Of a stretch of DNA of 64,000 bases, positions 1 to 64,000 are shown in pieces. The position numbers were made by a program, and so were the translations under genes. Under the pieces are notes generated by a model. The model ran no database searches. It worked only from the letters and a program-made list of their open reading frames with translations, and had not been told where the DNA came from. Numbering within the stretch: position 1 is the stretch's first letter; the number at the start of each line of letters is the position of its first letter. The DNA comes from an uncultured Ignavibacteria bacterium (lineage in GTDB: Bacteria > Bacteroidota > Ignavibacteria > Tepidaquicellales > OLB5), in the NCBI GenBank assembly GCA_937873695.1, contig CALMYL010000013.1:62001-126000 (forward strand), read 5' to 3'.

Positions 1-74
1 TTGATGAGGATTCAGACTGGTACAACGAAGATTCACCCGATGATTCAGGTGAAGAAACTCCTGAAAAGCAATAA
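1..74 (+). CDS. C-terminal end of an acidic protein, probably DUF2007-like (partial)
   Basis: An open frame enters from the left edge and stops with TAA at 72-74. The visible 23 residues are very acidic (DEDSDW, SPDDSGEE). They resemble the acidic tail of the next gene (SPDDGESEDEYEED), which has a DUF2007-type domain, so this is probably the end of a tandem paralogue. That assignment is inference from composition and adjacency only; the domain itself lies outside the window. Confidence 0.5.
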   Translation, partial: DEDSDWYNEDSPDDSGEETPEKQ

Positions 75-119
75 ACCTGTTGATGAAAATTTTCAGTAGT
101 AAATCTTTTATTGCACAGT

Positions 120-404
120 ATGAATTATAATGAAGATTCTGAAACACTTGTTACGGTTTATACATCAGGTAACAATGCAATTTGCGCTTTGGTGAAATCG
201 ATGCTTGATGAAGCCGGAATTACGTACCTGGCTAAGGGTGATAACCTGCAGAGTGCTTATCCGATAAATGCATTTCCTGTGGAATTTCAGGTGTTGACAG
301 GTGATGTGGAGTTTGCCAGGGAATTGCTTAAGGATGTTGAAGAAAGCATTGAGATCGATTCACCTGATGATGGTGAATCAGAAGATGAATATGAAGAAGA
401 CTAA
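120..404 (+). CDS. DUF2007-type putative signal-transducing protein with acidic tail
   Basis: A 94-residue soluble protein. Residues about 10-75 have the small alpha/beta pattern of DUF2007 proteins: VTVYTSGNNA, then a helix (ALVKSMLDEAGI), then FQVLTGDVEFARELL. The last 20 residues are almost all D, E, S and G. I chose ATG 120; a TTG at 111 in the same frame is possible. DUF2007 has no firmly established biochemical role, and 'signal transducing' is only a database label. It lies 45 nt after the end of a similar acidic gene, and a third DUF2007-like gene without the acidic tail lies at 31113-31325. Confidence 0.65.
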   Translation: MNYNEDSETLVTVYTSGNNAICALVKSMLDEAGITYLAKGDNLQSAYPINAFPVEFQVLTGDVEFARELLKDVEESIEIDSPDDGESEDEYEED

Positions 405-428
405 ACATACAGGAAAAACAAACAGATA

Positions 429-1949
429 ATGCTGAATATAATTAAAATTGTTTTTGTTGCGGCCCTGGTTTCATACAGCGGCCTTTCGCAAACCACCGAG
501 GTTGTATTTATACAAATGAACGATGTTTACGAGATCGCGCCTCTTGAAGGCGGAAAGTACGGTGGACTTGCGCGCGTAAAAACCGTTATTGATAAGATTA
601 AACAAACCAATCCTCATACATACGTAATTCTCTCGGGTGATTTTATTTCACCCAGCGCGCTTAGTACAAGCACATACGAAGATAAACGCATCAACGGCAG
701 GCAGATGGTGGATGTTCTCAATGCCATCGGGCTGGATTTTGTTACTTTCGGTAACCATGAGTTTGACTATAAGTATGAAGTACTGCAGGATAGGCTGAAT
801 GAGTCGAAGTTTACTTGGATATCCTCCAATACTTTTCAAAATAACAATGGTGAGATCACTCCATTCAAACAAAATGTTAACCCGGCTCCTGAATATAAAA
901 TTATAAAAACCCCGGGGTATTTAAAGGGTCAGCCTATAAGACTTGGAGTTATCGGTATTTGCATTAACGCCAACAGGCAGTCATATGTATCATACAATGA
1001 TTATTACACTTCAGCAAAACAGGTTTATTCTACAATTAAAGACAGCATTGATTACCTAATTGGCATCACACATCTGAATATTGATGAGGATAAAAAGCTG
1101 GCAGCGGAGCTGCCTGAGCTGAAGCTCATAATGGGTGGTCATGAACACGTTAACATGCTCCATAAAGTCGGTGAAACCATAATCACCAAAGCCGATGCCA
1201 ATGCTATTACAGTGTATGTGCACAGGCTTATTTTTGATGAACAGAATAACCTGCTGGCAATTAAAAATGAACTTGTAAGCATTGATGAAAAGATACCCGA
1301 AGAGCCCAAAGTTAAAGAGCTTGTTGATGAATGGGTAACACGCGCTTTTAAAGGATTCTACGATAAGGGCTTTGACCCGCTTAAGATGGTGATTGACCTG
1401 AAGAAAGATACACTTGACGGAAAGGACGAAACTACGCGTTACTCTCAATGCGCCCTGGGTTACCTGATAGGTAACGCCATGTTTGATGCCGCTAAAGGAG
1501 TTGACCTGGCATTCTTTAACAGCGGGGCTATCAGGCTTGATGATAAGTTAACCGGTGAAGTAACGCAGTATGATATTATCCGCGTGCTTCCGTTTGGCGG
1601 AAAGATACTTAGGGTTGAGCTTAAAGGGTCATTGTTAAAGCAAATAGTTGAAACCGGATTCTCTCAGCCCGGCAGCGGCGGTTACATACAATATTACGGA
1701 CTTGAACAAACCGCAGACGGATACAAAGTTAAAAACGCGCTGATAGATGAAGATAAAACCTATTTCGCCGCAGTTGCTGATTACCTGCTGAGCGGCATGG
1801 AAAGTAATTTCGGCTATTTGACGAAAGATAACCCGGGAATTATCAAAGTAACTGAACCGGACCCCAATGATAAAAGTGATCTTTGTAATGATGTACGTTT
1901 TGCGGTAATAAATTTTCTTGAAAAATGGTATAAACCGGTTAAGAATTAA
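429..1949 (+). CDS. Secreted bifunctional metallophosphatase / 5'-nucleotidase
   Basis: A 506-residue UshA/5'-nucleotidase-family protein, expected to hydrolyse nucleotides or related phosphoesters in the periplasm or at the cell surface. Residues 1-20 form a signal peptide. The N-terminal calcineurin-type metallophosphatase domain shows a variant first motif (NDVYEI, 31-36, with Tyr where the family usually has His), GDF (70-72), the GNHEFD motif (108-113) and GGHEH (236-240). The C-terminal 5'-nucleotidase domain has FFNSGAIR (about 362-369), where many relatives have NGGGIR, and LPFGG. Length fits the family. It starts 24 nt after the DUF2007 gene and may be co-transcribed with it. The exact substrate cannot be read from the sequence. 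Confidence 0.88.
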   Translation: MLNIIKIVFVAALVSYSGLSQTTEVVFIQMNDVYEIAPLEGGKYGGLARVKTVIDKIKQTNPHTYVILSGDFISPSALSTSTYEDKRINGRQMVDVLNAIGLDFVTFGNHEFDYKYEVLQDRLNESKFTWISSNTFQNNNGEITPFKQNVNPAPEYKIIKTPGYLKGQPIRLGVIGICINANRQSYVSYNDYYTSAKQVYSTIKDSIDYLIGITHLNIDEDKKLAAELPELKLIMGGHEHVNMLHKVGETIITKADANAITVYVHRLIFDEQNNLLAIKNELVSIDEKIPEEPKVKELVDEWVTRAFKGFYDKGFDPLKMVIDLKKDTLDGKDETTRYSQCALGYLIGNAMFDAAKGVDLAFFNSGAIRLDDKLTGEVTQYDIIRVLPFGGKILRVELKGSLLKQIVETGFSQPGSGGYIQYYGLEQTADGYKVKNALIDEDKTYFAAVADYLLSGMESNFGYLTKDNPGIIKVTEPDPNDKSDLCNDVRFAVINFLEKWYKPVKN

Positions 1950-1962
1950 CGACTATTATTGA

Positions 1963-2052
1963 GTGGAAAACATAAATTTGACGACGGTTATTGCGGGCGG
2001 TTTTCTGGTTTTATCATTTATAATCCTTTATTTCTTTAAGCACAAGAAGTAA
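1963..2052 (+). CDS. Possible 29-residue single-pass membrane peptide
   Basis: A short open frame with a GTG start encodes MENINLTTVIAGG followed by about 13 hydrophobic residues (FLVLSFIILYFF) and a basic KHKK end. This is the architecture of small inner-membrane proteins with one helix and a positive cytoplasmic tail. It fills the 139-nt gap between the nucleotidase and the nitroreductase genes. There is no convincing Shine-Dalgarno, so it may be spurious. No family is recognised. Confidence 0.35.
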   Translation: MENINLTTVIAGGFLVLSFIILYFFKHKK

Positions 2053-2088
2053 TTATAAAAGTTTAGAAAACAATTTCAGGAGAAATGA

Positions 2089-2745
2089 ATGAAGTTTATT
2101 CAATATAACCCTCCGGCATATAGTACTGAACAAATGCTGGAAAGAACGTCTGAGTTCAGAAAATTGATGGAATCAAGACGAAGCATACGCGAATTTTCTG
2201 ACCGGGATGTCCCCAAAGAAGTGATAGAGAACATCATCATTACTGCTTCTTCCGCTCCATCAGGGGCGCATAAGCAGCCATGGTCTTTTTGCGTTGTAAG
2301 AGACAAGGAGATTAAAATACAGATCCGAGAAGCAGCTGAAAAAGAAGAGTACGAGAACTATAACGGAAGAATGGATGAGCAGTGGCTTAGGGACCTGGAA
2401 AAATTCGGTACTGACTGGAAGAAACCTTTTATTGAATCAGCCCCGTATTTAATAGTAATATTTAAAAAATTGTATGATGTATCTGAAACAGGAGAAAAAC
2501 TGCAGAATTATTATGTAAATGAATCCGTGGGAATTGCATGCGGTTTGCTTATAGCTGCGATTCATAATGCGGGGCTCTGTGCTCTTACACATACACCAAG
2601 CCCGATGGGTTTCTTATCGAAAATACTTAACAGACCTGAAAATGAACGCCCGTTTTTATTGATACCTGTTGGGTATCCTGCTGAAAATTGTGAAGTACCT
2701 CTCCTTAGAAGGAAAAGTTATGAAGAGATAGCGCAGATCATATAG
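2089..2745 (+). CDS. Nitroreductase-fold flavoprotein, iodotyrosine deiodinase (IYD)-like
   Basis: A 218-residue FMN protein of the nitroreductase superfamily. It shows the family start RRSIREF (30-36), the FMN-contacting SGAHKQPW (58-65) and a GLLIAAIHNAGL helix. The segment after residue 85 aligns closely with the active-site lid of vertebrate iodotyrosine deiodinase. E87, Y91 and K112 fall at the spacing of the three residues that bind the zwitterion of halotyrosine (E157, Y161 and K182 in human IYD, numbering from memory). The family reaction is reductive dehalogenation of mono- or di-halotyrosine. A purine-rich AGGAGAAA precedes the start. An ordinary nitroreductase is less likely because the full lid is present. 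Confidence 0.85.
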   Translation: MKFIQYNPPAYSTEQMLERTSEFRKLMESRRSIREFSDRDVPKEVIENIIITASSAPSGAHKQPWSFCVVRDKEIKIQIREAAEKEEYENYNGRMDEQWLRDLEKFGTDWKKPFIESAPYLIVIFKKLYDVSETGEKLQNYYVNESVGIACGLLIAAIHNAGLCALTHTPSPMGFLSKILNRPENERPFLLIPVGYPAENCEVPLLRRKSYEEIAQII

Positions 2746-2754
2746 TTTATTGCA

Positions 2755-3498
2755 TTAGTTAATGCCTAGCCTGCCTGTTATTTTTAATGATTGCGCTTCC
2801 AATACGCTGTTTTTCCTTAAAGAAATATACGACCCGAATTTTTGCCTGCAGTTTATAATAATCCCTCCTATCAGAAAGATGTGATTACCCGTGAAATCAG
2901 TTTTATGTATCAGCTCCATTAGCCTTTTTTCATTGGCTTCATAGAATATTTCTGCAGCTTCCATTTCAGGCATACCTGCCGAGAGTATCCTGGGTTTATT
3001 ATCTTTCATCAGTTTTTGGAGGTAAATCTGCTGATAGTCCAATTCATCACTTTTTGCGGGTTCATTAATTCTGCTCAAAGCAAGCGCAGCCGCTCCGCAG
3101 CATGAACTTTCTTTGTTTTGCCCGGGACGCGTCAACTTTCCGGCTTTGCCGTGATTTGTTACACCAATATGCGGCCCGTAAAATATCATTACCGCGCCGT
3201 CATCCGGCACATGCGAGGCAAATGCAGACATACCGGTTAAACCGGTGAACGGGAATCCGTTCAATCCCCCAAGTTCAAAAGGTCCCAGCATCTGCCTTGC
3301 CTCTGCGGGGTATTCAAGACTGTTAATATCATCAGAGCAAATGGAATTTGCAAGCAGTATCTGGTTCGGGGTGTAGTCGTATTCGTTAAAAATTGATTGT
3401 ACCACTCTGTGCATCAGGCTTTCAAGCGGTACAGCATCAGGGTAAAATTGTTTTACAACTGGAGTTATATCATCTATCTGAGCGGTTTCTTCAGGCAT
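2755..3498 (-). CDS. LCIB/C-type (theta class) carbonic-anhydrase-like protein
   Basis: A 247-residue soluble protein matching the limiting-CO2-inducible LCIB/LCIC family, first known from algae and found in scattered bacteria. Diagnostic stretches are SICSDDIN (C54, D56/57), PFELGGLNGFPFTG, FASHVPDDG (H96), FYGPHIGV (H110), KAGKLTRPGQ and SSCCGAAALAL (C133/C134). The Cys, His, Cys and Asp residues are candidates for the zinc site of this beta-CA-like fold. I chose ATG 3498; an upstream in-frame start at 3540 would add 14 unlike residues. Some LCIB homologues are active carbonic anhydrases and others are inactive, so activity is open. It is convergent with the IYD-like gene. Confidence 0.82.
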   Translation of the reverse strand: MPEETAQIDDITPVVKQFYPDAVPLESLMHRVVQSIFNEYDYTPNQILLANSICSDDINSLEYPAEARQMLGPFELGGLNGFPFTGLTGMSAFASHVPDDGAVMIFYGPHIGVTNHGKAGKLTRPGQNKESSCCGAAALALSRINEPAKSDELDYQQIYLQKLMKDNKPRILSAGMPEMEAAEIFYEANEKRLMELIHKTDFTGNHIFLIGGIIINCRQKFGSYISLRKNSVLEAQSLKITGRLGIN

Positions 3499-3736
3499 TG
3501 TTAGTATTGTGCATTTACAAACATAACAAGCAGAAATCAAATGAAAAATACAAAAAAATCCAGGTACTTCATTTTCAATTTTGGTTAGGTTTATAGCATT
3601 AAGGAAACTTACCGGTAATGAATCAACTCAGGGCAAAAATCTGCAGCTTTTTTTGGTGAAATTATGATGTATCAGATTCAGGTACTTTAAAATCGTTCTG
3701 TTAAGTTCCGCTGATCAATCCGGGTTTTCTCATTTT

Positions 3737-4354
3737 CTATTTTTTCTGATATCTCCAATTCCTTGATTTTCCTTCAGTAAGCCATTCAATTGCGGTTGCC
3801 ATACGTTTGTTCCTGGTTTCCTCTGTTTTAGCTTCAATTATCCACTCAAGGTACTCCCGTTTGTGTGAAGGGGGGAACTTCTCAAATACCTGGTTCGCTT
3901 TTTTATTTCTGTTCAGCTCCTTCTGAAAGTACGCAGGCATTTCATATTCTTTTCTTTCATGTTTGGGTTTCTCTTTCTTATTTATCTTTATACCATCGTC
4001 ATTTAGTTTCTTTGCTTCTTTTATCCACCTTGCAAGAACTGCATCTTTAGGCAGGTCTTCAATGGATTCTATTCTGCCAAGGTTACCCATTGAGCCTTTA
4101 GTGTTTTTTCCCATCAGTACATTGCTATCCGTCATTATCGCACCCTTCCAGAAAAAAAGTGCGAAATGTTTTTTGAATGCTGCAAAACCCATGAAAGGTC
4201 CTTTGTATTCAAAAGCCGGCATACCCCATTTTAATGTTTCAGTTACACCAGGACAGTTTTTGTGGATGAGTTTCCTGACATGCTCCATAATAGGTTTTGC
4301 AAAATCCTGTGACTTTGCAATGTATGCGTCAATTCTTTTATCTTTTGCTCCCAT
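3737..4354 (-). CDS. YdeI/OmpD-associated family protein with DUF1801 domain
   Basis: A 205-residue cytoplasmic protein with two recognisable parts. Residues about 1-115 form a DUF1801 fold (YIAKSQDFAKPIMEHVRKLI, LKWGMPAFEYKG, FALFFWKGA). The C-terminal YdeI-type helical part ends with ATAIEWLTEGKSRNWRYQKK, with the lone EYEMPAYFQKELN segment in between. YdeI proteins have been linked to stress and antimicrobial-peptide resistance in enterics, but the molecular role is unknown. A long frame on the opposite strand (3963-4397) is an antisense shadow. Confidence 0.75.
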   Translation of the reverse strand: MGAKDKRIDAYIAKSQDFAKPIMEHVRKLIHKNCPGVTETLKWGMPAFEYKGPFMGFAAFKKHFALFFWKGAIMTDSNVLMGKNTKGSMGNLGRIESIEDLPKDAVLARWIKEAKKLNDDGIKINKKEKPKHERKEYEMPAYFQKELNRNKKANQVFEKFPPSHKREYLEWIIEAKTEETRNKRMATAIEWLTEGKSRNWRYQKK

Positions 4355-4389
4355 ACGATCTATTTTCTTTTCCGGTTACAGTGATAAGT

Positions 4390-5154
4390 TCATTTAACTT
4401 CTTCAAAATATTTACCCGTAAATTTATATTCCTTAAATTTATCGGTTACTGATCCGTTTTCTTCGTTTACAACAGGTACACGTATAATTTTTGCAGCAGG
4501 GTCATACTTTATCAGTTCAAGCGGTCTTTCAGTTCTATCAACCACCGAAAAAAAATCATAACCTATCCCAATTTCGCTTTCCATTCCTTTGGAGGTTTTT
4601 ACCAGTTTAACATTTTCATTGAGTGAATCAAATTCTATTTTAAAGAAGCCAAGCCCGGTGTACTTATCCCTGTTGGAGAAATCAGAATATTGAACGCCGA
4701 TATAATAAGTACCTTCATCAGTTGGCAGAGTATAAATTTTTGAAAACCAGGAATTCGGATCACCTTCAATATCACTCACCGATTGTTTTACGTACACTTT
4801 GTTTCCGTATCTGAATTGATAGATGTTTTCATAAAATCTCATTGTACCGCCTGTCTGGGTATCCCATGAGTATATTCTGAACAAATTGTCATCCGAAGAA
4901 GCAATAGTAAGACCGGCTTGTACAACAACATCCATTGGGTCAGTTATTGTAAAGGGATGTTCGATAAGATACTTCAGAAGTAACTTTTTGAACAGTGAGT
5001 TCTCATATTCAACTGAGTCAGCATTAGGGGAATCATATTTAAAATGCTCCATGCGTTTAAGGTGAGCAGCAAGCAAACTCTCTATATCTTTTGAATCCTG
5101 AGCAGGTAGCGAAGCAGATAGTAATAAAAGAATCAAAATGACTGTATATTTCAT
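4390..5154 (-). CDS. Secreted protein of unknown function
   Basis: A 254-residue protein with a clear signal peptide (MKYTVILILLLLSASLPAQ, cleavage likely near residue 19). The mature part begins with a charged helix, then becomes beta-rich with repeated aromatic turns (RFYENIYQFRYG, YYIGVQYSDF). No catalytic motif or family was recognised. The stop lies about 35 nt before the YdeI-type gene on the same strand, so the two may be co-transcribed. Similar proteins appear as hypothetical secreted proteins in Bacteroidota, but I cannot name a family. Confidence 0.6.
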   Translation of the reverse strand: MKYTVILILLLLSASLPAQDSKDIESLLAAHLKRMEHFKYDSPNADSVEYENSLFKKLLLKYLIEHPFTITDPMDVVVQAGLTIASSDDNLFRIYSWDTQTGGTMRFYENIYQFRYGNKVYVKQSVSDIEGDPNSWFSKIYTLPTDEGTYYIGVQYSDFSNRDKYTGLGFFKIEFDSLNENVKLVKTSKGMESEIGIGYDFFSVVDRTERPLELIKYDPAAKIIRVPVVNEENGSVTDKFKEYKFTGKYFEEVK

Positions 5155-5265
5155 TGATTTATAGTAATTTGTGCGTCAGTAAGCAATTTACTAAAGCAAG
5201 TACGTAATTTCAATGATTATTAATAATAATTACAATCGGGATTTTTCAGCAAATTCGCGAAAAAG

Positions 5266-5715
5266 TTATGCTCCGAATTGAGTCAGATGGTGATTTATGT
5301 GTTTCCATGTTATGATGTTCCATTCTTCAGGGGTAAGCTTGCCAAAGAAGGGATGCGGGTTTGAGCTTATTGCAGCGGGACCCTTTTCAGCAAGTGATGA
5401 AACTAATCTTATCAGTTTTTCCTTTTCGGCTTCAAGATCATAATTGCTTTTGGGTTTGAACTCATTGCTGGTTGGTACACCTTTTTTAAATGGTTTATCG
5501 CTTAATACTTCTTTTAGCGCCATTTTACCAAACAACTTTCCAATAAATCCGTGCTTCAGTTTAAGCTCACCCAATGATACCCTTATCGGCTCCTGCAAAT
5601 GGAATAGCATTCCTGCTGCATCCATTTTTCCCCATTGCGCTTTTGAATCACCGCTAATCTTCCTGATGCGTTCAATAATTTTCGTGTTTTCTTCTTTGTT
5701 GTACATGTAATTCAT
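5266..5715 (-). CDS. DUF1569 protein (DinB-like four-helix fold)
   Basis: A 149-residue soluble protein resembling DUF1569. It has an N-terminal helix pair, the H54-region MLFHLQEPIRVSLGE, the middle KPFKKGVPTSNEFKPKS, and the ending PHPFFGKLTPEEWNIITWKHINHHLTQFG. The three His clusters match the metal-binding positions of DinB/YfiT-like bundles. The start lies 3 nt downstream of the stop of the DinB gene 5719-6216, so the two are almost certainly one transcript. Substrate is unknown; many DinB-fold enzymes are thiol-dependent S-transferases. Confidence 0.75.
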   Translation of the reverse strand: MNYMYNKEENTKIIERIRKISGDSKAQWGKMDAAGMLFHLQEPIRVSLGELKLKHGFIGKLFGKMALKEVLSDKPFKKGVPTSNEFKPKSNYDLEAEKEKLIRLVSSLAEKGPAAISSNPHPFFGKLTPEEWNIITWKHINHHLTQFGA

Positions 5716-5718
5716 AAA

Positions 5719-6216
5719 TTAAGCGCCTACTCCTTTAGAAGGATCCCAGTTACCGAACTGTTTGCGCAAATGTACAATCTGCCCAATATGATATGCATTG
5801 TGAATTGTCATCTGTGTAAGCATTTCATACCACGAGGCACCGTATCCCGGAAAGGCTTCAGAGGAAAGATACCCGTCATCCGAATTATTTACTTTTTCAA
5901 TTATTGCAAGGGATATTTCGTTCAGTTTTTTTACAGATGAAAGCCAATTTTCTTCATCGGTACCTGAATCGGTGAAAGTGCTGCTGTTATCAATTTCCTC
6001 CTCCGGCGGCTTGCCGCCGTTAAGTCTGGTAAGCCATCTTCCGTTCCAGAAGATAAGGTGATTTACAATTCCCCACACACTATGATTACCGCTTGAATCT
6101 TTCTTTGAAGCATCTGATGCAGATAATCCTGCTGCAGCATCTGTAAAGGGCACGAACCAGTTTTTCTGATCATGTGCTGCTTTAAGCTGCTCTAATATAA
6201 TCTCTTTTGGTGACAA
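5719..6216 (-). CDS. DinB-family metal-binding protein
   Basis: A 165-residue DinB-superfamily protein. The metal site is suggested by the H in VWGIVNHLIFWNGRW and by HNAYHIGQIVHLRKQ near the C-terminus, the usual three-His arrangement. The start is TTG at 6216 (LSPKEIILEQ); there is no in-frame ATG nearby. It forms a pair with the DUF1569 gene downstream, and a third DinB-like gene lies at 40750-41307. Members bind divalent metal and some use bacillithiol or mycothiol as co-substrate; the reaction here is not known. Confidence 0.75.
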   Translation of the reverse strand: MSPKEIILEQLKAAHDQKNWFVPFTDAAAGLSASDASKKDSSGNHSVWGIVNHLIFWNGRWLTRLNGGKPPEEEIDNSSTFTDSGTDEENWLSSVKKLNEISLAIIEKVNNSDDGYLSSEAFPGYGASWYEMLTQMTIHNAYHIGQIVHLRKQFGNWDPSKGVGA

Positions 6217-6275
6217 ATTGCATGTTATTTATGTTAGCGGAACAAAATTATCTACAAAAATAACACAATTTTTAT

Positions 6276-7916
6276 TTAGTTATATTCAGGCTTATACATT
6301 ATTCCTTTTATAAATGATTCAATATCTTTTGGTCTTTTTATCTGAGCAAGATCGTTATCAAATATGAATTTTGTGACATCAATTGCGATTTTTTCAGCAA
6401 CATTTCTGATGTTCTGCACGGGCGGAAAAACTATACCGTTTTCTATATCACTTTTACTTACCTGGTCTGAAAGCGAATGAAGCGCGGCTATGAACATTTC
6501 ATCATTTACGCGTTTTGCTTTTGTTGCAAGTACGGCAAGTCCCATAGCCGGGAATATATACACATTATTTCCCTGGCTGGGGAAAAATGTTTTACCGCCG
6601 ATCTTAACCGGCGGGAAGGGACTTCCGCTGGCGAAAATAGCTTTGCCTTTGCTCCATGTATATGCCTCTTCGGCAGTGCATTCTGAGTGTGAAGTAGGAT
6701 TTGAACACGGGAAAATTATCGGGCGCTCGTTCAGCTGACTCATCAGTTCAATAATTTCTTTGGTGAATGCGCCTTTAATTGTGCTCAACCCCAAAATTGC
6801 CGTGGGTTTTACAATCTTAATGGCCTCAAGGAAATTATCGCACTCAATTTCATTATTCGCAAATGGCAGCTTATGAGCCTCAAGATCGCTGCGACTTCGT
6901 GAAACCATTCCTTTTCTGTCAAAAAGCCAGAACCTGCTGAATGCTTCTTCTTTAGTCAATCCTTTTTGGATAAGTACCTTTGTCATTAACTCAGCTATGC
7001 CAACTGATGCGGCTCCTGCGCCGAGGAAAAGGAATCTATGGTCTTCAAGCGGTATACCTGAAATTCTGCAGGCAGTCAGCAGACCTGAGTCGATAACGCT
7101 TGCCGTACCCTGTATATCATCATTAAAGCAGCAAACCCTGTTCCTGTACTGATCCAGTATTTTAATGGCATTTGTGCCTGCAAAATCTTCCCACTGAATG
7201 CATATATCGGGGAAAACTTCATTTATCGATGTCACAAATTCTTCAATGAATTCCTCGTATTCCCTGCCGCGCACACGCTTCATTTTCAGGCCCGGGTAAA
7301 GAGGGTCTTCGAGTAATGCCTCGTTGTTTGTTCCTGCATCAAGTACTATCGGCAGAGTAAGAGCAGGCGGAACGCCTGCGCATGCTGTGTAAAGACAAAG
7401 CTTACCAATTGGAATGCCCATTCCTGACATACCGAGATCACCAAGTCCAAGTATTCTTTCGCCATCGGTCACAACAGTAAACCTTACATCTTTTACGGGC
7501 CAATTCCTGAGGAGCGCCGCAATATTGCCTTTATGCTTTATTGAAATATACATTCCGCGCGGTCTTCTGAATATATGCCCGAACTGTATGCATGCATCGC
7601 CAACTGTCGGGGTATAGATAATCGGCATGTACTTCACGGGATTATCCATAATTGTGCGGAAGAACAATGTTTCGTTGTAATCAAGCAGCTGCAGAAGGAA
7701 AATGTATTTATTTATCGGGATCGTAAGGCGATCAACCTGCTCGTTTACCCTGAGAAGCTGGGTTTTCATTGTTTCAATGTTATCAGGCAGCAGGCCGTTT
7801 AATTTATATTTATCTCTTTCTTCCTGTGTAAAGGCTGTCCCTTTGTTTTTCGAAGGGTCGTGAAGCAGATTGTATCCTGTTGGTTGCATTTTACTAAAAA
7901 TTTGTGTGATGCACAT
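6276..7916 (-). CDS. maeA: Malic enzyme (oxaloacetate-decarboxylating malate dehydrogenase)
   Basis: A 546-residue large-type malic enzyme, which converts malate to pyruvate and CO2 with reduction of NAD(P). Visible motifs are YTPTVGDACIQF (catalytic Tyr), RPRGMYIS, VTDGERILGLGDLG, the metal/substrate segment FNDDIQGTASV, the dinucleotide-binding FLGAGAASVGIAELM and the NPTSHSEC loop. Length agrees with the E. coli MaeA/eukaryotic class rather than the short B. subtilis forms. An in-frame ATG at 7889 (MQPTGYNLLHDP) is an equally good or better start than 7916. Cofactor preference cannot be decided from sequence, so the symbol is provisional. Confidence 0.93.
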   Translation of the reverse strand: MCITQIFSKMQPTGYNLLHDPSKNKGTAFTQEERDKYKLNGLLPDNIETMKTQLLRVNEQVDRLTIPINKYIFLLQLLDYNETLFFRTIMDNPVKYMPIIYTPTVGDACIQFGHIFRRPRGMYISIKHKGNIAALLRNWPVKDVRFTVVTDGERILGLGDLGMSGMGIPIGKLCLYTACAGVPPALTLPIVLDAGTNNEALLEDPLYPGLKMKRVRGREYEEFIEEFVTSINEVFPDICIQWEDFAGTNAIKILDQYRNRVCCFNDDIQGTASVIDSGLLTACRISGIPLEDHRFLFLGAGAASVGIAELMTKVLIQKGLTKEEAFSRFWLFDRKGMVSRSRSDLEAHKLPFANNEIECDNFLEAIKIVKPTAILGLSTIKGAFTKEIIELMSQLNERPIIFPCSNPTSHSECTAEEAYTWSKGKAIFASGSPFPPVKIGGKTFFPSQGNNVYIFPAMGLAVLATKAKRVNDEMFIAALHSLSDQVSKSDIENGIVFPPVQNIRNVAEKIAIDVTKFIFDNDLAQIKRPKDIESFIKGIMYKPEYN

Positions 7917-8045
7917 TTTTAAAATTGATCATAAAAGGGTGATCATCATTGTTTGTTAATGCAAAATAATACATAGAGCATTATTTTTAAATGATTTATA
8001 TCATATCATCATGATTAAGCGCTTATTTTGCTGAATTAAGGGCTT

Positions 8046-8444
8046 TTATGAGTGTGAATTTCTGTTAATCATGGGTTTTAACCTGCATACTTTTGAAACC
8101 AAAAACCTGTTGCGGTTAAAGAGCTTATAAAACAGCCATGTAATTTGGCTGAAAGGAGGGATTGAAAGTAAATATCCAAACGGGGCTGACCACCAAACGG
8201 TTTTCATTCCGAATATATAAGCATCAGCACCAATGAGTTTTCTGCCATCAGGAAAAAGCAGGATGATATCACGATTTTCCAACTCGCCGGGCAATTTCAG
8301 TTCTTCACGTACCCATTTATCCTGCAGCATGGCTATTCCATAGCCGGTGCGCTTTATGGTCTTTTCCCAGAACGGTATCCACCATGAGCAGAACCCGCAC
8401 ATACCGTCATATAAAACCCAGCCTTTTGATTGGAGTAGTGACAA
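8046..8444 (-). CDS. DCC-family (DUF393) thiol-disulfide redox protein
   Basis: A 132-residue protein with the DCC signature YDGMCGFCSWW (Cys16-x2-Cys19) directly after the first beta strand, followed by DIILLFPDGRKLIGADA and a hydrophobic C-terminal half (PFGYLLSIPPFSQITWLFYKLFNRNRF). This is the standard layout of DUF393 proteins, which have a thioredoxin-like fold and are predicted thiol oxidoreductases. The partner is unknown. It stands alone, with about 80-130 nt of intergenic sequence on both sides. Confidence 0.83.
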   Translation of the reverse strand: MSLLQSKGWVLYDGMCGFCSWWIPFWEKTIKRTGYGIAMLQDKWVREELKLPGELENRDIILLFPDGRKLIGADAYIFGMKTVWWSAPFGYLLSIPPFSQITWLFYKLFNRNRFLVSKVCRLKPMINRNSHS

Positions 8445-8524
8445 AGTAACATTTCTATAATTAATAATTCTTTAGCCCTCCCCTTTGGGCTGATAGATAT
8501 ATCCCGTTTTATTCGCCAACACAC

Positions 8525-9832
8525 TTAATACTCATCAATTATCAATTTTAATCTATCAGCCTTAAGTCTTTTATGAAGCCATTCATTCAATTTACTGCGC
8601 TCCCCGGTATTAATTTTATTCTTTGGGGCTGTAACCACAACTAGTCCGTAAGCCTCACCATTGTAGTTTGAATCATTGTAGTTTAATGAACCCGAGTAAG
8701 TACATGATGTTACCTGCGGGAAAATTGCTTTGATCTCTGTGAAGAGATCCTTGCCGCTTTCCTGTACAGCCCTGATGCTATCAATGATATTTTGTTTTTT
8801 CTGAATAGAAAGGTTCAATGAACTGATATTGTTTTTAAGTACATCAGTTTCGTTGAGATCTTTTTGAGTAAGAGAAAAACCCTGGTCTATTACTATCTCA
8901 GCATTTCCAATATCAAAATCTTTTGCACGCTTAAGTATATTTTCTTTGTGTTCACCATTTATTTCATTCCCGCCGTAGATAAGCCGGATCGTTTTGGTTT
9001 CAGGCTGAATTTCGCTTTTAATAAGATAAGCTCCTTCGAAATATGTAACACTTTCTGTGAATTTTTCAGATTCAGCAGTGAATTTTTCGTTCTGCACAAG
9101 CTTGTATCCAAAGTAGATACTCGGCAGCAGAGTTAAGAGTATTACTGCCGTAATATACCTGTTTATACGCCTTTTGTGGCTTTCAATTACATTAGAGCTT
9201 ATCTGGAATTTCAGAATCTGGGAAATTGCAACAGATGAAAGCCCGATAAATACAGTATTAATAGTAAATAAATAAAGTGCGCCTAAAAAATAATACGGTT
9301 CACCATTTGCAATCCCGTATCCTGCAGTACATAAAGGCGGCATTAGCGCTGTTGCAATAGCAGCGCCGGGTATCACATTCCCCTTAAGCTTGCTGCTGAT
9401 TGCAAGTATGCCGGCAAGTCCACCAAAAAGCGCTATAAGAACATCGTAAATTGTTGGTGAGGTTCTTGCAAGAAGTTCTGAATCTGCGGTTGAAACAGGA
9501 CTTATCGCAAAATAAACAGTTGAAGTAAGCAATGCCGTTACAACGGCAAACGAGAAGTTTTTAGCTGACTTTCTGAACAGGGTGAAATCATATGTGGCTA
9601 TGCTATAACCCATACCGTTTATGGGACCCATTAGCGGGGATATCAGCATCGCACCAATAATTACAGCTGTAGAATTGGTATTTAACCCCACAGAAGCAAT
9701 TACAATAGCAAACATCAGGATCCATAAATTAGTACCCTTAAAAACTACCCCTTGAAGTATCTGATTATGAATTGTTTCGTAATCTTCAAGTTCGGTCTGT
9801 ACATTTAAGTATTTGAATATTTTCTTAAGCAT
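8525..9832 (-). CDS. DUF389-family membrane protein
   Basis: A 435-residue multi-pass membrane protein. The N-terminal half has the DUF389 core: GTNLWILMFAIVIASVGLN, TAVIIGAMLISPLMGPI, GLAGILAISSKLKGNVIPG and ATALMPPLC, with about six helices to residue 230. The C-terminal part (about 250-435) is soluble and mixed alpha/beta, with a coiled-coil-like stretch (NNISSLNLSIQKKQNIIDSI). The family is widespread with no settled substrate; inositol or ion transport has been suggested for relatives. Confidence 0.8.
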   Translation of the reverse strand: MLKKIFKYLNVQTELEDYETIHNQILQGVVFKGTNLWILMFAIVIASVGLNTNSTAVIIGAMLISPLMGPINGMGYSIATYDFTLFRKSAKNFSFAVVTALLTSTVYFAISPVSTADSELLARTSPTIYDVLIALFGGLAGILAISSKLKGNVIPGAAIATALMPPLCTAGYGIANGEPYYFLGALYLFTINTVFIGLSSVAISQILKFQISSNVIESHKRRINRYITAVILLTLLPSIYFGYKLVQNEKFTAESEKFTESVTYFEGAYLIKSEIQPETKTIRLIYGGNEINGEHKENILKRAKDFDIGNAEIVIDQGFSLTQKDLNETDVLKNNISSLNLSIQKKQNIIDSIRAVQESGKDLFTEIKAIFPQVTSCTYSGSLNYNDSNYNGEAYGLVVVTAPKNKINTGERSKLNEWLHKRLKADRLKLIIDEY

Positions 9833-9901
9833 TTACCGGTATCAAATTAACATTTAATATTTCAAAGATCAACTTCTGCCTGTATAAACAGGCCGTTCTG
9901 T

Positions 9902-10495
9902 TTAAATCGTCCATTCATCATGAATTATTCCAACAAGGTAATATTTACCTTCATATTCTTTATACACAAGCCTCAATGCCCGCCAATCCATACCGCCGTA
10001 TTTTTCATCAAAGCCCGAAAAATAGCTTTCAGTATAAACAGCACCCGGGTAAATTTCTTTCAGATTATCAAGATCACTGCCATGGCTTGATTTTGAATTC
10101 ACCGTAGTTTTTTCAGCATTCAAAAAATCAACATCATAAACAAACTTCCTGAAATACTCTTTAAATGTCATTCTAATCGGGTCACCTGATCCGTCAAAAG
10201 AACCCCATAATCTCTTTTTAGCGGATTTCACCGCGGGTTTATAAGTGATGTTCGTGAATTTCCGGTCAGATGTTGTATCAATGTATGCGTAAGGCGAAAA
10301 CCTTACACCCATTTCAGGGTGAATGTACCTTGTAAGTTCAGTATAATTCTTATTCTTAAAAATTTCAAGAACCTCTTTGGATATAGTGAGTATAATTGAA
10401 TCTTGATCTCCATAACTGTTCTGAATAATTTGCGTTTCACCGGCATAACAAACAGAAGTTGATACAATGAATAGAAAAATTATCACGGGTTTCAT
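9902..10495 (-). CDS. Secreted protein of unknown function
   Basis: A 197-residue protein with an N-terminal signal peptide (about 18 residues ending CYAG). The mature region begins with a helix (LTISKEVLEIFKNKNYTELTRYIHPEMGVRFSPY) that recalls the start of NTF2-like or DUF4348-type secreted domains, followed by beta-rich sequence ending YYLVGIIHDEWTI. The ILxxFKxKNYxxLxxYIHPxxGVxFSPYxYI pattern is common in secreted proteins of Bacteroidota. No catalytic residues were recognised. It is divergent from the peptidase E gene, with a shared 180-nt upstream region. Confidence 0.6.
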   Translation of the reverse strand: MKPVIIFLFIVSTSVCYAGETQIIQNSYGDQDSIILTISKEVLEIFKNKNYTELTRYIHPEMGVRFSPYAYIDTTSDRKFTNITYKPAVKSAKKRLWGSFDGSGDPIRMTFKEYFRKFVYDVDFLNAEKTTVNSKSSHGSDLDNLKEIYPGAVYTESYFSGFDEKYGGMDWRALRLVYKEYEGKYYLVGIIHDEWTI

Positions 10496-10625
10496 AACTT
10501 TTTGTGATTAAGTTTTTATGAGCGGTTCTTTCAAATTTAGCTATACTAATTAAAGATTACAATTACATACAAACAACAAAATTTAACAAATATAGCATTT
10601 AATTTCTCCCTTATTTTAACGATTT

Positions 10626-10656
10626 TTGTCAATTCATAAAACAATTTATAAGTTTA
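10626..10656 (+). promoter_or_regulatory. Predicted promoter of the peptidase E-SnoaL gene
   Basis: TTGTCA at 10626-10631, a 17-nt spacer, then TAAGTTTA at 10649-10656, 20 nt before the ATG at 10676. This fits both a sigma-70 spacing and the TAnnTTTG-like -7 element of Bacteroidota. Predicted by eye only. Confidence 0.45.
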
Positions 10657-10675
10657 TTAAGGCGAATACACTACT

Positions 10676-11905
10676 ATGCTGAAATCGCTGTCAAAAATTA
10701 CGCGCAAGATCTCTTCGCATATTAACAGGAATGTTACAAAACAGAACCAGGGGCATATTATCGCTCTGGGCGGCGGAGGATTTTCAGATCAGCCCGATAA
10801 TCTGTTGCTTGATGAGTACCTGTTACTTCAGACCAATAAGGCAAAACCCAAAGTATTATTTCTGCCGACTGCAGGGGGCGACCATGAAGACTACATCGCG
10901 AAATTCTATAGGGCATATAATAAATTTAACTGCAAACCAACGCACCTTTCGCTTTCAAAAAAAACGATTCCTTTTAAAAAACTGGAGCAGTTAGTTTTAA
11001 ACCAGGACCTCATATTTGTCGGCGGGGGGAGTCCGAAGTTTTTAATGCAGGTATGGCGTAAAACGGGGCTTGACCGCATCATAAAAAAAGCATGGAAGCA
11101 GGGTATTGTGCTGAGCGGTATGTCAGCAGGTGCAATTTGCTGGTATGAAGATGGCTACCAGAATCCCAAAGATGATATATGGCGGAGAATAAGCTGCCTC
11201 GGATTCCTTGAAGGAAGCTTTTGCCCCCATTTTGATAAACGCGGTGAGCTGCGCAGCGCGTACAGGAAAATGATATCTTCAGGTGAAATAGACAGCGGTT
11301 ACGGCGTGCAGGATGGTGTTGCGCTCCACTACGTTGGCACCGAATTGAAATACATAATATCAAGCTCACCTGATGCAAAGGCTTATATTGTTAAGAAGGC
11401 TGCGTTCAGGGTCACTGAAAAAGAACTGAAGCCAACTTATCTTGGAATACTTCATGAAGCGCATAAGCTTGATTCAAAGTCAGAAGCTAATGATGATGAT
11501 TTGCTTATTGATAATTCAGAAATTGTCCGCCAATATATCAAGCTCATAAATGAGCATGATATTACGGGTCTGCTTGCAATGACCTCAGGTGATGCTGTGT
11601 TTATTGATTCAATGGGAATTGATACAAAGGGTGTAACTAATATGCGCAAAGCATGGGATGTTCTGCTTACATTCTTCCCTGATTACACTGTGATAGTAAA
11701 AGATATCATCAGCAAGAACGGAATGGTCGCGGTTTTCGGTACAGCAAAAGGTACACTAGCCACCGATGGCAAAATACTTGCCGAGAATAAGTTCGAAATT
11801 CCGGCATCATGGACAGCCACAGTTGAGAACGGCAAGATTACCAAATGGCGCGTGTATGCTGATAACCAGCCCGTGAGGAAGCTGATTGAGAAGAATAGAA
11901 AGTAA
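10676..11905 (+). CDS. Peptidase E (S51) fused to a C-terminal SnoaL-like domain
   Basis: A 409-residue protein with two domains. Residues about 25-255 are an S51 peptidase/cyanophycinase-like domain: IIALGGGGF (28-36), LFLPTAGGD, IFVGGGSP, the nucleophile elbow SGMSAGAICW with Ser150, then CPHFDKR (His185) and GYGVQDGVALHY. Residues about 280-400 resemble SnoaL/NTF2-like folds (EIVRQYIKLINEHDITGLLAMTSGDAVFIDSMG ending KITKWRVYADN). The two are joined by a charged linker rich in S, D and E. The peptidase family cleaves Asp-X dipeptides or related substrates; the SnoaL part may be an enzyme or a small-ligand pocket. No signal peptide, so cytoplasmic. The stop is clean and the frame uninterrupted, so the fusion appears genuine. 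Confidence 0.82.
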   Translation: MLKSLSKITRKISSHINRNVTKQNQGHIIALGGGGFSDQPDNLLLDEYLLLQTNKAKPKVLFLPTAGGDHEDYIAKFYRAYNKFNCKPTHLSLSKKTIPFKKLEQLVLNQDLIFVGGGSPKFLMQVWRKTGLDRIIKKAWKQGIVLSGMSAGAICWYEDGYQNPKDDIWRRISCLGFLEGSFCPHFDKRGELRSAYRKMISSGEIDSGYGVQDGVALHYVGTELKYIISSSPDAKAYIVKKAAFRVTEKELKPTYLGILHEAHKLDSKSEANDDDLLIDNSEIVRQYIKLINEHDITGLLAMTSGDAVFIDSMGIDTKGVTNMRKAWDVLLTFFPDYTVIVKDIISKNGMVAVFGTAKGTLATDGKILAENKFEIPASWTATVENGKITKWRVYADNQPVRKLIEKNRK

Positions 11906-12108
11906 AACGTTATCCCGCTAAGCAGAAGAGCGGGACCGCAAAAAACGCGGAAAGGCAAAAAGCAAAAGGTAAAAATTAACATATTGTAATCTAAGCTAGT
12001 TGATTAGTTTTTTATTTAAATTTACTCTAGAGTTTCTTAATGACAAATTTTTTAAATTATCAATGGATTGGATCTACAAAAATCATAAAAAAATTATGTA
12101 TATTATAA

Positions 12109-12257
12109 TTGCCACGACCTTTAGGTCGTGGCCTACATAGCAAATTTAATCCGGCTTTAGCCGCTAACACATAATCAATTGTTGGGTTTTAAAAGCTTAA
12201 GGGCTAAAGCCCATCTTATATTAATCTTTTAACCACGACCTAAAGGTCGTGGCAATT
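12109..12257. repeat. Composite nested-palindrome element, copy 1 (about 150 bp)
   Basis: Outer arms are each a near-perfect palindrome built on CCACGACCT/AGGTCGTGG (12112-12131 and 12232-12252). They flank two inner hairpins based on CGGCTTTAGCCG (about 12152-12163) and GGGCTAAAGCCC (about 12201-12212). The same architecture recurs at 29587-29716, and the outer hairpin alone occurs at 13586-13615. The 431-nt gap 11906-12336 contains nothing else I recognise; the purT promoter must lie within or after the element. Confidence 0.8.
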
Positions 12258-12336
12258 ATTTTAAAGAAACAACCATAATAAAGATTAAGTTTTTTGCTGG
12301 TGAATTCGAAATTTCAATTTTAGAAATAATCTATTC

Positions 12337-13503
12337 ATGATAAAAAAAATTCTATTGTTAGGCTCAGGTGAATTGGGCAAGGAGTTTGTCATCGCCGCGA
12401 AGCGGCTGGGGCAGTATGTTATTGCTGTTGATTCATACAACAATGCCCCGGCGCAGCAGGTTGCAGATGAACGCGAAGTGATAAATATGCTCTCGGGTGA
12501 TGAACTTGATAAGATTGTTGCTAAACATGAACCCAATATCATCGTTCCTGAAATTGAAGCAATACGTACAGAAAGGTTTTACGATTACGAAAAACAGGGG
12601 TACCAGGTTGTGCCTAGCGCAAGAGCCGCTAATTTCACAATGAACCGCAAAGCTATCCGTGATCTTGCCGCAAAAGAACTTGGACTTAAAACCGCGCCTT
12701 ATAAATACGCTTCAACACTTGATGATTTCAGAAGTGCCGTAAAAGAGATTGGGACTCCCTGTGTTGTTAAGCCGCTAATGTCATCATCAGGCAAGGGGCA
12801 ATCGGTAATTAAAAATGAAGATGATATCGATAAGGCATGGGAGTATGCTTCAACAGGCGGCAGGGGTGATTACAATGAAGTTATAATAGAAGGGTTCATT
12901 AACTTCTTTACTGAAATTACACTGCTTACAGTTACGCAGAAAAACGGCAAAACCCTGTTTTGCCCGCCAATCGGCCACAGGCAGGAGCGCGGCGATTACC
13001 AGGAAAGCTGGCAGCCCTGCGCAATATCACCTGAACACCTTTCGGAAGCACAAATGATGGCGGATAAGGTCACGCGCGCGCTTACGGGTTTTGGCATATG
13101 GGGAGTTGAGTTTTTCCTTGCCTCAGACGGGGTGTATTTCAGTGAGCTCTCACCCCGCCCGCACGATACAGGCATGGTTACACTTGCCGGCACACAGAAC
13201 TTCAATGAGTTTGAGCTTCATTTAAGGGCAATACTGGGACTTGATATCCCTGAAATCACTTTAGAGCGTGCCGGCGCAAGCGCCGTGGTGCTTGCGGGTG
13301 ATGATAATTCAAACCAGCCCGTTTACACCGGACTAGAAGACGCCGCCAAATATCCAAAATCTGATATAAAGATTTTCGGTAAACCCAATACACGCAGGTA
13401 TCGCAGAATGGGAGTCGCCCTGGCAAACGATAGCCCGGATGCATCGACCGATGAGCTTCGCAAGAAGGCAAAAGAAATTGCAGGTAAGATAAACGTTAAT
13501 TAA
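12337..13503 (+). CDS. purT: Formate-dependent phosphoribosylglycinamide formyltransferase
   Basis: A 388-residue ATP-grasp enzyme that makes formyl-GAR from GAR, formate and ATP in purine synthesis (E. coli PurT is 392 residues). Visible features are [12 protein letters not shown] (6-17), [24 protein letters not shown], the ATP-grasp lid [14 protein letters not shown], the ligand segment [26 protein letters not shown] and the closing [13 protein letters not shown]. The gene is isolated, with palindromic repeats on both sides and no other purine gene in the window. Confidence 0.95.
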
Positions 13504-13585
13504 ATTTAACCTCACCTCAAAACTTCTTACCAAAAAGGAAGTAATGAGAAAAGCTGTGAGTTTTTATATCATATTAAAATAACAT

Positions 13586-13615
13586 AATTGCCACGACCTA
13601 AAGGTCGTGGCAATT
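13586..13615. repeat. 30-bp perfect palindrome of the CCACGACCT family
   Basis: AATTGCCACGACCT followed by its reverse complement with a two-base centre. It matches the terminal hairpin of the composite elements at 12109-12257 and 29587-29716, and lies in the 179-nt gap between purT and a methyltransferase gene. With copy 1 it brackets purT. It could also act as a weak terminator, though no T-run follows. Confidence 0.8.
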
Positions 13616-13682
13616 AAGATATAGAGTCAATATATTTATTTGAACTTGTTATGCAAAAAGATAAGCTTAGTTAGTTACAATC

Positions 13683-14477
13683 ATGGAAAAATACATAGAA
13701 GTAAACCGCGATTTGTGGAATAAAAAAACACCTGTTCATGTAACATCTGAATTCTATGATGTCGCATCATTTAAGAAAGGGAAGTCGTCGCTTAATCCCG
13801 CGGAGCTTGAAGCGTTGGGCGATGTTTCAGGTAAATCACTCCTGCATCTGCAGTGCCACTTTGGGATGGATACACTTAGCTGGGCAAGACTCGGAGCTAA
13901 AGTTACAGGTGTTGATCTGGCCGATAAAGCAATTGATGCCGCAAGGGAATTAAATGCTGAACTAGGTCTTGACGCGGAATTCATTTGTTCTGATGTATTT
14001 GATCTTAAGAATGTGCTTGATAAAAAGTACGATATCGTATTTACATCATACGGCACAATTGGCTGGCTGCCTGATCTTGATAAATGGGCGGATATTGTTT
14101 CGCACTTTTTAAAGCCCGGAGGGACATTTTTTATCGCGGAATTTCACCCCGTAAGATGGATGTATGATGATGACTGCGTTAAGATGGATTATTCGTATTT
14201 TAACATTGAGCCAATTATTGAGGAAGTGGGGCATTCTTACGCTGATAAAGAAAGGGCAATTGATCAGTTATCATATGGATGGAATCACCCCTTAAGCGAT
14301 GTTTTTTCAGCCTTGCTGAAACAAAACATGCACATCACTGAGTTTAAGGAATACCCGTACAGCTATTATAAGTGTTTTAATAATACTGTACAAAATGAGC
14401 TTGGATATTATGAAATTAAAGGAATTGAAGGAAAAATGCCGTTAATGTACAGTATTAAGGCAATAAAACCGAAATAA
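13683..14477 (+). CDS. Class I SAM-dependent methyltransferase
   Basis: A 264-residue methyltransferase. The SAM-binding motif I region is LLHLQCHFGMDTLSWARLGA with VTGVDLADKAID following it; motif IV/V include DIVFTSYGTIGWLPDLDKWA and LKPGGTFFIAEFHPV. This HLQCHFG variant is typical of a widespread bacterial methyltransferase subfamily of unknown substrate. It is the first gene of a run of eight co-directional genes reaching 21040. Confidence 0.85.
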   Translation: MEKYIEVNRDLWNKKTPVHVTSEFYDVASFKKGKSSLNPAELEALGDVSGKSLLHLQCHFGMDTLSWARLGAKVTGVDLADKAIDAARELNAELGLDAEFICSDVFDLKNVLDKKYDIVFTSYGTIGWLPDLDKWADIVSHFLKPGGTFFIAEFHPVRWMYDDDCVKMDYSYFNIEPIIEEVGHSYADKERAIDQLSYGWNHPLSDVFSALLKQNMHITEFKEYPYSYYKCFNNTVQNELGYYEIKGIEGKMPLMYSIKAIKPK

Positions 14478-14625
14478 ATCAGAGAAATCCAACCTGAAAA
14501 ACAAAGAGCAGCAAACCGGTAACGGGCAGCTTAAAGAAGTTACAACAAACGAGAACGCGCAGAATGTTGTAACTTATTACGAAGATACGGGACTTGATTA
14601 CGGCAAATGGAGCCGTGAGTATAAT

Positions 14626-15408
14626 ATGCATTTCGGGTATTACAGGTTCCCAATGATACCGCTTTGGCGCGAGCAGATGCTTGATGCTATGAACCGGTAC
14701 GTGATAGAAAATCTTAAGCTGGGTGAGGATGATAAAATTGTGTATGACCTTGGCTGCGGACTAGCTGCGCCTTGCAGGACATTTGCGAAAATGTACCCGG
14801 AAAAAAAAGTTAAAGGCATTACAATTGTAGAGTGGCAGATAGAAAAAGCAAAAGAGCTTAACCGCGCGAAAAATATTGACGGGAAAATTGAATTGATCTT
14901 GGGTGATTATACCAATCTGCCATTTGAAAACAATTCCGCTGACGCAGCTTACGCGCTTGAAAGCGCATGCCACTGCCCGGGTGATGATAAAGCGGCATTC
15001 GTTAAGGAAATGATGCGCGTCCTTAAACCCGGTAAGAATTTTGTGATAGCTGACGGATTTTTGAAGCGTCCTTCAGGTAAGTTTTACCCGCTGCTTAAAT
15101 ACTGCTATAATGAAATATGCAAAGGATGGGCCCTGCCCTCATTCCCAAATGTAAACGGAGTAATTGAGCAGCTAAAACTCAACGGGGCAGAAAATATCAA
15201 AGTGATAGATCTTTCATTCAGGGTTGCGCCATCGGTTATGCATGCGCCGTTTACAGTCGTAAGTTTTGTGTTAAAGAAAATGCTGCAGGTCGAAAAACTG
15301 AATTCGGTAAGGATAGGACATTTAAAAGCGTGTTTCCTTGGGTTATTTATGGGAATGCACCGCGGCAGTTTTTCTTATTTAATGATAACAGGAAATAAAA
15401 AAACATAA
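14626..15408 (+). CDS. SAM-dependent methyltransferase (start probably upstream, at CTG 14494)
   Basis: The ATG-initiated form has 260 residues with motif I VYDLGCGLAAPCRTFAKMYP, IVEWQIEKAKELN, DYTNLPFENNSADAAYALESACHCP and VLKPGKNFVIADGF. This resembles sterol/tocopherol-type small-molecule methyltransferases. The frame is open and protein-like well upstream: it reads VVTYYEDTGLDYGKWSREYN directly into MHFGYY, which is the conserved N-terminal cap of these enzymes. Between 14494 and 14626 there is no ATG, GTG or TTG; the only near-canonical start is CTG at 14494, 17 nt after the previous stop. That form would be 304 residues. Substrate unknown. Confidence 0.83.
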   Translation: MHFGYYRFPMIPLWREQMLDAMNRYVIENLKLGEDDKIVYDLGCGLAAPCRTFAKMYPEKKVKGITIVEWQIEKAKELNRAKNIDGKIELILGDYTNLPFENNSADAAYALESACHCPGDDKAAFVKEMMRVLKPGKNFVIADGFLKRPSGKFYPLLKYCYNEICKGWALPSFPNVNGVIEQLKLNGAENIKVIDLSFRVAPSVMHAPFTVVSFVLKKMLQVEKLNSVRIGHLKACFLGLFMGMHRGSFSYLMITGNKKT

Positions 15409-15415
15409 TCTATAT

Positions 15416-15880
15416 ATGAAAACAATATTTTTATTTTTGATACTTTCATCTGTATGTTATTCGCAATCATCAAAAGAGCTCATCGGTTCATGGCAGGCTG
15501 CTCCGCATGTTGCAGCAGGGTATGATGATACATTCACATTCAATGATGACGGCACATTTTATTATTTCAACAATCAGATGAATTGCGCCAAAAGGGAAGT
15601 GGGCTATGGCGGTATTTGGGAACTTAAAGGCAAATCAATTCAGCTTATAATAAAATATTATGATATTGAAAAGGGCGGATGGCTTGAGCCATCTGACGGA
15701 AGCTGCGGCAGTGATTCAATGCTTGTTGGCTCAACAATTGTTAAAGTAATGATAATTCCCTACGAGCAGGAAGTGCTAAGAATTGCTAACTATAAAATTG
15801 AAACGGAAGATGGTACAGACAGATACACCATGGAAATAAACAACAGGAAGCACTGGTATTTTTCTAAATTTGAATATTAA
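15416..15880 (+). CDS. Secreted lipocalin-like small protein
   Basis: A 154-residue protein with a signal peptide (MKTIFLFLILSSVCYSQ). The mature part starts with ELIGSWQAAP and FTFNDDGTFYYF, the N-terminal strand pattern of lipocalin-like domains (GxW then xFxxDGTF), and is beta-rich to the end. Four Cys residues could form disulfides in the periplasm (NCAK, GSCG). The start lies 7 nt after the preceding stop, so it is probably translated from the same transcript. Ligand unknown. Confidence 0.6.
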   Translation: MKTIFLFLILSSVCYSQSSKELIGSWQAAPHVAAGYDDTFTFNDDGTFYYFNNQMNCAKREVGYGGIWELKGKSIQLIIKYYDIEKGGWLEPSDGSCGSDSMLVGSTIVKVMIIPYEQEVLRIANYKIETEDGTDRYTMEINNRKHWYFSKFEY

Positions 15881-15886
15881 TAAAAA

Positions 15887-16771
15887 GTGAAAGTAGTAAA
15901 ACTTACAGAAAATAACATCCCGGCATTCAAATCGTACTTCAAACAATTCTCGCATGAGCAGGATGAATCGAATCCGCCGCTGGATGATTTTACTGTTGGC
16001 GAAAATGACCCTGTTTACCTTCTTGTTAAGGATAACGAGATTCGCGGCGCAGCCGCTTTGATGCTGCACCCAGAATACCGGGAGGTCAGTCAGGCACGGC
16101 TAAGGATGTTCCATGCCGCCGATGGCGATTATTTATCCTATTTAAAGCTCTTAAACAGCATATTATTACATACTTCGGGGCTCACTTCTATTTACGGTTT
16201 TATTGAAGATAATTACAGCAATATTGCAAAAATATGGGAAGACCTTGGGTTTGAATCCCGCCGGTTTGCATGGATACTTATTCGTGATACCAAAGATTAT
16301 ACCAAACCGCAATTCCCCGAAGGATACGAACTGCGCACCTTCCGCGAGGGAATTGATGAAGAGAACTGGTGTAATATCATTAACGATGCATTTGGCCATT
16401 CATTAGGCCATGTGCGTATGACGCCCGAGCGTTTAAAACACTGGAGGCTTGACCCTGCATATATTGATGGCGGTATGAAATTACTTTGGAATGATAGTGT
16501 ACCGGTTGCTACACTGAGTTTGACAAACGAAGAACATAAAGGCGAAGATCTGATCTTTATAGAAGCTATAGGAGTAGCAGGTGATTACCAGGGAAAAGGT
16601 TTAGGGAAAAATCTTTTAAGGACAGGTATTCAGTATGCCGCTGATAGCGGTTCCCCGGGAGTAATGCTTTCTGTCAACGGTGAAAATGAAAAAGCCGCCG
16701 ATATGTATTTCCGCGAAGGATTTAAAAAGGAAGCCCTTTATAAGTGTTACTATTTGGATATGAAAAATTAA
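15887..16771 (+). CDS. GNAT acetyltransferase, tandem-domain type
   Basis: A 294-residue protein starting at GTG (MKVVKLTENNIPAFKSYFKQF). The C-terminal half is a good GNAT domain with an acetyl-CoA loop (IEAIGVAGDYQGKGLGKNLL) and MYFREGFKKEALYKCYYLDM. The N-terminal half (1-150) looks like a degenerate second GNAT domain, the layout of mycothiol synthase-like proteins. It begins 6 nt after the previous gene. The substrate cannot be told from sequence. Confidence 0.8.
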   Translation: MKVVKLTENNIPAFKSYFKQFSHEQDESNPPLDDFTVGENDPVYLLVKDNEIRGAAALMLHPEYREVSQARLRMFHAADGDYLSYLKLLNSILLHTSGLTSIYGFIEDNYSNIAKIWEDLGFESRRFAWILIRDTKDYTKPQFPEGYELRTFREGIDEENWCNIINDAFGHSLGHVRMTPERLKHWRLDPAYIDGGMKLLWNDSVPVATLSLTNEEHKGEDLIFIEAIGVAGDYQGKGLGKNLLRTGIQYAADSGSPGVMLSVNGENEKAADMYFREGFKKEALYKCYYLDMKN

Positions 16772-16783
16772 TTCAACTATATA

Positions 16784-17983
16784 ATGGCTAAAGAGCAGAA
16801 TACTGAGCGGGATGTTAAGAGTGAATTCATGGAAACACTCCGAAGTTCACTGAAAGAAAATACATTTGTAAAATTCACACTTGGCAAATACCGCGGAGGT
16901 GAAGACGGGCTTGAAAATATTTACGTAAATCCCGTGAAAATTAAAGACGAAGTGAAATTCGCACTGCGTTACAAATACAAGACGCGTGATATATATAAAA
17001 ATCATACATCTGATGAAGCGGTGAATATCATCAGCGATGAAATGGGAAAGAACTTTCTGTATGGGGGACTCTTTACTACAACAAATGATTTTGTACTGGA
17101 ATACAACAAGAAACGCGTTCCAAGAACATATACACGTAAAGCATCTTTCAGCAGGGTGGAAATTAAGGAGCATAACCGCATTAAGACCCGTTACATTGAT
17201 TCCAAAGATAAATACCTTAACCTGCTTGGTATTACAAATCTGAAAGGCGAAGTAAAAGGCGATAAATATGATAAATTTCGCCAGGTGGATAAATTCATTG
17301 AAATTTTAAATAGTCTCATTGAAACAAGCAGCCTTGCGGATAAAAACGAAATAGATGTAATCGATTTTGGCAGCGGGAAATCATACTTAACTTTCGCAGT
17401 GTATAACTACCTGAACTATAAGCTTGACCTGAAAACAAGGGTTACGGGTATCGAGCAGCGGGAAGATCTTGCTTTGCTTTCCAATGATATATCAACAGCA
17501 GTTGATTTTAATGACCTGAAATTCATAAACAGCACAATTAATGACAACTCATTAAAGAAAGCTGATATAGTTATTGCGCTGCATGCTTGTGATACTGCTA
17601 CCGATGACGCAATTGCCAAAGCAATTGCGATAAAATCGGAAATAGTTATACTTGCCCCGTGCTGCCAGAAGTATGTTCGCAAACATCTGCATATCCCTGA
17701 AGTATTAAAAGGCGTATTCAAACACGGCATACTTGAAGAACACTTAGCTTCATTCATTACTGATGGCCTCAGGGCACTGGTGCTGGAATCATACGGGTAT
17801 AAAACCAAGGTGTTTGAATTCATTTCAGGTGACCATACCAGCAAGAACATAATGATAACAGCTGTAATGGATGAGTTCACCGAAGATAACTACTTAAGGA
17901 AAGTTGTTGAAATTGAAAAGATGAAAGCTCAATTTGGACTTTCTGATTTTTACTTAGATAAATTGTTAACAAAAACAAAATAA
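16784..17983 (+). CDS. Methyltransf_32-type SAM-dependent methyltransferase
   Basis: A 399-residue protein. The C-terminal half (about 170-330) has a methyltransferase core: VIDFGSGKSYLTFAVYNYL (motif I), VTGIEQREDL, VIALHACDTATDDAIAKA and ILAPCCQKYVRK. The ALHACDxATD and APCCQK motifs are characteristic of the Methyltransf_32 group (eukaryotic METTL25/GSTCD-like relatives), which is suspected to act on RNA. The N-terminal 150 residues are lysine/arginine rich (YKYKTRDIYKNHT, KKRVPRTYTRKASFS), which would suit nucleic acid binding. It ends 5 nt before pgi. Confidence 0.8.
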   Translation: MAKEQNTERDVKSEFMETLRSSLKENTFVKFTLGKYRGGEDGLENIYVNPVKIKDEVKFALRYKYKTRDIYKNHTSDEAVNIISDEMGKNFLYGGLFTTTNDFVLEYNKKRVPRTYTRKASFSRVEIKEHNRIKTRYIDSKDKYLNLLGITNLKGEVKGDKYDKFRQVDKFIEILNSLIETSSLADKNEIDVIDFGSGKSYLTFAVYNYLNYKLDLKTRVTGIEQREDLALLSNDISTAVDFNDLKFINSTINDNSLKKADIVIALHACDTATDDAIAKAIAIKSEIVILAPCCQKYVRKHLHIPEVLKGVFKHGILEEHLASFITDGLRALVLESYGYKTKVFEFISGDHTSKNIMITAVMDEFTEDNYLRKVVEIEKMKAQFGLSDFYLDKLLTKTK

Positions 17984-17988
17984 TTTTT

Positions 17989-19341
17989 ATGCTAAAACTG
18001 GATATTTCTCATATATACGAAACTGTTTCACAGGATGAAATATACTCATACCAAAAGGCTGTAACCGGAGCAAATGAAATGCTTTATAACAAAACCGGCA
18101 AAGGAAGCGATTACCTTGGCTGGCTTGAACTTCCTTCAAATGTTTCCAAAGATGAAATAACACAAATAAAAGACTGTGCTTCATCACTTGCAGGGAAGTC
18201 TGAAATAATTGTGGTTATCGGTATCGGCGGCTCATATTTAGGAGCAAGGGCAGTAATAGACGCTTTATCGAATAATTTTAATTCTTTGCTCAGTAAAAAT
18301 GAGCGAAAGGCTCCCTTGATACTTTTTGCCGGTGAAAACATAAGTGAAGATTACCACGCTGAGCTGCTTGGCGTTCTAAATGACCGTGATTATTCTATTA
18401 TAGTGATTTCAAAATCAGGCACCACAACGGAGCCTGCAATTGCATTTAGATTACTTAAAAATCACATAGAAAAAAAATACGGAAAAACGGAAGCAAAGAC
18501 CCGTATAGCCGCCGTTACCGATAAAGCCAAAGGCGCTTTGAAAAAGCTGGCAGATGCAGAAGGCTATCAGACATTTGTAATACCCGATGATGTTGGCGGC
18601 AGGTTTTCTGTGCTGACTCCTGTGGGATTACTGCCTATAGCCGCCGCAGGATTTGATATTGATGCTCTGCTTAACGGAGCTAAAGCCATGCAGCAGCTTA
18701 CACGTGATAAAAAGAGTATGGATGAGAATCCCGCTGACCTGTATGCCGCCGTGCGGAACGCGCTTTATAATAAAGGGAAATCCATTGAAATACTTGCCGG
18801 TTACACGCCAAACCTGAATTATGTTGTTGAGTGGTGGAAACAGCTTTATGGTGAATCAGAAGGCAAAGAAGGCAAAGGGATTTTCCCTGCGGGTGTAAAC
18901 TTCACCGCTGACCTGCACTCAATGGGTCAGTGGATGCAGGAAGGAACACGAAGTATATTTGAAACTGTGATAAGTATTCAGAATTCCACACATAACTTAA
19001 CCGTGCCAAGCGATAAAGGTAACCTTGATGAAATGAATTACATTTCGGGTAAACGCTTAAGTGAAGTGAATAAAATGGCTGAGCTTGGCACCATGCTTGC
19101 GCATGTAGAAGGCGGTGTGCCCAATATTGCAATTTCTCTCAACAAAATTGATGAAGAAAACCTTGGTGAGCTGATTTATTTCTTCGAAAAAGCGTGTGCC
19201 GTAAGCGGTTATGTGCTTGGTGTGAACCCGTTTGATCAGCCCGGAGTTGAAGCGTATAAAAAAAATATGTTCGCACTGCTTGGTAAGCCCGGCTTTGAAG
19301 ATATGAAACGTGTGCTTGAAAGTAAATTAAAACAATCATAG
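17989..19341 (+). CDS. pgi: Glucose-6-phosphate isomerase
   Basis: A 450-residue Pgi of the shorter Gram-positive/Thermotoga size. It interconverts glucose 6-phosphate and fructose 6-phosphate in the cytoplasm. Motifs visible are VIGIGGSYLGARA, the phosphate-binding VISKSGTTTEPA, the PGI signature DDVGGRFSVLTPVGLLPIA, the catalytic Glu region YGESEGKEGKG and NPFDQPGVEAYK. It lies inside a co-directional run between a methyltransferase (5 nt upstream) and a membrane protein (7 nt downstream), not with other glycolytic genes. Confidence 0.96.
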   Translation: MLKLDISHIYETVSQDEIYSYQKAVTGANEMLYNKTGKGSDYLGWLELPSNVSKDEITQIKDCASSLAGKSEIIVVIGIGGSYLGARAVIDALSNNFNSLLSKNERKAPLILFAGENISEDYHAELLGVLNDRDYSIIVISKSGTTTEPAIAFRLLKNHIEKKYGKTEAKTRIAAVTDKAKGALKKLADAEGYQTFVIPDDVGGRFSVLTPVGLLPIAAAGFDIDALLNGAKAMQQLTRDKKSMDENPADLYAAVRNALYNKGKSIEILAGYTPNLNYVVEWWKQLYGESEGKEGKGIFPAGVNFTADLHSMGQWMQEGTRSIFETVISIQNSTHNLTVPSDKGNLDEMNYISGKRLSEVNKMAELGTMLAHVEGGVPNIAISLNKIDEENLGELIYFFEKACAVSGYVLGVNPFDQPGVEAYKKNMFALLGKPGFEDMKRVLESKLKQS

Positions 19342-19348
19342 CGGGTTT

Positions 19349-20095
19349 ATGGTTTTCGGATCCCGAAATGAGCGCGGTTTAACCAAATGGCGGATGCCGT
19401 CTGCTTCGCAGACAATAATTATAATATTAATATTCGCACTGCCGCCGCTTGCTGCAGCATTTTTGTTTGAACATATCCCGCAATTCCTAAAAATACCCCT
19501 AGCAGTACTTTGGTTCCTGGCAGCATTTATTGTTTACCTGTATATTCTCTCCCATGGCAGGGGGAAAGAAAAAAGTACAATTACATCACCCGGCTCACTA
19601 TCCGGTGAATTTACAATCGATAATAACTGGATATCATTTCTTGCATTCTACCCGCTGGTAGCATCTGTTGGCGCAGTAATTAACGGGTTTTATATTATTG
19701 CTGTTATACTTGTGCTAACCGGATTTATGATAATCACTGTCGGCAGGTATTTCAGGAAGAAGATAAGATTTGATGATATGGGAAATCTATATGTAATATC
19801 CGGCGGTGAGGAACGGTTCATAGATTTTAATACTGTAAAAAGTGTTGAAGGCAGGCTTAACCCGCTTAGCGCAGAAAACATATATAAACCTATAATTATC
19901 ATAAACTTTGATGATATGCAGACAGAATCCAAAAAGATCAGGCTCAAGTTTTCTGTGCTTCGTTCAGTTAAGTACGGAACCTACTCACCCTCTCAGCTGA
20001 TTCTATCATATATAAAAGAAAAATGTGTATCACACGGTTTTATTATTACTTATCTTAACCCCGAAGAAACCGATTTCAGAGCAGAGAAATTTTAA
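19349..20095 (+). CDS. Membrane protein with C-terminal soluble domain, function unknown
   Basis: A 248-residue protein with two pairs of hydrophobic helices (about 22-42, 47-69, 95-115 and 117-133). A soluble C-terminal domain of about 110 residues follows, of alternating beta strands (IRFDDMGNLYVISGGEERFIDFNTVKSVEGRLN). This is the general layout of bacterial PH-domain-like membrane proteins, but the match is weak. It begins 7 nt after pgi and is probably co-transcribed with it. Function unknown. Confidence 0.6.
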   Translation: MVFGSRNERGLTKWRMPSASQTIIIILIFALPPLAAAFLFEHIPQFLKIPLAVLWFLAAFIVYLYILSHGRGKEKSTITSPGSLSGEFTIDNNWISFLAFYPLVASVGAVINGFYIIAVILVLTGFMIITVGRYFRKKIRFDDMGNLYVISGGEERFIDFNTVKSVEGRLNPLSAENIYKPIIIINFDDMQTESKKIRLKFSVLRSVKYGTYSPSQLILSYIKEKCVSHGFIITYLNPEETDFRAEKF

Positions 20096-20125
20096 TTACA
20101 ATTAATAATCATAATTTATTACACC

Positions 20126-21040
20126 ATGAAAACAATACTGCTTTCATTCATCTTAATTTTTACATTTATGAATATTTCATATTCACAAAAGCACGATTGC
20201 TGCGAGGAAGAAACCACGGCCACAGAAAAAACCGGCAAACCTGAGTGCTGCGAAGAATCAGGCACAACAGGAAGCGATATTATAGCTCCTAATATTATGG
20301 CGACCTTTGGCAATGATGAGGGTTTTAAAAATGAACATCCCCAGCCTCTTGCGTTTACACTTACCGATGGCAAAGGAAAAATGATAACCTATAAAACCAG
20401 CGATGGCGTTGACGCATACGGCTATGAGGTTAGGGCAGATAACCCGACAAACAACTGGGTATTTTTATTTCATGAGTGGTATGGTTTAAATGATTACATA
20501 AAGCGTGAAGCGGAGGAAGTCGCTGCGACTTTGGGGAATGTTAACGTGCTGGCAATAGATCTTTATGACGGCAAAGTAGCTACGAATAATGATGAAGCTG
20601 TAAAGTATGTGCAATCTGTTACTAACGACCGCGCGCTTGTTATAATAAACGGCGCGAAAGACTATGCAGGCAGTGATGCTGTGTTTGCAGCATACGGTTG
20701 GTGTTTCGGCGGCTCATGGAGCAACCAGGCGGCAATTGAGCTTGGAAATAAATGCAAAGCGTGTGTGATATTCTACGGAATGCCTGAGCAGAATTTGGAC
20801 AGGCTTGCGAAGCTTAAAGCACCGGTGCTTGGAATTTTCGCGAAGCAGGATGCAAGGATAACTCCGGAAGTAGCAGGAAAATTTGAAAGCGACTTAAAGA
20901 GCCTCAACATTCCCGTAACAATTAATATTTATGATGCAGGGCACGGATTCGCGAATCCGAGTAACCCAAAACATGATGTTGATGCAACAAAGGATGCTAA
21001 AGAGAAAACTTATTTGTTTTTGAAAGAGAGGATGCTTTAA
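20126..21040 (+). CDS. Secreted dienelactone-hydrolase-family protein with Cys-Cys N-terminal segment
   Basis: A 304-residue alpha/beta hydrolase with signal peptide (to about residue 20). The dienelactone hydrolase triad is visible: Cys in AAYGWCFGGSWS, Asp in FAKQDARITP and His in YDAGHGFANPS, with LFHEWYGLND as the oxyanion segment. Between the signal peptide and the domain lie two short Cys-Cys-Glu clusters (HDCCEEE and PECCEES), unusual for the family and possibly metal binding. It is the last gene of the run starting at 13683. The natural substrate is unknown. Confidence 0.85.
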   Translation: MKTILLSFILIFTFMNISYSQKHDCCEEETTATEKTGKPECCEESGTTGSDIIAPNIMATFGNDEGFKNEHPQPLAFTLTDGKGKMITYKTSDGVDAYGYEVRADNPTNNWVFLFHEWYGLNDYIKREAEEVAATLGNVNVLAIDLYDGKVATNNDEAVKYVQSVTNDRALVIINGAKDYAGSDAVFAAYGWCFGGSWSNQAAIELGNKCKACVIFYGMPEQNLDRLAKLKAPVLGIFAKQDARITPEVAGKFESDLKSLNIPVTINIYDAGHGFANPSNPKHDVDATKDAKEKTYLFLKERML

Positions 21041-21170
21041 ATCCTGAACGACTGCCGAAGGCAGGAGAGAAGGATCCCATTAATAGTACATAAAATTCTA
21101 TGTTTGGATTTTCTTAAAATCCTTAACCACGAATTGCACTAATTACACGAATTTCAACCCTCTGTCCCAA

Positions 21171-21184
21171 TCCGCCTTGGCGGA
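21171..21184. repeat. Short palindrome TCCGCC-TT-GGCGGA
   Basis: A perfect 14-bp palindrome in the 195-nt gap between the convergent dienelactone hydrolase and E1 dehydrogenase genes. A weaker TGCC-GAA-GGCA hairpin lies at about 21050-21060. Both have the look of the other dispersed hairpins of this window. Neither is followed by a convincing T-run. Confidence 0.5.
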
Positions 21185-21235
21185 CCAGTTTTGGAAAGAC
21201 TAAAATTTATTTCTTTGCGTCTTAGCGGTAAAAAT

Positions 21236-23284
21236 CTAGTAATCCACCAATTCCCTTAACTGCTGCTTAAATCTTTCTTTCGGGAAGAAGTTCTGCTCAA
21301 GTTCTGTGGCAAATGGCACTGGTGTATCCAGTGACCCGCTGCGCATTACGGGCGCATCGAGGTATTCGAAGAGATTCTGACCTATCCACGAGGCGATCTC
21401 GCCGCCAATTCCGCCAAATAATGTGTCTTCATGCAGAATGATAACCTTACCGGTTTTCTTTACGCTTTCTGTGATTGTATCGTAATCCAAAGGCAGTAAA
21501 GTGCGCAGATCAACTATATCAGCGGAAATGTCCTTCATGTTCTCAAGGGCATTTAATGCCCAATAGACACCCATGCCGTAAGTTATGATAGTAACATCAT
21601 CGCCTTCGGTTTCGTATCTTGCCTTGCCAATGGGAAGAGTGTAGTAACCATCAGGCACATCTTCGCTTACGCTGCGGTATAGAGCCTTATGCTCAAAGTA
21701 CAGCACGGGATTCGGGTCATCAATCGCGCTTAAGAGCAGTCCCTTCGCATCATAAGGTGTTGCGGGGTATACTACTTTTAATCCGGGTACGTGGGTGAAC
21801 CATGCCTCATTGCTTTGCGAATGAAATGGTCCCGCGCCTACGCCGCCGCCTGTCGGCATTCTGATAACAACATCAGCGTTCTGTCCCCACCTGTAATTAA
21901 TTTTAGCAAGATTGTTTACTATCTGGTTGAACCCGCAAGTCACAAAATCCGCGAACTGCATTTCTACCATTGCTTTGTAACCTTTGATTGATAGACCAAG
22001 TGCTGTACCAACAATTGCTGATTCGCATAGCGGAGTATTCCTCACAAGCTCTTTGCCGAATTCCTTATAAAAATTCTCTGTGACCTTAAACACTCCGCCG
22101 TACTCACAAATATCCTGCCCCATCAATACAAGGTTATCATGTTTTATCATCGCTTCTTTCAGCCCGTCAGAAACCGCATCGACAAACCGCCTTTCTTTGG
22201 CTGCTTCACCCGGCACAATTATAACGGGGTCATATGGTGCGTAAACATCCTTCACTTCATAAGTTGTATCGGGTACAATCTTTGGCTGGGCAAAGGCTTT
22301 ATCAAGCCCGGCTTCAATATCACTTTTAAATCCGGCGCGTATATTTTGAATTGTTTCGTCATTTAACAGACCCAATTCCTTCAAATATGCTTCGTAATTC
22401 TTTACAGGGTCTTTTACTTCCCACTTCTCAAACAATTCTTTGGGCACATATTTAACCCCGGAGGCTTCTTCATGACCGCGCATGCGGAAGGTCATGCACT
22501 CAATCAGTACCGGACGCGGTTTTTTCTTCATGCTATTGCGGAGCGTTAATATCCTGTCATATACTTCAAGCAGATTATTTCCATCTATCTGGTATGATTC
22601 CATTCCATACCCTATGGCTTTATCAACCAATGCTTTGCATTTGTACTGCTCGGTTACAGGTGTTGAAAGTCCATACGCATTATTTTCAATTATAAACAGC
22701 ACGGGCAGGTCCCACACAGCGGCAACGTTTAATGATTCATGGAAGTCACCTTCGCTTGTACCGCCATCACCTGAAAAAACGGCGGTTGTTTTTATTTGAT
22801 GCTTTTTATCTTTCAGTTTCCGCATTAGCTCAGCAAGGGCTATTCCATCGGCAATGCCAAGCTGCGGACCTAAATGACTAATCATCCCTACAATATGGTA
22901 ATCATTAGTACCAAAATGGAATGAGCGCTCACGTCCTTTTGAAAATCCGTTGTAGCTTCCCTGCAGCTGCATGAAAAGTTTATCCAGCGGAATTCCGCGT
23001 GAAGTAAATACTCCAAGGTTACGATGCATTGGCAAAATATATTCATCAGGCTGCATAGCCATTGTTAAACCTACCGATATCGCCTCCTGGCCGATACCGG
23101 AGAACCATTTGCTTATCTTGCCAAGCCTTAGGTTTAGCAGCATTTTTTCTTCTATCATTCGCGGCAATAGAATTGCCTTATAAAGCTCAAGCAAAGTTTC
23201 ATCAGTATATTTTTTGCGGTTGTATTCCATCGCTGTGTTAAAATTATCCCCTTGGTTCAGATTCAGATTGTTTTCTTTATGCAT
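21236..23284 (-). CDS. Fused alpha-beta E1 component of a 2-oxoacid dehydrogenase complex
   Basis: A 682-residue thiamine-diphosphate enzyme. Residues about 1-330 are E1 alpha (MRGHEEASG, the ThDP motif starting GDGGTSEGDFHESLNVAA and ending near ENNAYG). Residues about 345-682 are E1 beta (GQDICEYGGVFKVTENF, MQFADF, RMPTGGGVGAGPFHSQS and DLRTLLPLDYDTI). The single-chain fusion is common in Bacteroidota. The complex decarboxylates pyruvate or branched-chain 2-oxoacids; the substrate cannot be decided here because no E2 or E3 gene is nearby. Confidence 0.92.
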   Translation of the reverse strand: MHKENNLNLNQGDNFNTAMEYNRKKYTDETLLELYKAILLPRMIEEKMLLNLRLGKISKWFSGIGQEAISVGLTMAMQPDEYILPMHRNLGVFTSRGIPLDKLFMQLQGSYNGFSKGRERSFHFGTNDYHIVGMISHLGPQLGIADGIALAELMRKLKDKKHQIKTTAVFSGDGGTSEGDFHESLNVAAVWDLPVLFIIENNAYGLSTPVTEQYKCKALVDKAIGYGMESYQIDGNNLLEVYDRILTLRNSMKKKPRPVLIECMTFRMRGHEEASGVKYVPKELFEKWEVKDPVKNYEAYLKELGLLNDETIQNIRAGFKSDIEAGLDKAFAQPKIVPDTTYEVKDVYAPYDPVIIVPGEAAKERRFVDAVSDGLKEAMIKHDNLVLMGQDICEYGGVFKVTENFYKEFGKELVRNTPLCESAIVGTALGLSIKGYKAMVEMQFADFVTCGFNQIVNNLAKINYRWGQNADVVIRMPTGGGVGAGPFHSQSNEAWFTHVPGLKVVYPATPYDAKGLLLSAIDDPNPVLYFEHKALYRSVSEDVPDGYYTLPIGKARYETEGDDVTIITYGMGVYWALNALENMKDISADIVDLRTLLPLDYDTITESVKKTGKVIILHEDTLFGGIGGEIASWIGQNLFEYLDAPVMRSGSLDTPVPFATELEQNFFPKERFKQQLRELVDY

Positions 23285-23321
23285 GTAAAAAATTAAACCG
23301 GTATTATCAGATCAGAATTAT

Positions 23322-23354
23322 AAAAAAAGGGAAGACATTTAACGGCTTCCCTTT
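23322..23354 (-). terminator. Intrinsic terminator of the ferritin gene
   Basis: Reading the minus strand, AGGGAAG (23352-23346) pairs with CTTCCCT (23334-23328) around an 11-nt loop and runs into seven T residues. It is placed 26 nt after the ferritin stop codon and 38 nt before the E1 start, so ferritin is likely a single-gene transcript. Confidence 0.75.
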
Positions 23355-23379
23355 ATGGAATTTTTAGACTAGTATAAAA

Positions 23380-23886
23380 CTAAGCAACAGGAGGTGTAAA
23401 TGATCTTGAAGCATATTCCTGGTCTAATATAAGCAGACCCTCGCCTTTACCGCCGATAAGCTCCATCTTACCAAGCGCTTTGCTTGCCAGCGCTTCTTCT
23501 TCAACCTGCTCATCTACATACCATTTCAAAAAGCTGTTCACAGCGTGATCATTTTCTTTAATCGCATCGTCCATCAGGTCGTTAATTGACTTTGTAACTT
23601 TCTTTTCATGCCCAAGAGCTTTTTCAAACACTTCTATGGGCGATTTAAATGTAACATCCGGTTTGGCTATCTGCTGAAGCTCGACCTTGCCGCCTTTATC
23701 TAGTACAAAATGGAAAATTTTCATCGCATGGAAGTGTTCTTCCTGTGCCTGCACGTGGAAATAATTCGCAATACCGTCAAGATTCATTGCGTGAAAATAA
23801 GCCGCCATTGATAGATATTCATACTCCGCAAAGAACTCATTGTTCATCTGCTTGTTCAGTTCTGTCTGAAGCTTTCCTGATAACAT
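23380..23886 (-). CDS. ftnA: Ferritin (non-haem, bacterial FtnA type)
   Basis: A 168-residue ferritin, a 24-mer iron-storage protein that oxidises Fe(II) at a di-iron centre. The family's ferroxidase ligands are at their usual positions: E17, E50 and H53 (QAQEEHFHAMK), with further acidic residues in the third and fourth helices (E94, EQVEEE). A purine-rich GGGAG precedes the ATG. There is no haem-binding Met of bacterioferritin type. It is a single gene with its own terminator. Confidence 0.93.
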   Translation of the reverse strand: MLSGKLQTELNKQMNNEFFAEYEYLSMAAYFHAMNLDGIANYFHVQAQEEHFHAMKIFHFVLDKGGKVELQQIAKPDVTFKSPIEVFEKALGHEKKVTKSINDLMDDAIKENDHAVNSFLKWYVDEQVEEEALASKALGKMELIGGKGEGLLILDQEYASRSFTPPVA

Positions 23887-24063
23887 AAGCTGCTCCCTTA
23901 ATTAATTGATTTTACGAAATTACTAATAATAAAAATCAGTTTAAATGATAAAATGTTTCAATTTTGAACGTATAATATTGATTATCAATGGTTTGTAAAA
24001 ATATATTTATTGAGCGATATACCCTTTAACCTATCTACTATTTAACTGATTCACCGTTTGCAG

Positions 24064-24101
24064 GGTAAACTATAAACTATCAATTCTCAACTGTCAATTA
24101 T
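24064..24101. repeat. Degenerate AACTATCAA/AACTGTCAA repeat, copy 1
   Basis: Short units of the type TAAACTATCAA and TCAACTGTCAA are strung together and overlap the stop codon of the Hsp15-like gene. A related string lies at 24531-24560, on the other side of that gene. Imperfect low-complexity strings of this kind are common between genes in Bacteroidota-like genomes. Confidence 0.5.
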
Positions 24102-24469
24102 CAGCTCTTCATCTTATCTATCAACCTTCTATCCTTCTTCGTGGGTCTGCCAACACCTTTAAATTTGCTTTGGTATGATACAAACTTTTCGGTTTGGAGC
24201 TTATCGAGCTCTTCCTGCGGCGTGATATCCAACGCATAGTTTTTTACAAGTGGAGCTCCCACGCGTTTTTCAAGCAGTTCTATTACCTTGAAAGCCCGCT
24301 TAACATAACCCTGCTGAACAGTGATCACATCACCCGGCTTAATATGACGCGATGGCTTAACACTTGTGCCCTCAATTTTCACTTTGCCGCCTTCGCAGGC
24401 ATCGGTTGCAATGCTGCGGGATTTGAACACCCGGATGCACCATAAATATTTATCAATACGTACGTTCAA
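24101..24469 (-). CDS. hslR: S4-domain RNA-binding protein, Hsp15 (HslR)-like
   Basis: A 122-residue protein whose first 65 residues form an S4 RNA-binding domain: VRIDKYLWCIRVFKSRSIATDACEGGKVKIEGTSVKPSRHIKPGDVI. The tail is basic (SKFKGVGRPTKKDRRLIDKMKS), as in Hsp15, which recognises stalled 50S subunits carrying peptidyl-tRNA. The start is TTG at 24469; no ATG is available and the domain begins at once. The gene is bracketed by low-complexity repeats, and its stop codon falls within one of them. Confidence 0.85.
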   Translation of the reverse strand: MNVRIDKYLWCIRVFKSRSIATDACEGGKVKIEGTSVKPSRHIKPGDVITVQQGYVKRAFKVIELLEKRVGAPLVKNYALDITPQEELDKLQTEKFVSYQSKFKGVGRPTKKDRRLIDKMKS

Positions 24470-24560
24470 ATATCAAATAGTAAATACCAAACAACAAATA
24501 TTAAATAACAAATAACAGATTTGATTTAACTGTAAACTATCAACTGTCAACTATAAACTG
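24467..24560. repeat. Low-complexity AAATA/AACTATCAAC repeat, copy 2
   Basis: A run of CAAATA, AAATACC, CAAACAACAAATA units (24467-24520) is followed by TAAACTATCAACTGTCAAC (about 24532-24550). The second part overlaps the stop codon of the 78-residue gene 24551-24787. It mirrors the string at 24064-24101. Confidence 0.5.
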
Positions 24561-24787
24561 AAAAGTTTTCCTAATTCAGTGCGCATTTCATCAAATCGTT
24601 TAAGTGCGGATTCAATAAACTCCTCATTTATCATTTCCTTCAATTTGTCTTCACTTAACAAATCAAACTGGTTTAGCTTAAATGTCTGCTCCAGCCCGTC
24701 CTGCTCAAGTTTTACCAGGTATTTCTGATTCCACAAAAATACCGATATACGGCACTTTGGATGATGTATTTCAGCTATAGTCCTCAT
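24551..24787 (-). CDS. Small conserved protein of unknown function
   Basis: A 78-residue soluble protein, MRTIAEIHHPKCRISVFLWN at the start and a helical acidic/basic C-terminal half (LLSEDKLKEMINEEFIESALKRFDEM). The pattern of two beta strands, 'KYLVKLEQDGLEQTFKL', then two helices looks like a genuine small domain. No family name is known to me. The last codons and stop lie within a low-complexity repeat. Confidence 0.6.
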   Translation of the reverse strand: MRTIAEIHHPKCRISVFLWNQKYLVKLEQDGLEQTFKLNQFDLLSEDKLKEMINEEFIESALKRFDEMRTELGKLFSL

Positions 24788-24859
24788 TTAGTAACAATTT
24801 AACATTTAATGTGATTTTAATAAATAGCAATTTTAATAAAATATATTTAAATTTATAAT

Positions 24860-25027
24860 ATGGTAACAGTAATCAAAAAAACAGATACAAAAAGACAGAT
24901 CAAACGTAAGGTCAAACCTAATGGATATTCCAGTCAAAAGAAGCTTTTTGATGCTAAGAAGTATAATGGAATATTGAATCTTAAGGAAGATCCGCTCGAA
25001 ATACAAAAGAAAATGAGAGAAGAGTGA
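24860..25027 (+). CDS. Putative antitoxin of a VapBC-type pair
   Basis: A 55-residue basic protein, beginning MVTVIKKTDTKRQIKRKVKP and ending LKEDPLEIQKKMREE. It starts with ATG 24860 and stops 8 nt before the toxin start. The FDAKKYNGILNLKEDPLEIQKKMR segment resembles the C-terminal toxin-binding arm of small antitoxins paired with PIN toxins in Bacteroidota. The N-terminal part is too short for a confident DNA-binding call. The assignment rests on position, size and that tail. Confidence 0.65.
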   Translation: MVTVIKKTDTKRQIKRKVKPNGYSSQKKLFDAKKYNGILNLKEDPLEIQKKMREE

Positions 25028-25035
25028 GGAGCTAA

Positions 25036-25392
25036 TTGGTTGTTGATACTAATATTCTCCTCTATCTGCTTAAAAAAGATGACAAAATCGAATCCCTTCT
25101 GAACAGAACTCAGGTTTACATATCATATATCACGGAAATAGAACTTTTGAGCTATCATAACATCTCAAGCGCTGAGTTGAAGAAAATTGAAGCAATGATA
25201 GATAATTGTACTGTCATTGAAATGAATCATGATATCAAGCAGCATGTTATTAATTTAAGAAAGAAATATCGGATTAAGGTAAATGATGCAATTGTAGCTG
25301 CAACTTCACTTTATATGGGGATGCCTCTACTAACAGCTGATTCAGGATTTATTAAAATTAAAGAGTTAGATTTAAAATTCTACGAAAAATAA
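25036..25392 (+). CDS. PIN-domain toxin, VapC-type
   Basis: A 118-residue PIN-domain RNase. The acidic catalytic residues are in place: D4 (VVDTNILLY), E36 (SYITEIELL), D84 (VNDAIVAATSLYMG) and D102 (LTADSGF). The start is TTG at 25036 with AGGA five bases upstream; it follows the antitoxin gene by 8 nt, the usual coupled arrangement. VapC toxins cleave initiator tRNA or rRNA loops when freed from the antitoxin. The target here is unknown. Confidence 0.85.
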   Translation: MVVDTNILLYLLKKDDKIESLLNRTQVYISYITEIELLSYHNISSAELKKIEAMIDNCTVIEMNHDIKQHVINLRKKYRIKVNDAIVAATSLYMGMPLLTADSGFIKIKELDLKFYEK

Positions 25393-25407
25393 TGTAAGTT
25401 AATTCGG

Positions 25408-26106
25408 TTATTCTTCTCTTTTGAAAAATGTCCAATCTGAAAAACTTCCACCTCTTGCATAAAAACCGTTTAAATCAACTTCTTTGATGCTGTATGTAAC
25501 AGATTTCTTTTCTGTTATGATCTTGTAAGGCCAATCCATTGTTACAACAATATTCAAATTCTTAGCACTTTCCACATTAATATAAGTTTTATCATAGCCA
25601 ACATATGAAATCTTGATTGACACAGGAAGAGAAGTCTTTGGAATTGTTATTAATGCAGCCCCATCTTCATTAGTATAAGATTTTAAAAGTGTGTTCCCTG
25701 ATTTAAGGATTTCTATTCTGGCTCCGTATAATGCTATAAATTTATCCTGAACTTTAATGCTGAGCATCACACTATCAGTCTGCGAAATTTCAGAATGGAT
25801 TATTTTGTAATTACTTGTATCAAAGCCGGCTGTGTTTCCATCAAATTCCAAATTTAAGAATTTCTTTCCCGTTTTATAGATTCCTGTACCTCTTCTATCA
25901 GTGATATCATCCCTGTATCTAAATTTAAAATTTAAGCTATCTAGGATTGTAATTTCTTCGCCATATTCTGAATTGTAAACGGTCTCTCCTGTAAAATGAT
26001 TATACTTCCAAACAGAAATATACTTCCCCGGCTCAATTTTCTGTGCAAAAGAAAACTGGTTAAAAATTAAAATAGTCAGTAATATGAATAGTGTTCTTAG
26101 ATTCAA
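25408..26106 (-). CDS. Secreted protein with carboxypeptidase-like regulatory domain
   Basis: A 232-residue protein with a signal peptide (MNLRTLFILLTILIFNQFSFAQ; the initiator is TTG). Residues about 120-190 have the Ig-like pattern seen in CarboxypepD_reg-type domains: ALYGARIEILKSGNTLLKSYTNEDGAALITIPKT, SYVGYDKTYINV and NLNIVVTMD. The first half is beta-rich and not recognised. The role is probably structural or accessory on the outer membrane. It is convergent with the VapC toxin gene (15 nt between them). Confidence 0.65.
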   Translation of the reverse strand: MNLRTLFILLTILIFNQFSFAQKIEPGKYISVWKYNHFTGETVYNSEYGEEITILDSLNFKFRYRDDITDRRGTGIYKTGKKFLNLEFDGNTAGFDTSNYKIIHSEISQTDSVMLSIKVQDKFIALYGARIEILKSGNTLLKSYTNEDGAALITIPKTSLPVSIKISYVGYDKTYINVESAKNLNIVVTMDWPYKIITEKKSVTYSIKEVDLNGFYARGGSFSDWTFFKREE

Positions 26107-26169
26107 TTCGTGTAATTTGCCTGACTTTCGTTTTTTGAAAGTTGAAATTAGTGGTTAAAGTTTTTTTAT

Positions 26170-27459
26170 TTACATTACCTCAACAACTACGGCAAGCGCT
26201 GCAGTTAACAGAGTTATAATCCCCATGGATACCCCCGCTTTGATCTTCGTTACTTTTTCAGCGAAGGATAGTATGTAAATCGATTTAAGTATATTGTTCG
26301 AAATTATCGCCTGCAGCGAAGCTCTGCCAAGGGTTTCCATGGGCAGCTCATACTTACCCTGAAAAATATTCAGCAAGAACGGATCAATATCCGTAAAGCC
26401 CGTTATGAATGATAGTATATCGAGTCCCGATGTGCCGTAGTTTGTGATAGTGTAAGCGGTTACTACACTGAATAGAATAAAAAGTCCCGCGAACATGAGC
26501 GAAACCTTCAGCTCCAGCGGATTTTTATGCGCAGGCTGAATGTTATCTTTAGCCTGCGGTTTTTTCATTAAGTACAATATTAAACCAATTACTGCCGCTG
26601 AAACTATCAGGATACCGAAGTACGGAAGCATTTTATAAGCTAACACGGTATTGAATATGAACATCAGTATCAATACACGCAGATACATCATTGCGTTTGC
26701 AAAAATTATAGATGCAGCATAGACGCCCGAGCCGCTTTTTACCTCACGGCTGCGCTTTGATATAATCACAGTTGTAGCCGTTGAGCTGTATGTTCCTCCC
26801 AGCAATCCGGTTATCAAAACCCCCGATTTCCTGAAAAAGTACGTTTGCAGCAGGTAGCTTAAATAGGAAATTGCTGAAACTATCACAACCGTAAGCCATA
26901 TTTCATATGGCGAGAGGCTTATGTAGGGTATTGTAACATCACGGGGCAGAATGGGTAATATAACACCGGCGACTATCAGAAATTTCGCAAGGGTTGTGAA
27001 TTCCTCAATATCTATTTTTTCTGAAATTTGTTTGAAGTACTGCTTGCGCTCAACAAGTATTAACACTGATACAACTATAAGCACTGTCAGCCATTTGGGC
27101 TGTGTGATAAGAATGGGTCCTATTGAATAGGTAATTAAAGCAACAAGTATTGATGTTAGTCCCCATGAGTTTGAGCGCTGTATCTTCAGGAAATAAAATA
27201 TTCCCAGCAGCACAAGCATCACAGCAAAGCCTGCTATAAAAAGGTACAGGTTCTGCGGTGAGATAACATAGAGCAAGAATCCCATTATACCAATAAAAGC
27301 AAAGGTCCTATCTGTACCGAAAGAGGGCGCGTCGGTTTCATCCTTATCGGCTTTTTCATCATCGCGCCTTTTGCGCTGCTCAAATCCTATTAACAGTGAT
27401 AAAAAAAGAGTTATCAGGAAATCGATGAAGAGCTCAGGTATTTGGTTTATGATATCCAT
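26170..27459 (-). CDS. MgtC/DUF4010-type multi-pass membrane protein
   Basis: A 429-residue membrane protein with about 12 hydrophobic helices. The N-terminal region (FLITLFLSLLIGFEQRKR, then FGTDRTFAFIGIMGFLLY) has the arginine-rich loop of MgtC/SapB domains. The C-terminal half is DUF4010-like: GVLITGLLGGTYSSTATTVIISKRS, SIIFANAMMYLRVLIL and FTDIDPFLLNIFQG. Relatives are often found near metal transport or stress genes, but the substrate is not known. A charged loop (RRDDEKADKDETDA) faces one side after helix 1. Confidence 0.8.
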   Translation of the reverse strand: MDIINQIPELFIDFLITLFLSLLIGFEQRKRRDDEKADKDETDAPSFGTDRTFAFIGIMGFLLYVISPQNLYLFIAGFAVMLVLLGIFYFLKIQRSNSWGLTSILVALITYSIGPILITQPKWLTVLIVVSVLILVERKQYFKQISEKIDIEEFTTLAKFLIVAGVILPILPRDVTIPYISLSPYEIWLTVVIVSAISYLSYLLQTYFFRKSGVLITGLLGGTYSSTATTVIISKRSREVKSGSGVYAASIIFANAMMYLRVLILMFIFNTVLAYKMLPYFGILIVSAAVIGLILYLMKKPQAKDNIQPAHKNPLELKVSLMFAGLFILFSVVTAYTITNYGTSGLDILSFITGFTDIDPFLLNIFQGKYELPMETLGRASLQAIISNNILKSIYILSFAEKVTKIKAGVSMGIITLLTAALAVVVEVM

Positions 27460-27641
27460 TTATTTAAAATTAATCTATATACTTTGTGTTTTCAAGGATA
27501 TTACAAGCCGGATATTAATAGAGTTTTGTATTTTAAATTTTTCTCTTTTAACCCTTAACTAATCTCACTAAATTTGTAATTAATCATAATATATAGACCA
27601 GTCGGGTTTCAATAACCTTGCAGGTCTGCAATTATAAAATT

Positions 27642-29297
27642 ATGGAACTCTCTGGCAATATCGTAGATGTCTTAAACAGGAAAATTTTTCCGGGAAAGGT
27701 CACTTTCGAAAATGGAGTAATTACTAAAATTGACCGAACAGGTGAAGATATAGATCCTTCACTTGCGCTCAGTATGACGGAACCATTCATAATGCCCGGA
27801 TTTATTGACGCGCATGTGCATGTTGAAAGCTCAATGCTCATTCCATCGGAATTTGCACGGCTTGCCGTGCTGCATGGTACAGTTGCCACGGTCTCGGATC
27901 CCCATGAAATTGGTAATGTACTCGGACTCGATGGCGTTAGGTACATGATAAATAACGGCAAAAAAGTGCCGTTCAAATTCTATTTCGGCGCGCCTTCCTG
28001 CGTACCTGCTACTACATTCGAAACTGCCGGTGCTGTTATAACTGCCGATGATATCAAGAAGCTCTTCGAAGAAGACGGCCTGAAATATCTCAGCGAAATG
28101 ATGAACTATCCCGGCGTGCTGCACCGCGACCCGCTTGTGATGGATAAAATAAATATTGCCCATAATTTAGGCAGACCCGTTGACGGGCATGCGCCCGGAT
28201 TAAAAGGCGATGACGCAAAGAAATATATTGATGCAGGTATTTCAACCGATCATGAGTGCTTTACGCTTGATGAAGCATTAAGTAAAATAGGGTTTGGAAT
28301 GAAAATACTCATTCGTGAAGGCTCAGCAGCAAAGAATTACGAAGCATTGCATCCGCTGCTTAAAAGCCACCGCCAAATGGTTATGTTCTGCAGTGATGAT
28401 AAACATCCCAACGATCTTGTAGTGAGTCAAATAGATGAGCATGTACGCCGCTCAGTTAAACTTGGATATGATCTGTTTAATGTATTGACTGCCGCATGTG
28501 TAAATCCCGTAATGCACTATAAGCTTGAAGTTGGTTTGCTTCAGCAGGGTAATGCCGCTGACATGATAGTAGTAAATAATTTAAGTGATTTTAAGGTTCA
28601 GCAAACATATATCAATGGTAAGCTGGTTGCTGAGTCAGGTAAATCGTTAATTGAACGGGTACCGGCGGAAATAGTGAATAATTTTAATACTCAAAGGAAA
28701 GACCCCAAAGATTTTACCGTTGAGGCAGATACCGACGGCGCGCCGGTTATCAGGGTTATAAAAGCGCTTGAAGGTCAGTTAATTACCGAAGAATTACATG
28801 AACCCGCAAAGCTCTACGACGCCAATCTTATTTCAAACACAGATAATGATGTGCTGAAAATGGCGGTTGTTTGCCGTTACAATAATGAAAAACCCGCTAT
28901 CGGCTTTATCAGGAATTTCGGGTTAAAACACGGAGCCATTGCATCCTGCGTGGGACATGATTCACATAACATCATTGCCATAGGTGTAACTGATGAGGAT
29001 ATCTGCAATGCCGTAAACGGCATAATTGATTACAAGGGTGGGATATCCGCCGCATTTGATAATAATGTTGAAGTACTGCCGCTGCCAGTGGCGGGCATAA
29101 TGACAAATGAAGATGGTTACACTGTTGCGGAAAAATACACAAAACTTGATGCAATGGCAAAGGAGCTTGGTACGACTCTCCACGCGCCGTTTATGACATT
29201 ATCATTTATGGCGCTGCTTGTAATTCCCCAGCTGAAGCTGAGCGATAAGGGACTTTTTGACGGCAGGAAATTTGAATTCGTTGATCTGTTTGTATGA
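27642..29297 (+). CDS. ade: Adenine deaminase
   Basis: A 551-residue amidohydrolase that deaminates adenine to hypoxanthine in purine salvage. Characteristic sequences are MPGFIDAHVHVESSMLIPSEFA (metal-binding HVH), TVATVSDPHEIGNVLG, HAPGLKGDDAKKYIDAG, STDHECFTLDEA, MVMFCSDDKHPNDL and the C-terminal VGHDSHNIIAIGVTDED. I chose ATG 27642 (MELSGNIVDVLNR); an in-frame TTG at 27618 would add eight residues unlike the family start. Confidence 0.95.
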   Translation: MELSGNIVDVLNRKIFPGKVTFENGVITKIDRTGEDIDPSLALSMTEPFIMPGFIDAHVHVESSMLIPSEFARLAVLHGTVATVSDPHEIGNVLGLDGVRYMINNGKKVPFKFYFGAPSCVPATTFETAGAVITADDIKKLFEEDGLKYLSEMMNYPGVLHRDPLVMDKINIAHNLGRPVDGHAPGLKGDDAKKYIDAGISTDHECFTLDEALSKIGFGMKILIREGSAAKNYEALHPLLKSHRQMVMFCSDDKHPNDLVVSQIDEHVRRSVKLGYDLFNVLTAACVNPVMHYKLEVGLLQQGNAADMIVVNNLSDFKVQQTYINGKLVAESGKSLIERVPAEIVNNFNTQRKDPKDFTVEADTDGAPVIRVIKALEGQLITEELHEPAKLYDANLISNTDNDVLKMAVVCRYNNEKPAIGFIRNFGLKHGAIASCVGHDSHNIIAIGVTDEDICNAVNGIIDYKGGISAAFDNNVEVLPLPVAGIMTNEDGYTVAEKYTKLDAMAKELGTTLHAPFMTLSFMALLVIPQLKLSDKGLFDGRKFEFVDLFV

Positions 29298-29308
29298 TCG
29301 CTTTTTAG

Positions 29309-29349
29309 CAGCACAGACATTTGTATGACCTTTAGGCCTGTCTGTGCTA
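29309..29349. repeat. Inverted repeat GCACAGACA/TGTCTGTGC
   Basis: Nine-base arms at 29311-29319 and 29339-29347 enclose 19 bases containing another short dyad (ACCTTTAGGC). It lies just after adenine deaminase. There is no T-run, so it resembles the other dispersed hairpins rather than a terminator. Confidence 0.55.
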
Positions 29350-29459
29350 CATTAAATCTTTTCATGTTCTCGCAAAGGCGCAAAGGATTAACGTTTTCGA
29401 ACGTAGATATTCATGATATATTTTTCCATCTCATAATTTTTTCATAAGATTGCCGCGTC

Positions 29460-29566
29460 GAATTTTCCTATGGAAAATTCTCCTCGCAAAGGTAATATAG
29501 TTATTGATTAGCCACGCTCTTTAGAGCGGGGAAAAGAAGCAAAAAAATAAGGGGACTTCAGTCCCC
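29460..29566. repeat. Cluster of unrelated short palindromes
   Basis: GAATTTTCC-TAT-GGAAAATTC (29460-29480), CGCTCTTTAGAGCG (about 29516-29529) and GGGGACT-TC-AGTCCCC (29551-29566) follow one another within 107 bases, immediately before composite element copy 2. With the neighbouring repeats they fill the 482-nt gap 29298-29779, where I see no gene. Confidence 0.65.
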
Positions 29567-29586
29567 GATAAATATTTTTATGATTA

Positions 29587-29716
29587 TAGCCACGACCTTT
29601 AGGTCGTGGAAAGATTTTGAAAAAAATACGGCTTTAGCCACTGATAAAAATTTAAGTTAAGGGCTAAAGCCTGGTTTTTGGTTAATTCCAACCACGACCT
29701 AAAGGTCGTGGCAATT
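29587..29716. repeat. Composite nested-palindrome element, copy 2 (about 130 bp)
   Basis: Same plan as copy 1: outer palindromes CCACGACCT-TT-AGGTCGTGG (29590-29609) and CCACGACCT-AA-AGGTCGTGG (29692-29711), with inner GGCTTTAGCC (about 29630-29639) and GGGCTAAAGCC (29661-29671). The spacer sequences differ from copy 1 but the hairpin order is conserved. Confidence 0.8.
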
Positions 29717-29727
29717 AAAAATTTCCC

Positions 29728-29769
29728 GTTGTTGGTCTTGCCTGACTTGTTTCTAAGTTGACCAACAAC
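29728..29769. repeat. GTTGTTGGTC/GACCAACAAC inverted repeat
   Basis: Ten-base perfect arms at 29728-29737 and 29760-29769, with a 22-nt loop, ending 10 nt before the GNAT start. The core TTGTTGGTg recurs as hairpins at 59018-59041 and 63393-63423, so this is one member of a dispersed family. Confidence 0.65.
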
Positions 29770-29779
29770 CGCATGAATT

Positions 29780-30304
29780 TTGCATACATTCACTTTAAAT
29801 AACACAAAATATACCATCAGACTCTTTGATGAGTCGCGCGATTCAGTTGAAGAACTGACTGACTTGCTTCACCGGGCTTATAAGCGTTTAGCTGATATGG
29901 GGCTGAATTTTATTGCAACGTTTCAGAGTGTTGAGTACACACGCAATTATCTCAAAAAAGGTGAGTGCTACATTCTGGAATCAGAAGGCAAACTTATGGG
30001 CACAGTATTTTATTATACCTCTATGTGGGATGATGCCCCGGAAATTTATAAGGATCCTGATTCCGTTTTGATTGGCAAGTTTGCCGTTGAGCCTGAATTG
30101 CAGAAGCTCGGGCTTGGTTCAATGTTAATGGATTTTGTTGAATCACTTGCCAGTGAAAGAAAGAAAAAACGGGTTGTGCTTGATACATCAGAAAAAGCTC
30201 TTCATCTGATTGATTACTATAATAAGCGCGGATATGAATATAGACATCACTGGCAATGGCCGGATGTAAATTATAAAAGCGTTGTATTAAGCAAAGAATT
30301 ATGA
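29780..30304 (+). CDS. GNAT-family N-acetyltransferase
   Basis: A 174-residue GNAT domain. Acetyl-CoA binding is indicated by IGKFAVEPELQKLGLGSMLMDFVES, and the C-terminal strand by LIDYYNKRGYEYRHHWQW. The N-terminal part (DSVEELTDLLHRAYKRLADMGLNF) is the typical first helix pair. The start is probably TTG at 29780; no better in-frame ATG was found. An inverted repeat ends just upstream. Substrate unknown. Confidence 0.8.
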   Translation: MHTFTLNNTKYTIRLFDESRDSVEELTDLLHRAYKRLADMGLNFIATFQSVEYTRNYLKKGECYILESEGKLMGTVFYYTSMWDDAPEIYKDPDSVLIGKFAVEPELQKLGLGSMLMDFVESLASERKKKRVVLDTSEKALHLIDYYNKRGYEYRHHWQWPDVNYKSVVLSKEL

Positions 30305-30312
30305 ATATGCAG

Positions 30313-30331
30313 AGACGCATTACATGCGTCT
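30313..30331. repeat. AGACGCAT-TAC-ATGCGTCT palindrome
   Basis: A perfect eight-base-arm hairpin in the 49-nt gap between the GNAT and PaiB-like genes. It overlaps an in-frame upstream ATG of the PaiB frame, which argues for the downstream start at 30354. Confidence 0.65.
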
Positions 30332-30353
30332 GAAAAAAATACAGGGCAGCCAA

Positions 30354-30968
30354 ATGTACACACCAAAACATTTCGAAGAAAAGGACCGCGCGAAGCTGGT
30401 TGAATTCATGAAAGAATATAACTTTGCAGCTATTGTCAATTCACAAAAAAAAAGATACTGGGCAACTCACCTGCCGTTCCTGGTTGAAGAATCCGGCGGA
30501 GAAATAATTTTAAAAGCGCATATGGCAAAAGCTAATCCTCAACGGGCAAATTTTAAACCGGATGAAGATGTGCTTGTAATTTTCCAGGAACCGCATGCGT
30601 ATATTTCACCCAAACTATACGAAGATCCTGTAAGTGTACCTACGTGGAACTACATCGCAGTTCATGCTTACGGGGTGCCGGAAATTCTGCCGGGCATTGA
30701 AGAAAAGATCGTTTTGCTGGAGGAATCATTTAAGGCTTTTGAGTCATCATATAAACAGCAGTGGGATGTACTACCTGCTGACTACAAAAGCGAATTGCTG
30801 GACGGAATTGCGGTATTTAAAATAAAGATCACAAGTATTGAAGGAAAATTCAAATTAAGCCAAAACAGAACTGAGAGTGATAGAAAAAGGATAATTGCAG
30901 ACCTTTTGCAGAAAGAAGACAGATCACAAAGAAATATTGCGGATTTTATGAAAAAAAGGACAAAATAG
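30354..30968 (+). CDS. paiB: PaiB-like FMN-binding protein
   Basis: A 204-residue protein matching the PaiB family (B. subtilis negative regulator of sporulation and protease genes, FMN-binding split-barrel fold). Key segments are MYTPKHFEEKD (canonical start), WATHLPFLVEE, KAHMAKANPQ, VIFQEPHAYISPKLY, VPTWNYIAVHAYG and KFKLSQNRTESDRKRI. I chose ATG 30354; the upstream in-frame ATG at 30324 lies in a palindrome. In B. subtilis paiB is next to an acetyltransferase (paiA), and here a GNAT gene sits directly upstream, a matching arrangement. Confidence 0.88.
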   Translation: MYTPKHFEEKDRAKLVEFMKEYNFAAIVNSQKKRYWATHLPFLVEESGGEIILKAHMAKANPQRANFKPDEDVLVIFQEPHAYISPKLYEDPVSVPTWNYIAVHAYGVPEILPGIEEKIVLLEESFKAFESSYKQQWDVLPADYKSELLDGIAVFKIKITSIEGKFKLSQNRTESDRKRIIADLLQKEDRSQRNIADFMKKRTK

Positions 30969-31112
30969 CGCACATAAGTTAAATATTTTCATTGTTTTAA
31001 ATTTTTTCTAACCTAACGTCTTTAAGGTATTCCTACATTGCGGGAATTAGTTTATTTTGCACTAATTAGAAAGAAAATCAATTTGCATTTAGGAAACTTT
31101 GTGGAGTATAAC

Positions 31113-31325
31113 ATGGCTAAGATGAATCAGCCAAAAACAGTTTTAGCTTCAAGAAACAATTCTATCATTTCTGTTGCGGAATCATTGTTAAATGACGCTG
31201 GGATCTTATATTCAATTAGCAAAAATGGTGTAACAGAAATTCAAGTTACAGGCGATGAGAATATTCTGAATGCCAGAAAAATATTAATAGATCTTGAAGA
31301 ACTTGATTTCCACGATAATAAATAG
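31113..31325 (+). CDS. DUF2007-type small protein
   Basis: A 70-residue protein, MAKMNQPKTVLASRNNSIIS, then a helix VAESLLNDAGILYSI and a strand-helix end (TEIQVTGDENILNARKILIDLEEL). This is the same fold pattern as the protein at 120-404 without the acidic tail. ATG 31113 has GGAG six bases upstream; an upstream frame extension to 31038 is unlikely to be translated. A strong intrinsic terminator follows. Confidence 0.65.
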   Translation: MAKMNQPKTVLASRNNSIISVAESLLNDAGILYSISKNGVTEIQVTGDENILNARKILIDLEELDFHDNK

Positions 31326-31375
31326 TTAACTATAAGAATTTATATTTCAGTTTAATAAATAAGTTTATAATTTAC

Positions 31376-31400
31376 AGCGGAGTTTGACTCCGCTTTTTTT
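31376..31400 (+). terminator. Intrinsic terminator after the DUF2007 gene
   Basis: AGCGGAGT (31376-31383), loop TTG, ACTCCGCT (31387-31394), then a run of T to 31400. An eight-base-pair GC-rich stem followed by a U-tract is a standard rho-independent terminator. Confidence 0.88.
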
Positions 31401-31445
31401 ATGCCCTCCATATGCAAAATTTTATTAACTTGAAACAGTACTTAT

Positions 31446-32447
31446 ATGAAAAAAATACTCATCTTAGGCGGTACGGGATTTGTGGGCAGGATCCTGACTG
31501 AAAACCTCATTAAACTTGATATACTGCCGGTCTTATTTAACCGCGGTAAGCGCTCACCGGGCATTTTTCCGGAACTGAGGCACATTACCGGCGACAGACT
31601 TGTACCCGATGATATAAAACAAATAGCAGGCGAAACATGGGATACGGTAATTGATTTCAGCTGTATGTACCCGGTGAATCTTGATGAGATCACAGAAATG
31701 CTGAAAGGCAAAGTTGGCAGGTATATCTTCATTTCAACAGCAAGTGTATACCCTATGAACGATCCGGAATTCTGGAAAGAGCCTGTTAAAGAAGATGCGG
31801 GAACTCTGCCTTGTACACCTGAGCAGAAAGTTGATCCAGATGTTGGAGCTACCTACGGAGAAAAAAAAGCTGAGTGTGAAAGAATCCTGTTAAATAAAGA
31901 TTGGCTCGATGCAGTGATCTTCCGCCCGGGTTTAATTTACGGCAGGTATGATTATACAGACAGGTTCTATTATTGGCTCTACAGGGTGCATAATAACAGC
32001 AAAATATTGCTGCCGGATGGCGGTAAGGAAAGTTTCACTGCGACCTTCAGTGAGGATTTTGCTGAGCTAATACGCGCCGCTATAGATATACCCAAACATA
32101 ATAAAGTATATAATGCTTCAACTCATACGCCTGTTACTTTAAAACAGTATATAAGCGATGCATCAGTTCTGCTCGGGAAGTCACCAGAGCTTGTTAGTGT
32201 GAGCCCTGAATTCATTGAAGAAAATAAAATTCAGCCGTGGGCTGACCTGCCTGCATGGGTTGGAGCGATGAACATGTGCATGGATAATTCCAAAGCGGCC
32301 GCAGATTTTCCGGTGTTCTTCCACACATTTAACGAAAGCCTGAAACGCTGCGCTGATTATTATTCCTCGCTTGGCTGGAAAGCGCCGATAGCGGGATTAT
32401 CGGTTGAACGTGAATTGGAATTGATCGAAAAGGCTGAGGCGTTATAA
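31446..32447 (+). CDS. NAD-dependent epimerase/dehydratase (extended SDR)
   Basis: A 333-residue extended short-chain dehydrogenase. The Rossmann motif is ILGGTGFVGRILTENLI (5-21), with FNRGKRSPG, DTVIDFSC, YIFISTASVYP and the active-site YGEKKAECE (Tyr-x3-Lys). The RPGLIYGRYDYTDRFYYW stretch is typical of isoflavone-reductase-like or UDP-sugar epimerase relatives. It probably acts in the cytoplasm on a sugar nucleotide or small ketone, but the substrate is unknown. It lies alone, with a terminator on each side. Confidence 0.82.
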   Translation: MKKILILGGTGFVGRILTENLIKLDILPVLFNRGKRSPGIFPELRHITGDRLVPDDIKQIAGETWDTVIDFSCMYPVNLDEITEMLKGKVGRYIFISTASVYPMNDPEFWKEPVKEDAGTLPCTPEQKVDPDVGATYGEKKAECERILLNKDWLDAVIFRPGLIYGRYDYTDRFYYWLYRVHNNSKILLPDGGKESFTATFSEDFAELIRAAIDIPKHNKVYNASTHTPVTLKQYISDASVLLGKSPELVSVSPEFIEENKIQPWADLPAWVGAMNMCMDNSKAAADFPVFFHTFNESLKRCADYYSSLGWKAPIAGLSVERELELIEKAEAL

Positions 32448-32461
32448 GAATTTTTGTCATA

Positions 32462-32476
32462 AGACTATTGAAGTCT
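32462..32476. repeat. AGACT-ATTGA-AGTCT palindrome
   Basis: A 15-bp dyad preceded by CATA. The identical unit is present in inverted orientation at 57160-57174, so it belongs to a dispersed family. Confidence 0.6.
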
Positions 32477-32482
32477 AAAACT

Positions 32483-32574
32483 GGGCTCCGTAGGAGCGTA
32501 ATGTTTGTAGATTGAGAAGGTAAAAATGCAGAGCTCCGCTCCGAAGGAGCCCCTGTGGGGTAGGAGCGATATGT
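32483..32574. repeat. GGCTCC/GGAGC-rich repeat element
   Basis: A 90-bp block with GCTCC-GTA-GGAGC (32485-32497), GGAGCGTAATGTTTGTAG, and then CTCCGCTCCGAAGGAGCCCC and TAGGAGCGATATGTG. The TAGGAGCG(T/A)(A/T)ATGT sequence occurs twice within the block (32491 and 32561), which looks like a tandem unit. Elements of this style are common in environmental Bacteroidota. Together with the neighbouring hairpins it occupies most of the 300-nt gap 32448-32747. Confidence 0.6.
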
Positions 32575-32594
32575 GATTTTCCAAAAATTGTAGA

Positions 32595-32620
32595 AGACTC
32601 CCCCAAAGGAGTCTTTTTTA
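32595..32620 (+). terminator. Intrinsic terminator upstream of the winged-helix cluster
   Basis: AGACTCC (32595-32601), loop CCCAAA, GGAGTCT (32608-32614), then six T residues. It probably ends the epimerase transcript or a read-through from it. Confidence 0.75.
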
Positions 32621-32674
32621 TTACCCCATTTGAGAAAATTTGTGAAATTAGTGTTCGTTTTTTTCTTTTAATCC

Positions 32675-32705
32675 TTGACATTTCATTTTTCTTCCATTAA
32701 CTTTG
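32675..32705 (+). promoter_or_regulatory. Predicted promoter of the winged-helix/membrane cluster
   Basis: TTGACA (32675-32680), exactly 17 nt, then TAACTTTG (32698-32705), which matches both a -10 spacing and the Bacteroidota TAnnTTTG element. It is followed 42 nt later by the first ATG. This is the best promoter match I found in the window. Confidence 0.7.
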
Positions 32706-32719
32706 CAGTACAAAGTACT
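32700..32719. promoter_or_regulatory. Candidate operator overlapping the promoter
   Basis: Two overlapping dyads cover the -7 element and the start of the transcript: ACTTTG-CAGTA-CAAAGT (32700-32716) and GTAC-AAA-GTAC (32708-32718). The position would let a bound regulator block RNA polymerase. The winged-helix protein encoded second in the cluster (33435-33737) is the obvious candidate ligand, by inference. Confidence 0.5.
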
Positions 32720-32747
32720 TTTCAGTAGAAATCAAATAGTATAAATC

Positions 32748-33410
32748 ATGGAGCAGAATACACCCGGAAAGAGTGAAATGGAATCAAACCGGCAGCATTT
32801 AAAGAACCTGACTGAAATACGCAGCCTCATGGAGCGTTCATCGAGTTTTATTTCGCTCAGCGGACTCTCAGGCATAAGTGCAGGAATTATGGGTCTAATT
32901 GCCGCATATATACTGCATATAAAACTCTTCAGGTATATGGATTACAGCAAAAGTCCGATGATATCAGCCCAAATGAGGGAGGAGTTCATTTTGTTCGGCA
33001 TAACCGTATCTGCTTCTGTGCTTATAATAACTTTCCTTGCGGCAATATTCTTCACTGCCCGCAAAGCCAAAAAGAACGGCTATCCTGTTTGGGATGGCTC
33101 TGCCAAACGGCTTGTTGTGAACCTCTTCATTCCCCTTGTTACAGGCGGAGTGTTTTGCCTTATCCTCATTTACCAGTATTTTGATTGGCTCGTGCTTCCT
33201 TCAATGCTGGTCTTCTACGGGCTTGCCCTGCTGAATGCAGGCAAATTCACTTTGAGTGAAATTAAATGGCTTGGAGTATCTGAAATCGCCCTGGGTCTGG
33301 CTTCAATGCTGTACTTAAATGATGCTATTTATTTCTGGGGCGCCGGATTTGGTTTGCTCAATATCATTTACGGGCTGGTAATGTACTTTAAATATGAAAA
33401 AAATAACTGA
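32748..33410 (+). CDS. Five-helix membrane protein next to a winged-helix regulator
   Basis: A 220-residue protein. Residues 1-35 are a hydrophilic helix (RQHLKNLTEIRSLMERSSSFISLSGLSG), followed by about six hydrophobic segments (GISAGIMGLIAAYIL, FGITVSASVLIITFLAAIFF, LFIPLVTGGVFCLILIY, LPSMLVFYGLALLNAG, EIALGLASMLYL, GAGFGLLNIIYGLVMYF). No transporter motif was recognised. It is the first gene after the promoter/operator and starts 24 nt before the regulator gene. The pairing of such a membrane protein with this regulator type recurs in Bacteroidota, as I recall. Confidence 0.65.
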   Translation: MEQNTPGKSEMESNRQHLKNLTEIRSLMERSSSFISLSGLSGISAGIMGLIAAYILHIKLFRYMDYSKSPMISAQMREEFILFGITVSASVLIITFLAAIFFTARKAKKNGYPVWDGSAKRLVVNLFIPLVTGGVFCLILIYQYFDWLVLPSMLVFYGLALLNAGKFTLSEIKWLGVSEIALGLASMLYLNDAIYFWGAGFGLLNIIYGLVMYFKYEKNN

Positions 33411-33434
33411 ATCATACCCGGCTAAGGGAACAAA

Positions 33435-33737
33435 TTGAAGGATATACTCGTAAATATAAATAAGCTGTTTGAAAGCAAGGTAAGGCTTGGAATAATGTCA
33501 ATGCTGATGGTCAATGATTCAGTTGATTTCAATTCACTCAAAACCCACCTTGATGTTACCGACGGGAATCTTGCAAGCCACATCGCATCACTTGAAAAAG
33601 CAAAGTATATAAAGGTCAATAAATCGTTTATAGGGAAGAAACCGAATACTACGTATTCAGTTTCAGCAACGGGAAGGAGATCATTTAACGAACATTTAGA
33701 CGCATTGGAAAGGTTAATAAACAGCAGTGTTAAATAA
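33435..33737 (+). CDS. Winged-helix transcriptional regulator (MarR/ArsR-like fold)
   Basis: A 100-residue single-domain DNA-binding protein. The helix-turn-helix is VDFNSLKTHLDVTDGNLASHIASLEKAKYIKV, with the wing at KSFIGKKPNTTYSVSATGRRSF. It starts at TTG 33435 with AAGGGA seven bases upstream. This 'winged helix DNA-binding' family usually sits next to membrane-protein genes. It probably autoregulates the cluster through the palindromes at 32700-32719 (inference). No sensor domain is present, so the signal may be passed by the membrane neighbour. Confidence 0.85.
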   Translation: MKDILVNINKLFESKVRLGIMSMLMVNDSVDFNSLKTHLDVTDGNLASHIASLEKAKYIKVNKSFIGKKPNTTYSVSATGRRSFNEHLDALERLINSSVK

Positions 33738-33794
33738 GCAGGACTGCTGAAAATCACATTATGAAAACCATCATCACACCCGGAGGACTATCAA

Positions 33795-35549
33795 ATGCAT
33801 AAGCCAAGATTTCTTATCACTATTGCACTTCTTGTCATCTACAATTTTTTCTTCTGGTCAGAAAAACTTGGCGCGAACCTTTTTATTTTCTTTACTCTTG
33901 GAATAATTGCGATGCTTTTTATGAATGAAGAGAACATGAAGAACAAAAACGTTATCGTTTCAATGCTTGCGGCTTTATATTCCTCGGCTATGGTTGTGTT
34001 TGTGAATTCAGGCTACGCAAAATTCGCAGCGTTTGTTTGTTTTATGATCTTTACAGGCTATATTCACCAGCCGCAGTTACAGACCGTATATAACGCAGTT
34101 CTCACAACATTTTCAAGTTTCGTAATTTTTCCTTACAACATATATATTGAGCTTAAATACTTCGCCTCAAAATTCAGGGCTTTTAAGCTGGTGCTTAGGT
34201 TTGCCAAGCTGGCATTCATTCCCGTGATATTCTTTGTGATATTCTACGCCATTTATGCTTATTCAAACCCGGTTTTCAATTCATACTCAGTTACGTTTTG
34301 GGATTCAATAGGCAAATATCTTTACGATATATTCATAAATTACCCGATATTAAGATTCTTCTATATCCTGCTTGGACTCATGCTGATCACAGCATTCATA
34401 TATAACAACAAGATAAAAATATTTACAGAACTCGATAACTCATTCCATGAAACATTACAGCGTGATAAAGTTTACAAGGTCCATTCACGCACCAGACCTG
34501 TACCAAAATCACATTTAATGTACACAATGTTTTCATACCGCTTTAAGCCTAACTCGCTTAAGCTTGAAACCAAAATGGGAATTGTACTTCTGGTTATGAT
34601 GAATGGCTTACTGGTATTGCTGAATATAATAGATGTTCAGGTAACCTGGCTTGGGTTTGACGCGTCAAATATCGAGAATCTCGCATACTATGTGCATGAA
34701 GGCACATATTACCTCATATTCAGCATATTGCTTTCGATGGCAATTCTGCTGGTAATTTTCCGCGGTTCGCAAAACTACCTTGCCTCAAACAAAACACTTA
34801 AGCTTTTAGCCTATACTTGGATAGTGCAGAACGCATTTATGGCTGTATCGGTATCGCTAAGGAATATTTATTACATCGAGCATTACTTTGCGCTTTCCTA
34901 CAAACGCATTGGTGTGATGATATTCATCATTCTTACACTCACAGGACTTGTAACAATGATGCTGAAGATCCATCAGAAAAGAACAACTTTCTGGCTCTTT
35001 AAAATAAACAGTATGGCTGCAATCGTAATGCTGCTTATAATGAGCTCCTTCAGCTGGGATACCGTGATAGCTGAGTTTAATCTTAAGAACCCGGAAAAAG
35101 AAAAGATTGATATCGAATACCTGCTGCGTTTGAATGATGACGCTTTGCCGATCCTCGATAAACACAGGAATGTTCTTGACAGGGAATATCTGAAATATAG
35201 CTTTATTTTCAGTGATTTTGATAACGGGCTGGATGTTTATAAAAACCGTGTTGCTGATTTTGAAATAGATCAGGAAAGTTATTCCTGGCTCTCGTGGAAT
35301 CTGCCGGATGATAGAACATTGCAGTATTACAAAGAACACGGGAAAGATATATACCTCATCAAAAACAAAAATATCGACAGCCTGAAAAATAAGATAAAAG
35401 AGAAGAACACACAAATTGAAATGGTACCCCGCAGAGAAAATGAGAATGAGATAAATGCACGCGAAGTACGTGAAAACGAACCGAAGATTGAGGAAATCCC
35501 TAAGCTAAATGCCGGACCTGAAAAGGAATCTAAACCTGAACAAAAATGA
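33795..35549 (+). CDS. DUF4173/DUF4153-type multi-pass membrane protein
   Basis: A 584-residue integral membrane protein with about 12 helices in residues 1-430 (for example LITIALLVIYNFFFWSEKLGANLFIFFTLGIIAML, GIVLLVMMNGLLVLLNIIDV, RIGVMIFIILTLTGLVTMML). A soluble C-terminal region follows, about 440-584, with NPEKEKIDIEYLLRLNDDALPIL, then a charged coiled-coil tail rich in K, E and N. The VQVTWLGFDASNIENLAYYVHEGTYYLIFSI segment is typical of DUF4173 proteins. Function unknown. The start lies 57 nt after the regulator gene with a GGAGG-type site just upstream (CCCGGAGGAC). Confidence 0.75.
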   Translation: MHKPRFLITIALLVIYNFFFWSEKLGANLFIFFTLGIIAMLFMNEENMKNKNVIVSMLAALYSSAMVVFVNSGYAKFAAFVCFMIFTGYIHQPQLQTVYNAVLTTFSSFVIFPYNIYIELKYFASKFRAFKLVLRFAKLAFIPVIFFVIFYAIYAYSNPVFNSYSVTFWDSIGKYLYDIFINYPILRFFYILLGLMLITAFIYNNKIKIFTELDNSFHETLQRDKVYKVHSRTRPVPKSHLMYTMFSYRFKPNSLKLETKMGIVLLVMMNGLLVLLNIIDVQVTWLGFDASNIENLAYYVHEGTYYLIFSILLSMAILLVIFRGSQNYLASNKTLKLLAYTWIVQNAFMAVSVSLRNIYYIEHYFALSYKRIGVMIFIILTLTGLVTMMLKIHQKRTTFWLFKINSMAAIVMLLIMSSFSWDTVIAEFNLKNPEKEKIDIEYLLRLNDDALPILDKHRNVLDREYLKYSFIFSDFDNGLDVYKNRVADFEIDQESYSWLSWNLPDDRTLQYYKEHGKDIYLIKNKNIDSLKNKIKEKNTQIEMVPRRENENEINAREVRENEPKIEEIPKLNAGPEKESKPEQK

Positions 35550-35926
35550 GTGATATAGAAAAATATTTTGATAGATATGTGTTTGCGGGATTGGCTCTTA
35601 TTTTACCTTCAACTATAATATTAATATCAATTTTACTCAGGGCGGTTGATTCTGATTTGCTATACCGGGCATTGTATGATATCAAGAGATCAGTGAATCC
35701 TTATATATTTATGAATATAGCTTCGCTTCTATCACTTTTAATATGCTTTGGTGATATTTTAAGATGTAATGCAAAGAAGCCCTCGGGCAGGCATGAAGAA
35801 ATATTTTTTTACAGGAAGAGTTTTCTGAACCTTTCGGTCATATTTATGAATGTGTGTTACATTTCGTTCATTTACCTTTATCATGATCTTGAAAAGCTTG
35901 GCAATATTCCCGTTGGCAGAAATTAG
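35546..35926 (+). CDS. Small three-helix membrane protein
   Basis: A 126-residue protein with three or four hydrophobic segments (YVFAGLALILPSTIILISILLRAV, FMNIASLLSLLICFGDIL, FLNLSVIFMNVCYISFIYLY). Its ATG overlaps the stop of the DUF4173 gene by ATGA (35546-35549), implying translational coupling. No family recognised. It probably works with the neighbouring membrane proteins. Confidence 0.65.
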   Translation: MSDIEKYFDRYVFAGLALILPSTIILISILLRAVDSDLLYRALYDIKRSVNPYIFMNIASLLSLLICFGDILRCNAKKPSGRHEEIFFYRKSFLNLSVIFMNVCYISFIYLYHDLEKLGNIPVGRN

Positions 35927-35962
35927 ATTTACAAATTGCATAACAAGTAAAACACCAATACC

Positions 35963-37240
35963 ATGAAACAGAAAATTATCGAAAACATCGAAAATCCCCA
36001 AGTGCTTGAAAGGCTCTACCGTGAAGATAAGTCCGGGTTTACAAATGAATTTATGGGATTGTACCCGGAATTCAAAGATTCACCCCTCGCACAATTCTGG
36101 CAAATCAGGCTTCAGGGCGAAATACTTACAGAAGGCAAAGAAGAGGATCTGCCGGATACCCAAAACATTACACCTGCCGGAAAATTTGATCTCATTTATA
36201 CGGTTATCGCGGGCCTGGTATGCGGAACAATTTTTAAAATTCCGCAGATATTCGGCATCAACGCCCAGAATTTCATCACGGATAATATCGCTTTTACTGT
36301 ACTGCCTGCGCTTGCCCTTTTCTATTTGCTGAAATTTGATGCTGAGAGAAAAAAATATTTTATAATATTTTCAGTCATTTTAACGGGTGTGCTGTATATG
36401 AATCTTCTTCCATGGCAGGATGGAAGTCAAACCCGTATGCTTTCAGCGATCCATTTTTTGTTCATTATGTGGGTCCTGCTTGGGGCAGCATATGTGAATT
36501 TTGATATCTCCTCACGCAGGGCAAGAATGCTCTTCTTAAAACGCAACGGTGATACATTTGTACTTACCGGGGTTATAATTTGCGCAGGTATGCTGCTTAC
36601 AATGCTGAGTGTAGCTATGTTTGGGGTAATAAAAGTAAGGATCGATAATATTCTTGGTGATTATGTTGTTGTGTACGGACTCGCTTCCGCGCCGCTTGTA
36701 GCAAATTATATGATAGAAAGCTCACCCAAAATAATCAACAAAGTTGCCCCATTTATTTCAAAGCTGTTCACACCTCTTATGCTTATCGTTATGACGGGTT
36801 TTTTGATCGCACTGATATTTTTTGCCAAGGATCCGTTCAACAACCGTGAAGAATTGATAGTCTTTAACGTACTGCTGGGTGCAAATATTGCCGTTATTGT
36901 ATTTACATTTTCCGGAAATTCAGAGAATCACAAATCAGTTTACAATAAAATACTGCTTCTGCTTTCCATGGAAGCAATGATAATAAACTCAATCGCGCTT
37001 TCTGCAATTGTATACAGACTTTTCTCTTTTGGTGTGAGCCCAAACCGTATAGCAGTGCTTGGCGCAAATCTGCTGCTATTTGCAAACCTGATATTGATAA
37101 CAATTAAGCTTATTCAGTTTGTAAGGAATAAAGCTGCCGCGGAAAATGTAGAAAATGGTATGACCGTAATGCTGCCTTATTATGCAGTCTGGGCTGTAAT
37201 TGTTGCCATGTTGATGCCCGTGTTTTTGTGGTTTAAATAG
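35963..37240 (+). CDS. DUF4153-type multi-pass membrane protein
   Basis: A 425-residue protein. Residues 1-75 form a soluble helical head (KQKIIENIENPQVLERLYREDKSGFTNEFMGLYPE). The rest carries 11-12 hydrophobic helices, including the marker sequence LLPWQDGSQTRMLSAIHFLFIMWVLLGAAYVNF seen in DUF4153 proteins. It is a second, unequal relative of the large membrane protein three genes upstream. Function unknown; it starts 36 nt after the previous gene. Confidence 0.72.
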   Translation: MKQKIIENIENPQVLERLYREDKSGFTNEFMGLYPEFKDSPLAQFWQIRLQGEILTEGKEEDLPDTQNITPAGKFDLIYTVIAGLVCGTIFKIPQIFGINAQNFITDNIAFTVLPALALFYLLKFDAERKKYFIIFSVILTGVLYMNLLPWQDGSQTRMLSAIHFLFIMWVLLGAAYVNFDISSRRARMLFLKRNGDTFVLTGVIICAGMLLTMLSVAMFGVIKVRIDNILGDYVVVYGLASAPLVANYMIESSPKIINKVAPFISKLFTPLMLIVMTGFLIALIFFAKDPFNNREELIVFNVLLGANIAVIVFTFSGNSENHKSVYNKILLLLSMEAMIINSIALSAIVYRLFSFGVSPNRIAVLGANLLLFANLILITIKLIQFVRNKAAAENVENGMTVMLPYYAVWAVIVAMLMPVFLWFK

Positions 37241-37262
37241 ATAATCTTAGTAGAAAAGCAAA

Positions 37263-37889
37263 GTGATATTTCCTGAATTCAGAAAAATATTTTGGATTAC
37301 GAGTACCATTCTTTATGTGACACCTTTTATCTTTAATCTTTTCAATGAAGACTCACTTATATATTCGTTGGTTTTCTTCGTTATCTATCTTTTTTTGTTT
37401 ATTATATATTTCTTTACTGAAGACCTGGATCATTATAGACATGTTACTGTGACGTTGACAATTATTAGTATAGTTGTACATCCTGTATTGTTTATTGCTT
37501 CAGATAATGCCGGAAAATTGTTTGCTTTAAAATCCGAAATAAATGATTTAAATGGATTTGTAGAGATAGTTAAGAATTTTAAAAATGTTGAGTCATTCGA
37601 TATCGGTTATATTAAAGCCGAGAACAAGCTTAATGATATATTAATATCTGAAGATAACAATATTTTTGAGAATTTCGGCGCAGATAAAGACTATTACAAT
37701 AATATTTTAAGCGAAATGAATATTAGAAGAATAGATGTTTTAAGAAAGGAAGGAAATACAATTTTTATAAAAAAGAAAAATATGCCTGGTTTAGTATATT
37801 TTTCAAATCCCAAATTCAAATATTCAGATAAACAATATCGTGAATACAACATCAGAATTGATGAAAATTGGTATGTTTATGACTATTAG
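37263..37889 (+). CDS. Membrane-anchored protein of unknown function
   Basis: A 208-residue protein with a GTG start. Residues 1-75 contain three hydrophobic segments (FWITSTILYVTPFIFNLF, LVFFVIYLFLFIIYFFTE, VTLTIISIVVHPVLFIA), followed by a soluble domain rich in N, K, D and Y. The gene is clearly more A+T rich than its neighbours, a possible sign of separate origin. It begins 22 nt after the DUF4153 gene and ends the cluster. Confidence 0.6.
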   Translation: MIFPEFRKIFWITSTILYVTPFIFNLFNEDSLIYSLVFFVIYLFLFIIYFFTEDLDHYRHVTVTLTIISIVVHPVLFIASDNAGKLFALKSEINDLNGFVEIVKNFKNVESFDIGYIKAENKLNDILISEDNNIFENFGADKDYYNNILSEMNIRRIDVLRKEGNTIFIKKKNMPGLVYFSNPKFKYSDKQYREYNIRIDENWYVYDY

Positions 37890-37959
37890 TGTAAACCACT
37901 TTTTATTTTCATAATAAGCATACTTATATGAATGTGCTGATTAATTTAATTTAAATCTA

Positions 37960-37967
37960 TATTTTTG
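37960..37967 (+). promoter_or_regulatory. Predicted -7 element upstream of the first VOC gene
   Basis: TATTTTTG at 37960-37967 matches TAnnTTTG, 23 nt before the ATG at 37990. An upstream -33 element is not clear. Confidence 0.35.
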
Positions 37968-37989
37968 CATAAAGTAAACGGCAAAATAT

Positions 37990-38367
37990 ATGGATTCCAC
38001 TAAAATACAATCAATCACAATGGGGAGCGTTTACGCTGAAGATTACAGCGATTCGTTTAGATTCTACAATGGAGTGCTGGGTCTGGATGAATATTCACCA
38101 ATGGGTGATAAGGCATGTTTTTTTCATATTAATGACGAGCAGGGAATGTACCTGGAAGGCGGCTATGATGCCCCTGAAGCTGGATTCGATACATCAAAAG
38201 TATCATTTACATTCAAGGTCGGCTCCGCCTCCCAAATGTTCGCCAAGCTCCGGAAAAATGCCATCCGCACAATACAAAAGGAACCCATGAAAATGAATGA
38301 AGATACATTCTGGTTCCAGTGTTACGATCCTTCAGGGAATATTGTAGAGTTTGTTGGCAGCGAGTGA
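37990..38367 (+). CDS. VOC-superfamily (glyoxalase/bleomycin-resistance-like) protein, copy 1
   Basis: A 125-residue VOC protein with the repeated beta-alpha-beta-beta-beta module: GSVYAEDYSDSFRFYNGVLGLDEYS in the first half, and a second module ending FWFQCYDPSGNIVEFVGSE. The E in NIVEF and the earlier H/E positions would form the metal site if it is an enzyme. It is clearly a tandem paralogue of the gene at 38603-38974. The reaction is unknown. Confidence 0.82.
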   Translation: MDSTKIQSITMGSVYAEDYSDSFRFYNGVLGLDEYSPMGDKACFFHINDEQGMYLEGGYDAPEAGFDTSKVSFTFKVGSASQMFAKLRKNAIRTIQKEPMKMNEDTFWFQCYDPSGNIVEFVGSE

Positions 38368-38371
38368 ACTC

Positions 38372-38465
38372 CTCGTGCCACGAATAGAGGCAAGTTTATA
38401 TCTGTTTAAAAGGATTTATCAGACTCGTCCAAAAATCATTATAAAAACTGGTTTCGTGGCACGAG
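38372..38465. repeat. Inverted-repeat-bounded element after VOC copy 1
   Basis: Thirteen-base perfect arms CTCGTGCCACGAA (38372-38384) and TTCGTGGCACGAG (38453-38465) enclose about 68 bases. The element begins 4 nt after the VOC stop codon. A second copy lies at 38979-39073 after VOC copy 2, with a shared inner sequence AAATCATTATAnAAACTGG. Confidence 0.8.
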
Positions 38466-38602
38466 TATCTTCTAATTGTAACAGTTGTCTGCAAAAAAGC
38501 CTTCCGTCTCTTAAAAATTGAGATGTTTATAATTTCTATCCATTCGGTAACTTCAAGCCTGACGGGCTTTGAAAGTTCTTCCGATAATTAAAACAATATC
38601 AT

Positions 38603-38974
38603 ATGGAAAATACAAAGATCAATTCAATCGGTATGGGAAGCATATACGTAGATGATTTTAAAAAAGCTTATGAGTTTTATAACGGTTTACTCGGACTTGA
38701 AGGGCAGCCTGGTGAGAATTCATGTTTCTTTCAGCTCAGTAAAGAACAGGCTATTTACGTAGAAGGTAAATACAACCCTGTTGCAAAAGATCCTAAATCT
38801 GTCAGGTCAGCTGTTACATTCAGGGTAGGATCAGCTGTATCTATGTTTTCTAAATTAAAGAATTCGGGAGTAGAGTTGATTCAAACTGAACCAATGAAGA
38901 TGGCTGAAAACATATTCTGGTTCCAGTGTTTTGATCCCGCGGGAAATATAGTCGAGTTTTTAGGCGGAGAATGA
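38603..38974 (+). CDS. VOC-superfamily protein, copy 2
   Basis: A 123-residue paralogue of the preceding VOC protein. It shares the start MxxTKI(Q/N)SI, GSVY/GSIY, FYNGLLGLE, the core FRVGSAVSMFSKLKNSG, EPMKMAENIFWFQCFDPAGNIVEFLG and the GKYNPVA region. It is the result of a tandem duplication that included the downstream inverted-repeat element. Differences in the middle (the copy-specific GQPGENSCFFQL) suggest some divergence in ligand. No substrate can be named. Confidence 0.82.
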   Translation: MENTKINSIGMGSIYVDDFKKAYEFYNGLLGLEGQPGENSCFFQLSKEQAIYVEGKYNPVAKDPKSVRSAVTFRVGSAVSMFSKLKNSGVELIQTEPMKMAENIFWFQCFDPAGNIVEFLGGE

Positions 38975-38978
38975 TTCT

Positions 38979-39073
38979 CTCGTGCCACGAATACAAGTAT
39001 GTTGGTTTCTGAGTATATACGGATTTTTATACTCGCCCTAAAATCATTATAGAAACTGGTTTCGTTGCACGAG
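38979..39073. repeat. Inverted-repeat-bounded element after VOC copy 2
   Basis: Arms CTCGTGCCACGAA (38979-38991) and TTCGTTGCACGAG (39061-39073, one mismatch) enclose about 69 bases. Position and inner sequence match the copy at 38372-38465, each starting a few bases after a VOC stop codon. Confidence 0.8.
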
Positions 39074-39105
39074 TATTTTTTTATATAAACTTACAGTCCA
39101 CTAAA

Positions 39106-39138
39106 AAACCTGGCAGGTCTTAAAGACCTGCCAGGTTT
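39106..39138. repeat. 33-bp perfect palindrome AAACCTGGCAGGTCTT
   Basis: A 16-base arm (39106-39121), a single central A, and its exact reverse complement (39123-39138). A degenerate relative (GCCTGCCAGGTTT) lies at about 48755-48767. It lies in the gap between the VOC and esterase genes, which converge, so it may also terminate both transcripts. Confidence 0.75.
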
Positions 39139-39190
39139 GGTATTTATGTTAATCATAATTCCCTCCAATTTGGGGTGGGTTATGGTGGGG

Positions 39191-39925
39191 TCACAATTTC
39201 GAATCAATAAAATACGGCAGCATTTTGCGCCATGATGGCCAGTCATGGGGAATATCATAACCCCACAGGTCAAGCTCATGCTCAATACCTTTTGCATTTA
39301 AAACATTACTCAGATTTTTTGAAGCCTCTGGATTTTCGTAGCTGCCTTGTCCGGTAGTAATATAAATATGTTTTCTTTCCCTTATCTGGTTCAGAATATT
39401 CTCATCGCTTAAGTTGCTCAGATAATCAACGGGTGAATTAAAATATACGTTCTCATCATAATATCCTTTGGAATAATCCTTCAGGTCATACGAGCCGCTC
39501 ATGGCAATAGTGCCGGCAAATATATCGGGTCTGCGGAAAAAAGTATTTGCCGCATGCAGCGCGCCGAAAGAAGCGCCGGTCGTGATAATCTGCACATCAT
39601 TGCCGCATATCTGCCTGATAAACGGAACTACTTCACTTATAACATATTCATTGAATTGCTTATGGCGCTCTGATTTGTATTCAGGGTGATTCTCGTCATT
39701 CAGCCAGCTCTCGCTGTTAATGCTGTTGATAGATATTGCCCTTACTTTTCCGTTATTGATATACGGAGTCATTGATTCAATTAAATGAAATCTTTCATAC
39801 TCAAGGTAATCAGCTGCCGCGGTCGGGAACATTAAAAGCGCGTACTGATTTCCTGTACCATATACAACTGTTTCCATTTCCTTGTTCAGGTTTGGACTGA
39901 ACCATTTATGTATTTCTCTGTGCAT
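39191..39925 (-). CDS. Putative esterase (alpha/beta hydrolase, EsxA/Fes-like)
   Basis: A 244-residue alpha/beta hydrolase of the 'putative esterase' (esterase D) group. The nucleophile elbow is TTGASFGALHAAN, the acid is in the GQGSYENPE region, and the His is in YDIPHDWPSWRKMLP. RAISINSINSESWLNDENHPEYKS matches the oxyanion/substrate loops of this family. No signal peptide, so cytoplasmic. The natural ester is unknown; similar proteins are annotated as carboxylesterases. Confidence 0.82.
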   Translation of the reverse strand: MHREIHKWFSPNLNKEMETVVYGTGNQYALLMFPTAAADYLEYERFHLIESMTPYINNGKVRAISINSINSESWLNDENHPEYKSERHKQFNEYVISEVVPFIRQICGNDVQIITTGASFGALHAANTFFRRPDIFAGTIAMSGSYDLKDYSKGYYDENVYFNSPVDYLSNLSDENILNQIRERKHIYITTGQGSYENPEASKNLSNVLNAKGIEHELDLWGYDIPHDWPSWRKMLPYFIDSKL

Positions 39926-40128
39926 GATATGTTATATTTATGATTTAGCAATTTTAGGTATGAGTGGCAAAAATACAAATATTTATGAGAAGTAAAAAGT
40001 CGATTTACACTAAAAGATTTGGTATAGTTTATAAGAGAACTTATTTTTATAATTAAAAAATTCATCCAATAAAAACCACTAAATTTTAACAAAACTGCTG
40101 ATTTCAGGCGGTTTTTACAGGTAAAATC

Positions 40129-40743
40129 ATGGGCAAAAAAGTAAAAGCAGAAAAAAACTCCTCTTCAAAGTCCGGCACAACTTCCAAAGAAAAAAACGAT
40201 AAGAAACTCCGGAAAATATCTGCAGAGATCGCGGAGCTCAGGAAAAAGTACATTAAGGTCTCGGCTAAACAAGCTAAGTTGGATGTTGCTGATTATGTTC
40301 TTAAAGATACCGGTGGCAATGATGTTAAACTTTCGGAAATGTTTGGTGATAAAGAAAACCTGATACTTATTCATAACATGGGCAAAGCCTGTTCATACTG
40401 CACACTGTGGGCAGATGGTTTCAGCGGGGAAGCTTACTATATAGAAAAGAAAGCCGCATTTGTGCTTGTATCCCCGGATGCACCGGAGGTGCAGAAGGAA
40501 TTCGCCGCATCACGCGGATGGAAATTCAGGACATACTCCGCTGCCGGCACAACATTCATTGCGGATATGGGCTACTACACCGAAGCCGAAGGCTACTGGC
40601 CGGGAGTATCGGTATTCCACAAAGATGCTGAAGGAAAGATAAACAGGGTATCAAAAGATTACTTCGGACCCGGTGATTTTTATTCCGCGCCATGGCACTT
40701 CTTTGATCTTTTACCTGAAACAAAAGAAGATAAGGAGAAATAA
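40129..40743 (+). CDS. DUF899 thioredoxin-like protein
   Basis: A 204-residue protein of the DUF899 (AhpC/TSA-like) group. The N-terminal 45 residues are highly charged and basic (KKVKAEKNSSSKSGTTSKEKNDKKL), probably disordered. The thioredoxin-like part has LIHNMGKACSYCTLWADGF (with a CSYC dithiol), FVLVSPDAPEVQKEFAASRGWKF and VFHKDAEGKINRVSKDYFGPGDFY. Function is unknown in the family. It opens a four-gene run with DinB, HAAO and ACMSD. Confidence 0.8.
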   Translation: MGKKVKAEKNSSSKSGTTSKEKNDKKLRKISAEIAELRKKYIKVSAKQAKLDVADYVLKDTGGNDVKLSEMFGDKENLILIHNMGKACSYCTLWADGFSGEAYYIEKKAAFVLVSPDAPEVQKEFAASRGWKFRTYSAAGTTFIADMGYYTEAEGYWPGVSVFHKDAEGKINRVSKDYFGPGDFYSAPWHFFDLLPETKEDKEK

Positions 40744-40749
40744 ATATCA

Positions 40750-41307
40750 ATGAGCAGTTTACCCAATGAACTCAGGCAAATCAGTGATGAGTTCAGAAAT
40801 ATGAAAATTGGATCCGCTTCATTCCTTGAAAAAGTAAAGGACAGCGAATTCAACAAACGCCCTCCGGATGGCGGCTGGTCAATTGCGGAGTGTATTGATC
40901 ATTTAATTGTTACAGGGGTTGATTACTGTGATATTTTTGAAAAGGGCCTGAAGAAGCTTGAAGAAAAGAACCTTCGTTATAGCGGTGAAATGAAATTCAG
41001 CTGGATTGGCAGCAAATTCATTGCGAATGTTGAGCCGCCGGTGAAGAAGAAATTCAAATCTCCCGGTAAATGGCAGCCTGATTCAAAAATTAACAAAGCA
41101 AAAGCAACAGCAGCGTACCTGCAGCTTCAGGATAGATGGATGGACCTGGTTGAGAGATCCGCGCCATGGGACCTGACAAAGATCAAACTCCCTTCTCCGG
41201 CAGTAAGCTGGATAAAGTTTTCCGCTTTCGTTATACTTGAAGTAAACTCGGCGCACCAGCGCAGGCATCTTGAACAGGCGAAGAATGTTAAACGAAATTT
41301 AAAATAA
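40750..41307 (+). CDS. DinB-family protein
   Basis: A 185-residue DinB-superfamily protein: the first metal-site His in GGWSIAECIDHLIVTG, and the C-terminal site VNSAHQRRHLEQAKNVKRN. It starts 6 nt after the DUF899 gene. It is the second of the run 40129-42869 and may be an accessory to the catabolic genes that follow, but there is no direct evidence. Reaction unknown. Confidence 0.78.
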   Translation: MSSLPNELRQISDEFRNMKIGSASFLEKVKDSEFNKRPPDGGWSIAECIDHLIVTGVDYCDIFEKGLKKLEEKNLRYSGEMKFSWIGSKFIANVEPPVKKKFKSPGKWQPDSKINKAKATAAYLQLQDRWMDLVERSAPWDLTKIKLPSPAVSWIKFSAFVILEVNSAHQRRHLEQAKNVKRNLK

Positions 41308-41325
41308 TTTTAAGGAGTCCATAAT

Positions 41326-41838
41326 ATGTCACTCAGCTCATTTAATTTCAAACAGTGGATAGAAGAGAACCGTCACCTGCTTAAACCGCCTGTAGGCAAC
41401 AAATGCATGGTTAACGGCGATCTTATTGTAATGGTGGTAGGCGGACCCAATTCGCGCAAAGATTACCATTACGAAGAAGGCGCAGAATTTTTCTACCAGG
41501 TTGAAGGCGATATTATTGTAAAGGTGATTGAAGACGGCAAACCGAAAGATGTTCACATCAAAGAAGGCGAAATGTTCTACCTTCCGCCTAATGTGCCGCA
41601 TTCACCGCAAAGACCCGCAAATACTATCGGACTTGTAATTGAACGCAAGCGCGAAGAAAAAGAGCTTGATGCATTCCAGTGGTATTGCGAAAACTGCGGC
41701 AACAAGCTATACGAGGAATTCGTTAAGCTTGATGATATCGTAACACAGCTGCCGCCGATATTCGAAAAATTCTGGGGTGATATGGATAAACGCACCTGCA
41801 ATAAATGCGGAACAGTAATTCAGCCCCCCTCTAAGTAA
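41326..41838 (+). CDS. nbaC: 3-hydroxyanthranilate 3,4-dioxygenase
   Basis: A 170-residue cupin dioxygenase that opens 3-hydroxyanthranilate to 2-amino-3-carboxymuconate semialdehyde. Family residues are in place: R44, H48, E54 and H92 (iron ligands HYEEGAE and PHSPQRP), R96 and E106. The bacterial C-terminal extension carries the rubredoxin-like second metal site: C121, C124, C158 and C161 (CENCGNK and CNKCGT). A purine-rich AAGGAG precedes the ATG. The stop overlaps the ACMSD start by one base, so the two enzymes are translationally coupled and catalyse consecutive steps. Confidence 0.93.
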   Translation: MSLSSFNFKQWIEENRHLLKPPVGNKCMVNGDLIVMVVGGPNSRKDYHYEEGAEFFYQVEGDIIVKVIEDGKPKDVHIKEGEMFYLPPNVPHSPQRPANTIGLVIERKREEKELDAFQWYCENCGNKLYEEFVKLDDIVTQLPPIFEKFWGDMDKRTCNKCGTVIQPPSK

Positions 41839-42869
41839 TGAAAATAGACGTACACACGCACATACTGCCTGAAAACTGGCCGGACCTGAACAAAAAATAT
41901 GACACCCACGGTTTTGTTACTATTGAGCACCATAAACCATGCTGTGCCAAAATGATGATAGGTGATAAGGTTTTCCGTGAAATTACCGATAACTCATGGA
42001 GCAGCACAAAAAGAATTGCTGAGTGTGATGAACATAATGTTTCAATGCAGGTACTATCAACCGTACCCGTGATGTTCAATTACTGGGCAAAACCTGAAGC
42101 TACTTATGATCTTTCACGGTACTTAAATGATCACATTGCGGGAGTTGTGCGCGATAACCCTTCAAGGTTTATCGGGCTTGGCACCTTGCCAATGCAGGAT
42201 ACCGGGCTCGCTATCAAAGAGCTTGAACGGTGTACGAAAGAGCTTGGGCTGGCTGGTATAGAAATCGGTACGCATATTCACGGCAAGAATCTGGATGACG
42301 CTGATGTATGCGAGATATTCCGTGCCTGTGAAGAAATGAATGCCGCTGTATTCGTTCACCCGTGGGATATGCTTGGTAAAGACAGGATGCCGGAATACTG
42401 GCTGCCATGGCTTGTTGGTATGCCCGCAGAAACTTCGCTTGCGATATGCTCAATGATATTTGGCGGTGTGTTTGAAAAGTATAAAAAACTAAGAGTGTGC
42501 TTCGCACACGGCGGTGGATCGTTCCCGTTCTCCATCGGGCGAATTGAACATGGATTTAACGTAAGACCTGACCTGGTTCAAACAAAAAACAAAGTGAATC
42601 CCCGCAACTATTTGGGTAAGTTCTGGCTTGATTCACTTGTTCACGATGAACTTGCAATGAAGTTCCTTATTGATCTTATTGGCGAAGATTGTATTGTAAT
42701 GGGATCTGATTATCCGTTCCCTCTGGGCGAGCATGTGCCGGGAAAACTTATCGAATCAATGGCGGAATTTAACAGCGTTGTAAAAGAGAAGCTGCTGTGG
42801 AAAAACGCTGTTGAGTTTTTGGGAGTGACAGAACTGATTCAAAAGATGTATGGTAAAGTATCATCATAA
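41838..42869 (+). CDS. nbaD: 2-amino-3-carboxymuconate-6-semialdehyde decarboxylase (ACMSD)
   Basis: A 343-residue amidohydrolase-fold decarboxylase that removes CO2 from the HAAO product, sending carbon to 2-aminomuconate semialdehyde rather than quinolinate. Motifs are the metal-binding HTH (H6, H8: VHTHILPENWP), FVHPWDMLGKDRMPEYWLPW, FAHGGGSFPFSIGRI and VMGSDYPFPLGE. Length matches ACMSD (about 335 residues). It directly follows HAAO, with a one-base overlap. Its presence shows the pathway is catabolic and not aimed at NAD synthesis. Confidence 0.93.
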   Translation: MKIDVHTHILPENWPDLNKKYDTHGFVTIEHHKPCCAKMMIGDKVFREITDNSWSSTKRIAECDEHNVSMQVLSTVPVMFNYWAKPEATYDLSRYLNDHIAGVVRDNPSRFIGLGTLPMQDTGLAIKELERCTKELGLAGIEIGTHIHGKNLDDADVCEIFRACEEMNAAVFVHPWDMLGKDRMPEYWLPWLVGMPAETSLAICSMIFGGVFEKYKKLRVCFAHGGGSFPFSIGRIEHGFNVRPDLVQTKNKVNPRNYLGKFWLDSLVHDELAMKFLIDLIGEDCIVMGSDYPFPLGEHVPGKLIESMAEFNSVVKEKLLWKNAVEFLGVTELIQKMYGKVSS

Positions 42870-42893
42870 ATACAACTAAATATTGTTATACAA

Positions 42894-42921
42894 AGAACAA
42901 GGGGTTGTAACCCCTTGTTCT
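42894..42921. repeat. GAACAAGGGGTT palindrome, copy 1
   Basis: AGAACAAGGGGTT-GT-AACCCCTTGTTCT, perfect 13-base arms. The same core forms the 32-bp palindrome at 44806-44837. It lies between ACMSD (plus strand) and the subtilisin gene (minus strand), and could end either transcript. Confidence 0.8.
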
Positions 42922-42985
42922 AAAAACTGCATAATTAAGTAGTAAGTTTTTTTTGCTTTTTCACTTTTTCCTTTTCGCTTTTATC

Positions 42986-44698
42986 TTACTTAACCAGCAC
43001 CATTTTCTTCATATCACTGTACTTCCCTGACTCAAGTTTATAATAGTATATTCCTGAAGCATAATTTCCCGCACTGAACTCAACTTCATATGTACCTGCT
43101 GAAACAACTTCATTCACAAGCACTGCTACCTGCTGTCCTGTTGAATTATATACTGTGAGTTTTGCATTCACGCCGCCTTTGGCAATATCAAATCTTATCC
43201 TTGTAACCGGATTGAACGGGTTCGGGTAGTTCTGCATGAGTTCAAACTTATCGGGTACATTTGTTGAGATCGGCTCGATGCCTATTACCTGGTTCAATGC
43301 TCCGCGTGAATCAATTAGCCCCCATCCGAAATAATTATCAAATCCCGGTGTATCTTCACTTGCGGGTCCGACCTGGTCACGCGCTGAATTCTTCAATGCA
43401 TTATAAACATCGTTATAAGTAAGTGAAGGATTCACACTGTAAAGAAGAGATATTACCCCTGAAGTCATAGGTGTTGCCTGCGAAGTGCCGCACCAATAGC
43501 TTGTAGTGTTTGGATTGTTATACACCAGTCCAAGTATCATTTCTCCCGGTGCAGCAAAATCAATATGCGGACCGTAGCTGCTTCCGCCGCCCCAGCAGAA
43601 AGGAACAGCACGGAACATCCTGTTGTTGATAGCGCCAATGGCTATCACATTACTAAGCCCTGCAGGATAATATGTAACATTGTTGTTGTTATTCATCATG
43701 CATGCAACCACTATTCTGCCGTTATTGTATGCATAAGTTACAGCATCGGCAAGTCCCTGGTTATATGATTGTCCCCCTACGCTCATATTCAGCACTTTCG
43801 CGCCGTTATCAACAGCGTATGTGATCCCTGAAACAAACCATGAATAAAAACCTGAATTTGATGAGTTGAGTATTTTTACCGGCATTAGTCTGCAGTTCCA
43901 GTTAACACCTGCCATCAATGAGCCATTGTTGCCTTTTGCGCCAACTATGCTGCCTACGTTTGTACCGTGTCCCTGGTCATCTGTTGGATCGTTATCGTTA
44001 TTTGCATAATCATAACCCTGAACAAGTCTGCCGGAAAATTCCGGGTGACTCAGCGGCATACCTGAATCCAGGATGGCAACAAGAACATTTGTGCCGGTGG
44101 TAATATCCCATGCATTAACAGCATTTATATCACCTCCTGAAGTTCCCGCAACCCCGTTTATGGTTTGGCCTGTATTGCGCAAACCCCATTGATTTGAAAA
44201 TGACGGGTCATTTGGAACTACCGATGAATTTTGAGTTGTATTATATCCGGCAAAATAACCCGCTGAGTATCCTATATGATCAAATACAGCATATTCAACC
44301 TGTAGGTTGCGGGAAATATACTCTCGCGCATTTTCAATTGTTGTTATACCTGAGTTTATTTCAATAACAAATATTCTTTCAATGCCCCCGGCAAGCGGTG
44401 TAAAATCTGCATCCGGTTTAACGGCTTTGATTTTCCTGATATTGCATTGCTGCATGAAAAGATTAAGTACTGAATTCCTGCTTATCTTCTGTGAGCCTGC
44501 TTCGAGACTTTCACTTAAATTCTTTGGCGTGAATTCGCGGGCTTCCCTGAATAATTCAGTGCCCTGTTTGAATTTTATGATGAGGGTACTATTGCTGTAT
44601 TCATCAGAGAGCACTGTGGATGCCTGCATAACAGTAAGCAGTAAGAATGCAGTGAATATTTTGCTGAACAAATTGGTGAATAGGTATGACGGTTTCAT
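42986..44698 (-). CDS. Secreted subtilisin-like serine protease with T9SS sorting domain
   Basis: A 570-residue S8 protease. A signal peptide (about 1-31) is followed by a roughly 120-residue propeptide, the catalytic domain with the triad Asp (VAILDSGMPLSHP), His (DQGHGTNVGSIVGA) and Ser (CGTSQATPMTSGV), and the C-terminal sorting module (NYPNPFNPVTRIRFDI to KKMVLVK). Full length is consistent with an active secreted protease. The family motif AAGNxG is replaced by CMMNNNNN. It is inserted between the two halves of the kynurenine pathway genes. Confidence 0.92.
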   Translation of the reverse strand: MKPSYLFTNLFSKIFTAFLLLTVMQASTVLSDEYSNSTLIIKFKQGTELFREAREFTPKNLSESLEAGSQKISRNSVLNLFMQQCNIRKIKAVKPDADFTPLAGGIERIFVIEINSGITTIENAREYISRNLQVEYAVFDHIGYSAGYFAGYNTTQNSSVVPNDPSFSNQWGLRNTGQTINGVAGTSGGDINAVNAWDITTGTNVLVAILDSGMPLSHPEFSGRLVQGYDYANNDNDPTDDQGHGTNVGSIVGAKGNNGSLMAGVNWNCRLMPVKILNSSNSGFYSWFVSGITYAVDNGAKVLNMSVGGQSYNQGLADAVTYAYNNGRIVVACMMNNNNNVTYYPAGLSNVIAIGAINNRMFRAVPFCWGGGSSYGPHIDFAAPGEMILGLVYNNPNTTSYWCGTSQATPMTSGVISLLYSVNPSLTYNDVYNALKNSARDQVGPASEDTPGFDNYFGWGLIDSRGALNQVIGIEPISTNVPDKFELMQNYPNPFNPVTRIRFDIAKGGVNAKLTVYNSTGQQVAVLVNEVVSAGTYEVEFSAGNYASGIYYYKLESGKYSDMKKMVLVK

Positions 44699-44805
44699 TT
44701 CACCTCCGGTTTGATGTTATTTGCAGAATAAATTAATGATCAAAAATAATAAAATTTTTAAGTTATTGCTTTATCTAAAATTACGGATGAGCGTGTGTGC
44801 CTGTT

Positions 44806-44837
44806 CATGAACAAGGGGTTGCAACCCCTTGTTCATG
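44806..44837. repeat. Perfect 32-bp palindrome CATGAACAAGGGGTTG
   Basis: Sixteen bases followed immediately by their exact reverse complement, with no loop. The GAACAAGGGGTT core is shared with 42894-42921. Degraded relatives follow at about 44893-44921 (GGGACAATGTGTTGCAACGCCTTGTTC). Perfect symmetry with no loop makes simple terminator function unlikely. Confidence 0.85.
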
Positions 44838-44859
44838 AAACTCCTTACTTTGAAACTCT

Positions 44860-44885
44860 CTTTCCCAAACTCCGGTTTGGGAAAG
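44860..44885. repeat. CTTTCCCAAAC-TCCG-GTTTGGGAAAG hairpin
   Basis: Eleven-base perfect arms with a four-base loop, lying between two relatives of the CAAGGGGTTG palindrome. The 234-nt gap 44699-44932 holds three palindromes in a row and no gene. Confidence 0.8.
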
Positions 44886-44932
44886 TAAGAACCAGGGACA
44901 ATGTGTTGCAACGCCTTGTTCTATATAACGCC

Positions 44933-46039
44933 TTACTTTACCAAAACCATTTTCTTCATATCAACAAATGAGCCTGCTTCCAGCCTGTAAAAATACACCC
45001 CTGATGATAACATACTACCGTCGAAAGCGACTTCATAACTTCCCGCTGTCAATACTTCGTTAACAGGCAGTGATACCTGCTGCCCAAGAGAATTAAATAC
45101 AGCCAGTTTTACATTTGCGGAGCTTTCAGTAATATCAAAACTTATTTTTGTAACAGGGTTAAACGGGTTTGGATAATTCTGATGAAGCGAAAAATTCTGC
45201 GGTATGCCGGAATTTGTCTGCTGAACTCCCGCAATATTACCAATGTTGTGGAAAGTTACGGTATTGTTCCCGCTGTTTGGCACACCAAGTGTATCGCCTG
45301 TTTTGTTTATAAAAATATCAGCCGGATTGCTGAGCCCGCTGTTAATTACAATTGCAACCGGCAGTGTGAAGTTAATATCATACCTTAAAATTTTGGCGGG
45401 AGCGGGTGACCAGGATGAAACAAATACGTTATCGTACTTATCAAGATAAATGCCATCGCAATTGTTGAATCCGGTTTGGGTGATTATAGTAGATAAAGAT
45501 GAATCAGCCAGATTGACCTGCTTGATCGCTGAGTTTGATCCCCAGTAACATATAAGCAGTCTGTTGCGCGGTGAATCAACATACACACCGTTAGGCTGAC
45601 CTCCTGCGGTTGGTACATAGATCCACCAGGCTTGTGTGTTCAGATTAAGTTTGTATATTTTCTGACCCGTAAAATCTGAAATATATGCAATGCCGGTCGA
45701 TTGATCAATTCCCATCCCGTTAAGAAAAGAAGCTCCGCTCAAGGTTACAGAAAATTCCTGAGAGCCTGTAGCAAGTGAAAATCCTTTTATGGTGCTGCCA
45801 ACGCATGCATAAGCTCTTCCATTGTATATTCTAATAGCGTGACTGCCGGATCCGGCCGGCGCGAAATCAGTGACTACACCCGTGGCATTGTTCCTTTGCT
45901 TTATCACTCCGCCTGAGTTTGTCACCAGCCACCTGTTATAAACTGAATCGAATGTTACGCTTTCAGGACTTGTGTACTGCGTATAAATGAGGGAAATGTT
46001 TAAAAACATTACTGCAATGATAACTGAAAATTTTTTCAC
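44933..46039 (-). CDS. Secreted six-bladed beta-propeller (SMP-30/NHL-like) with T9SS sorting domain
   Basis: A 368-residue protein with signal peptide (about 1-20). The middle part is a propeller of SMP-30/gluconolactonase or NHL type: ESVTFDSVYNRWLVTNSGG, GMGIDQSTGIAYISDFTGQKIYKL, PNGVYVDSPRNRLLICYWG, CDGIYLDKYDNVFVSSW. The C-terminal module runs from NYPNPFNPVTKISFDI to KKMVLVK. Probably a cell-surface sugar or metabolite-binding protein; an enzymatic metal site was not recognised. Confidence 0.85.
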   Translation of the reverse strand: MKKFSVIIAVMFLNISLIYTQYTSPESVTFDSVYNRWLVTNSGGVIKQRNNATGVVTDFAPAGSGSHAIRIYNGRAYACVGSTIKGFSLATGSQEFSVTLSGASFLNGMGIDQSTGIAYISDFTGQKIYKLNLNTQAWWIYVPTAGGQPNGVYVDSPRNRLLICYWGSNSAIKQVNLADSSLSTIITQTGFNNCDGIYLDKYDNVFVSSWSPAPAKILRYDINFTLPVAIVINSGLSNPADIFINKTGDTLGVPNSGNNTVTFHNIGNIAGVQQTNSGIPQNFSLHQNYPNPFNPVTKISFDITESSANVKLAVFNSLGQQVSLPVNEVLTAGSYEVAFDGSMLSSGVYFYRLEAGSFVDMKKMVLVK

Positions 46040-46231
46040 GCTGCTCTCCTTAAGAAAATTAATATATAAACTGTAAATTTAATGATTTATTTGATACAAA
46101 TTAGGGCATTTTACAGCCATTTAAGTGTAGCTCTGTTAAGCATTATATATTTAACATTGACTGTAAGTTTAATATATGAATTTGTAATTTACGGCACTAA
46201 ATCATTAAAATCTCAATCTAAGGTCATATCA

Positions 46232-46996
46232 ATGAAAAAAGTATTAATCATATTATTCCTGCTCTCATTTGGCATTTACGCGCAAAGCGGCGATACTGTT
46301 ACAACCGCAAGCGGTCTGAAATATATAGTAGTAAAAAAGGGCAAAGGCAAAAAATCTGAGACCGGCAAAATTGCTGAAGTACATTATACCGGCTGGCTTT
46401 TGGACGGCAAAAAATTCGATTCCTCGCGTGATAGAGGTGAACCCTTTGAATTCACTTTGGGAGCAAAGCAGGTAATAGCAGGATGGGATGAAGGCGTCGC
46501 CCTGATGAAAATTGGCGATGAGTTCCGGCTGATATTGCCTCCGGATCTGGCTTATGGTGAAAGGGGTGCCGGAGAGATAATTCCGCCTAATGCTACTCTT
46601 GTGTTTGATGTGGAACTGCTTGGAGTACATAAACCAAAGAAATCCATAGCTGATACAATGATGAATATTATTGTTAACAAAAATGTTGATAAGGCTATTG
46701 AAGTATACTGGGAGTTATACAGTGACCATGAAGACAAATATAACTTTAAAGAATCACAGCTAAACATACTGGGTTACCAGCTTCTTCAGGTTGGCTTAAA
46801 TAAAGAAGCGGTTAAGATATTTGCGCTGAATATTGAGCAGTATCCTGAATCATCAAACTGCTATGACAGTATGGGTGAAGGTTGTATGATATCGGGTGAT
46901 ACAAAGAATGCAATTAAGAATTACGAGAAATCTTTGAAGCTGAATCCTGCAAATGATAATGCCAGGAAAATGCTGGAACAGCTGAAAAATAAATAA
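46232..46996 (+). CDS. FKBP-type peptidyl-prolyl isomerase with TPR extension
   Basis: A 254-residue periplasmic protein. After a signal peptide (MKKVLIILFLLSFGIYAQ) comes an FKBP domain: TASGLKYIVVKKGKGKK, VHYTGWLLDGKKFDSS, PFEFTLGAKQVIAGWDEGV, LPPDLAYGERGAGEIIPPNATLVFDVELL. Residues about 150-254 contain TPR-like helices (YPESSNCYDSMGEGCMISGDTKNAIKNYEKSLKLNP). I chose ATG 46232 because the signal peptide begins there; an upstream frame to 46082 is probably not translated. It acts in protein folding. The stop is followed within 11 nt by the nitrobindin-like gene, so it may be the first gene of that operon. Confidence 0.88.
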   Translation: MKKVLIILFLLSFGIYAQSGDTVTTASGLKYIVVKKGKGKKSETGKIAEVHYTGWLLDGKKFDSSRDRGEPFEFTLGAKQVIAGWDEGVALMKIGDEFRLILPPDLAYGERGAGEIIPPNATLVFDVELLGVHKPKKSIADTMMNIIVNKNVDKAIEVYWELYSDHEDKYNFKESQLNILGYQLLQVGLNKEAVKIFALNIEQYPESSNCYDSMGEGCMISGDTKNAIKNYEKSLKLNPANDNARKMLEQLKNK

Positions 46997-47007
46997 TTAC
47001 CTGACCC

Positions 47008-47487
47008 GTGGAAATTAAGGACCTGAATTTTCTGGCTGGTAAATGGCACGGATTTGGTTTGGCTGTTTACCCGGATATTATTCCTGTAAGTTACTCTGAA
47101 ATGCTGACATGTGAATATGATATGCATAAAGACCTGCTTAGTTACAGCCAATTTACGAAGTACACAGACCCTGAAAGAAACGGAAGAACCCTGCATATGG
47201 AAAGCGGATTCATTAGAAAAAGCGAAAGCGGCGTGATCGAACTTTCAAATGCGCAGAACAACGGAAGAGTAGAAGTAATGATACTTGATGAATGCGACCT
47301 GTTTGCTGAGGAAATTCCCCTGATCTTCAGGTCAAAGCTCTTTGGCAATGACCCAAGGATGATCATAACTGAGCGGCTCTATAACTATACCGGCAGTAAG
47401 ATCTCATATGAAATGAAAATGGCAACAATGAAAAATCCGGAACTTTCAACACATTTAACCGGTGAATTAATTCGTGAAAAACAATGA
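47008..47487 (+). CDS. Nitrobindin-like haem-binding beta-barrel protein
   Basis: A 159-residue protein starting at GTG. It fits the nitrobindin/DUF1794 fold: FLAGKWHGFG (the GxWxGxG start, 11-17), YSEMLTCEYD, RTLHMESGFIR, VIELSNAQNNGRVEVM and the C-terminal STHLTGELIRE with H149, the expected proximal haem ligand. Such barrels bind haem and react with NO or peroxynitrite. The stop codon overlaps the kynureninase start by ATGA (47484-47487), so the two are translationally coupled. A metabolic link to the pathway is inference. Confidence 0.78.
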   Translation: MEIKDLNFLAGKWHGFGLAVYPDIIPVSYSEMLTCEYDMHKDLLSYSQFTKYTDPERNGRTLHMESGFIRKSESGVIELSNAQNNGRVEVMILDECDLFAEEIPLIFRSKLFGNDPRMIITERLYNYTGSKISYEMKMATMKNPELSTHLTGELIREKQ

Positions 47488-48740
47488 AATTTGAAAATAA
47501 TATAGAGTTCGCTATGCGGCTGGATTCTGATGATCCGCTGCATTCATACAGGATGAAATTCCACATTCCGAAAACTGAGGCAGGCAAAGATGTTATATAT
47601 TTTGCAGGCAACTCTCTTGGCTTACAGCCCAAAACCGTCAGGGGATATGTTGAACAGGAACTTCTTGATTGGGAAAAGATGGGTGTTGAAGGTCATATGC
47701 ACGCCAAACATCCATGGCTTCCTTACCATGAATTTCTGACATCACAGACCGCAGAGCTTGTTGGCGCAAAACCGGAAGAAGTTGTGAATATGAACTCGCT
47801 TTCTGTGAACCTGCATCTGATGATGGTATCATTTTACAGGCCATCCAAAACCAGGAATAAGATCCTAATCGAAGCGAATGCATTCCCATCCGATCATTAC
47901 GCTGTGCAGTCACAAATTAAGTTTCACGGGTACGATCCTAAAGAATGCCTTATTGAAATGAAACCGCGTGAGGGTGAAGTAACTATCCGGACCGAAGATA
48001 TTATTGAGCTTATTGAAAAAGAGGGCGATTCCATTGCGCTGATAATGTTTGCAGGTGTTAATTATTACACCGGGCAGGCATTTGAGTTTGAAAAAATTAC
48101 AACTGCCGGACATAAAAAGGGCTGTATGGTTGGATTCGATCTGGCTCACGCAGCAGGAAACTTAATGCTTGAGCTTCATGAATGGGAGTGTGATTTTGCT
48201 GTTTGGTGTTCGTACAAGTATTTAAACGGGGGACCCGGTGCTATTGCAGGTGCGTTTGTTCACAAAAAACATTTGCTTGATATGAATATCCCAAAATTCT
48301 GGGGATGGTGGGGGCAGGATAAGGCTACCAGATTTCTGATGGACCATGATTTCCGTCCCATACCTACTGTTGAAAGCTGGCAGTTAAGCAATCCCCCAAT
48401 ATTACAGCTTGCAGCGTTAAGGGCATCGCTTGATATATTCCACGAAGCGGGTATGGCAGCCCTTCGGGCAAAAAGCGAATTGTTAACGGGTTTTGCCGAA
48501 TATTTAATCAATGAAAATAATAACGGAAATATAGAAATTATTACTCCGCTTGCAGTTAATGAACGCGGCTGCCAGCTTTCTATCAGGGCTAAACAAAGCG
48601 GCAAAGCGCTGCACACAAAACTGAATGAAGCAGGCGTTATCTGCGACTGGCGTGAGCCGGATGTAATACGCATAGCACCCGTGCCGTTATACAATACATT
48701 TGCCGATGTATGGAATTTTGTGAAGATATTGTATTCATAA
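47484..48740 (+). CDS. kynU: Kynureninase
   Basis: A 418-residue PLP enzyme that hydrolyses kynurenine or 3-hydroxykynurenine to anthranilate or 3-hydroxyanthranilate plus alanine. The PLP site is WCSYKYLNGGPGA (K245), with D219 in GFDLAHAAGN contacting the cofactor, FAGNSLGLQP near the start and AFPSDHYA. Length and motifs match bacterial KynU. It overlaps the nitrobindin-like gene by 4 nt and is followed 132 nt later by kmo. Confidence 0.95.
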   Translation: MKFENNIEFAMRLDSDDPLHSYRMKFHIPKTEAGKDVIYFAGNSLGLQPKTVRGYVEQELLDWEKMGVEGHMHAKHPWLPYHEFLTSQTAELVGAKPEEVVNMNSLSVNLHLMMVSFYRPSKTRNKILIEANAFPSDHYAVQSQIKFHGYDPKECLIEMKPREGEVTIRTEDIIELIEKEGDSIALIMFAGVNYYTGQAFEFEKITTAGHKKGCMVGFDLAHAAGNLMLELHEWECDFAVWCSYKYLNGGPGAIAGAFVHKKHLLDMNIPKFWGWWGQDKATRFLMDHDFRPIPTVESWQLSNPPILQLAALRASLDIFHEAGMAALRAKSELLTGFAEYLINENNNGNIEIITPLAVNERGCQLSIRAKQSGKALHTKLNEAGVICDWREPDVIRIAPVPLYNTFADVWNFVKILYS

Positions 48741-48811
48741 AAGAAACTTCTCGAAGCCTGCCAGGTTTATAAAAGACCGGCTGGTAATCACCACATACAT
48801 AAAATGATTTG

Positions 48812-48863
48812 CCACGGTCTTTAGACCGTGGACATGAAGATAATATAAAGCGGCTTTAGCCGC
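48812..48863. repeat. Two hairpins, CCACGGTCT/AGACCGTGG and GCGGCTTTAGCCGC
   Basis: A CCACGGTCT-TT-AGACCGTGG palindrome (48812-48831) and GCGGCT-TT-AGCCGC (48850-48863) repeat the left outer-plus-inner hairpin order of the composite elements at 12109 and 29587, with changed sequence. The second hairpin ends 9 nt before the kmo start and would lie in the 5' leader. A degenerate CTGCCAGGTTT piece lies just upstream. Confidence 0.7.
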
Positions 48864-48872
48864 AATTGAAAT

Positions 48873-50243
48873 ATGCAAAATATCACTATCGTTGGCGCCG
48901 GACTTGCCGGCTCGCTGCTTTCAATCTACCTCGCCAAAAAGGGCTATAGCGTAAATGTATATGAGCGCCGCCCTGATATGCGCAAAGCTGATATAAGCGC
49001 AGGCAAATCAATTAATCTTGCTTTATCAACACGCGGCATACACGCACTGAAGGAAGTAGGACTCTATGATGAGATCAAAAAAATATCTATCCCTATGTAC
49101 GGCAGGATGATACATGCTCTTGACAGCTCTACATCGCTTCAGCCATACGGCAAAGATAAAACAGAATATATCAATTCCGTTTCAAGGGGTGACTTAAATA
49201 AAAAGCTTATGGATCTTGCCGAAGGGTTTCAATCGGTGAAATTTCATTTTAACATGCCCTGCACATCTATGAATATGGATAAGAATGAAATTTATTTCAG
49301 AAATGATGAAACCGGAAATGCTGAAGCAATAAAGAGTGATATTACTATAGCGACTGATGGAGCTACTTCACCTGTAAGAATGGAAATGCTGAAAGTTCCC
49401 AGGTTTGACTTTAAACAGGAATACGAAAATTACGGTTATAAGGAGCTTCACATTCCGCCAAATGCTGATGGAACTTTTAAGATGGAGACCAATGCCCTGC
49501 ATATATGGCCCCGCGGTTCATTTATGCTGATTGCTTTGCCCAATATGGATGGCAGTTTTACGTGTACATTATTTCTGGCATATGATAAGTCATTAGGCGG
49601 TGAGAGCAGCTTTGAGGCTTTGAGCAGCAAAGAGAAAGTTCAGCAATTCTTTGAAAAGAATTTCCCGGATGCAATAGAACTGATGCCGGAATTACTTGAA
49701 GATTTTTTTGGTAATCCGACAGGTACTTTGATAACAATAAAGTGTTTTCCCTGGTGCATTGATGGAAAACTGGCTATGCTGGGTGATTCCGCCCATGCGA
49801 TTGTTCCTTTCTTCGGACAGGGGATGAATGCCGCTTTTGAAGATTGCACCTACCTTAATGAATGCATTAATAAATATCCCGGTGACTGGAACAGTATTTT
49901 TAGTGAGTACCAGAATTTGCGGAAAGTAAACACTGATGCTATTGCAGATCTTGCACAGGAGAATTTTGTTGAAATGCGCGACCTTGTTGCTGATGCGCGT
50001 TTCCAGCTGAAAAAGAAAATAGAATCACTTTTGTATAAAAAATTTCCTGATACTTTCATTCCTAAATATACAATGGTTACTTTTCTGAGGGTACCTTATT
50101 CAGTAGCATTGGAAAGAGGCAGAATACAGGAATCAATACTTCACGAATTGAGTGAAGGCGTTTCAGAGCCTGAGGGAATCAACATGGAAAAAGCGCAAAG
50201 GCTGATCACCGGCAAACTGATTAAGCTTGAACTGATCACCTGA
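48873..50243 (+). CDS. kmo: Kynurenine 3-monooxygenase
   Basis: A 456-residue FAD-dependent monooxygenase that hydroxylates kynurenine at position 3. Residues 4-14 are the dinucleotide fold (TIVGAGLAGSLL), followed by YERRPDMRKADISAGKSINLALSTRG, and the GD motif GDSAHAIVPFFGQGMNAAFEDC. Length matches bacterial KMO (for example Cytophaga and Pseudomonas). The last 8 nt overlap convergently with the gene on the opposite strand (50236-51909). A hairpin precedes the start. Confidence 0.95.
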   Translation: MQNITIVGAGLAGSLLSIYLAKKGYSVNVYERRPDMRKADISAGKSINLALSTRGIHALKEVGLYDEIKKISIPMYGRMIHALDSSTSLQPYGKDKTEYINSVSRGDLNKKLMDLAEGFQSVKFHFNMPCTSMNMDKNEIYFRNDETGNAEAIKSDITIATDGATSPVRMEMLKVPRFDFKQEYENYGYKELHIPPNADGTFKMETNALHIWPRGSFMLIALPNMDGSFTCTLFLAYDKSLGGESSFEALSSKEKVQQFFEKNFPDAIELMPELLEDFFGNPTGTLITIKCFPWCIDGKLAMLGDSAHAIVPFFGQGMNAAFEDCTYLNECINKYPGDWNSIFSEYQNLRKVNTDAIADLAQENFVEMRDLVADARFQLKKKIESLLYKKFPDTFIPKYTMVTFLRVPYSVALERGRIQESILHELSEGVSEPEGINMEKAQRLITGKLIKLELIT

Positions 50244-51909
50244 GGCCCTGATTTATGCTTAATAGAACATCGGGGTGCACTTCAGCTATCCAACTGATAA
50301 ATCCGTTAATTTCCTCGTCAAGTTTTTTTACCCTCAGCGCTTCGTTGATAAACAGAAGTTTAGCTAGGTCTGAAGCAATATTAAATGATTGAGTCCGGCT
50401 CTTTATTTTGCTGATGAATCTTGTAATAGCTCTGCTGAATCTTTTGTAAACTCTTTCTGCGTTTTGTTTTTCAAGCATTTCAAATATTTTCAGTCCAAGT
50501 TTGGCTGATTCTATCCAGCTGCTGCTTATGTTTATATTATAAAGCCTCATTATTCTTTCAAGTCTTTTTATGTTTGACTCAGCCAGAAAAAAATCAGCCT
50601 TTGTGCATTTCCAAAATTCCTGTTCTGCAATATTGATATACAATATAGCCTGCACGTTAGCAGAGTAAATATTACTGAATTTTCGTACAGATATCCTGTT
50701 CATTTCTGTAAATGCAGATAAAATATTCTTATCAACGTTCACTGAGTACCTTTCACCGTTTTTTTTCCATTCAAATACACTGCTTGAGTGCTGGTCGCTC
50801 AATTCAAGATACCAGCTGTTAAGTGCATCAGCCTTGCGGGAGTAGAGGATCTGCCTGGATAAATAATCTGAGGTTATTTCTTCCGCAAGCGGGTCACTTG
50901 CATAAATTAAGAACCGCAGGTAATTCAGTTCGAATTCAAGAAGCTGCGAAACATCTGTTCGCGCTTTCAGCATTTTAGGGAAATTTGTTTTATGAAACTC
51001 TAGGTACTCCGCCGCGAGGTGATTGTTATCAGTGAAGTTTCGAATTTTGAGAAAACTTTCAGAAAGAATAAACTCTGCTTCAAAGTTATGCTTTGCGGCA
51101 AGCTCTCTTGCAGATAGAAATGCTTTGATTGATTTTTCCTTATCACGGAGGATATTAAACAATAAACCGCACCTGTGATAGATCCTGCATCGGAGATTTG
51201 CCGGTATCGCGTTTTTATCTGAGTTAAGCAAACCTGTCAGCTGTTTTAAAGCCATTTCCAGGTTACCTCGTTTAAAACGATTCATGGTCAGCTTGTAGCT
51301 TATCAATAAAGTGAACCTGGCTTTAATTTCGGCCTTGTGCATTGAAAGTGATTTGGAACTCAGGATCCTCTTACACAATTTCCGGGCTCTGCCAAAATAA
51401 AGATTGGTCCTTCGCAAATCACGGGTAAAATAATAATATTGAAAAAGTTTTTCATATATTTCGTAAAGTTGTGTATTCTGTTCAGCAGAGCATTTTTGAT
51501 CCGGGATCTTCTTCTCCAGCTGTATCAGTTCAGTTCTGGCTTCACGAAGCATGCCGGCAGAAAATCTTCTTCTGATCGTTTCTATTTCACTCTCACCTTT
51601 AATGACCTCCCATCCGAAATAGAATTCGCGAAGCTGTTTTATCAATCTGGATTTGTGGCAGTCAAGCATTCTGCTGTTTACAGCCATGAAGTCGATCAAT
51701 CCTGAATATTCATTTTCATCAAATTTCCCTGATCTGACCGTATTTTCGAGGAATTGCAATAGCCGGATATTCTTTTGCGAATAAGCTCCCTTGCGTTTGA
51801 GAACTTTCTTTATGAATTTTTCTCGTACTTCAGAGGGAATTGCCCCATATTCAAAAATGAAGTAATCCTTTACAAAAAACGGGTTATATTTGGGGTTTTT
51901 CAGGTCCAT
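50236..51909 (-). CDS. Large alpha-helical protein of unknown function
   Basis: A 557-residue soluble, mostly helical and basic protein. TPR-like helix pairs are visible (ELIQLEKKIPDQKCSAEQNTQLYEIYEKLFQYYY, AIPANLRCRIYHRCGLLFNILRDKEKSIKAFLSARELA). The first line reads MDLKNPKYNPFFVKDYFIFEY. No enzyme motif was recognised. Its stop overlaps the end of kmo by 8 nt on the opposite strand. Proteins of this style are common and poorly described in Ignavibacteria-like genomes. Confidence 0.6.
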   Translation of the reverse strand: MDLKNPKYNPFFVKDYFIFEYGAIPSEVREKFIKKVLKRKGAYSQKNIRLLQFLENTVRSGKFDENEYSGLIDFMAVNSRMLDCHKSRLIKQLREFYFGWEVIKGESEIETIRRRFSAGMLREARTELIQLEKKIPDQKCSAEQNTQLYEIYEKLFQYYYFTRDLRRTNLYFGRARKLCKRILSSKSLSMHKAEIKARFTLLISYKLTMNRFKRGNLEMALKQLTGLLNSDKNAIPANLRCRIYHRCGLLFNILRDKEKSIKAFLSARELAAKHNFEAEFILSESFLKIRNFTDNNHLAAEYLEFHKTNFPKMLKARTDVSQLLEFELNYLRFLIYASDPLAEEITSDYLSRQILYSRKADALNSWYLELSDQHSSSVFEWKKNGERYSVNVDKNILSAFTEMNRISVRKFSNIYSANVQAILYINIAEQEFWKCTKADFFLAESNIKRLERIMRLYNINISSSWIESAKLGLKIFEMLEKQNAERVYKRFSRAITRFISKIKSRTQSFNIASDLAKLLFINEALRVKKLDEEINGFISWIAEVHPDVLLSINQGLR

Positions 51910-51974
51910 TTACCATTATAAAAACATGCAACAAATTACATAGAATTTGATTTTTATACAATTCACTTAAGTTA

Positions 51975-51982
51975 TATCTTTG
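51975..51982 (+). promoter_or_regulatory. Predicted -7 element of the LppM-like lipoprotein gene
   Basis: TATCTTTG at 51975-51982 matches TAnnTTTG, 38 nt before the ATG. A strong ribosome-binding site AAAGGAG lies at 52009-52015, five bases before the start. Confidence 0.5.
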
Positions 51983-52020
51983 TATGTATTTAAAAATCAA
52001 AAAACTCTAAAGGAGTAAAA

Positions 52021-52722
52021 ATGTCAAACACAGAAAGATCAAAAAGAACGTTTTACAGGGGCAATTTTGTAATTTTTTCAGCCATTTTGGCTGTTTTTGC
52101 ATTTTATCTTGCAGGATGTGTTAATGTTGAACAGAAGACCACTCTTAAGCAGGATGGTTCCGGTTCAATGAAAGTGCACTACTGGACTAAAATGTCTAAT
52201 GTTAAATCAAGCTCAGATCTCGGAGGTTTCAGTTTTGAAGAAGCCAAAGCCAAGCAGAACTATACATCCTCAAATACTGAGGTTTCAGGCGTTAAAGTCG
52301 AAGAGAAACTTGATGATTCAACAAAACATGTTACCGTTGATCTCACTTTCAAGAATATCAATGATATAACCTCAGCAAAAGGATTTGAAAAAGTGAAAGC
52401 ATCATGGAAAGAGGGTAAAGAAGGAATGGATTTCAACTATACACTTCTGAAGGATACCTCCAACGCCGGTAACATGGGTTCAAGTGATATAAAATTAAAT
52501 TACGAGTTTGATATGCCGGCTGAAGTTTTAAAGACTAACGGCAGAAAAGACGGCCAGAAGATCATTTATGAAAAAACACTTGCTGATCTTAAGAATGATA
52601 TTGAGATGACCGCAACAGTAAAAAATGAAGGAAAAAAATGCGGACTCTTTGGCATGGAATTTCCATTGATGGCTTTTGCAGGTCTTGCTATTTCATTCTT
52701 TGCTATTCGCAGGAAGAAATAA
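52021..52722 (+). CDS. Lipoprotein with LppM-like domain and C-terminal membrane anchor
   Basis: A 233-residue protein. A leader with a hydrophobic helix ends in the lipobox LAGC (Cys about 32), followed by VNVEQKTTLKQDGSGSMKVHYW, the opening of LppM/DUF3153-type domains, and a beta-rich body. Near the C-terminus is MEFPLMAFAGLAISFFAIRRKK, a second membrane helix with a basic end. Probably an inner-membrane or dual-anchored lipoprotein; the function of the domain is unknown. Confidence 0.75.
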   Translation: MSNTERSKRTFYRGNFVIFSAILAVFAFYLAGCVNVEQKTTLKQDGSGSMKVHYWTKMSNVKSSSDLGGFSFEEAKAKQNYTSSNTEVSGVKVEEKLDDSTKHVTVDLTFKNINDITSAKGFEKVKASWKEGKEGMDFNYTLLKDTSNAGNMGSSDIKLNYEFDMPAEVLKTNGRKDGQKIIYEKTLADLKNDIEMTATVKNEGKKCGLFGMEFPLMAFAGLAISFFAIRRKK

Positions 52723-52743
52723 CCGGACTTTTTAAAAATCATT

Positions 52744-52792
52744 AGCCTGTCAGTATCTGTTAATTACCCCCAATTTAATGATCTGACAGGCT
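52744..52792 (+). terminator. Long-loop hairpin after the lipoprotein gene
   Basis: AGCCTGTCAG (52744-52753) pairs perfectly with CTGACAGGCT (52783-52792) across a 29-nt loop, followed by TTCTT. The position 22 nt after the stop fits transcription termination, although the loop is long. Confidence 0.5.
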
Positions 52793-52838
52793 TCTTGGTA
52801 TCAGGATGTACAGGGGGATAATAACTGATGGATCTGAA

Positions 52839-53297
52839 ATGAAACTTATTACTTATTTAACGGTACTTTTTATCACACAGGCAGCTTTGCAGCAGGGAAT
52901 ATACAGCCAGCTTAGCTGCGATGAAAACCAAATTTCGGAATCAGAAGAAGCAAGAAAGACTGCTGAAAACAGCCTGTTAAATGCGCGAAGCGTAAATGTG
53001 ACACTTCCTTCGGGTATAGATATTACAGCTTTCTATTGTGAAGGTAAACTTATCAAAATATCAACAACCGATAACCTTTCGCACAGTGAGCAGATCTTTT
53101 TTGAGAAAGAGAACCTTCGCTGTTTTGAAAGCTCGGGGTATGATAATGGCAAAGAGTATTTTATAGCTTATTATATCAAAGATGATAAGGTTTTCTGCAA
53201 GCAGAATATGCTTAGCGGAGCGTTTTTAGAGCTTGGTAACAACGAAAGTAAAGGTATCATAATGAAAGTTCAGGATTACCTTCTGGCAATACAATAG
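52839..53297 (+). CDS. Secreted protein of unknown function
   Basis: A 152-residue protein from ATG 52839, where a good signal peptide starts (MKLITYLTVLFITQAALQQG). An in-frame start at 52806 would place 11 polar residues in front of it. The mature part has a helix (SEEARKTAENSLLNARSVN), then strands (VTLPSGIDITAFYCEGKLIKI, FIAYYIKDDKVFCKQNM). No family recognised. Confidence 0.6.
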   Translation: MKLITYLTVLFITQAALQQGIYSQLSCDENQISESEEARKTAENSLLNARSVNVTLPSGIDITAFYCEGKLIKISTTDNLSHSEQIFFEKENLRCFESSGYDNGKEYFIAYYIKDDKVFCKQNMLSGAFLELGNNESKGIIMKVQDYLLAIQ

Positions 53298-53509
53298 AGA
53301 AGCAAAAAAAAAATCTGTAAAATTTTTGGACACAAAATAATCTCCGTTGAATATTTTAATTGGATCTTTCTGTGTGAGAATTCAAATAAATTCACGGCTG
53401 AAAATTTTTGTGTCCTTTTAATTGTAAATTACTTCAATATTATTGCATTCCAAAAAGACCTTTAATTCACTAAATTGAAACATTGATCTAAACAAAAAAA
53501 ACTCATTTT

Positions 53510-56071
53510 ATGCGAAAAATTCTTCTTTTATTGCCCTCTATATTAGTCATTTTCGGGCTTTTGTTTGTTTCCGGTCTTTTTGAGAGCGGTTCAAATTTAG
53601 CTGAATTAAAATACAAAAAAAATGCTCCCGGTGACTGGTTCTATTACCAGCGTTCATACCCGGAAGGTGATATTCCATACGATAAGTACTTCGGTGCAAT
53701 GGAAGAAAAAAAGGTTATGGAACAGATGGATAATCCCACATCTGCACTTAACTGGACGCCTAACGGACCATATAATATAGGCGGAAGGATAACCGCAATA
53801 GCAGTAAATCCGTTAAATCCGGATATCATCATAATTGGGGCGGCAGCAGGCGGAATATTTAAAACAACAAATGGCGGGGCAAACTGGGTTGCTAAAACCG
53901 ATGAGTGGCCAAGTCTTTCTGTTGGTGCGCTGATAATGCATTCTTCAAATCCGAATATTATTTACTGCGGAACAGGTGAAGGCAACAGCGCAATTGATGT
54001 TTACCCCGGATTCGGTGTGCTCAAATCAACCGATATGGGCGATACGTGGAATCTTGTTGGCTTAACCGAAGCACTGCATATTCCTTCAATGGAAATACAT
54101 CCTTTAAACCCCAATATTGTATATGCATCTGTAATGGCATTTCGCTCGTTCGGGCAGAATAAAGGTATATACAAATCAACCAATGGCGGTGTTAACTGGG
54201 CAAGAGTTTTATTTGTATCTGATTCAACTTCAGGTGTCGATGTTAAAGTATCACCGGATGACCTGAATATTGTTTACGCCGCGATGTGGGAGCGTATCCG
54301 CACCCCACCATCAATATCCAAAACAGGTGGTATATCAAGCGGACTTTACCGCTCATCAAACGGTGGAGCCAACTGGCAGCAGCTTGGGGTTTCAAATGGA
54401 ATTCCCGCATCAAGCTCAACAACGGGCAGGATAAGCATTGCAGTTGCAAAATCGAACCCTGACTATGTTTATTCAATTTTTAAGACTACAACGGGTAACA
54501 ATATCAGTGGTATATATAAGTCAACCAATAAAGGACTCAACTGGACAACCATGTCCATGTCAGGAGTATCATCGTCGGGGTTTGATTGGTACTTTGGATT
54601 GATAGAAGTTGACCCAACTGATCCGAATAAAGTATATATAGGCAGTGTTGATATTTTCAGAACAACTAACGGTACAAGCTGGGTTAACTTAACCAACTCA
54701 TACAGCGGTACTTTTGACCAGCAGCATCCTGACCAGCATGTGCTGTGGATAAATCCTGCAAGTCCGAACAACTTAATTTGCGGAAATGACGGCGGCATTT
54801 TTGAAACATCAACAGGCAATGCGCCTTGGGTAAAAAGCTATGACCTTCCGATAACGCAATTCTATGCGACGAATATTGATTACCTTAATCCGCTGCGTAA
54901 GATAGGCGGCTCTCAGGATAACGGCTCTAAGATCACTTTTACCGGCGGAACAGATAACTGGGAAGTTATATACGGCGGTGATGGGTTTACCGCTCATGTT
55001 GATTATACTAACTCTAATATTATTTACTGTACATCGCAAAACGGTGGACTGGGCAGAAGCACAAATAACGGTGTATCATTTTCAGATATTACCGGAGGCT
55101 TAAGCGGCAGGTTCAACTGGTCAACTCCATATATTCTTGATAATGTAAATCCTGCTATACTTTACGTAGGCAGCCATATGCTCTTCCGTTCAACAAACCG
55201 CGGAACATCGTGGACAGCTATCAGTGGTGACCTTACACGCGGACCAAACGGTAGGCTTGGTACTATCACATGTATCACCAGCGCCGCTCTTGGAGGCGGT
55301 GAAAGGGTTATCTATACCGGTACAGATGATGCCAAAATTTCTGTAACAACAAACAGCGGAGTCAACTGGACCGATGTTACAGGTATATTGCCGCAAAGAT
55401 ACGTTACCGACGTAAGATGCGATAGCCGGAATCCCGCAATAGCTTACGTAACTCTCAGCGGATTTAATGTAGATGAAAAGAATACCCGCATTTACCGTAC
55501 AACAAATTACGGCGCTAGCTGGAACAATATTTCAGGTAATCTGCTTAACGTTCCTGCCAACTCCATTATAGTAGATGAAGCCCGCGATTCAGTGCTGTTT
55601 GTTGGCTGCGATGCAGGTGTATATTACACTACAAATCTTGGTGCAAGCTGGGCTATACTTGGCACGGGTTTACCCAATGCACCTGTGTTTGATATCAATT
55701 ATCATCAGGGCGCGCAAATACTTTGCGCGGGTACGCACGGCAGATCGATGTATGAAATAAGTACGGCAAATATACCTATCGGAATAATTGGCAGCAGCGA
55801 AGTTGCTGATAAGTTTTCATTGGGGCAGAATTACCCGAACCCGTTCAACCCCAAAACAAATATTAAATTCTCAATTCCCAAGGCTGATTACGTTAGATTA
55901 AAGGTTTATGATATCACAGGCAGCGAAGTTGCCGTGCTGCTGAATAAAAATATGCCTAAGGGTGAATATACATATGAATTCGACGCTTCAAATCTGTCAA
56001 GCGGTGTTTACTTCTACACGCTTAAAACAGAAAAATTCAATTCAACAAAGAAGATGATACTTGTGAAATAG
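53510..56071 (+). CDS. Secreted sortilin/sialidase-like beta-propeller protein with T9SS sorting domain
   Basis: An 853-residue protein. After a signal peptide there is a long BNR/VPS10-type propeller, with repeated GGIFKTTNGGANW, GVLKSTDMGDTW, GIYKSTNGGVNW and LYRSSNGGANWQQL blades, as in secreted xyloglucanase-like and adhesin proteins. The opening WTPNGPYNIGGRITAIAVNP is typical of FCB-group members. It ends with NYPNPFNPKTNIKFSI to KKMILVK. Probably a cell-surface or released binding protein; no catalytic acids could be assigned with confidence. Confidence 0.85.
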   Translation: MRKILLLLPSILVIFGLLFVSGLFESGSNLAELKYKKNAPGDWFYYQRSYPEGDIPYDKYFGAMEEKKVMEQMDNPTSALNWTPNGPYNIGGRITAIAVNPLNPDIIIIGAAAGGIFKTTNGGANWVAKTDEWPSLSVGALIMHSSNPNIIYCGTGEGNSAIDVYPGFGVLKSTDMGDTWNLVGLTEALHIPSMEIHPLNPNIVYASVMAFRSFGQNKGIYKSTNGGVNWARVLFVSDSTSGVDVKVSPDDLNIVYAAMWERIRTPPSISKTGGISSGLYRSSNGGANWQQLGVSNGIPASSSTTGRISIAVAKSNPDYVYSIFKTTTGNNISGIYKSTNKGLNWTTMSMSGVSSSGFDWYFGLIEVDPTDPNKVYIGSVDIFRTTNGTSWVNLTNSYSGTFDQQHPDQHVLWINPASPNNLICGNDGGIFETSTGNAPWVKSYDLPITQFYATNIDYLNPLRKIGGSQDNGSKITFTGGTDNWEVIYGGDGFTAHVDYTNSNIIYCTSQNGGLGRSTNNGVSFSDITGGLSGRFNWSTPYILDNVNPAILYVGSHMLFRSTNRGTSWTAISGDLTRGPNGRLGTITCITSAALGGGERVIYTGTDDAKISVTTNSGVNWTDVTGILPQRYVTDVRCDSRNPAIAYVTLSGFNVDEKNTRIYRTTNYGASWNNISGNLLNVPANSIIVDEARDSVLFVGCDAGVYYTTNLGASWAILGTGLPNAPVFDINYHQGAQILCAGTHGRSMYEISTANIPIGIIGSSEVADKFSLGQNYPNPFNPKTNIKFSIPKADYVRLKVYDITGSEVAVLLNKNMPKGEYTYEFDASNLSSGVYFYTLKTEKFNSTKKMILVK

Positions 56072-56103
56072 ATTTTATAAGTTTAAGTATCAGGGAATTT
56101 AGA

Positions 56104-56132
56104 AACCCGGTAAAATATATTTACCGGGTTTT
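56104..56132. terminator. Bidirectional intrinsic terminator
   Basis: AACCCGGTAAA (56104-56114) and TTTACCGGGTT (56120-56130) form a perfect 11-base-pair stem with a five-base loop, followed by a T-rich stretch. It sits between the convergent propeller and lipoprotein genes and is suited to end both. Confidence 0.85.
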
Positions 56133-56145
56133 GTTATTATTAAAT

Positions 56146-57135
56146 TTAATTTGATGAAAGTCTTAGCTGTGCAGAAGGCTCGATTGAGCCGAAAGAATTT
56201 GTCATATCCTGAACTGTACCGAAAGGATGGATATTTATACTCTTTTCAAATATCCACAGGTAAAACGGTTTGTTCAAAGCGGAACCCTGTTCATATCTTG
56301 GTTCAAGTGTTATTATAACATGGTAATCGTTATTCAGGCTCTGTATATCCGGAAGACCGCCTCCCGGGCAATTTGATTGCAGCCAGTCGTGACCCGGAAC
56401 GTTCCATATCAAACCGCCCGTAAGCTCGCATAGCTGGTTGTTATCCCTTAAGTTCGGGGAATCAAATCTGCCGATATTATATTTGAATGATGTGTTTGGA
56501 ATACTGACAACCCATGCCTGGTAGGTCCATTCCGCGGTATCGGGCAGTGCGGGGAGAGTTATCCCCGCAGTTGTGCCGTTTGTATCCTGTGTAAACCATA
56601 TACCTTTTTGATACTGAGATGAAGCTGTTCCTGTAGTTGGTGATGCGAGAAGAAATTTCCCCTGCGCTGAAGAAAATTGGGATGATACCGGAAGAATATC
56701 ACTGTAATGCATGGACAAATCAAAAACAAGCTCCGTGCCCTGCAGATGTTTTGCCCCGCCGAGAATTTTTATATTGCTGGGTATAGTATCGCTGTAACCG
56801 GGAGGCTGAATTGTGATTATAACATCATTTACATTATTGATATTGGCTATTTTGCCTAAATTTGGCGAAAATGCGCTCCCGGATGTATCGGTAATTTGAC
56901 CTGAGGCATTAATTGCGAACCTGCCAAGGCTGCGGTATGCGTTCTCACCATGATCAAGTCCGGTTTCAATACTGCCCCAGAGTTCATAAGTGCCTTCAAC
57001 ATTTTTATCAAGCTGTTGCAGCCTGTTTACTGTGAGTGTTCCTTTGTTCTGTGATGTCACAATACCTGAATCATCACCACAAGAATAAAAAACAATGGAA
57101 GCAAATAATACAAGTATAACGCTGAATTTTATCAT
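56146..57135 (-). CDS. Lipoprotein of unknown function
   Basis: A 329-residue protein from ATG 57135, where a lipoprotein signal begins (MIKFSVILVLFASIVFYSC, lipobox Cys at about 19). An in-frame ATG at 57168 lies just at a palindrome and would give an unusual leader. The body is beta-rich with aromatic strands (EGTYELWGSIETG, TAEWTYQAWVVSI), and VDV-like 'NNDYHVIITLEPRYEQG', reminiscent of anti-sigma or sugar-binding lipoproteins. No family assigned. Confidence 0.65.
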   Translation of the reverse strand: MIKFSVILVLFASIVFYSCGDDSGIVTSQNKGTLTVNRLQQLDKNVEGTYELWGSIETGLDHGENAYRSLGRFAINASGQITDTSGSAFSPNLGKIANINNVNDVIITIQPPGYSDTIPSNIKILGGAKHLQGTELVFDLSMHYSDILPVSSQFSSAQGKFLLASPTTGTASSQYQKGIWFTQDTNGTTAGITLPALPDTAEWTYQAWVVSIPNTSFKYNIGRFDSPNLRDNNQLCELTGGLIWNVPGHDWLQSNCPGGGLPDIQSLNNDYHVIITLEPRYEQGSALNKPFYLWIFEKSINIHPFGTVQDMTNSFGSIEPSAQLRLSSN

Positions 57136-57159
57136 CAAAAAAATTATCCTTAAATCATA

Positions 57160-57174
57160 AGACTTCAATAGTCT
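57160..57174. repeat. AGACTTCAATAGTCT palindrome
   Basis: The same 15-bp unit as at 32462-32476, in inverted orientation, preceded by CATA. It overlaps the alternative start codon region of the lipoprotein gene, supporting the downstream start. Confidence 0.6.
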
Positions 57175-57282
57175 AATGATGTTTTTTATAAATCGCTTTT
57201 TTGGAGTGCATCAACTGTGTTGATGCATGTATTGACCGCGTCTAAGCCGGGCATCCGCAATCAATGCAATCCAAAATAAAAC

Positions 57283-58776
57283 CTAATTCCCCAAACCCGG
57301 CGTGATACAAATACCCGCGGGGAAGGATGCCATTTCAATATCTTTAACCTTGTTATGACCCGCCCAGACATCAATTACAGCTGTAGTCCCCGGTGTTTTG
57401 CCTGCGCTTGGCGGATGGTGTACAAATCCGCCGGAAACAGATTCACACGTAACATATGCGTAATGCCCGTCAGCGGTGAAATCAATTTTATGCGGCTGCG
57501 CGCCAACATTTGATATTGTTTTAACAACCGTGTTAGTTGTCAGATCAATTACTGAAACTGAATTGGAGTTCCGGTTAGGCACGTAACACCACCTGCCATC
57601 AGGTGAAATTTCCTGCGCCAGCGGATTTAAACCGACCGGTATTGTTAAAATAAACGCCCTGCTCATCATATCAAACACACGCACGTCATTTGATTTGAGG
57701 CAGGTAATATACGCGTACTTATCATCAGGTGTGATTGATACCTGGTATGGAACAAAATTATTTGTACCGTTGCCGTTAGGCGGAACAGAAGGATCTACAG
57801 GGTAGATATCAATTATCTGCCCGGTTGAAGCCTGAATGAGATATAAAAACTCACTGCCCTCGGTAGCCATTAAAACATACTCTTCATTATGGGTGAGCCT
57901 TAAGCCGTGCGGTTTGGTCATACGGAATTCATCAATTACACGTGTAATGGTCATTGACTGTGTATCGAACTCCTTCATTTCTTTCTGCGCAAGTGTAGCG
58001 TCAAAATTGGTATACCATCCTTTTGTGCCGTCATTGGAAAGAATTATATGCGCAGGTGAATTACCAGCGAACATCCTGCCGACCCTTTCATATGTCATGG
58101 CGTCATATTTTTCAAGGTAACCTTCGGCTATAAGGCTTACATAAAAATACCTGCCCTGGTTATCAACTGTAATTACGTGCGGCGCGTCAAGCGGCTGTGT
58201 GGCATTATCCCTGCCGCCAACATCTATAAGCCTTACAAGGTGTTTGTTATCCAGATTCACGACCGCAACATAATCGCTTGCCTGGTTTGTAATAAAAGCT
58301 TTGTTCGTTATGTTCTGGAACGCAACCTGCCCGTTATCATTTTTTGCGCCCTGGTTGATCCAGTCAACAATTTTCATCAATTGATTTCCCGCAAGCGGCA
58401 TTCCATTAGTGTACGGCATCAATGCCTGCGGCATGAGCGGTTCTGAAAAAGGTGAAATGTTGGTATCAACACGGTTAATGTGCATTGTCATATGGCTCCA
58501 CCTGGCGTTGTAGGGAATTATTTCAGCGCCGAATGTTGAGCCTGTTAACATCAATGATTCCCAGCTTGAAAGATCAAGCCCTGCCTGACGGTTGGTTGAA
58601 TTATGACACCCGGGGAAGCTGCAATTCTGCGCTAAAATAGGCTGAATATCGCGAGTAAAGCTCACCGGTTCGCCAATTGCAGTGGGACTGCCGGAATCGC
58701 ACCCCATAAAATTGATTGAATTTAAGGCTAAAACTCCGCAAACTGCCGATAAAATGAAGATTATTCTCTTTTTCAA
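57283..58776 (-). CDS. Lipoprotein: cytochrome-c-like domain plus YVTN beta-propeller
   Basis: A 497-residue exported protein. After a lipoprotein signal (lipobox Cys in NFMGCDSG) comes a cytochrome-c-like domain: FTRDIQPILAQNCSFPGCHNS, with an unusual CX4CH haem motif (C-SFPG-CH), and a possible axial Met in PLMPQALMPY. The rest is a seven-bladed YVTN propeller (YVAVVNLDNKHLVRLIDVG, YAYITCLKSNDVRVFDM, CYVPNRNSNSVSVIDL). The combination is seen in extracytoplasmic electron-transfer or sensing proteins. Haem binding needs testing because of the motif spacing. Confidence 0.8.
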   Translation of the reverse strand: MKKRIIFILSAVCGVLALNSINFMGCDSGSPTAIGEPVSFTRDIQPILAQNCSFPGCHNSTNRQAGLDLSSWESLMLTGSTFGAEIIPYNARWSHMTMHINRVDTNISPFSEPLMPQALMPYTNGMPLAGNQLMKIVDWINQGAKNDNGQVAFQNITNKAFITNQASDYVAVVNLDNKHLVRLIDVGGRDNATQPLDAPHVITVDNQGRYFYVSLIAEGYLEKYDAMTYERVGRMFAGNSPAHIILSNDGTKGWYTNFDATLAQKEMKEFDTQSMTITRVIDEFRMTKPHGLRLTHNEEYVLMATEGSEFLYLIQASTGQIIDIYPVDPSVPPNGNGTNNFVPYQVSITPDDKYAYITCLKSNDVRVFDMMSRAFILTIPVGLNPLAQEISPDGRWCYVPNRNSNSVSVIDLTTNTVVKTISNVGAQPHKIDFTADGHYAYVTCESVSGGFVHHPPSAGKTPGTTAVIDVWAGHNKVKDIEMASFPAGICITPGLGN

Positions 58777-58948
58777 ACTCTGTTATTTACTTTTTTTGGA
58801 ATATAAGTGCTAAATGTATTTAATATTAATAATATATACAATGAACATATTTTGCGTGTTACTAACTGTAAACGGCTAAAATTACATATTAATTTCAGGT
58901 GCATGCCTGATACGGAAATCGATCATGAAGCCTTTGCTTTCATATCAT

Positions 58949-58968
58949 TTCCCCCTGAGGAGGGGGAA
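58949..58968. repeat. TTTCCCCCT-GAGG-AGGGGGAA hairpin
   Basis: A G/C-rich hairpin in the 284-nt gap 58777-59060, where no gene is seen. The related TTGTTGGTG hairpin follows at 59018-59041. Confidence 0.5.
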
Positions 58969-59017
58969 CACAAGGGGGTAATATTTTGATTTACAAATTG
59001 AACGATTAGAATTCCAC

Positions 59018-59041
59018 GTTGTTGGTGTTGTCACCAACAAC
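59018..59041. repeat. GTTGTTGGTG-TTGT-CACCAACAAC hairpin
   Basis: Ten-base perfect arms with a four-base loop, 20 nt past the stop of the T9SS gene on the minus strand. The same core is found at 29728-29769 and 63393-63423. Confidence 0.75.
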
Positions 59042-59060
59042 AAATTCAATTCTTAAAATC

Positions 59061-61184
59061 TCACTTCACCAACAGCATTTTCTTCGACTCAACAAACCCA
59101 TCACCGGTTAATACATAAAAATACACGCCGCTTGAAAAATTACTGCCGTCGAAATCAAATGAATATGTGCCGGGGATGAGGAAGTCATTCACGATAACTG
59201 AAACTTCTCTTCCCAGAATATCGTATATCTTAAGCGATGCGTTCATAGCTTTGGGAATATCGAACTTTATTTTCGTACTCGGATTAAACGGATTTGGATA
59301 ATTTTGGTGTAAATTGAAAGTGTGCGGTACAACATAACTTTGCGGCTCAACGCTGATTAGCACACCGCCACCCGTTGTGGTTTTGATAATTTGGCCGTAC
59401 GGACTCACAGCATAACCCGTGTTGTCATCTGTAAAATACAAACCATATGAACTGAAATAATTAACACAATATGTTGCAAACCAGTTTTCGCCGCCATTGG
59501 TAGTTTTGTACATGATGTTATTTTCTGCTGAAGCATAACCGGTCAAAGCAGAATAAAAATAAACTGCGGAAATTCTGTCCGGGAATCCCTGAATAGTCCA
59601 TGTATCACCCAAATTTGTTGTTCTGGCAATGACACCATTAAAGTTTACGGAGTTAAGTTTGTATCCTGCTACAAAAAAAGTATTATTCGGACTGAAACAT
59701 AAGTCTCTAACATTATACATAGAGTCTGGATAATAAGCAGTCCAGCTATTCCCACCATTCGTAGTTCTTTTAATAATTGCATTATCTAAGGCGTTTTTAT
59801 GACCTCCTGTAAAACCGGTTAAACTATTCAGAAATGAAACAACCTCATATTGACAAGAATCATTAACTGCAGGAGACCAGTTTAAACCTCCATTAATTGT
59901 TTTAATATTATAGCCCCATTTAGTAACTGCATAACCTGTATCTGCCGAAGGGAATGATATCCCGTACAAATGATCTGTTTGTCCTGTTTCTAGGATCTGC
60001 CAATTTACTCCTGCGTTTGTTGTACGCGCAAATCTGCCGCCATCAATACCTGCAAAACCTGTATTTGTGTCGGGGAAAACTATGCTGTTTACCCCTGTAT
60101 ATGTTATTAATCCCAAATAGTAAGGAGTCCAGTTTATTCCGTTATTTGTTGTCTTATAAATGAAGTTATTCCCGCCTGTGAAACCAGTATTAGAATTAAT
60201 AAAAGTCACATCATAAAAACTATCCATAAATCCGCTTGTCAAGTCTAACCAGTTAGTTCCGCCATTTGTGGTTCTGAACAAAAAATATCTATCCAGTCCT
60301 ATCCCATCATTAAAATTTTTAAGAAAAGTATTTTTGGATTTATAAGAATACGTCCAGTTATTGCCCTGATTGGTAGTCAGCCAGGTATCGCTGTTTCCTC
60401 TGATGTAACCGTTATTCTGATCGAAAAATTTTATTTGTCCGGCAGTACCATTTATAAAATTATATACAGTATCCCAGCCCGCCCCGCCGTTAGTGGTTTT
60501 TAACAAGAGGTTTCTGTTCGCAAAAGTTGTTACGAAACCTGTTTGAGCATTCAGGAAATATACCCCATTTGTCCTGAACCTGAAATTTACGGGAATCGTA
60601 TCCCATGTTATACCGCCGTTAGTAGTTTTATGTATCCTGCTGCTGCTAAATACAGTTGGTTTGTATCCCACTACAAAACCAATATTGTTTGTTGGGAAGT
60701 GAAGTGAATAAAATATGTTATCAGGATAAGCTGTAAGGCTCAAGTTCCAGCTCTCACCAAGATCATTGCTGATATAAACTTTATTATTTTTTAAGCCGTA
60801 AAGTGAAATTTGAGGTGAAGTACTGAAATCATTTACAGAATCAACCGGCGCGGGTATATATCTCCAGTTATTTCCGCCGTTGGTTGTTTTTAAAATTCCG
60901 TTGGTTGAATTGGAAAATCCGGTCAGCTCATTAATAAAAATTATCGATTCACCGCATTCTTTATTTTGCATTACCGAGAACGATACCCCGTTATCTGTAG
61001 ATTTCATCATTGTGCCGCCATAACCTGATACATACACGATGTTATTTCCGGCATATTCTGCATCAGTTAAATAATTTCCCTGCGGCAAAGGATTAAGCCA
61101 GAACCATCCATCCTGTGAAAAAGATTTACAATTAATTAATATTAAAAGAAATAAGAAAAATTTAAGTTTTTTAAAAATATTCAT
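59061..61184 (-). CDS. T9SS Ycf48/BNR-like beta-propeller protein, copy B
   Basis: A 707-residue secreted protein. The signal peptide (about 1-24) is followed by a propeller made of repeated TTNGGxNW blades (TNGILKTTNGGNNWRYIP, TKWGYNIKTINGGLNWSPAV), the Ycf48/photosystem II assembly-factor-like type common in surface proteins of this group. The C-terminal sorting module runs from NYPNPFNPSTKIKFDI to MLLVK. Its ATG overlaps the stop of the upstream paralogue (61181-61184). Its N- and C-terminal coding segments are nearly identical in DNA to those of that paralogue, while the middle differs strongly. Confidence 0.85.
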   Translation of the reverse strand: MNIFKKLKFFLFLLILINCKSFSQDGWFWLNPLPQGNYLTDAEYAGNNIVYVSGYGGTMMKSTDNGVSFSVMQNKECGESIIFINELTGFSNSTNGILKTTNGGNNWRYIPAPVDSVNDFSTSPQISLYGLKNNKVYISNDLGESWNLSLTAYPDNIFYSLHFPTNNIGFVVGYKPTVFSSSRIHKTTNGGITWDTIPVNFRFRTNGVYFLNAQTGFVTTFANRNLLLKTTNGGAGWDTVYNFINGTAGQIKFFDQNNGYIRGNSDTWLTTNQGNNWTYSYKSKNTFLKNFNDGIGLDRYFLFRTTNGGTNWLDLTSGFMDSFYDVTFINSNTGFTGGNNFIYKTTNNGINWTPYYLGLITYTGVNSIVFPDTNTGFAGIDGGRFARTTNAGVNWQILETGQTDHLYGISFPSADTGYAVTKWGYNIKTINGGLNWSPAVNDSCQYEVVSFLNSLTGFTGGHKNALDNAIIKRTTNGGNSWTAYYPDSMYNVRDLCFSPNNTFFVAGYKLNSVNFNGVIARTTNLGDTWTIQGFPDRISAVYFYSALTGYASAENNIMYKTTNGGENWFATYCVNYFSSYGLYFTDDNTGYAVSPYGQIIKTTTGGGVLISVEPQSYVVPHTFNLHQNYPNPFNPSTKIKFDIPKAMNASLKIYDILGREVSVIVNDFLIPGTYSFDFDGSNFSSGVYFYVLTGDGFVESKKMLLVK

Positions 61185-63295
61185 TTTATCAACACCATCC
61201 TTCTGGATTCTACAAACCCTTCACCGGTTAATACATAAAAATACACGCCGCTTGAAAAATTACTGCCGTCGAAATCAAATGAATATGTGCCGGGGATGAG
61301 GAAGTCATTCACGATAACTGAAACTTCTCTTCCCAGAATATCGTATATCTTAAGCGATGCGTTCATAGCTTTGGGAATATCGAACTTTATTTTCGTACTC
61401 GGATTAAACGGATTTGGATAATTTTGGAATAAAGTGAAAGTATGAGGTACAATATAACTTTGCGGCTCAACGCTTATGAGCACACCGCCACCTGTTGTGG
61501 TTTTGATAATTTGGCCGTTAAAACCTGCTCCGTAGCCTGTAATGCTATCAGTGAAATAGAGACTTTCACTATTTGAAGCATTTATACAATAAGTACGATA
61601 CCAATTATCTCCTCTGTTAGTAGTTTTGTAAATTGAGTTATTTGAAGAAGCTGCATAACCTATACCGGTGGTAGGGAAGTGAATTGAAAATATTGAAGAT
61701 GGGAAAATATTATAGCTCCAGCTCAAACCATAGTCGGTAGATCTGTATATTACTCCTTTACTGCTGTATTTATAACCTGCTGCATATATATAATTATCTT
61801 CTGTACAAAAAAGTTCTTGAACAACCATTATAGAGTCCAATTGAGTGACTGTCCAGCTATTTCCGCGATTTGTTGTTTTCAATATTTTACCAATACCACC
61901 ATAAGAACCTGAAGCACTGGCAAAACCGGTAATATTGTTTACAAATTTTAAATCCTGAAATGCGCCATGCAGTAATCTTTCCATGTAAATCCAATTTACC
62001 CCGCCATTAATAGTCTTATAGAAAAAACCCTCGTAAGTTACTAAATATCCTGTATCAGCTGATGGAAAAGATATTACTGGTGATGAATAATTTTGACCAA
62101 TATAATATATATTCCAGTTCAAACCGCAATTTGTTGTCTTTGCAATTTTCCCCGGATTTATTGCTGCATAACCGGTATTGTTATCAATAAATGTCAATTC
62201 ATCAACAAAAGGTCCGGCGATGCTGTCCAGTCCCAAATAGTAATCAGTCCAGTTTATGCCCCTATTGGTAGTTTTATAAATTTTGTTTTTGCCGCTGATA
62301 AATCCGGTTAATTGGTTCAGGAAAGTAACAGAAGTAAAATTATCATATATTCCATTAGTAATTGAATACCATGTGGTACCCTGGTTGGTGGTTCTGTAAA
62401 AAAAGTTTGTTTTTTCAATATCAAAACCAATGCCTTCATTTAAATTTTTCAGAAAAGTATTGTGTGTCGTATTTACAGTATTCCAGTTTAATCCGCTATC
62501 TGTTGTAGTAACTATAGAATATGGACCTTTAATATAACCTGTGTTATTATCAAAAAATATTAACTTTTGTGGAATAAAAGGGATGGCTGATATTGTATCC
62601 CATGTTAAACATCCATTACTGGTTTTAATTAATAAAGACCTGCTTGAGAGAATCAAAGCCAATCCTTTTTGTTGATCAAAAAAATACATATTAGGTATAT
62701 TGTATTTAAGACTAGTGTTAATACTATTCCAATTTAATCCGCTATTTGTGGTCTTATAGATGCTGCATACATTTGTGTTTGTTCTAAAACCGGAACAATA
62801 ACCTGTGTTTTGGTCAATAAAATATATAAATGATAAGAATTCATCCAGATAAGCTATTAAACTTGAATTCCAGCTTTCCCCTAAATCCATGCTTAAAAAA
62901 ACTTCATCGTTTCTAATCCCATATATCAAATTATTGCTGTGATAACCCATAACAGAATCAACCGGCGCGGGTATATACCGCCAGTTATTTCCGCCGTTAG
63001 TGGTCTTTAATATTCCATTGGTTGAATTGGAAAATCCTGTCAGCTCATTAATAAAAATTATCGATTCACCGCATTCTTTATTTTGCATTACCGAGAACGA
63101 TACCCCGTTATCTGTAGATTTCATCATTGTGCCGCCATAACCTGATACATACACGATGTTATTTCCGGCATATTCTGCATCAGTTAAATAATTTCCCTGC
63201 GGCAAAGGATTAAGCCAGAACCAGCCATCCTGAGAATGGACATTTAATGAAAATGATAAACAAATTAAAGAAAGGATAAAATATAATTTTTTCAT
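61181..63295 (-). CDS. T9SS Ycf48/BNR-like beta-propeller protein, copy A
   Basis: A 704-residue paralogue of the preceding protein, with a different signal peptide (MKKLYFILSLICLSFSLNVHS) but then the same QDGWFWLNPLPQGNYLTDAE segment and about 90 shared residues, a divergent propeller centre, and the same C-terminal sorting module ending RMVLIK. The two genes are translationally coupled (ATGA). The conserved ends and variable centre suggest duplication with later gene conversion or shuffling. A surface or released binding protein is likely; the ligand is unknown. Confidence 0.85.
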   Translation of the reverse strand: MKKLYFILSLICLSFSLNVHSQDGWFWLNPLPQGNYLTDAEYAGNNIVYVSGYGGTMMKSTDNGVSFSVMQNKECGESIIFINELTGFSNSTNGILKTTNGGNNWRYIPAPVDSVMGYHSNNLIYGIRNDEVFLSMDLGESWNSSLIAYLDEFLSFIYFIDQNTGYCSGFRTNTNVCSIYKTTNSGLNWNSINTSLKYNIPNMYFFDQQKGLALILSSRSLLIKTSNGCLTWDTISAIPFIPQKLIFFDNNTGYIKGPYSIVTTTDSGLNWNTVNTTHNTFLKNLNEGIGFDIEKTNFFYRTTNQGTTWYSITNGIYDNFTSVTFLNQLTGFISGKNKIYKTTNRGINWTDYYLGLDSIAGPFVDELTFIDNNTGYAAINPGKIAKTTNCGLNWNIYYIGQNYSSPVISFPSADTGYLVTYEGFFYKTINGGVNWIYMERLLHGAFQDLKFVNNITGFASASGSYGGIGKILKTTNRGNSWTVTQLDSIMVVQELFCTEDNYIYAAGYKYSSKGVIYRSTDYGLSWSYNIFPSSIFSIHFPTTGIGYAASSNNSIYKTTNRGDNWYRTYCINASNSESLYFTDSITGYGAGFNGQIIKTTTGGGVLISVEPQSYIVPHTFTLFQNYPNPFNPSTKIKFDIPKAMNASLKIYDILGREVSVIVNDFLIPGTYSFDFDGSNFSSGVYFYVLTGEGFVESRRMVLIK

Positions 63296-63392
63296 AACAA
63301 ATTACATTAGGTTATTTTTAACATATTAAATTAATAGTATATTAACAATACAATTTTCAGAAATTATTAATTTGCCATTCATTTGATATTTG

Positions 63393-63486
63393 TTGTTGGT
63401 GACGCTACGCTAAACACCAACAAAGGGGTAATTTTCAAAAATTATTAATTTACCCATTTTCATCGGATGACTTGAAGTCATTCGAT
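63393..63486. repeat. Two hairpins between copy A and dxr
   Basis: TTGTTGGTG/CACCAACAA (63393-63401 and 63415-63423), then ATCGGATGACTT-G-AAGTCATTCGAT (63462-63486, one G:T pair). The first is flanked by imperfect direct repeats of TTCanAAATTATTAATTTnCC (about 63356-63378 and 63434-63454). The 293-nt gap 63296-63588 holds no gene; the dxr promoter must lie near its right end. Confidence 0.7.
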
Positions 63487-63588
63487 AAATTTTCACAATT
63501 CCACTCATTTTCCGCAGGTTTCCTTGCCCCAAAATTAGCATACTAACTTTCATAAATAAACGCTAAATTACCAAATATATACGTTATA

Positions 63589-64000
63589 ATGAAGAATATC
63601 GCTGTTTTAGGCTCTACAGGTTCAATAGGAAGAAATACGCTCGAAGTTGTCAGAAATCTGAACAGGAACGGATATCCCGTTTCGGTAAAATATATTTCGG
63701 CTAACTCAAATGTTGAGCTTCTTTCAGAGCAGATTGAAGAATTTAAGCCAAAAGCCGCGGTAATTTTCAATGAAACAAGCTTTAATGATCTTAAGTCACG
63801 TTCTTTAAATCATAAATGCGAAATTCTGTGTGGTCAGCAGGGCATCAACGAAATTGCCTCACGGGATGATTTTGAGCTTGTTGTAAATGCGCTGGTTGGT
63901 TTCAGCGGACTTATACCTACAATAGAAGCCATTAAGCATGGCAAAGATATAGCGCTTGCCAATAAGGAATCGCTGGTTGTAGCAGGGGAGCTTATTTATT
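63589..64000 (+). CDS. dxr: 1-deoxy-D-xylulose 5-phosphate reductoisomerase (partial, runs off the right edge)
   Basis: The first 137 codons of Dxr, the second enzyme of the MEP isoprenoid pathway, which makes 2-C-methyl-D-erythritol 4-phosphate with NADPH. The NADPH motif GSTGSIGRNTLEVV follows the start (MKNIAVLGSTG). Further on are ALVGFSGLIPTIEAIKHGKDIALANKESLVVAGELI, the highly conserved KES region. The remaining two thirds, with the metal site, are outside the window. A long opposite-strand frame at 63543-63770 is an antisense shadow. Confidence 0.93.
   Translation, partial: MKNIAVLGSTGSIGRNTLEVVRNLNRNGYPVSVKYISANSNVELLSEQIEEFKPKAAVIFNETSFNDLKSRSLNHKCEILCGQQGINEIASRDDFELVVNALVGFSGLIPTIEAIKHGKDIALANKESLVVAGELIY

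Follow-up and report, generated by a model that had tools for sequence, protein, structure and literature searches.

We found that the nested palindromes upstream of purT and near 29.6 kb in the window, a 64-kb stretch of DNA (positions 62001 to 126000 of contig C13 in a genome of 3.78 Mb and 30 contigs, hereafter G000), are very probably non-autonomous, gene-less derivatives of a small IS200-like mobile element. This reading is carried by the presence of the same ends on intact and gene-less forms at the same sites, by an internal deletion that leaves a remnant of the transposase gene tnpA, and by a hairpin type that is linked to the transposase clade. A first-pass annotation of the window had taken such composites to imply that their structure is under selection or that they are mobilised together as one unit; its reading is supported in outline, with tens of copies, covarying arms and, in relatives, a Y1 gene between the same half units.

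Hairpin elements of the window

Both composites consist of a directional half unit and its inverted copy. In order, the half unit has the tetranucleotide (A/G)T(T/A)G, an outer hairpin (8-bp arms, TTTA or TTCA as the loop), approximately 20 nt of spacer, and a smaller inner hairpin of the pattern (G/C)GGCTTYAGCC(G/C). The centers of the outer and inner hairpins are mostly 35 to 37 nt apart (39 nt in one case), and the letters of the spacer vary freely. Half units were found singly, as inward pairs (the composites of the window), or collapsed into one solo hairpin. The composites first described at 12109–12257 and 29587–29716 read as annotated, and so do the lone outer hairpin (13586–13615) and the half version (48812–48863), for which we give the extents 13585–13616 and 48805–48867; a sister-type half unit (29505–29569) is added here. 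The elements are as follows.

12105–12259, no strand assigned: composite 1, gene-less, two half units facing inward, flanked by purT (12337–13503) and by an ORF that ends at 11905
12108–12111, plus strand: ATTG, a guide-like tetranucleotide where the left outer hairpin has its foot, from per-position conservation over 174 CCACGACC units
12112–12131, plus strand: left outer hairpin (HP1) of composite 1, CCACGACC-TTTA-GGTCGTGG, 8-bp arms, loop TTTA
12152–12163, plus strand: left inner hairpin (HP2) of composite 1, CGGCTTTAGCCG
12183–12199, plus strand: tnpA 3'-end remnant of composite 1, TGGGTTTTAAAAGCTTA, compared with TGGATTTGAAAAGCTTA in intact genes (shuffle test)
12201–12212, minus strand: right inner hairpin (HP2') of composite 1, GGGCTAAAGCCC
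12233–12252, minus strand: right outer hairpin (HP1') of composite 1, followed by CAATT (AATTG mirrored)
13585–13616, no strand assigned: solo hairpin formed by fusion of the two outer hairpins, AATTG and CAATT flanks both retained
29505–29569, plus strand: half unit of the sister subfamily, CCACGCTC/GAGCGGGG hairpin and GGGGACTTCAGTCCCC
29583–29718, no strand assigned: composite 2, gene-less, with an orthologous composite in G005 and a solo hairpin in G002
29590–29609, mirror partner 29692–29711: outer hairpins of composite 2, CCACGACC-TTTA-GGTCGTGG
29630–29639 and 29662–29671: inner hairpins of composite 2, GGCTTTAGCC and GGCTAAAGCC
48805–48867, plus strand: lone half unit, CCACGGTC subfamily (arms CCACGGTC), directly before the start codon of the ORF at 48873

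The solo hairpin at 13585–13616 takes its left flank from one end and its right flank from the other. The half unit at 48805–48867 is shared with G005 and G009 and is missing at the orthologous site in G001, G002, G003, G004, G008, G010, and G012. Other palindromes were also seen in the window. Upstream of the minus-strand ORF 42986–44698 lies a perfect 36-nt palindrome (44804–44839, TTCATGAACAAGGGGTTG|CAACCCCTTGTTCATGAA), and an intergenic perfect 16-bp inverted repeat with a 1-nt loop, AAACCTGGCAGGTCTT, is located at 39106–39138; CCTGGCAGGTTT pieces resembling the latter recur in the intergenic DNA of relatives.

Genome copies and covariation of the arms

The outer hairpin occurred 37 times in G000 with up to three mismatches, and the reversed control pattern did not occur at all; the half-unit covariance model R1 gave approximately 75 matches (E ≤ 1e-5, overlaps removed). 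The hairpin is therefore not a product of chance, and the further genomic copies that the first-pass annotation called for are present. By arrangement, the R1 half units comprised 10 inward pairs, 5 outward pairs, 3 close same-strand pairs, and approximately 41 singles; the genome counts come from searches and from individual stretches. Nearly all elements (29 of 30) lay outside ORFs of at least 150 aa; of positions drawn at random from these loci, by contrast, 77% were inside one. At its foot, the hairpin carried ATTG in most copies and GTAG in some subfamilies, and TNAATTG was the only conserved border of the element.

The arms paired in 98% of the alignment cells, with 138 double-change cells in 83 distinct copies, and one pair of the arm alignment displayed three-way exchanges among A-U, C-G, and G-C. 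The covariation score was 0.390, as against 0.116 after shuffling, with none of 500 shuffles reaching the observed value and slid partners scoring at most 0.105. The score is biased in favor of pairing by an alignment fitted to the structure, but the gap between the scores and the three-way exchanges are still plain. These values bear out the conservation of hairpins among copies. A compensating change from CCACGACC to CCACGGTC had also been claimed, and this stands only in part: the arms do covary genome-wide, but the two sequences belong to different elements (subfamilies), and arms at orthologous sites showed a single change in 159 positions and no double change, so that the arms are seen to be conserved in place and not compensated.

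Variants of both hairpins were observed. An inner hairpin with CTCCGAAGGAG and TGCCTTTGGCA stems inside its loop (CGGCTT-TCTCCGAAGGAGTGCCTTTGGCA-AGCCG), predicted to fold as a three-way junction, had at least eight copies in G000 (loci L335, L339, L340, L342, L344, L357, L362, and L364). An outer hairpin with a loop of approximately 20 nt (CTTGACTGGTTCCTCAGTTA) in place of TTYA was found in two species, at L033:1397–1478 and downstream of purT in L095. Near-identical gene-less copies were considered as a sign that the composites had recently moved by themselves; this was rejected because the homology continues into terminal repeats of another kind, AACAGGCTGTTGAAAAA or AGTNTGTCTCAAAAC. Four composites that are almost identical to one another (L209, L213, L281, and L294, all from one Ignavibacteria genome) lie within a larger repeat with the ends AACAGGCTGTTGAAAAA / TTTTTCAACAGCCTGTT. 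Four near-identical copies of approximately 120 bp in G000 (L348, L351, L352, and L355) carry terminal repeats AGTNTGTCTCAAAAC and one half unit each, and are a recently spread small element with another type of end.

The transposase gene and same-site series in relatives

A search of 59 relatives was made for Y1 transposase genes. In the same-genus genomes G001 (L087) and G006 (L088), a tnpA gene for a 144-aa Y1/HUH protein was located exactly between two half units, and the outer hairpins CCACGACC were identical to those of the window. The intact element thus reads (A/G)T(T/A)G, outer hairpin, approximately 20 nt, inner hairpin, tnpA (approximately 430 bp), inner hairpin', approximately 20 nt, outer hairpin', and the mirrored guide. 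The encoded protein matched Pfam Y1_Tnp (2e-26) and contained the motifs DHxH and YxxxQxxHH, the latter without the YxxNP of the REP-associated family. A Y1/REP-associated transposase had been named as a search target, and the Y1 gene was indeed found between the half units in relatives, but it passed the NCBIfam IS200 equivalog (67.7 bits, cut-off 55) and missed the REP-associated model NF047646 (30.1 bits, cut-off 80). An AlphaFold model of the protein (pLDDT 82.8) was nearest in fold to the TnpA proteins of ISDra2 and IS608, and the E. coli REP transposase (4er8) was also matched. The signature Y---Q--HH, published for TnpA-Y1 subclass 1.2 (PMC6006769), whose typical size is approximately 148 aa, was present in 49 of 55 genes (140–161 aa).

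Inverted repeats of at least 13 nt, a threshold set because shuffles reach 12 nt, spanned the flanks of 38 of the 55 tnpA genes and of none of 69 non-overlapping control ORFs. The ends were identical over up to 28 nt in the clade of the present element, and the clade with CTTYAG hairpins had an SH-aLRT of 99. Mapped on the tnpA tree, the hairpin family changed 8 times, compared with 29.5 times when shuffled (0/200); this was a quick tree with labels assigned by pattern, and 8 is an upper figure, as L227 and L066 agree with their clade when the flanks are read. Other subclass 1.2 tnpA genes, at L016 (C12:47 kb), at L018 (C20:28 kb), and in many relatives, had different palindromes arrayed on their flanks (CGACCCC..GGGGTCG, GTCCCGTAGGGAC, GCTCCGTAGGAGC, and ACCCCGAAGGGGT). 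These arrays suggest that many common repeats of Bacteroidota and Ignavibacteriota belong to a subclass 1.2 tnpA system.

The sites flanking purT held different forms of the element in sister species. Upstream of purT, at the site of composite 1 (12105–12259), the full tnpA element was present in G006 (L088/L100), gene-less composites in G000 and G005 (L095), only the left half in G007, and nothing in G012, with other repeats or none elsewhere. Downstream of purT, at the site of the window's solo hairpin, we found the full tnpA element in G001, a composite together with a full element in G009, solo hairpins in G000 and G006, and nothing in G012. The site at 29.6 kb held a composite in G000 and G005 and a solo hairpin with matching flanks in G002, where the 23-nt overlap of the BLAST pieces is what a deletion from one hairpin copy to the other would leave. 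In G002, G003, G008, and G011 (L096, L098, L099, and L093), a different repeat, CCTCACCC...CTCTCC...GGAGAGGGG...GGGTGAGG, occupied the same intergenic places around purT.

In composite 1, the remnant TGGGTTTTAAAAGCTTA adjoins the right inner hairpin and matches TGGATTTGAAAAGCTTA at the 3' end of intact tnpA over 17 nt, with 0 to 2 of 2000 shuffles being as good against L148 and L298. The match was also found in the G005 copy, and the G009 composite matched weakly. From these same-site differences between species, we read a probable order of decay from the full element through the gene-less composite and the half unit to the solo hairpin. The series fits loss in several lineages after an ancestral insertion, and it may also have come from re-insertion at a favored site. 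Exact empty-site junctions were not found in the window against G009, G002, G011, and G005, the intergenic DNA being too diverged, except for the composite and solo forms at 29.6 kb. A cognate tnpA was found neither in G000 nor in G005; the G000 copies are therefore probably immobile remnants or are moved in trans by another TnpA.

By analogy with work on IS608, ISDra2, and REP sequences, the outer hairpins would be recognised by TnpA in single-stranded DNA, the foot tetranucleotide would direct cleavage to CA or CT, and strand transfer would then move the unit.

The element also occurs in public genomes. The exact 23-mer TTGCCACGACCTTYAGGTCGTGG was present in at least 109 stretches, and the hosts among the matches listed were mostly Bacteroidota and Ignavibacteriota; Calditrichota, Fidelibacterota, Nitrospirota, Acidobacteriota, and Edwardsbacteria appeared there in one or two cases each, of which single cases may be binning errors. 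In 80 loci among the matches listed, the spacing of inward hairpins was two-peaked, at 61–181 bp (22 pairs) or 511–619 bp (7 pairs); all seven long-spaced pairs enclosed an intact Y1 gene, and the short-spaced pairs had no gene. R1 matches were found in 46 of 119 relatives up to the class level (E ≤ 1e-5), and tnpA and its ends recur as one block at different sites and in several phyla. Orthologous sites in L269 and L248, which are Ignavibacteria records, probably put G000 itself within this class or close to it.

Rival readings and known systems

The conservation of the arms in place bears on how the copies are maintained. In 10 distinct comparisons of orthologous copies, from which duplicates of one site were removed by hand, changes were found at 1 of 159 positions in the outer-hairpin arms, 5 of 40 in the loops, 32 of 143 in the spacers, and 173 of 809 in the flanks. 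The copies were picked for intact hairpins in G000, which is a bias that does not extend to the other species, and two imperfect or excluded hairpins (the left one of the G005 purT copy and the right one at C14:5218) add three changes, bringing the arms to approximately 1–2%. Plain decay does not predict conserved arms in G000, where no cognate tnpA was found; either recent loss of the gene, another TnpA acting on the copies, or use by the host would account for them. Host use is central to a reading of the elements as canonical REP/REPIN sequences, kept for a host function (mRNA ends, gyrase or nucleoid-protein binding) and spread by a domesticated RAYT, with any mobile past being secondary. 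The tens of intergenic copies, the inverted pairs, the tetranucleotide at the hairpin foot, and the near-invariant HP1 arms beside changing spacers and flanks are all consistent with it. However, the transposase passes the IS200 model and misses the REP-associated one, its tyrosine motif is YxxxQxxHH instead of YxxNP, the foot is mostly ATTG with GTAG in some subfamilies only, and tnpA and its ends form one block at different sites in several phyla, and we consider this reading unlikely.

Perfect palindromes with bases that covary among copies would also be expected if template switching between the arms corrected each palindrome, with neither selection nor use by TnpA being involved. Such self-correction should yield double changes at the background rate, but none was detected in the 10 distinct orthologous site pairs, which makes this explanation distinctly improbable. 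Even harder to credit is the proposal that the hairpins are structured RNA elements (attenuators, terminators, or riboregulators) of the downstream genes. Half units do end a few nucleotides before start codons (at 48873 and at purT of G007), but Rfam at the gathering threshold gave no family in the 64-kb window, no T-run followed HP1 in the sequences read at the window elements, and upstream of the same gene the element is present, absent, or of differing form across sister species; moreover, the composites are mirror-symmetric, and the intact form encloses a transposase gene.

The gene-less derivative of an IS200-like element, which we prefer, shares features with several known systems. Like IS200/IS605 elements (IS608 and ISDra2), the intact form has a Y1/HUH TnpA of approximately 145 aa with a single catalytic tyrosine, hairpins at both ends, a modelled fold nearest to ISDra2/IS608, and a protein passing the NCBIfam IS200 model. 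The known ends, however, are non-inverted, with strand-specific left and right hairpins, whereas here they are mirror-inverted double hairpins that are copies of one half unit; in addition, tnpA is of low copy number, and gene-less and solo forms far outnumber intact ones. REP/REPIN sequences with RAYT (TnpA-REP) are alike in their short perfect palindromes, the loop TTYA, the foot tetranucleotide, the inverted pairs, the many intergenic copies, and the same repeats around the transposase gene; the Marinomonas REPtron Mb has perfect palindromes with the loop TTTA, a GTAG foot, and cleavage at CA or CT (PMC8266576). By contrast, the present TnpA is of the IS200-like subclass 1.2, tnpA and its ends form one block, the foot is mostly ATTG, and the full unit has a second small hairpin approximately 35–39 nt inward (center to center).

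TnpA-Y1 subclass 1.2 agrees in the Y---Q--HH motif, the length of approximately 140–160 aa, the low copy number, and Bacteroidetes among its hosts (PMC6006769). For this subclass, REP was listed as "no" and IS properties as not shared (Quentin et al. 2018, PMC6006769), whereas the genes described here are flanked by clade-specific hairpin repeats. TIRtrons (TIRYTs) are likewise Y1 genes with terminal inverted repeats, of which some are in part self-complementary and recur in the genome, but the sections consulted describe them for RAYT-like proteins and contain no double-hairpin unit of the present type (Di Nocera et al. 2013, PMC3733652). MITEs are similar as gene-less derivatives that keep the ends of an autonomous element and arise by internal deletion with a gene remnant; they differ in that the mobiliser here would, by analogy, be a single-strand Y1 enzyme, that no target duplication is expected, and that the element collapses further to a solo hairpin.

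In the literature searched, we found no known DNA substrate of TnpA subclass 1.2 and no paper describing the hairpin letters; the association of subclass 1.2 tnpA with hairpin ends is new as far as that literature goes. We put forward tentatively, as a possibility with somewhat less than an even chance, that these elements follow a third mode, intermediate between IS200 transposons and REP systems. In this mode, tnpA and its inverted double-hairpin ends would make up an autonomous, mirror-ended element that travels as a single unit across Bacteroidota, Ignavibacteriota, and neighboring phyla, and the host would later keep the gene-less hairpins for a separate function. The near-frozen arms in genomes without a matching transposase point to such a host role. 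The defined anatomy, the clade-to-hairpin code, and the small intact copies provide a candidate DNA substrate for the IS200-like TnpA subclass 1.2, and the single-site series of whole transposon, composite, half unit, and solo palindrome bears on the long-standing question of REP origin.

Follow-up and report, generated by a model that had tools for sequence, protein, structure and literature searches.

Two adjacent genes, arranged in tandem in the genome of an uncultured Ignavibacteria bacterium, encode propeller-type T9SS cargo proteins that are predicted to be exported; the locus is very probably an old tandem of T9SS-exported beta-propellers under segmental concerted evolution, in which ordinary homologous recombination would act at the ends of the genes and the same ends would serve as homology arms for the swapping of centres. 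In the window (the whole stretch of 64,000 nucleotides that was analysed), copy 1, the first gene of the pair (61181..63295, minus strand), is an open reading frame of 704 aa comprising a signal peptide, a YCF48/BNR-type beta-propeller and a T9SS type A sorting domain, and copy 2 (59061..61184, minus strand; an open reading frame of 707 aa) is a paralogue with the same architecture. Joint transcription and coupled translation of the two genes are suggested because the stop of copy 1 and the start of copy 2 overlap by 4 nt (61181..61184, minus strand), an overlap found in identical form in the loci L081 and L084.

Both proteins match the propeller profile PF14870 above its cut-off of 27 bits (E 2.6e-20 for copy 1 and 1.5e-16 for copy 2; 60.9 and 73.3 bits); the structure model of copy 1 is a propeller (pLDDT 74.7), which in the PDB matches YCF48 (TM by target 0.68-0.75, some 300 residues aligned) and PorZ (TM 0.55-0.58). 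Profile, model and PDB matches thus place the pair among the YCF48/BNR beta-propellers, and it is in the PF14870 and model matches that their likeness to YCF48- and PorZ-type propellers consists; the copies differ from the YCF48 type in being longer Asp-box proteins with a T9SS sorting tail, and they are not Ycf48 orthologues by the equivalog profile NF010237, whose cut-off they miss (68 and 77 bits against 326). The sorting domain is recognised in both proteins by PF18962 (E 2.4e-8 for copy 1 and 1.2e-9 for copy 2; 38.8 and 34.6 bits, cut-off 27) and by TIGR04183 (44.8 and 38.5 bits, cut-off 23). Of the translocon expected for type A cargo, the search covered the pore protein SprA, which is encoded in a 2208-aa frame (SprA_N PF14349, E 1.5e-40) and matched in 0 of 14 control genomes; judging from these domains, copy 1 and copy 2 would be exported to the surface.

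Exact ends and a saturated middle

A preliminary description of this DNA had reported two tracts shared by the genes base for base, and exact repeat comparison bears this out: the C-terminal tract (61221..61427 in copy 1 and 59101..59307 in copy 2, both on the minus strand) is identical at 207/207 positions with an offset of 2120, and the N-terminal tract (63039..63223 in copy 1 and 60922..61106 in copy 2, minus strand) at 185/185 positions with an offset of 2117, silent sites included in both cases. The former is the core of the T9SS sorting domain, starting at NYPNPF; the latter covers blade 1 and the start of blade 2, roughly one and a half blades and no more, which corrects the earlier account. 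The 18 codons immediately inside the N-terminal tract are conserved family-wide (76-96% nt in the pairs compared), and are not necessarily the product of an extra conversion.

Identity is not uniform along the genes. In a codon alignment the end segments of the pair are 98% and 97% identical, with third positions at 95% in both, while the blocks of the centre (61519..62951 in copy 1 and 59399..60834 in copy 2, minus strand) stand at 53-57% over most of their length and at 63% in the final one, their third positions agreeing at 36-48%; the wide differences described earlier between the signal peptides (56% nt) and between the central blades (about 50-60%, silent sites saturated) are real. Near-identical ends thus flank a divergent middle within one genome, the pattern of segmental concerted evolution. 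In a shuffling test comprising 28 gene pairs of 8 genes and 1326 variable columns, the longest run common to the pair extended over 94 consecutive variable sites, a length that none of 2000 shuffles attained, either pairwise or globally.

The tandem and its caps in related genomes

The locus harbours this tandem, 4-nt overlap included, in two relatives as well, namely contig C28 (placed in the G005 bin, from the rest of which it differs in species) and G011, whose copy 1 is split over two contigs; all assemblies compared are drafts. Signal peptides match those of the relatives by gene position (86-93% nt): the copy-1 type (63230..63295, minus strand) is 91% identical to copy 1 of contig C28 and 86% to copy 1 of G011, and the copy-2 type (61113..61184, minus strand) 93% and 89% identical to the respective copies 2. 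The last 12 codons also match by gene position on base identity, the copy-1 type tail (these codons and the stop; 61181..61219, minus strand) being 86-89% identical to the relatives' copy 1 and 69% to its own copy 2, and the copy-2 type tail (59061..59099, minus strand) 92-94% identical to the relatives' copy 2. The identical tracts lie inside these copy-specific caps, and for the signal-peptide segment the AU test rejects the source genome's copies 1 and 2 as one clade (p 2.6e-45). The tandem is therefore old, and it was homologous recombination that later made its ends uniform; they are no remnant of a recent duplication. As a side observation, the 77 nt upstream of copy 1 (63296..63372, minus strand) are 95-96% identical between contig C28 and both G011 and the source genome, and the adjoining dxr only about 81-82% in the same comparisons.

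The related genomes G002 and G009 carry a single gene, and collapse of the tandem by crossing over was considered as its origin; indeed, in the gene of G009 the signal peptide and the N part are of the copy-1 type and the tail is of the copy-2 type, but this combination would equally result if the single gene came first and the junction gave rise to the new caps.

Segment trees, mosaic centres and competing explanations

The genealogy changes along the genes, the ends grouping by genome and the middle by orthologue. In the N-terminal tree the source genome's two copies fall together (92/87), and the AU test rejects the union of copy 2 with copy 2 of G011 (p 1.8e-5); in the centre tree it is precisely these two that join (100/100), with an AU value of 8e-62 against the own pair. 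For the sorting domain the union of copy 2 with copy 2 of G011 is again rejected (p 3.8e-4), the own-pair fork being weak in the tree (76/36). The interior of copy 1, a long branch, falls outside the copy-1 lineage (AU p 0.003 for the N part, 6e-4 and 0.006 for the centre DNA); in the centre protein tree its union with the copy-1 clade is rejected only at p 0.026, and is not rejected once G009 is added (p 0.068). Between copy 2 and copy 2 of G011, whose own 5' end is closest to contig C28, third positions are more diverged at the ends than in the centre (p 0.0025 and 3.9e-5). The signature of gene conversion proposed earlier thus stands on segment trees, AU tests and shuffling alike.

Between species, the centres are mosaics whose blocks have been exchanged between loci and in places exceed the species' own background similarity. 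The centre of copy 2 is 88-96% identical (nt) to that of the orthologous copy 2 of G011, and its blocks are 88-93% identical to the single gene of G002; between G002 and copy 2 of G011, 195/237 third positions of block 101-345 are identical, against 1223/2373 in five flanking genes (p 5e-21). When 44 genomes of the order, the source genome among them, were searched at the DNA level with the centre of copy 1, the matches were either short or of 65-70%, and no close relative appeared. To speak of a constant frame around a variable centre, as was done at the outset, is accordingly a fair description.

Three other explanations have to be weighed against recombination. Purifying selection or codon constraint alone, which we consider scarcely credible, would account for the conservation of the ends at the protein level throughout the family, but it is contradicted by third positions, identical at 95% within the pair against 66-70% to the G011 orthologue and only 55-77% at the same ends of the contig C28 and G011 pairs. 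Identical ends around a foreign centre would also follow from a recent duplication of the whole gene and import of a centre into one copy; very improbable in our judgement, this history is contradicted by the caps, which follow gene position (signal peptides and tails, at 56% and 69% within the pair, reach 86-94% with the same-position copies of the relatives), and by the tandem with its overlap in both relatives. An assembly artefact, in which similar tracts were collapsed and then written out twice, is of comparably low probability: the source genome is a draft in 30 contigs and the tracts are near short-read length, but differing positions are retained right up to the tract edges, the tandem recurs in two other assemblies, and the neighbour effect described below extends over many loci and genomes. 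A bubble-popping assembler could turn an identity of about 99% into 100%; since the ends are no more than 82-86% identical to the orthologue, the conclusion does not depend on that last percent.

A dedicated diversification system, in which constant export and anchor ends would receive centres as cassettes from a repertoire and so vary a binding or antigenic surface, had also been proposed, and is unlikely, though less so than the preceding explanations. It would agree with the whole-block variation of centres between species while the ends are kept, and with the variability of blade positions -13 and +8 to +12, counted from the Asp-box tryptophan (mean pairwise identity 0.21-0.46), in contrast with motif positions -7, -6, -5, -3 and 0 (0.77-1.00); however, variability is just as high at -2 and +1 (0.28 and 0.29), which lie within the motif or next to it, so that no clear one-face signal emerges, and this mixed profile, which hints only weakly at a variable face, is not counted as support. 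Systems of the vls and pilS kind consist of an expression site and silent cassettes; here, a DNA search of the genome with each end returned only the two copies at >90% over the full query, contrary to the further cassettes anticipated, other copies of the ends being partial matches and the nearest other paralogues standing at 39% aa. The operon-like overlap likewise argues against one expressed gene with silent copies, and no donor of the copy 1 centre appeared among the 44 genomes. A diversity-generating retroelement was rejected: the genome's only RVT_1 match lies on another contig, and the window shares no 14-mer with its template and contains no retroelement template. No inverted repeats of at least 30 nt were detected within 57000-64000. 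Finally, dN/dS in orthologous segments is 0.05-0.30, values which indicate that these are under purifying selection; an antigenic or ligand-switching system is thus not borne out.

Segmental concerted evolution of an old tandem would proceed as follows. At the still similar N-terminal blades and sorting domain, homologous recombination, presumably of the RecA type, would let one copy overwrite the other; the centres would be too divergent to recombine, and identical ends and unrelated middles would reinforce each other. Ends and conserved blades would at the same time provide homology arms for the swapping-in of divergent centres that belong to other strains or species and were presumably acquired by uptake of foreign DNA; a ComEC-family protein is encoded, a finding that says little about competence as the control search matches 10 of 14 genomes. 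In the most economical history, copy 1 would have kept its own signal peptide and tail, and a copy-2-type allele would have taken the place of its interior (N-terminal blades, centre and sorting domain); two short tracts converted independently would be about equally likely. The variable centre may have a role in binding.

Neighbouring cargo genes and known precedents

The C-terminal sorting domains of adjacent T9SS cargo genes are alike at silent sites, even though the bodies of these genes are saturated. Among adjacent pairs with saturated bodies, third-position identity in the sorting domain is at least 0.6 in 9/32 cases in the own genome and in 12/39 in relatives, against 2/2215 and 1/232, respectively, for control pairs whose members come from separate clusters within one genome. 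On this comparison, the ends of copy 1 and copy 2 appear to belong to a wider mixing of such genes, from neighbour to neighbour and between species. A broader reading, which we offer tentatively, is that in these Ignavibacteria the sorting domain and the conserved first blades are a recombination arm common to exported genes in very large number: neighbours among the cargo genes would keep copying sorting domains from one another, whether or not their bodies are related, new cargo bodies would be swapped between constant ends across species, and the clusters would be an open shuffling system for surface proteins.

The closest precedents are the babA/babB and homA/homB pairs of Helicobacter pylori. 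babA/babB (and babC) show the same identical ends and divergent middle, and work by Pride and Blaser from 2002 is cited in connection with them; these are outer membrane adhesins whose genes lie at separate loci and carry phase-variable CT repeats, whereas here tandem T9SS propellers exchange centres across species. In homA/homB the 3' segment clusters by strain, by concerted evolution, and the middle forms distinct allele types (PMC2795765); only the 3' segment is concerted there, against both ends here, with copy-specific caps outside. Gingipains and other surface proteins of Porphyromonas gingivalis are likewise T9SS cargo; rearrangement of domains and exchange of alleles have diversified them, in a mosaic off the strain tree (PMC5266723). 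That case concerns the modular adhesin domains of proteases in a single species, whereas the present one concerns the blades of propellers encoded in tandem, with exchange among species of a genus. Literature searches combining T9SS or Ignavibacteria with gene conversion or concerted evolution yielded, judged by their listings, no matching report, and further searches no precedent closer than the Helicobacter pairs and the gingipains.

The pair thus extends to T9SS cargo, in an uncultured Ignavibacteria bacterium, the end-homogenised and middle-diverged architecture of Helicobacter adhesins. For whole T9SS genes, or for their ends, trees and dating mix several histories; and the dependence of sorting-domain similarity on neighbourhood, seen in two separate sets of loci, offers a simple reason why the export tag stays uniform while the bodies diverge.

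The tandem propeller genes and their identical ends

The two propeller genes lie in tandem on the minus strand, copy 2 at 59061-61184 (707 residues) and copy 1 at 61181-63295 (704 residues), with an overlap of 4 bases; in a profile search, both proteins match YCF48/BNR propeller profiles and a T9SS sorting tail. The two identical runs reported in the preliminary description were recovered exactly at the positions claimed (copy 2 vs copy 1: 59101-59307 = 61221-61427, 207 nt; 60922-61106 = 63039-63223, 185 nt), and outside them the two copies differ: the signal peptides are 56% identical, most blocks between the runs 53-57% (third positions 36-43%), the last centre block 63% (third positions 48%) and the last 12 codons 69%. 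In a GENECONV-like shuffling test (8 genes, 1326 variable columns, 2000 shuffles), the common run of the pair, comprising 94 variable sites, was equalled in 0/2000 shuffles.

Modelled with AlphaFold from 10 sequences (pLDDT 74.7, pTM 0.62), copy 1 is similar, by structure comparison, to the multi-propeller proteins BT4673 (ectodomain), GH74 xyloglucanases and PorZ, its YCF48 likeness spanning about 300 residues. The genome (30 contigs, 3.78 Mb; one of 13 in the genus sample) encodes SprA and one ComEC-family protein; both propeller proteins would presumably be exported, and may have a binding role.

The propeller gene or gene pair is adjoined by dxr. Contig C28, binned under G005, and the related genome G011 both have a tandem too, again overlapping by 4 nt; in G011, copy 1 is divided over two contig ends (overlapping codons agree at 46/46). 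G002, G008 and G009 have a single gene; that of G009, a two-contig assembly, carries a frameshift in its N-terminal part (about 5640-6060 of locus L085), which may be a genuine loss or a sequencing error. Since the dxr on C28 (locus L081) is a second one, about 81-82% alike, this contig belongs to a different species of the genus from the rest of its bin, and it was used as a relative only. The signal peptides match those of C28 and G011 by gene position (copy 1, 91% and 86%; copy 2, 93% and 89%), as do the tails (copy 1, 86-89%; copy 2, 92-94%); hence the tandem existed before its ends became identical.

Conflicting histories along the genes

Trees of the different segments disagree. The N-terminal tree (columns 26-100) joins the own pair as sisters (support 92/87), and grouping of copy 2 with G011 copy 2 is rejected by the AU test (p 1.8e-5); in the centre tree (119-600) copy 2 and G011 copy 2 form a clade (100/100) and the own pair is rejected as one (p 8e-62); in the sorting-domain tree (640-716) the two copies are again sisters, with weak support (76/36), and copy 2 with G011 copy 2 fails the AU test (p 3.8e-4). 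For the signal peptides, a clade of the own pair is rejected (p 2.6e-45). Copy 1 is also excluded from the copy-1 lineage in its N part (p 0.003) and in its centre DNA (p 6e-4; 0.006 with G009 added), the centre protein tree being softer (p 0.026; 0.068 with G009); its row is a long branch in the centre tree. Conversion may have run in either direction: third positions of copy 2 and G011 copy 2 are identical at 52/74 and 60/91 in the ends and at 431/506 in the centre, the ends being thus more distant than the centre (p 0.0025 and 3.9e-5), but at its 5' end G011 copy 2 is for its part nearest to C28. A single replacement of the copy 1 interior by a copy-2-type allele would fit this history, as would two short conversions.

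The centres are mosaic between species. Flanking genes are 88-93% identical between the own genome and G011 in five genes and 76% in the sixth, and 72-81% and 63%, respectively, between G011 and G002. Against a reference of 1223/2373 alike third positions in the five flanking genes (sixth left out), G002 and G011 copy 2 agree at 195/237 in block 101-345 (p 5e-21) and at 53/65 in block 561-625 (p 9e-7), the stretch separating these blocks being 64% identical in nucleotides; similarly, C28 copy 1 and G011 copy 1 switch between about 97% and about 60% identity along the gene. The standard deviation of identity in 50-codon windows is 4.0-16.9 for propeller pairs and up to 9.6 for other flanking genes; in a nearby control gene with a propeller and a sorting tail (53510-56071) identity is fairly even along the length (2.4-5.0). 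Because dN/dS in orthologous segments is 0.05-0.30, the diversity of the propellers stems from replacement by distant alleles rather than from fast point change. Elsewhere, two T9SS genes of G011 and G009 (L173, 9742-11223; L186, 14535-16235) are 96-97% identical, the genes flanking the propeller locus being 76-82% identical between these genomes; this is possibly another exchange between species.

Neighbouring T9SS genes elsewhere

The own genome was surveyed at 17 chosen clusters with 62 pairs of neighbouring ORFs on the same strand: 27 of these pairs share a block of 30 codons with 75% identity or more, and 5 share an exact run of 200 nt or longer. In relatives (seven loci), a 30-codon block of this kind occurs in 3/13 pairs. 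Sorting-domain third-position identity of at least 0.7 is found in 6/38 adjacent, 3/93 same-cluster and 0/2215 other-cluster pairs of the own genome, and in 6/39, 2/83 and 0/232, respectively, in 16 clusters of relatives, whose between-genome pairs reach it only once in 1726, in an apparent orthologue. Where the bodies are saturated, a third-position identity of at least 0.6 in the sorting domain is seen in 9/32 adjacent vs 2/2215 other-cluster pairs (own genome) and in 12/39 vs 1/232 (relatives); since pairs are not independent, rank tests on them are a guide only.

Two adjacent T9SS genes on contig C17 of the own genome (L125, 10304-11563 and 11702-13825) share 201 identical bases in the sorting domain and have unrelated bodies (only 42% of nucleotides and 29% of third positions in alignment). 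Tandem arrays of genes of about 410-480 residues on contigs C5 (L132, 5257-7921) and C21 (L133, 2144-8289) contain exact runs of 507, 419 and 336 nt, which stop abruptly within genes.

Recombination or a switching device

The preliminary description had likened the pair to antigenic or ligand-diversifying systems. The search it proposed for further cassettes with the same ends was run on the own-genome DNA and found none beyond partial matches; no inverted repeats of at least 30 nt were detected in 57000-64000, nor any template repeat of a diversity-generating retroelement in the window, and the 4-nt overlap is operon-like, so that nothing here points to a dedicated device for switching. The simplest account would be RecA-type homologous recombination limited by similarity: possible at the ends and not in the centres, it would keep the former alike and leave the latter apart, and the ends might double as arms for bringing in foreign centres. 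Counted from the conserved tryptophan of the blade, positions -13 and +8 to +12 are variable (mean pairwise identity 0.21-0.46), as are -2 and +1 (0.28, 0.29), and the motif positions -7, -6, -5, -3 and 0 vary little (0.77-1.00); one variable face is a conceivable reading, which these identities do not settle.

A likely diversity-generating retroelement does occur on a different contig (C20, about 145.4 kb; L166, 436-515, 901-980, 1090-1169 and 1147-2229), with a reverse transcriptase, a single template repeat and, in two genes arranged in tandem, two variable repeats. Mismatches fall at template adenines in 11/14 and 18/21 cases, the remaining six lying at the edges of the compared 80-nt window; the reverse transcriptase carries the motif IGNYLSQ, and the naming draws in part on motifs typical of such enzymes.

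In P. gingivalis, surface proteins including T9SS cargo are diversified via domain rearrangement and allelic exchange (PMC5266723). Searches of open-access literature for gene conversion or concerted evolution in connection with Ignavibacteria or T9SS listed no account of such a pattern; the similarity of sorting domains among neighbours with otherwise unrelated bodies is the part that a specialist may find new.
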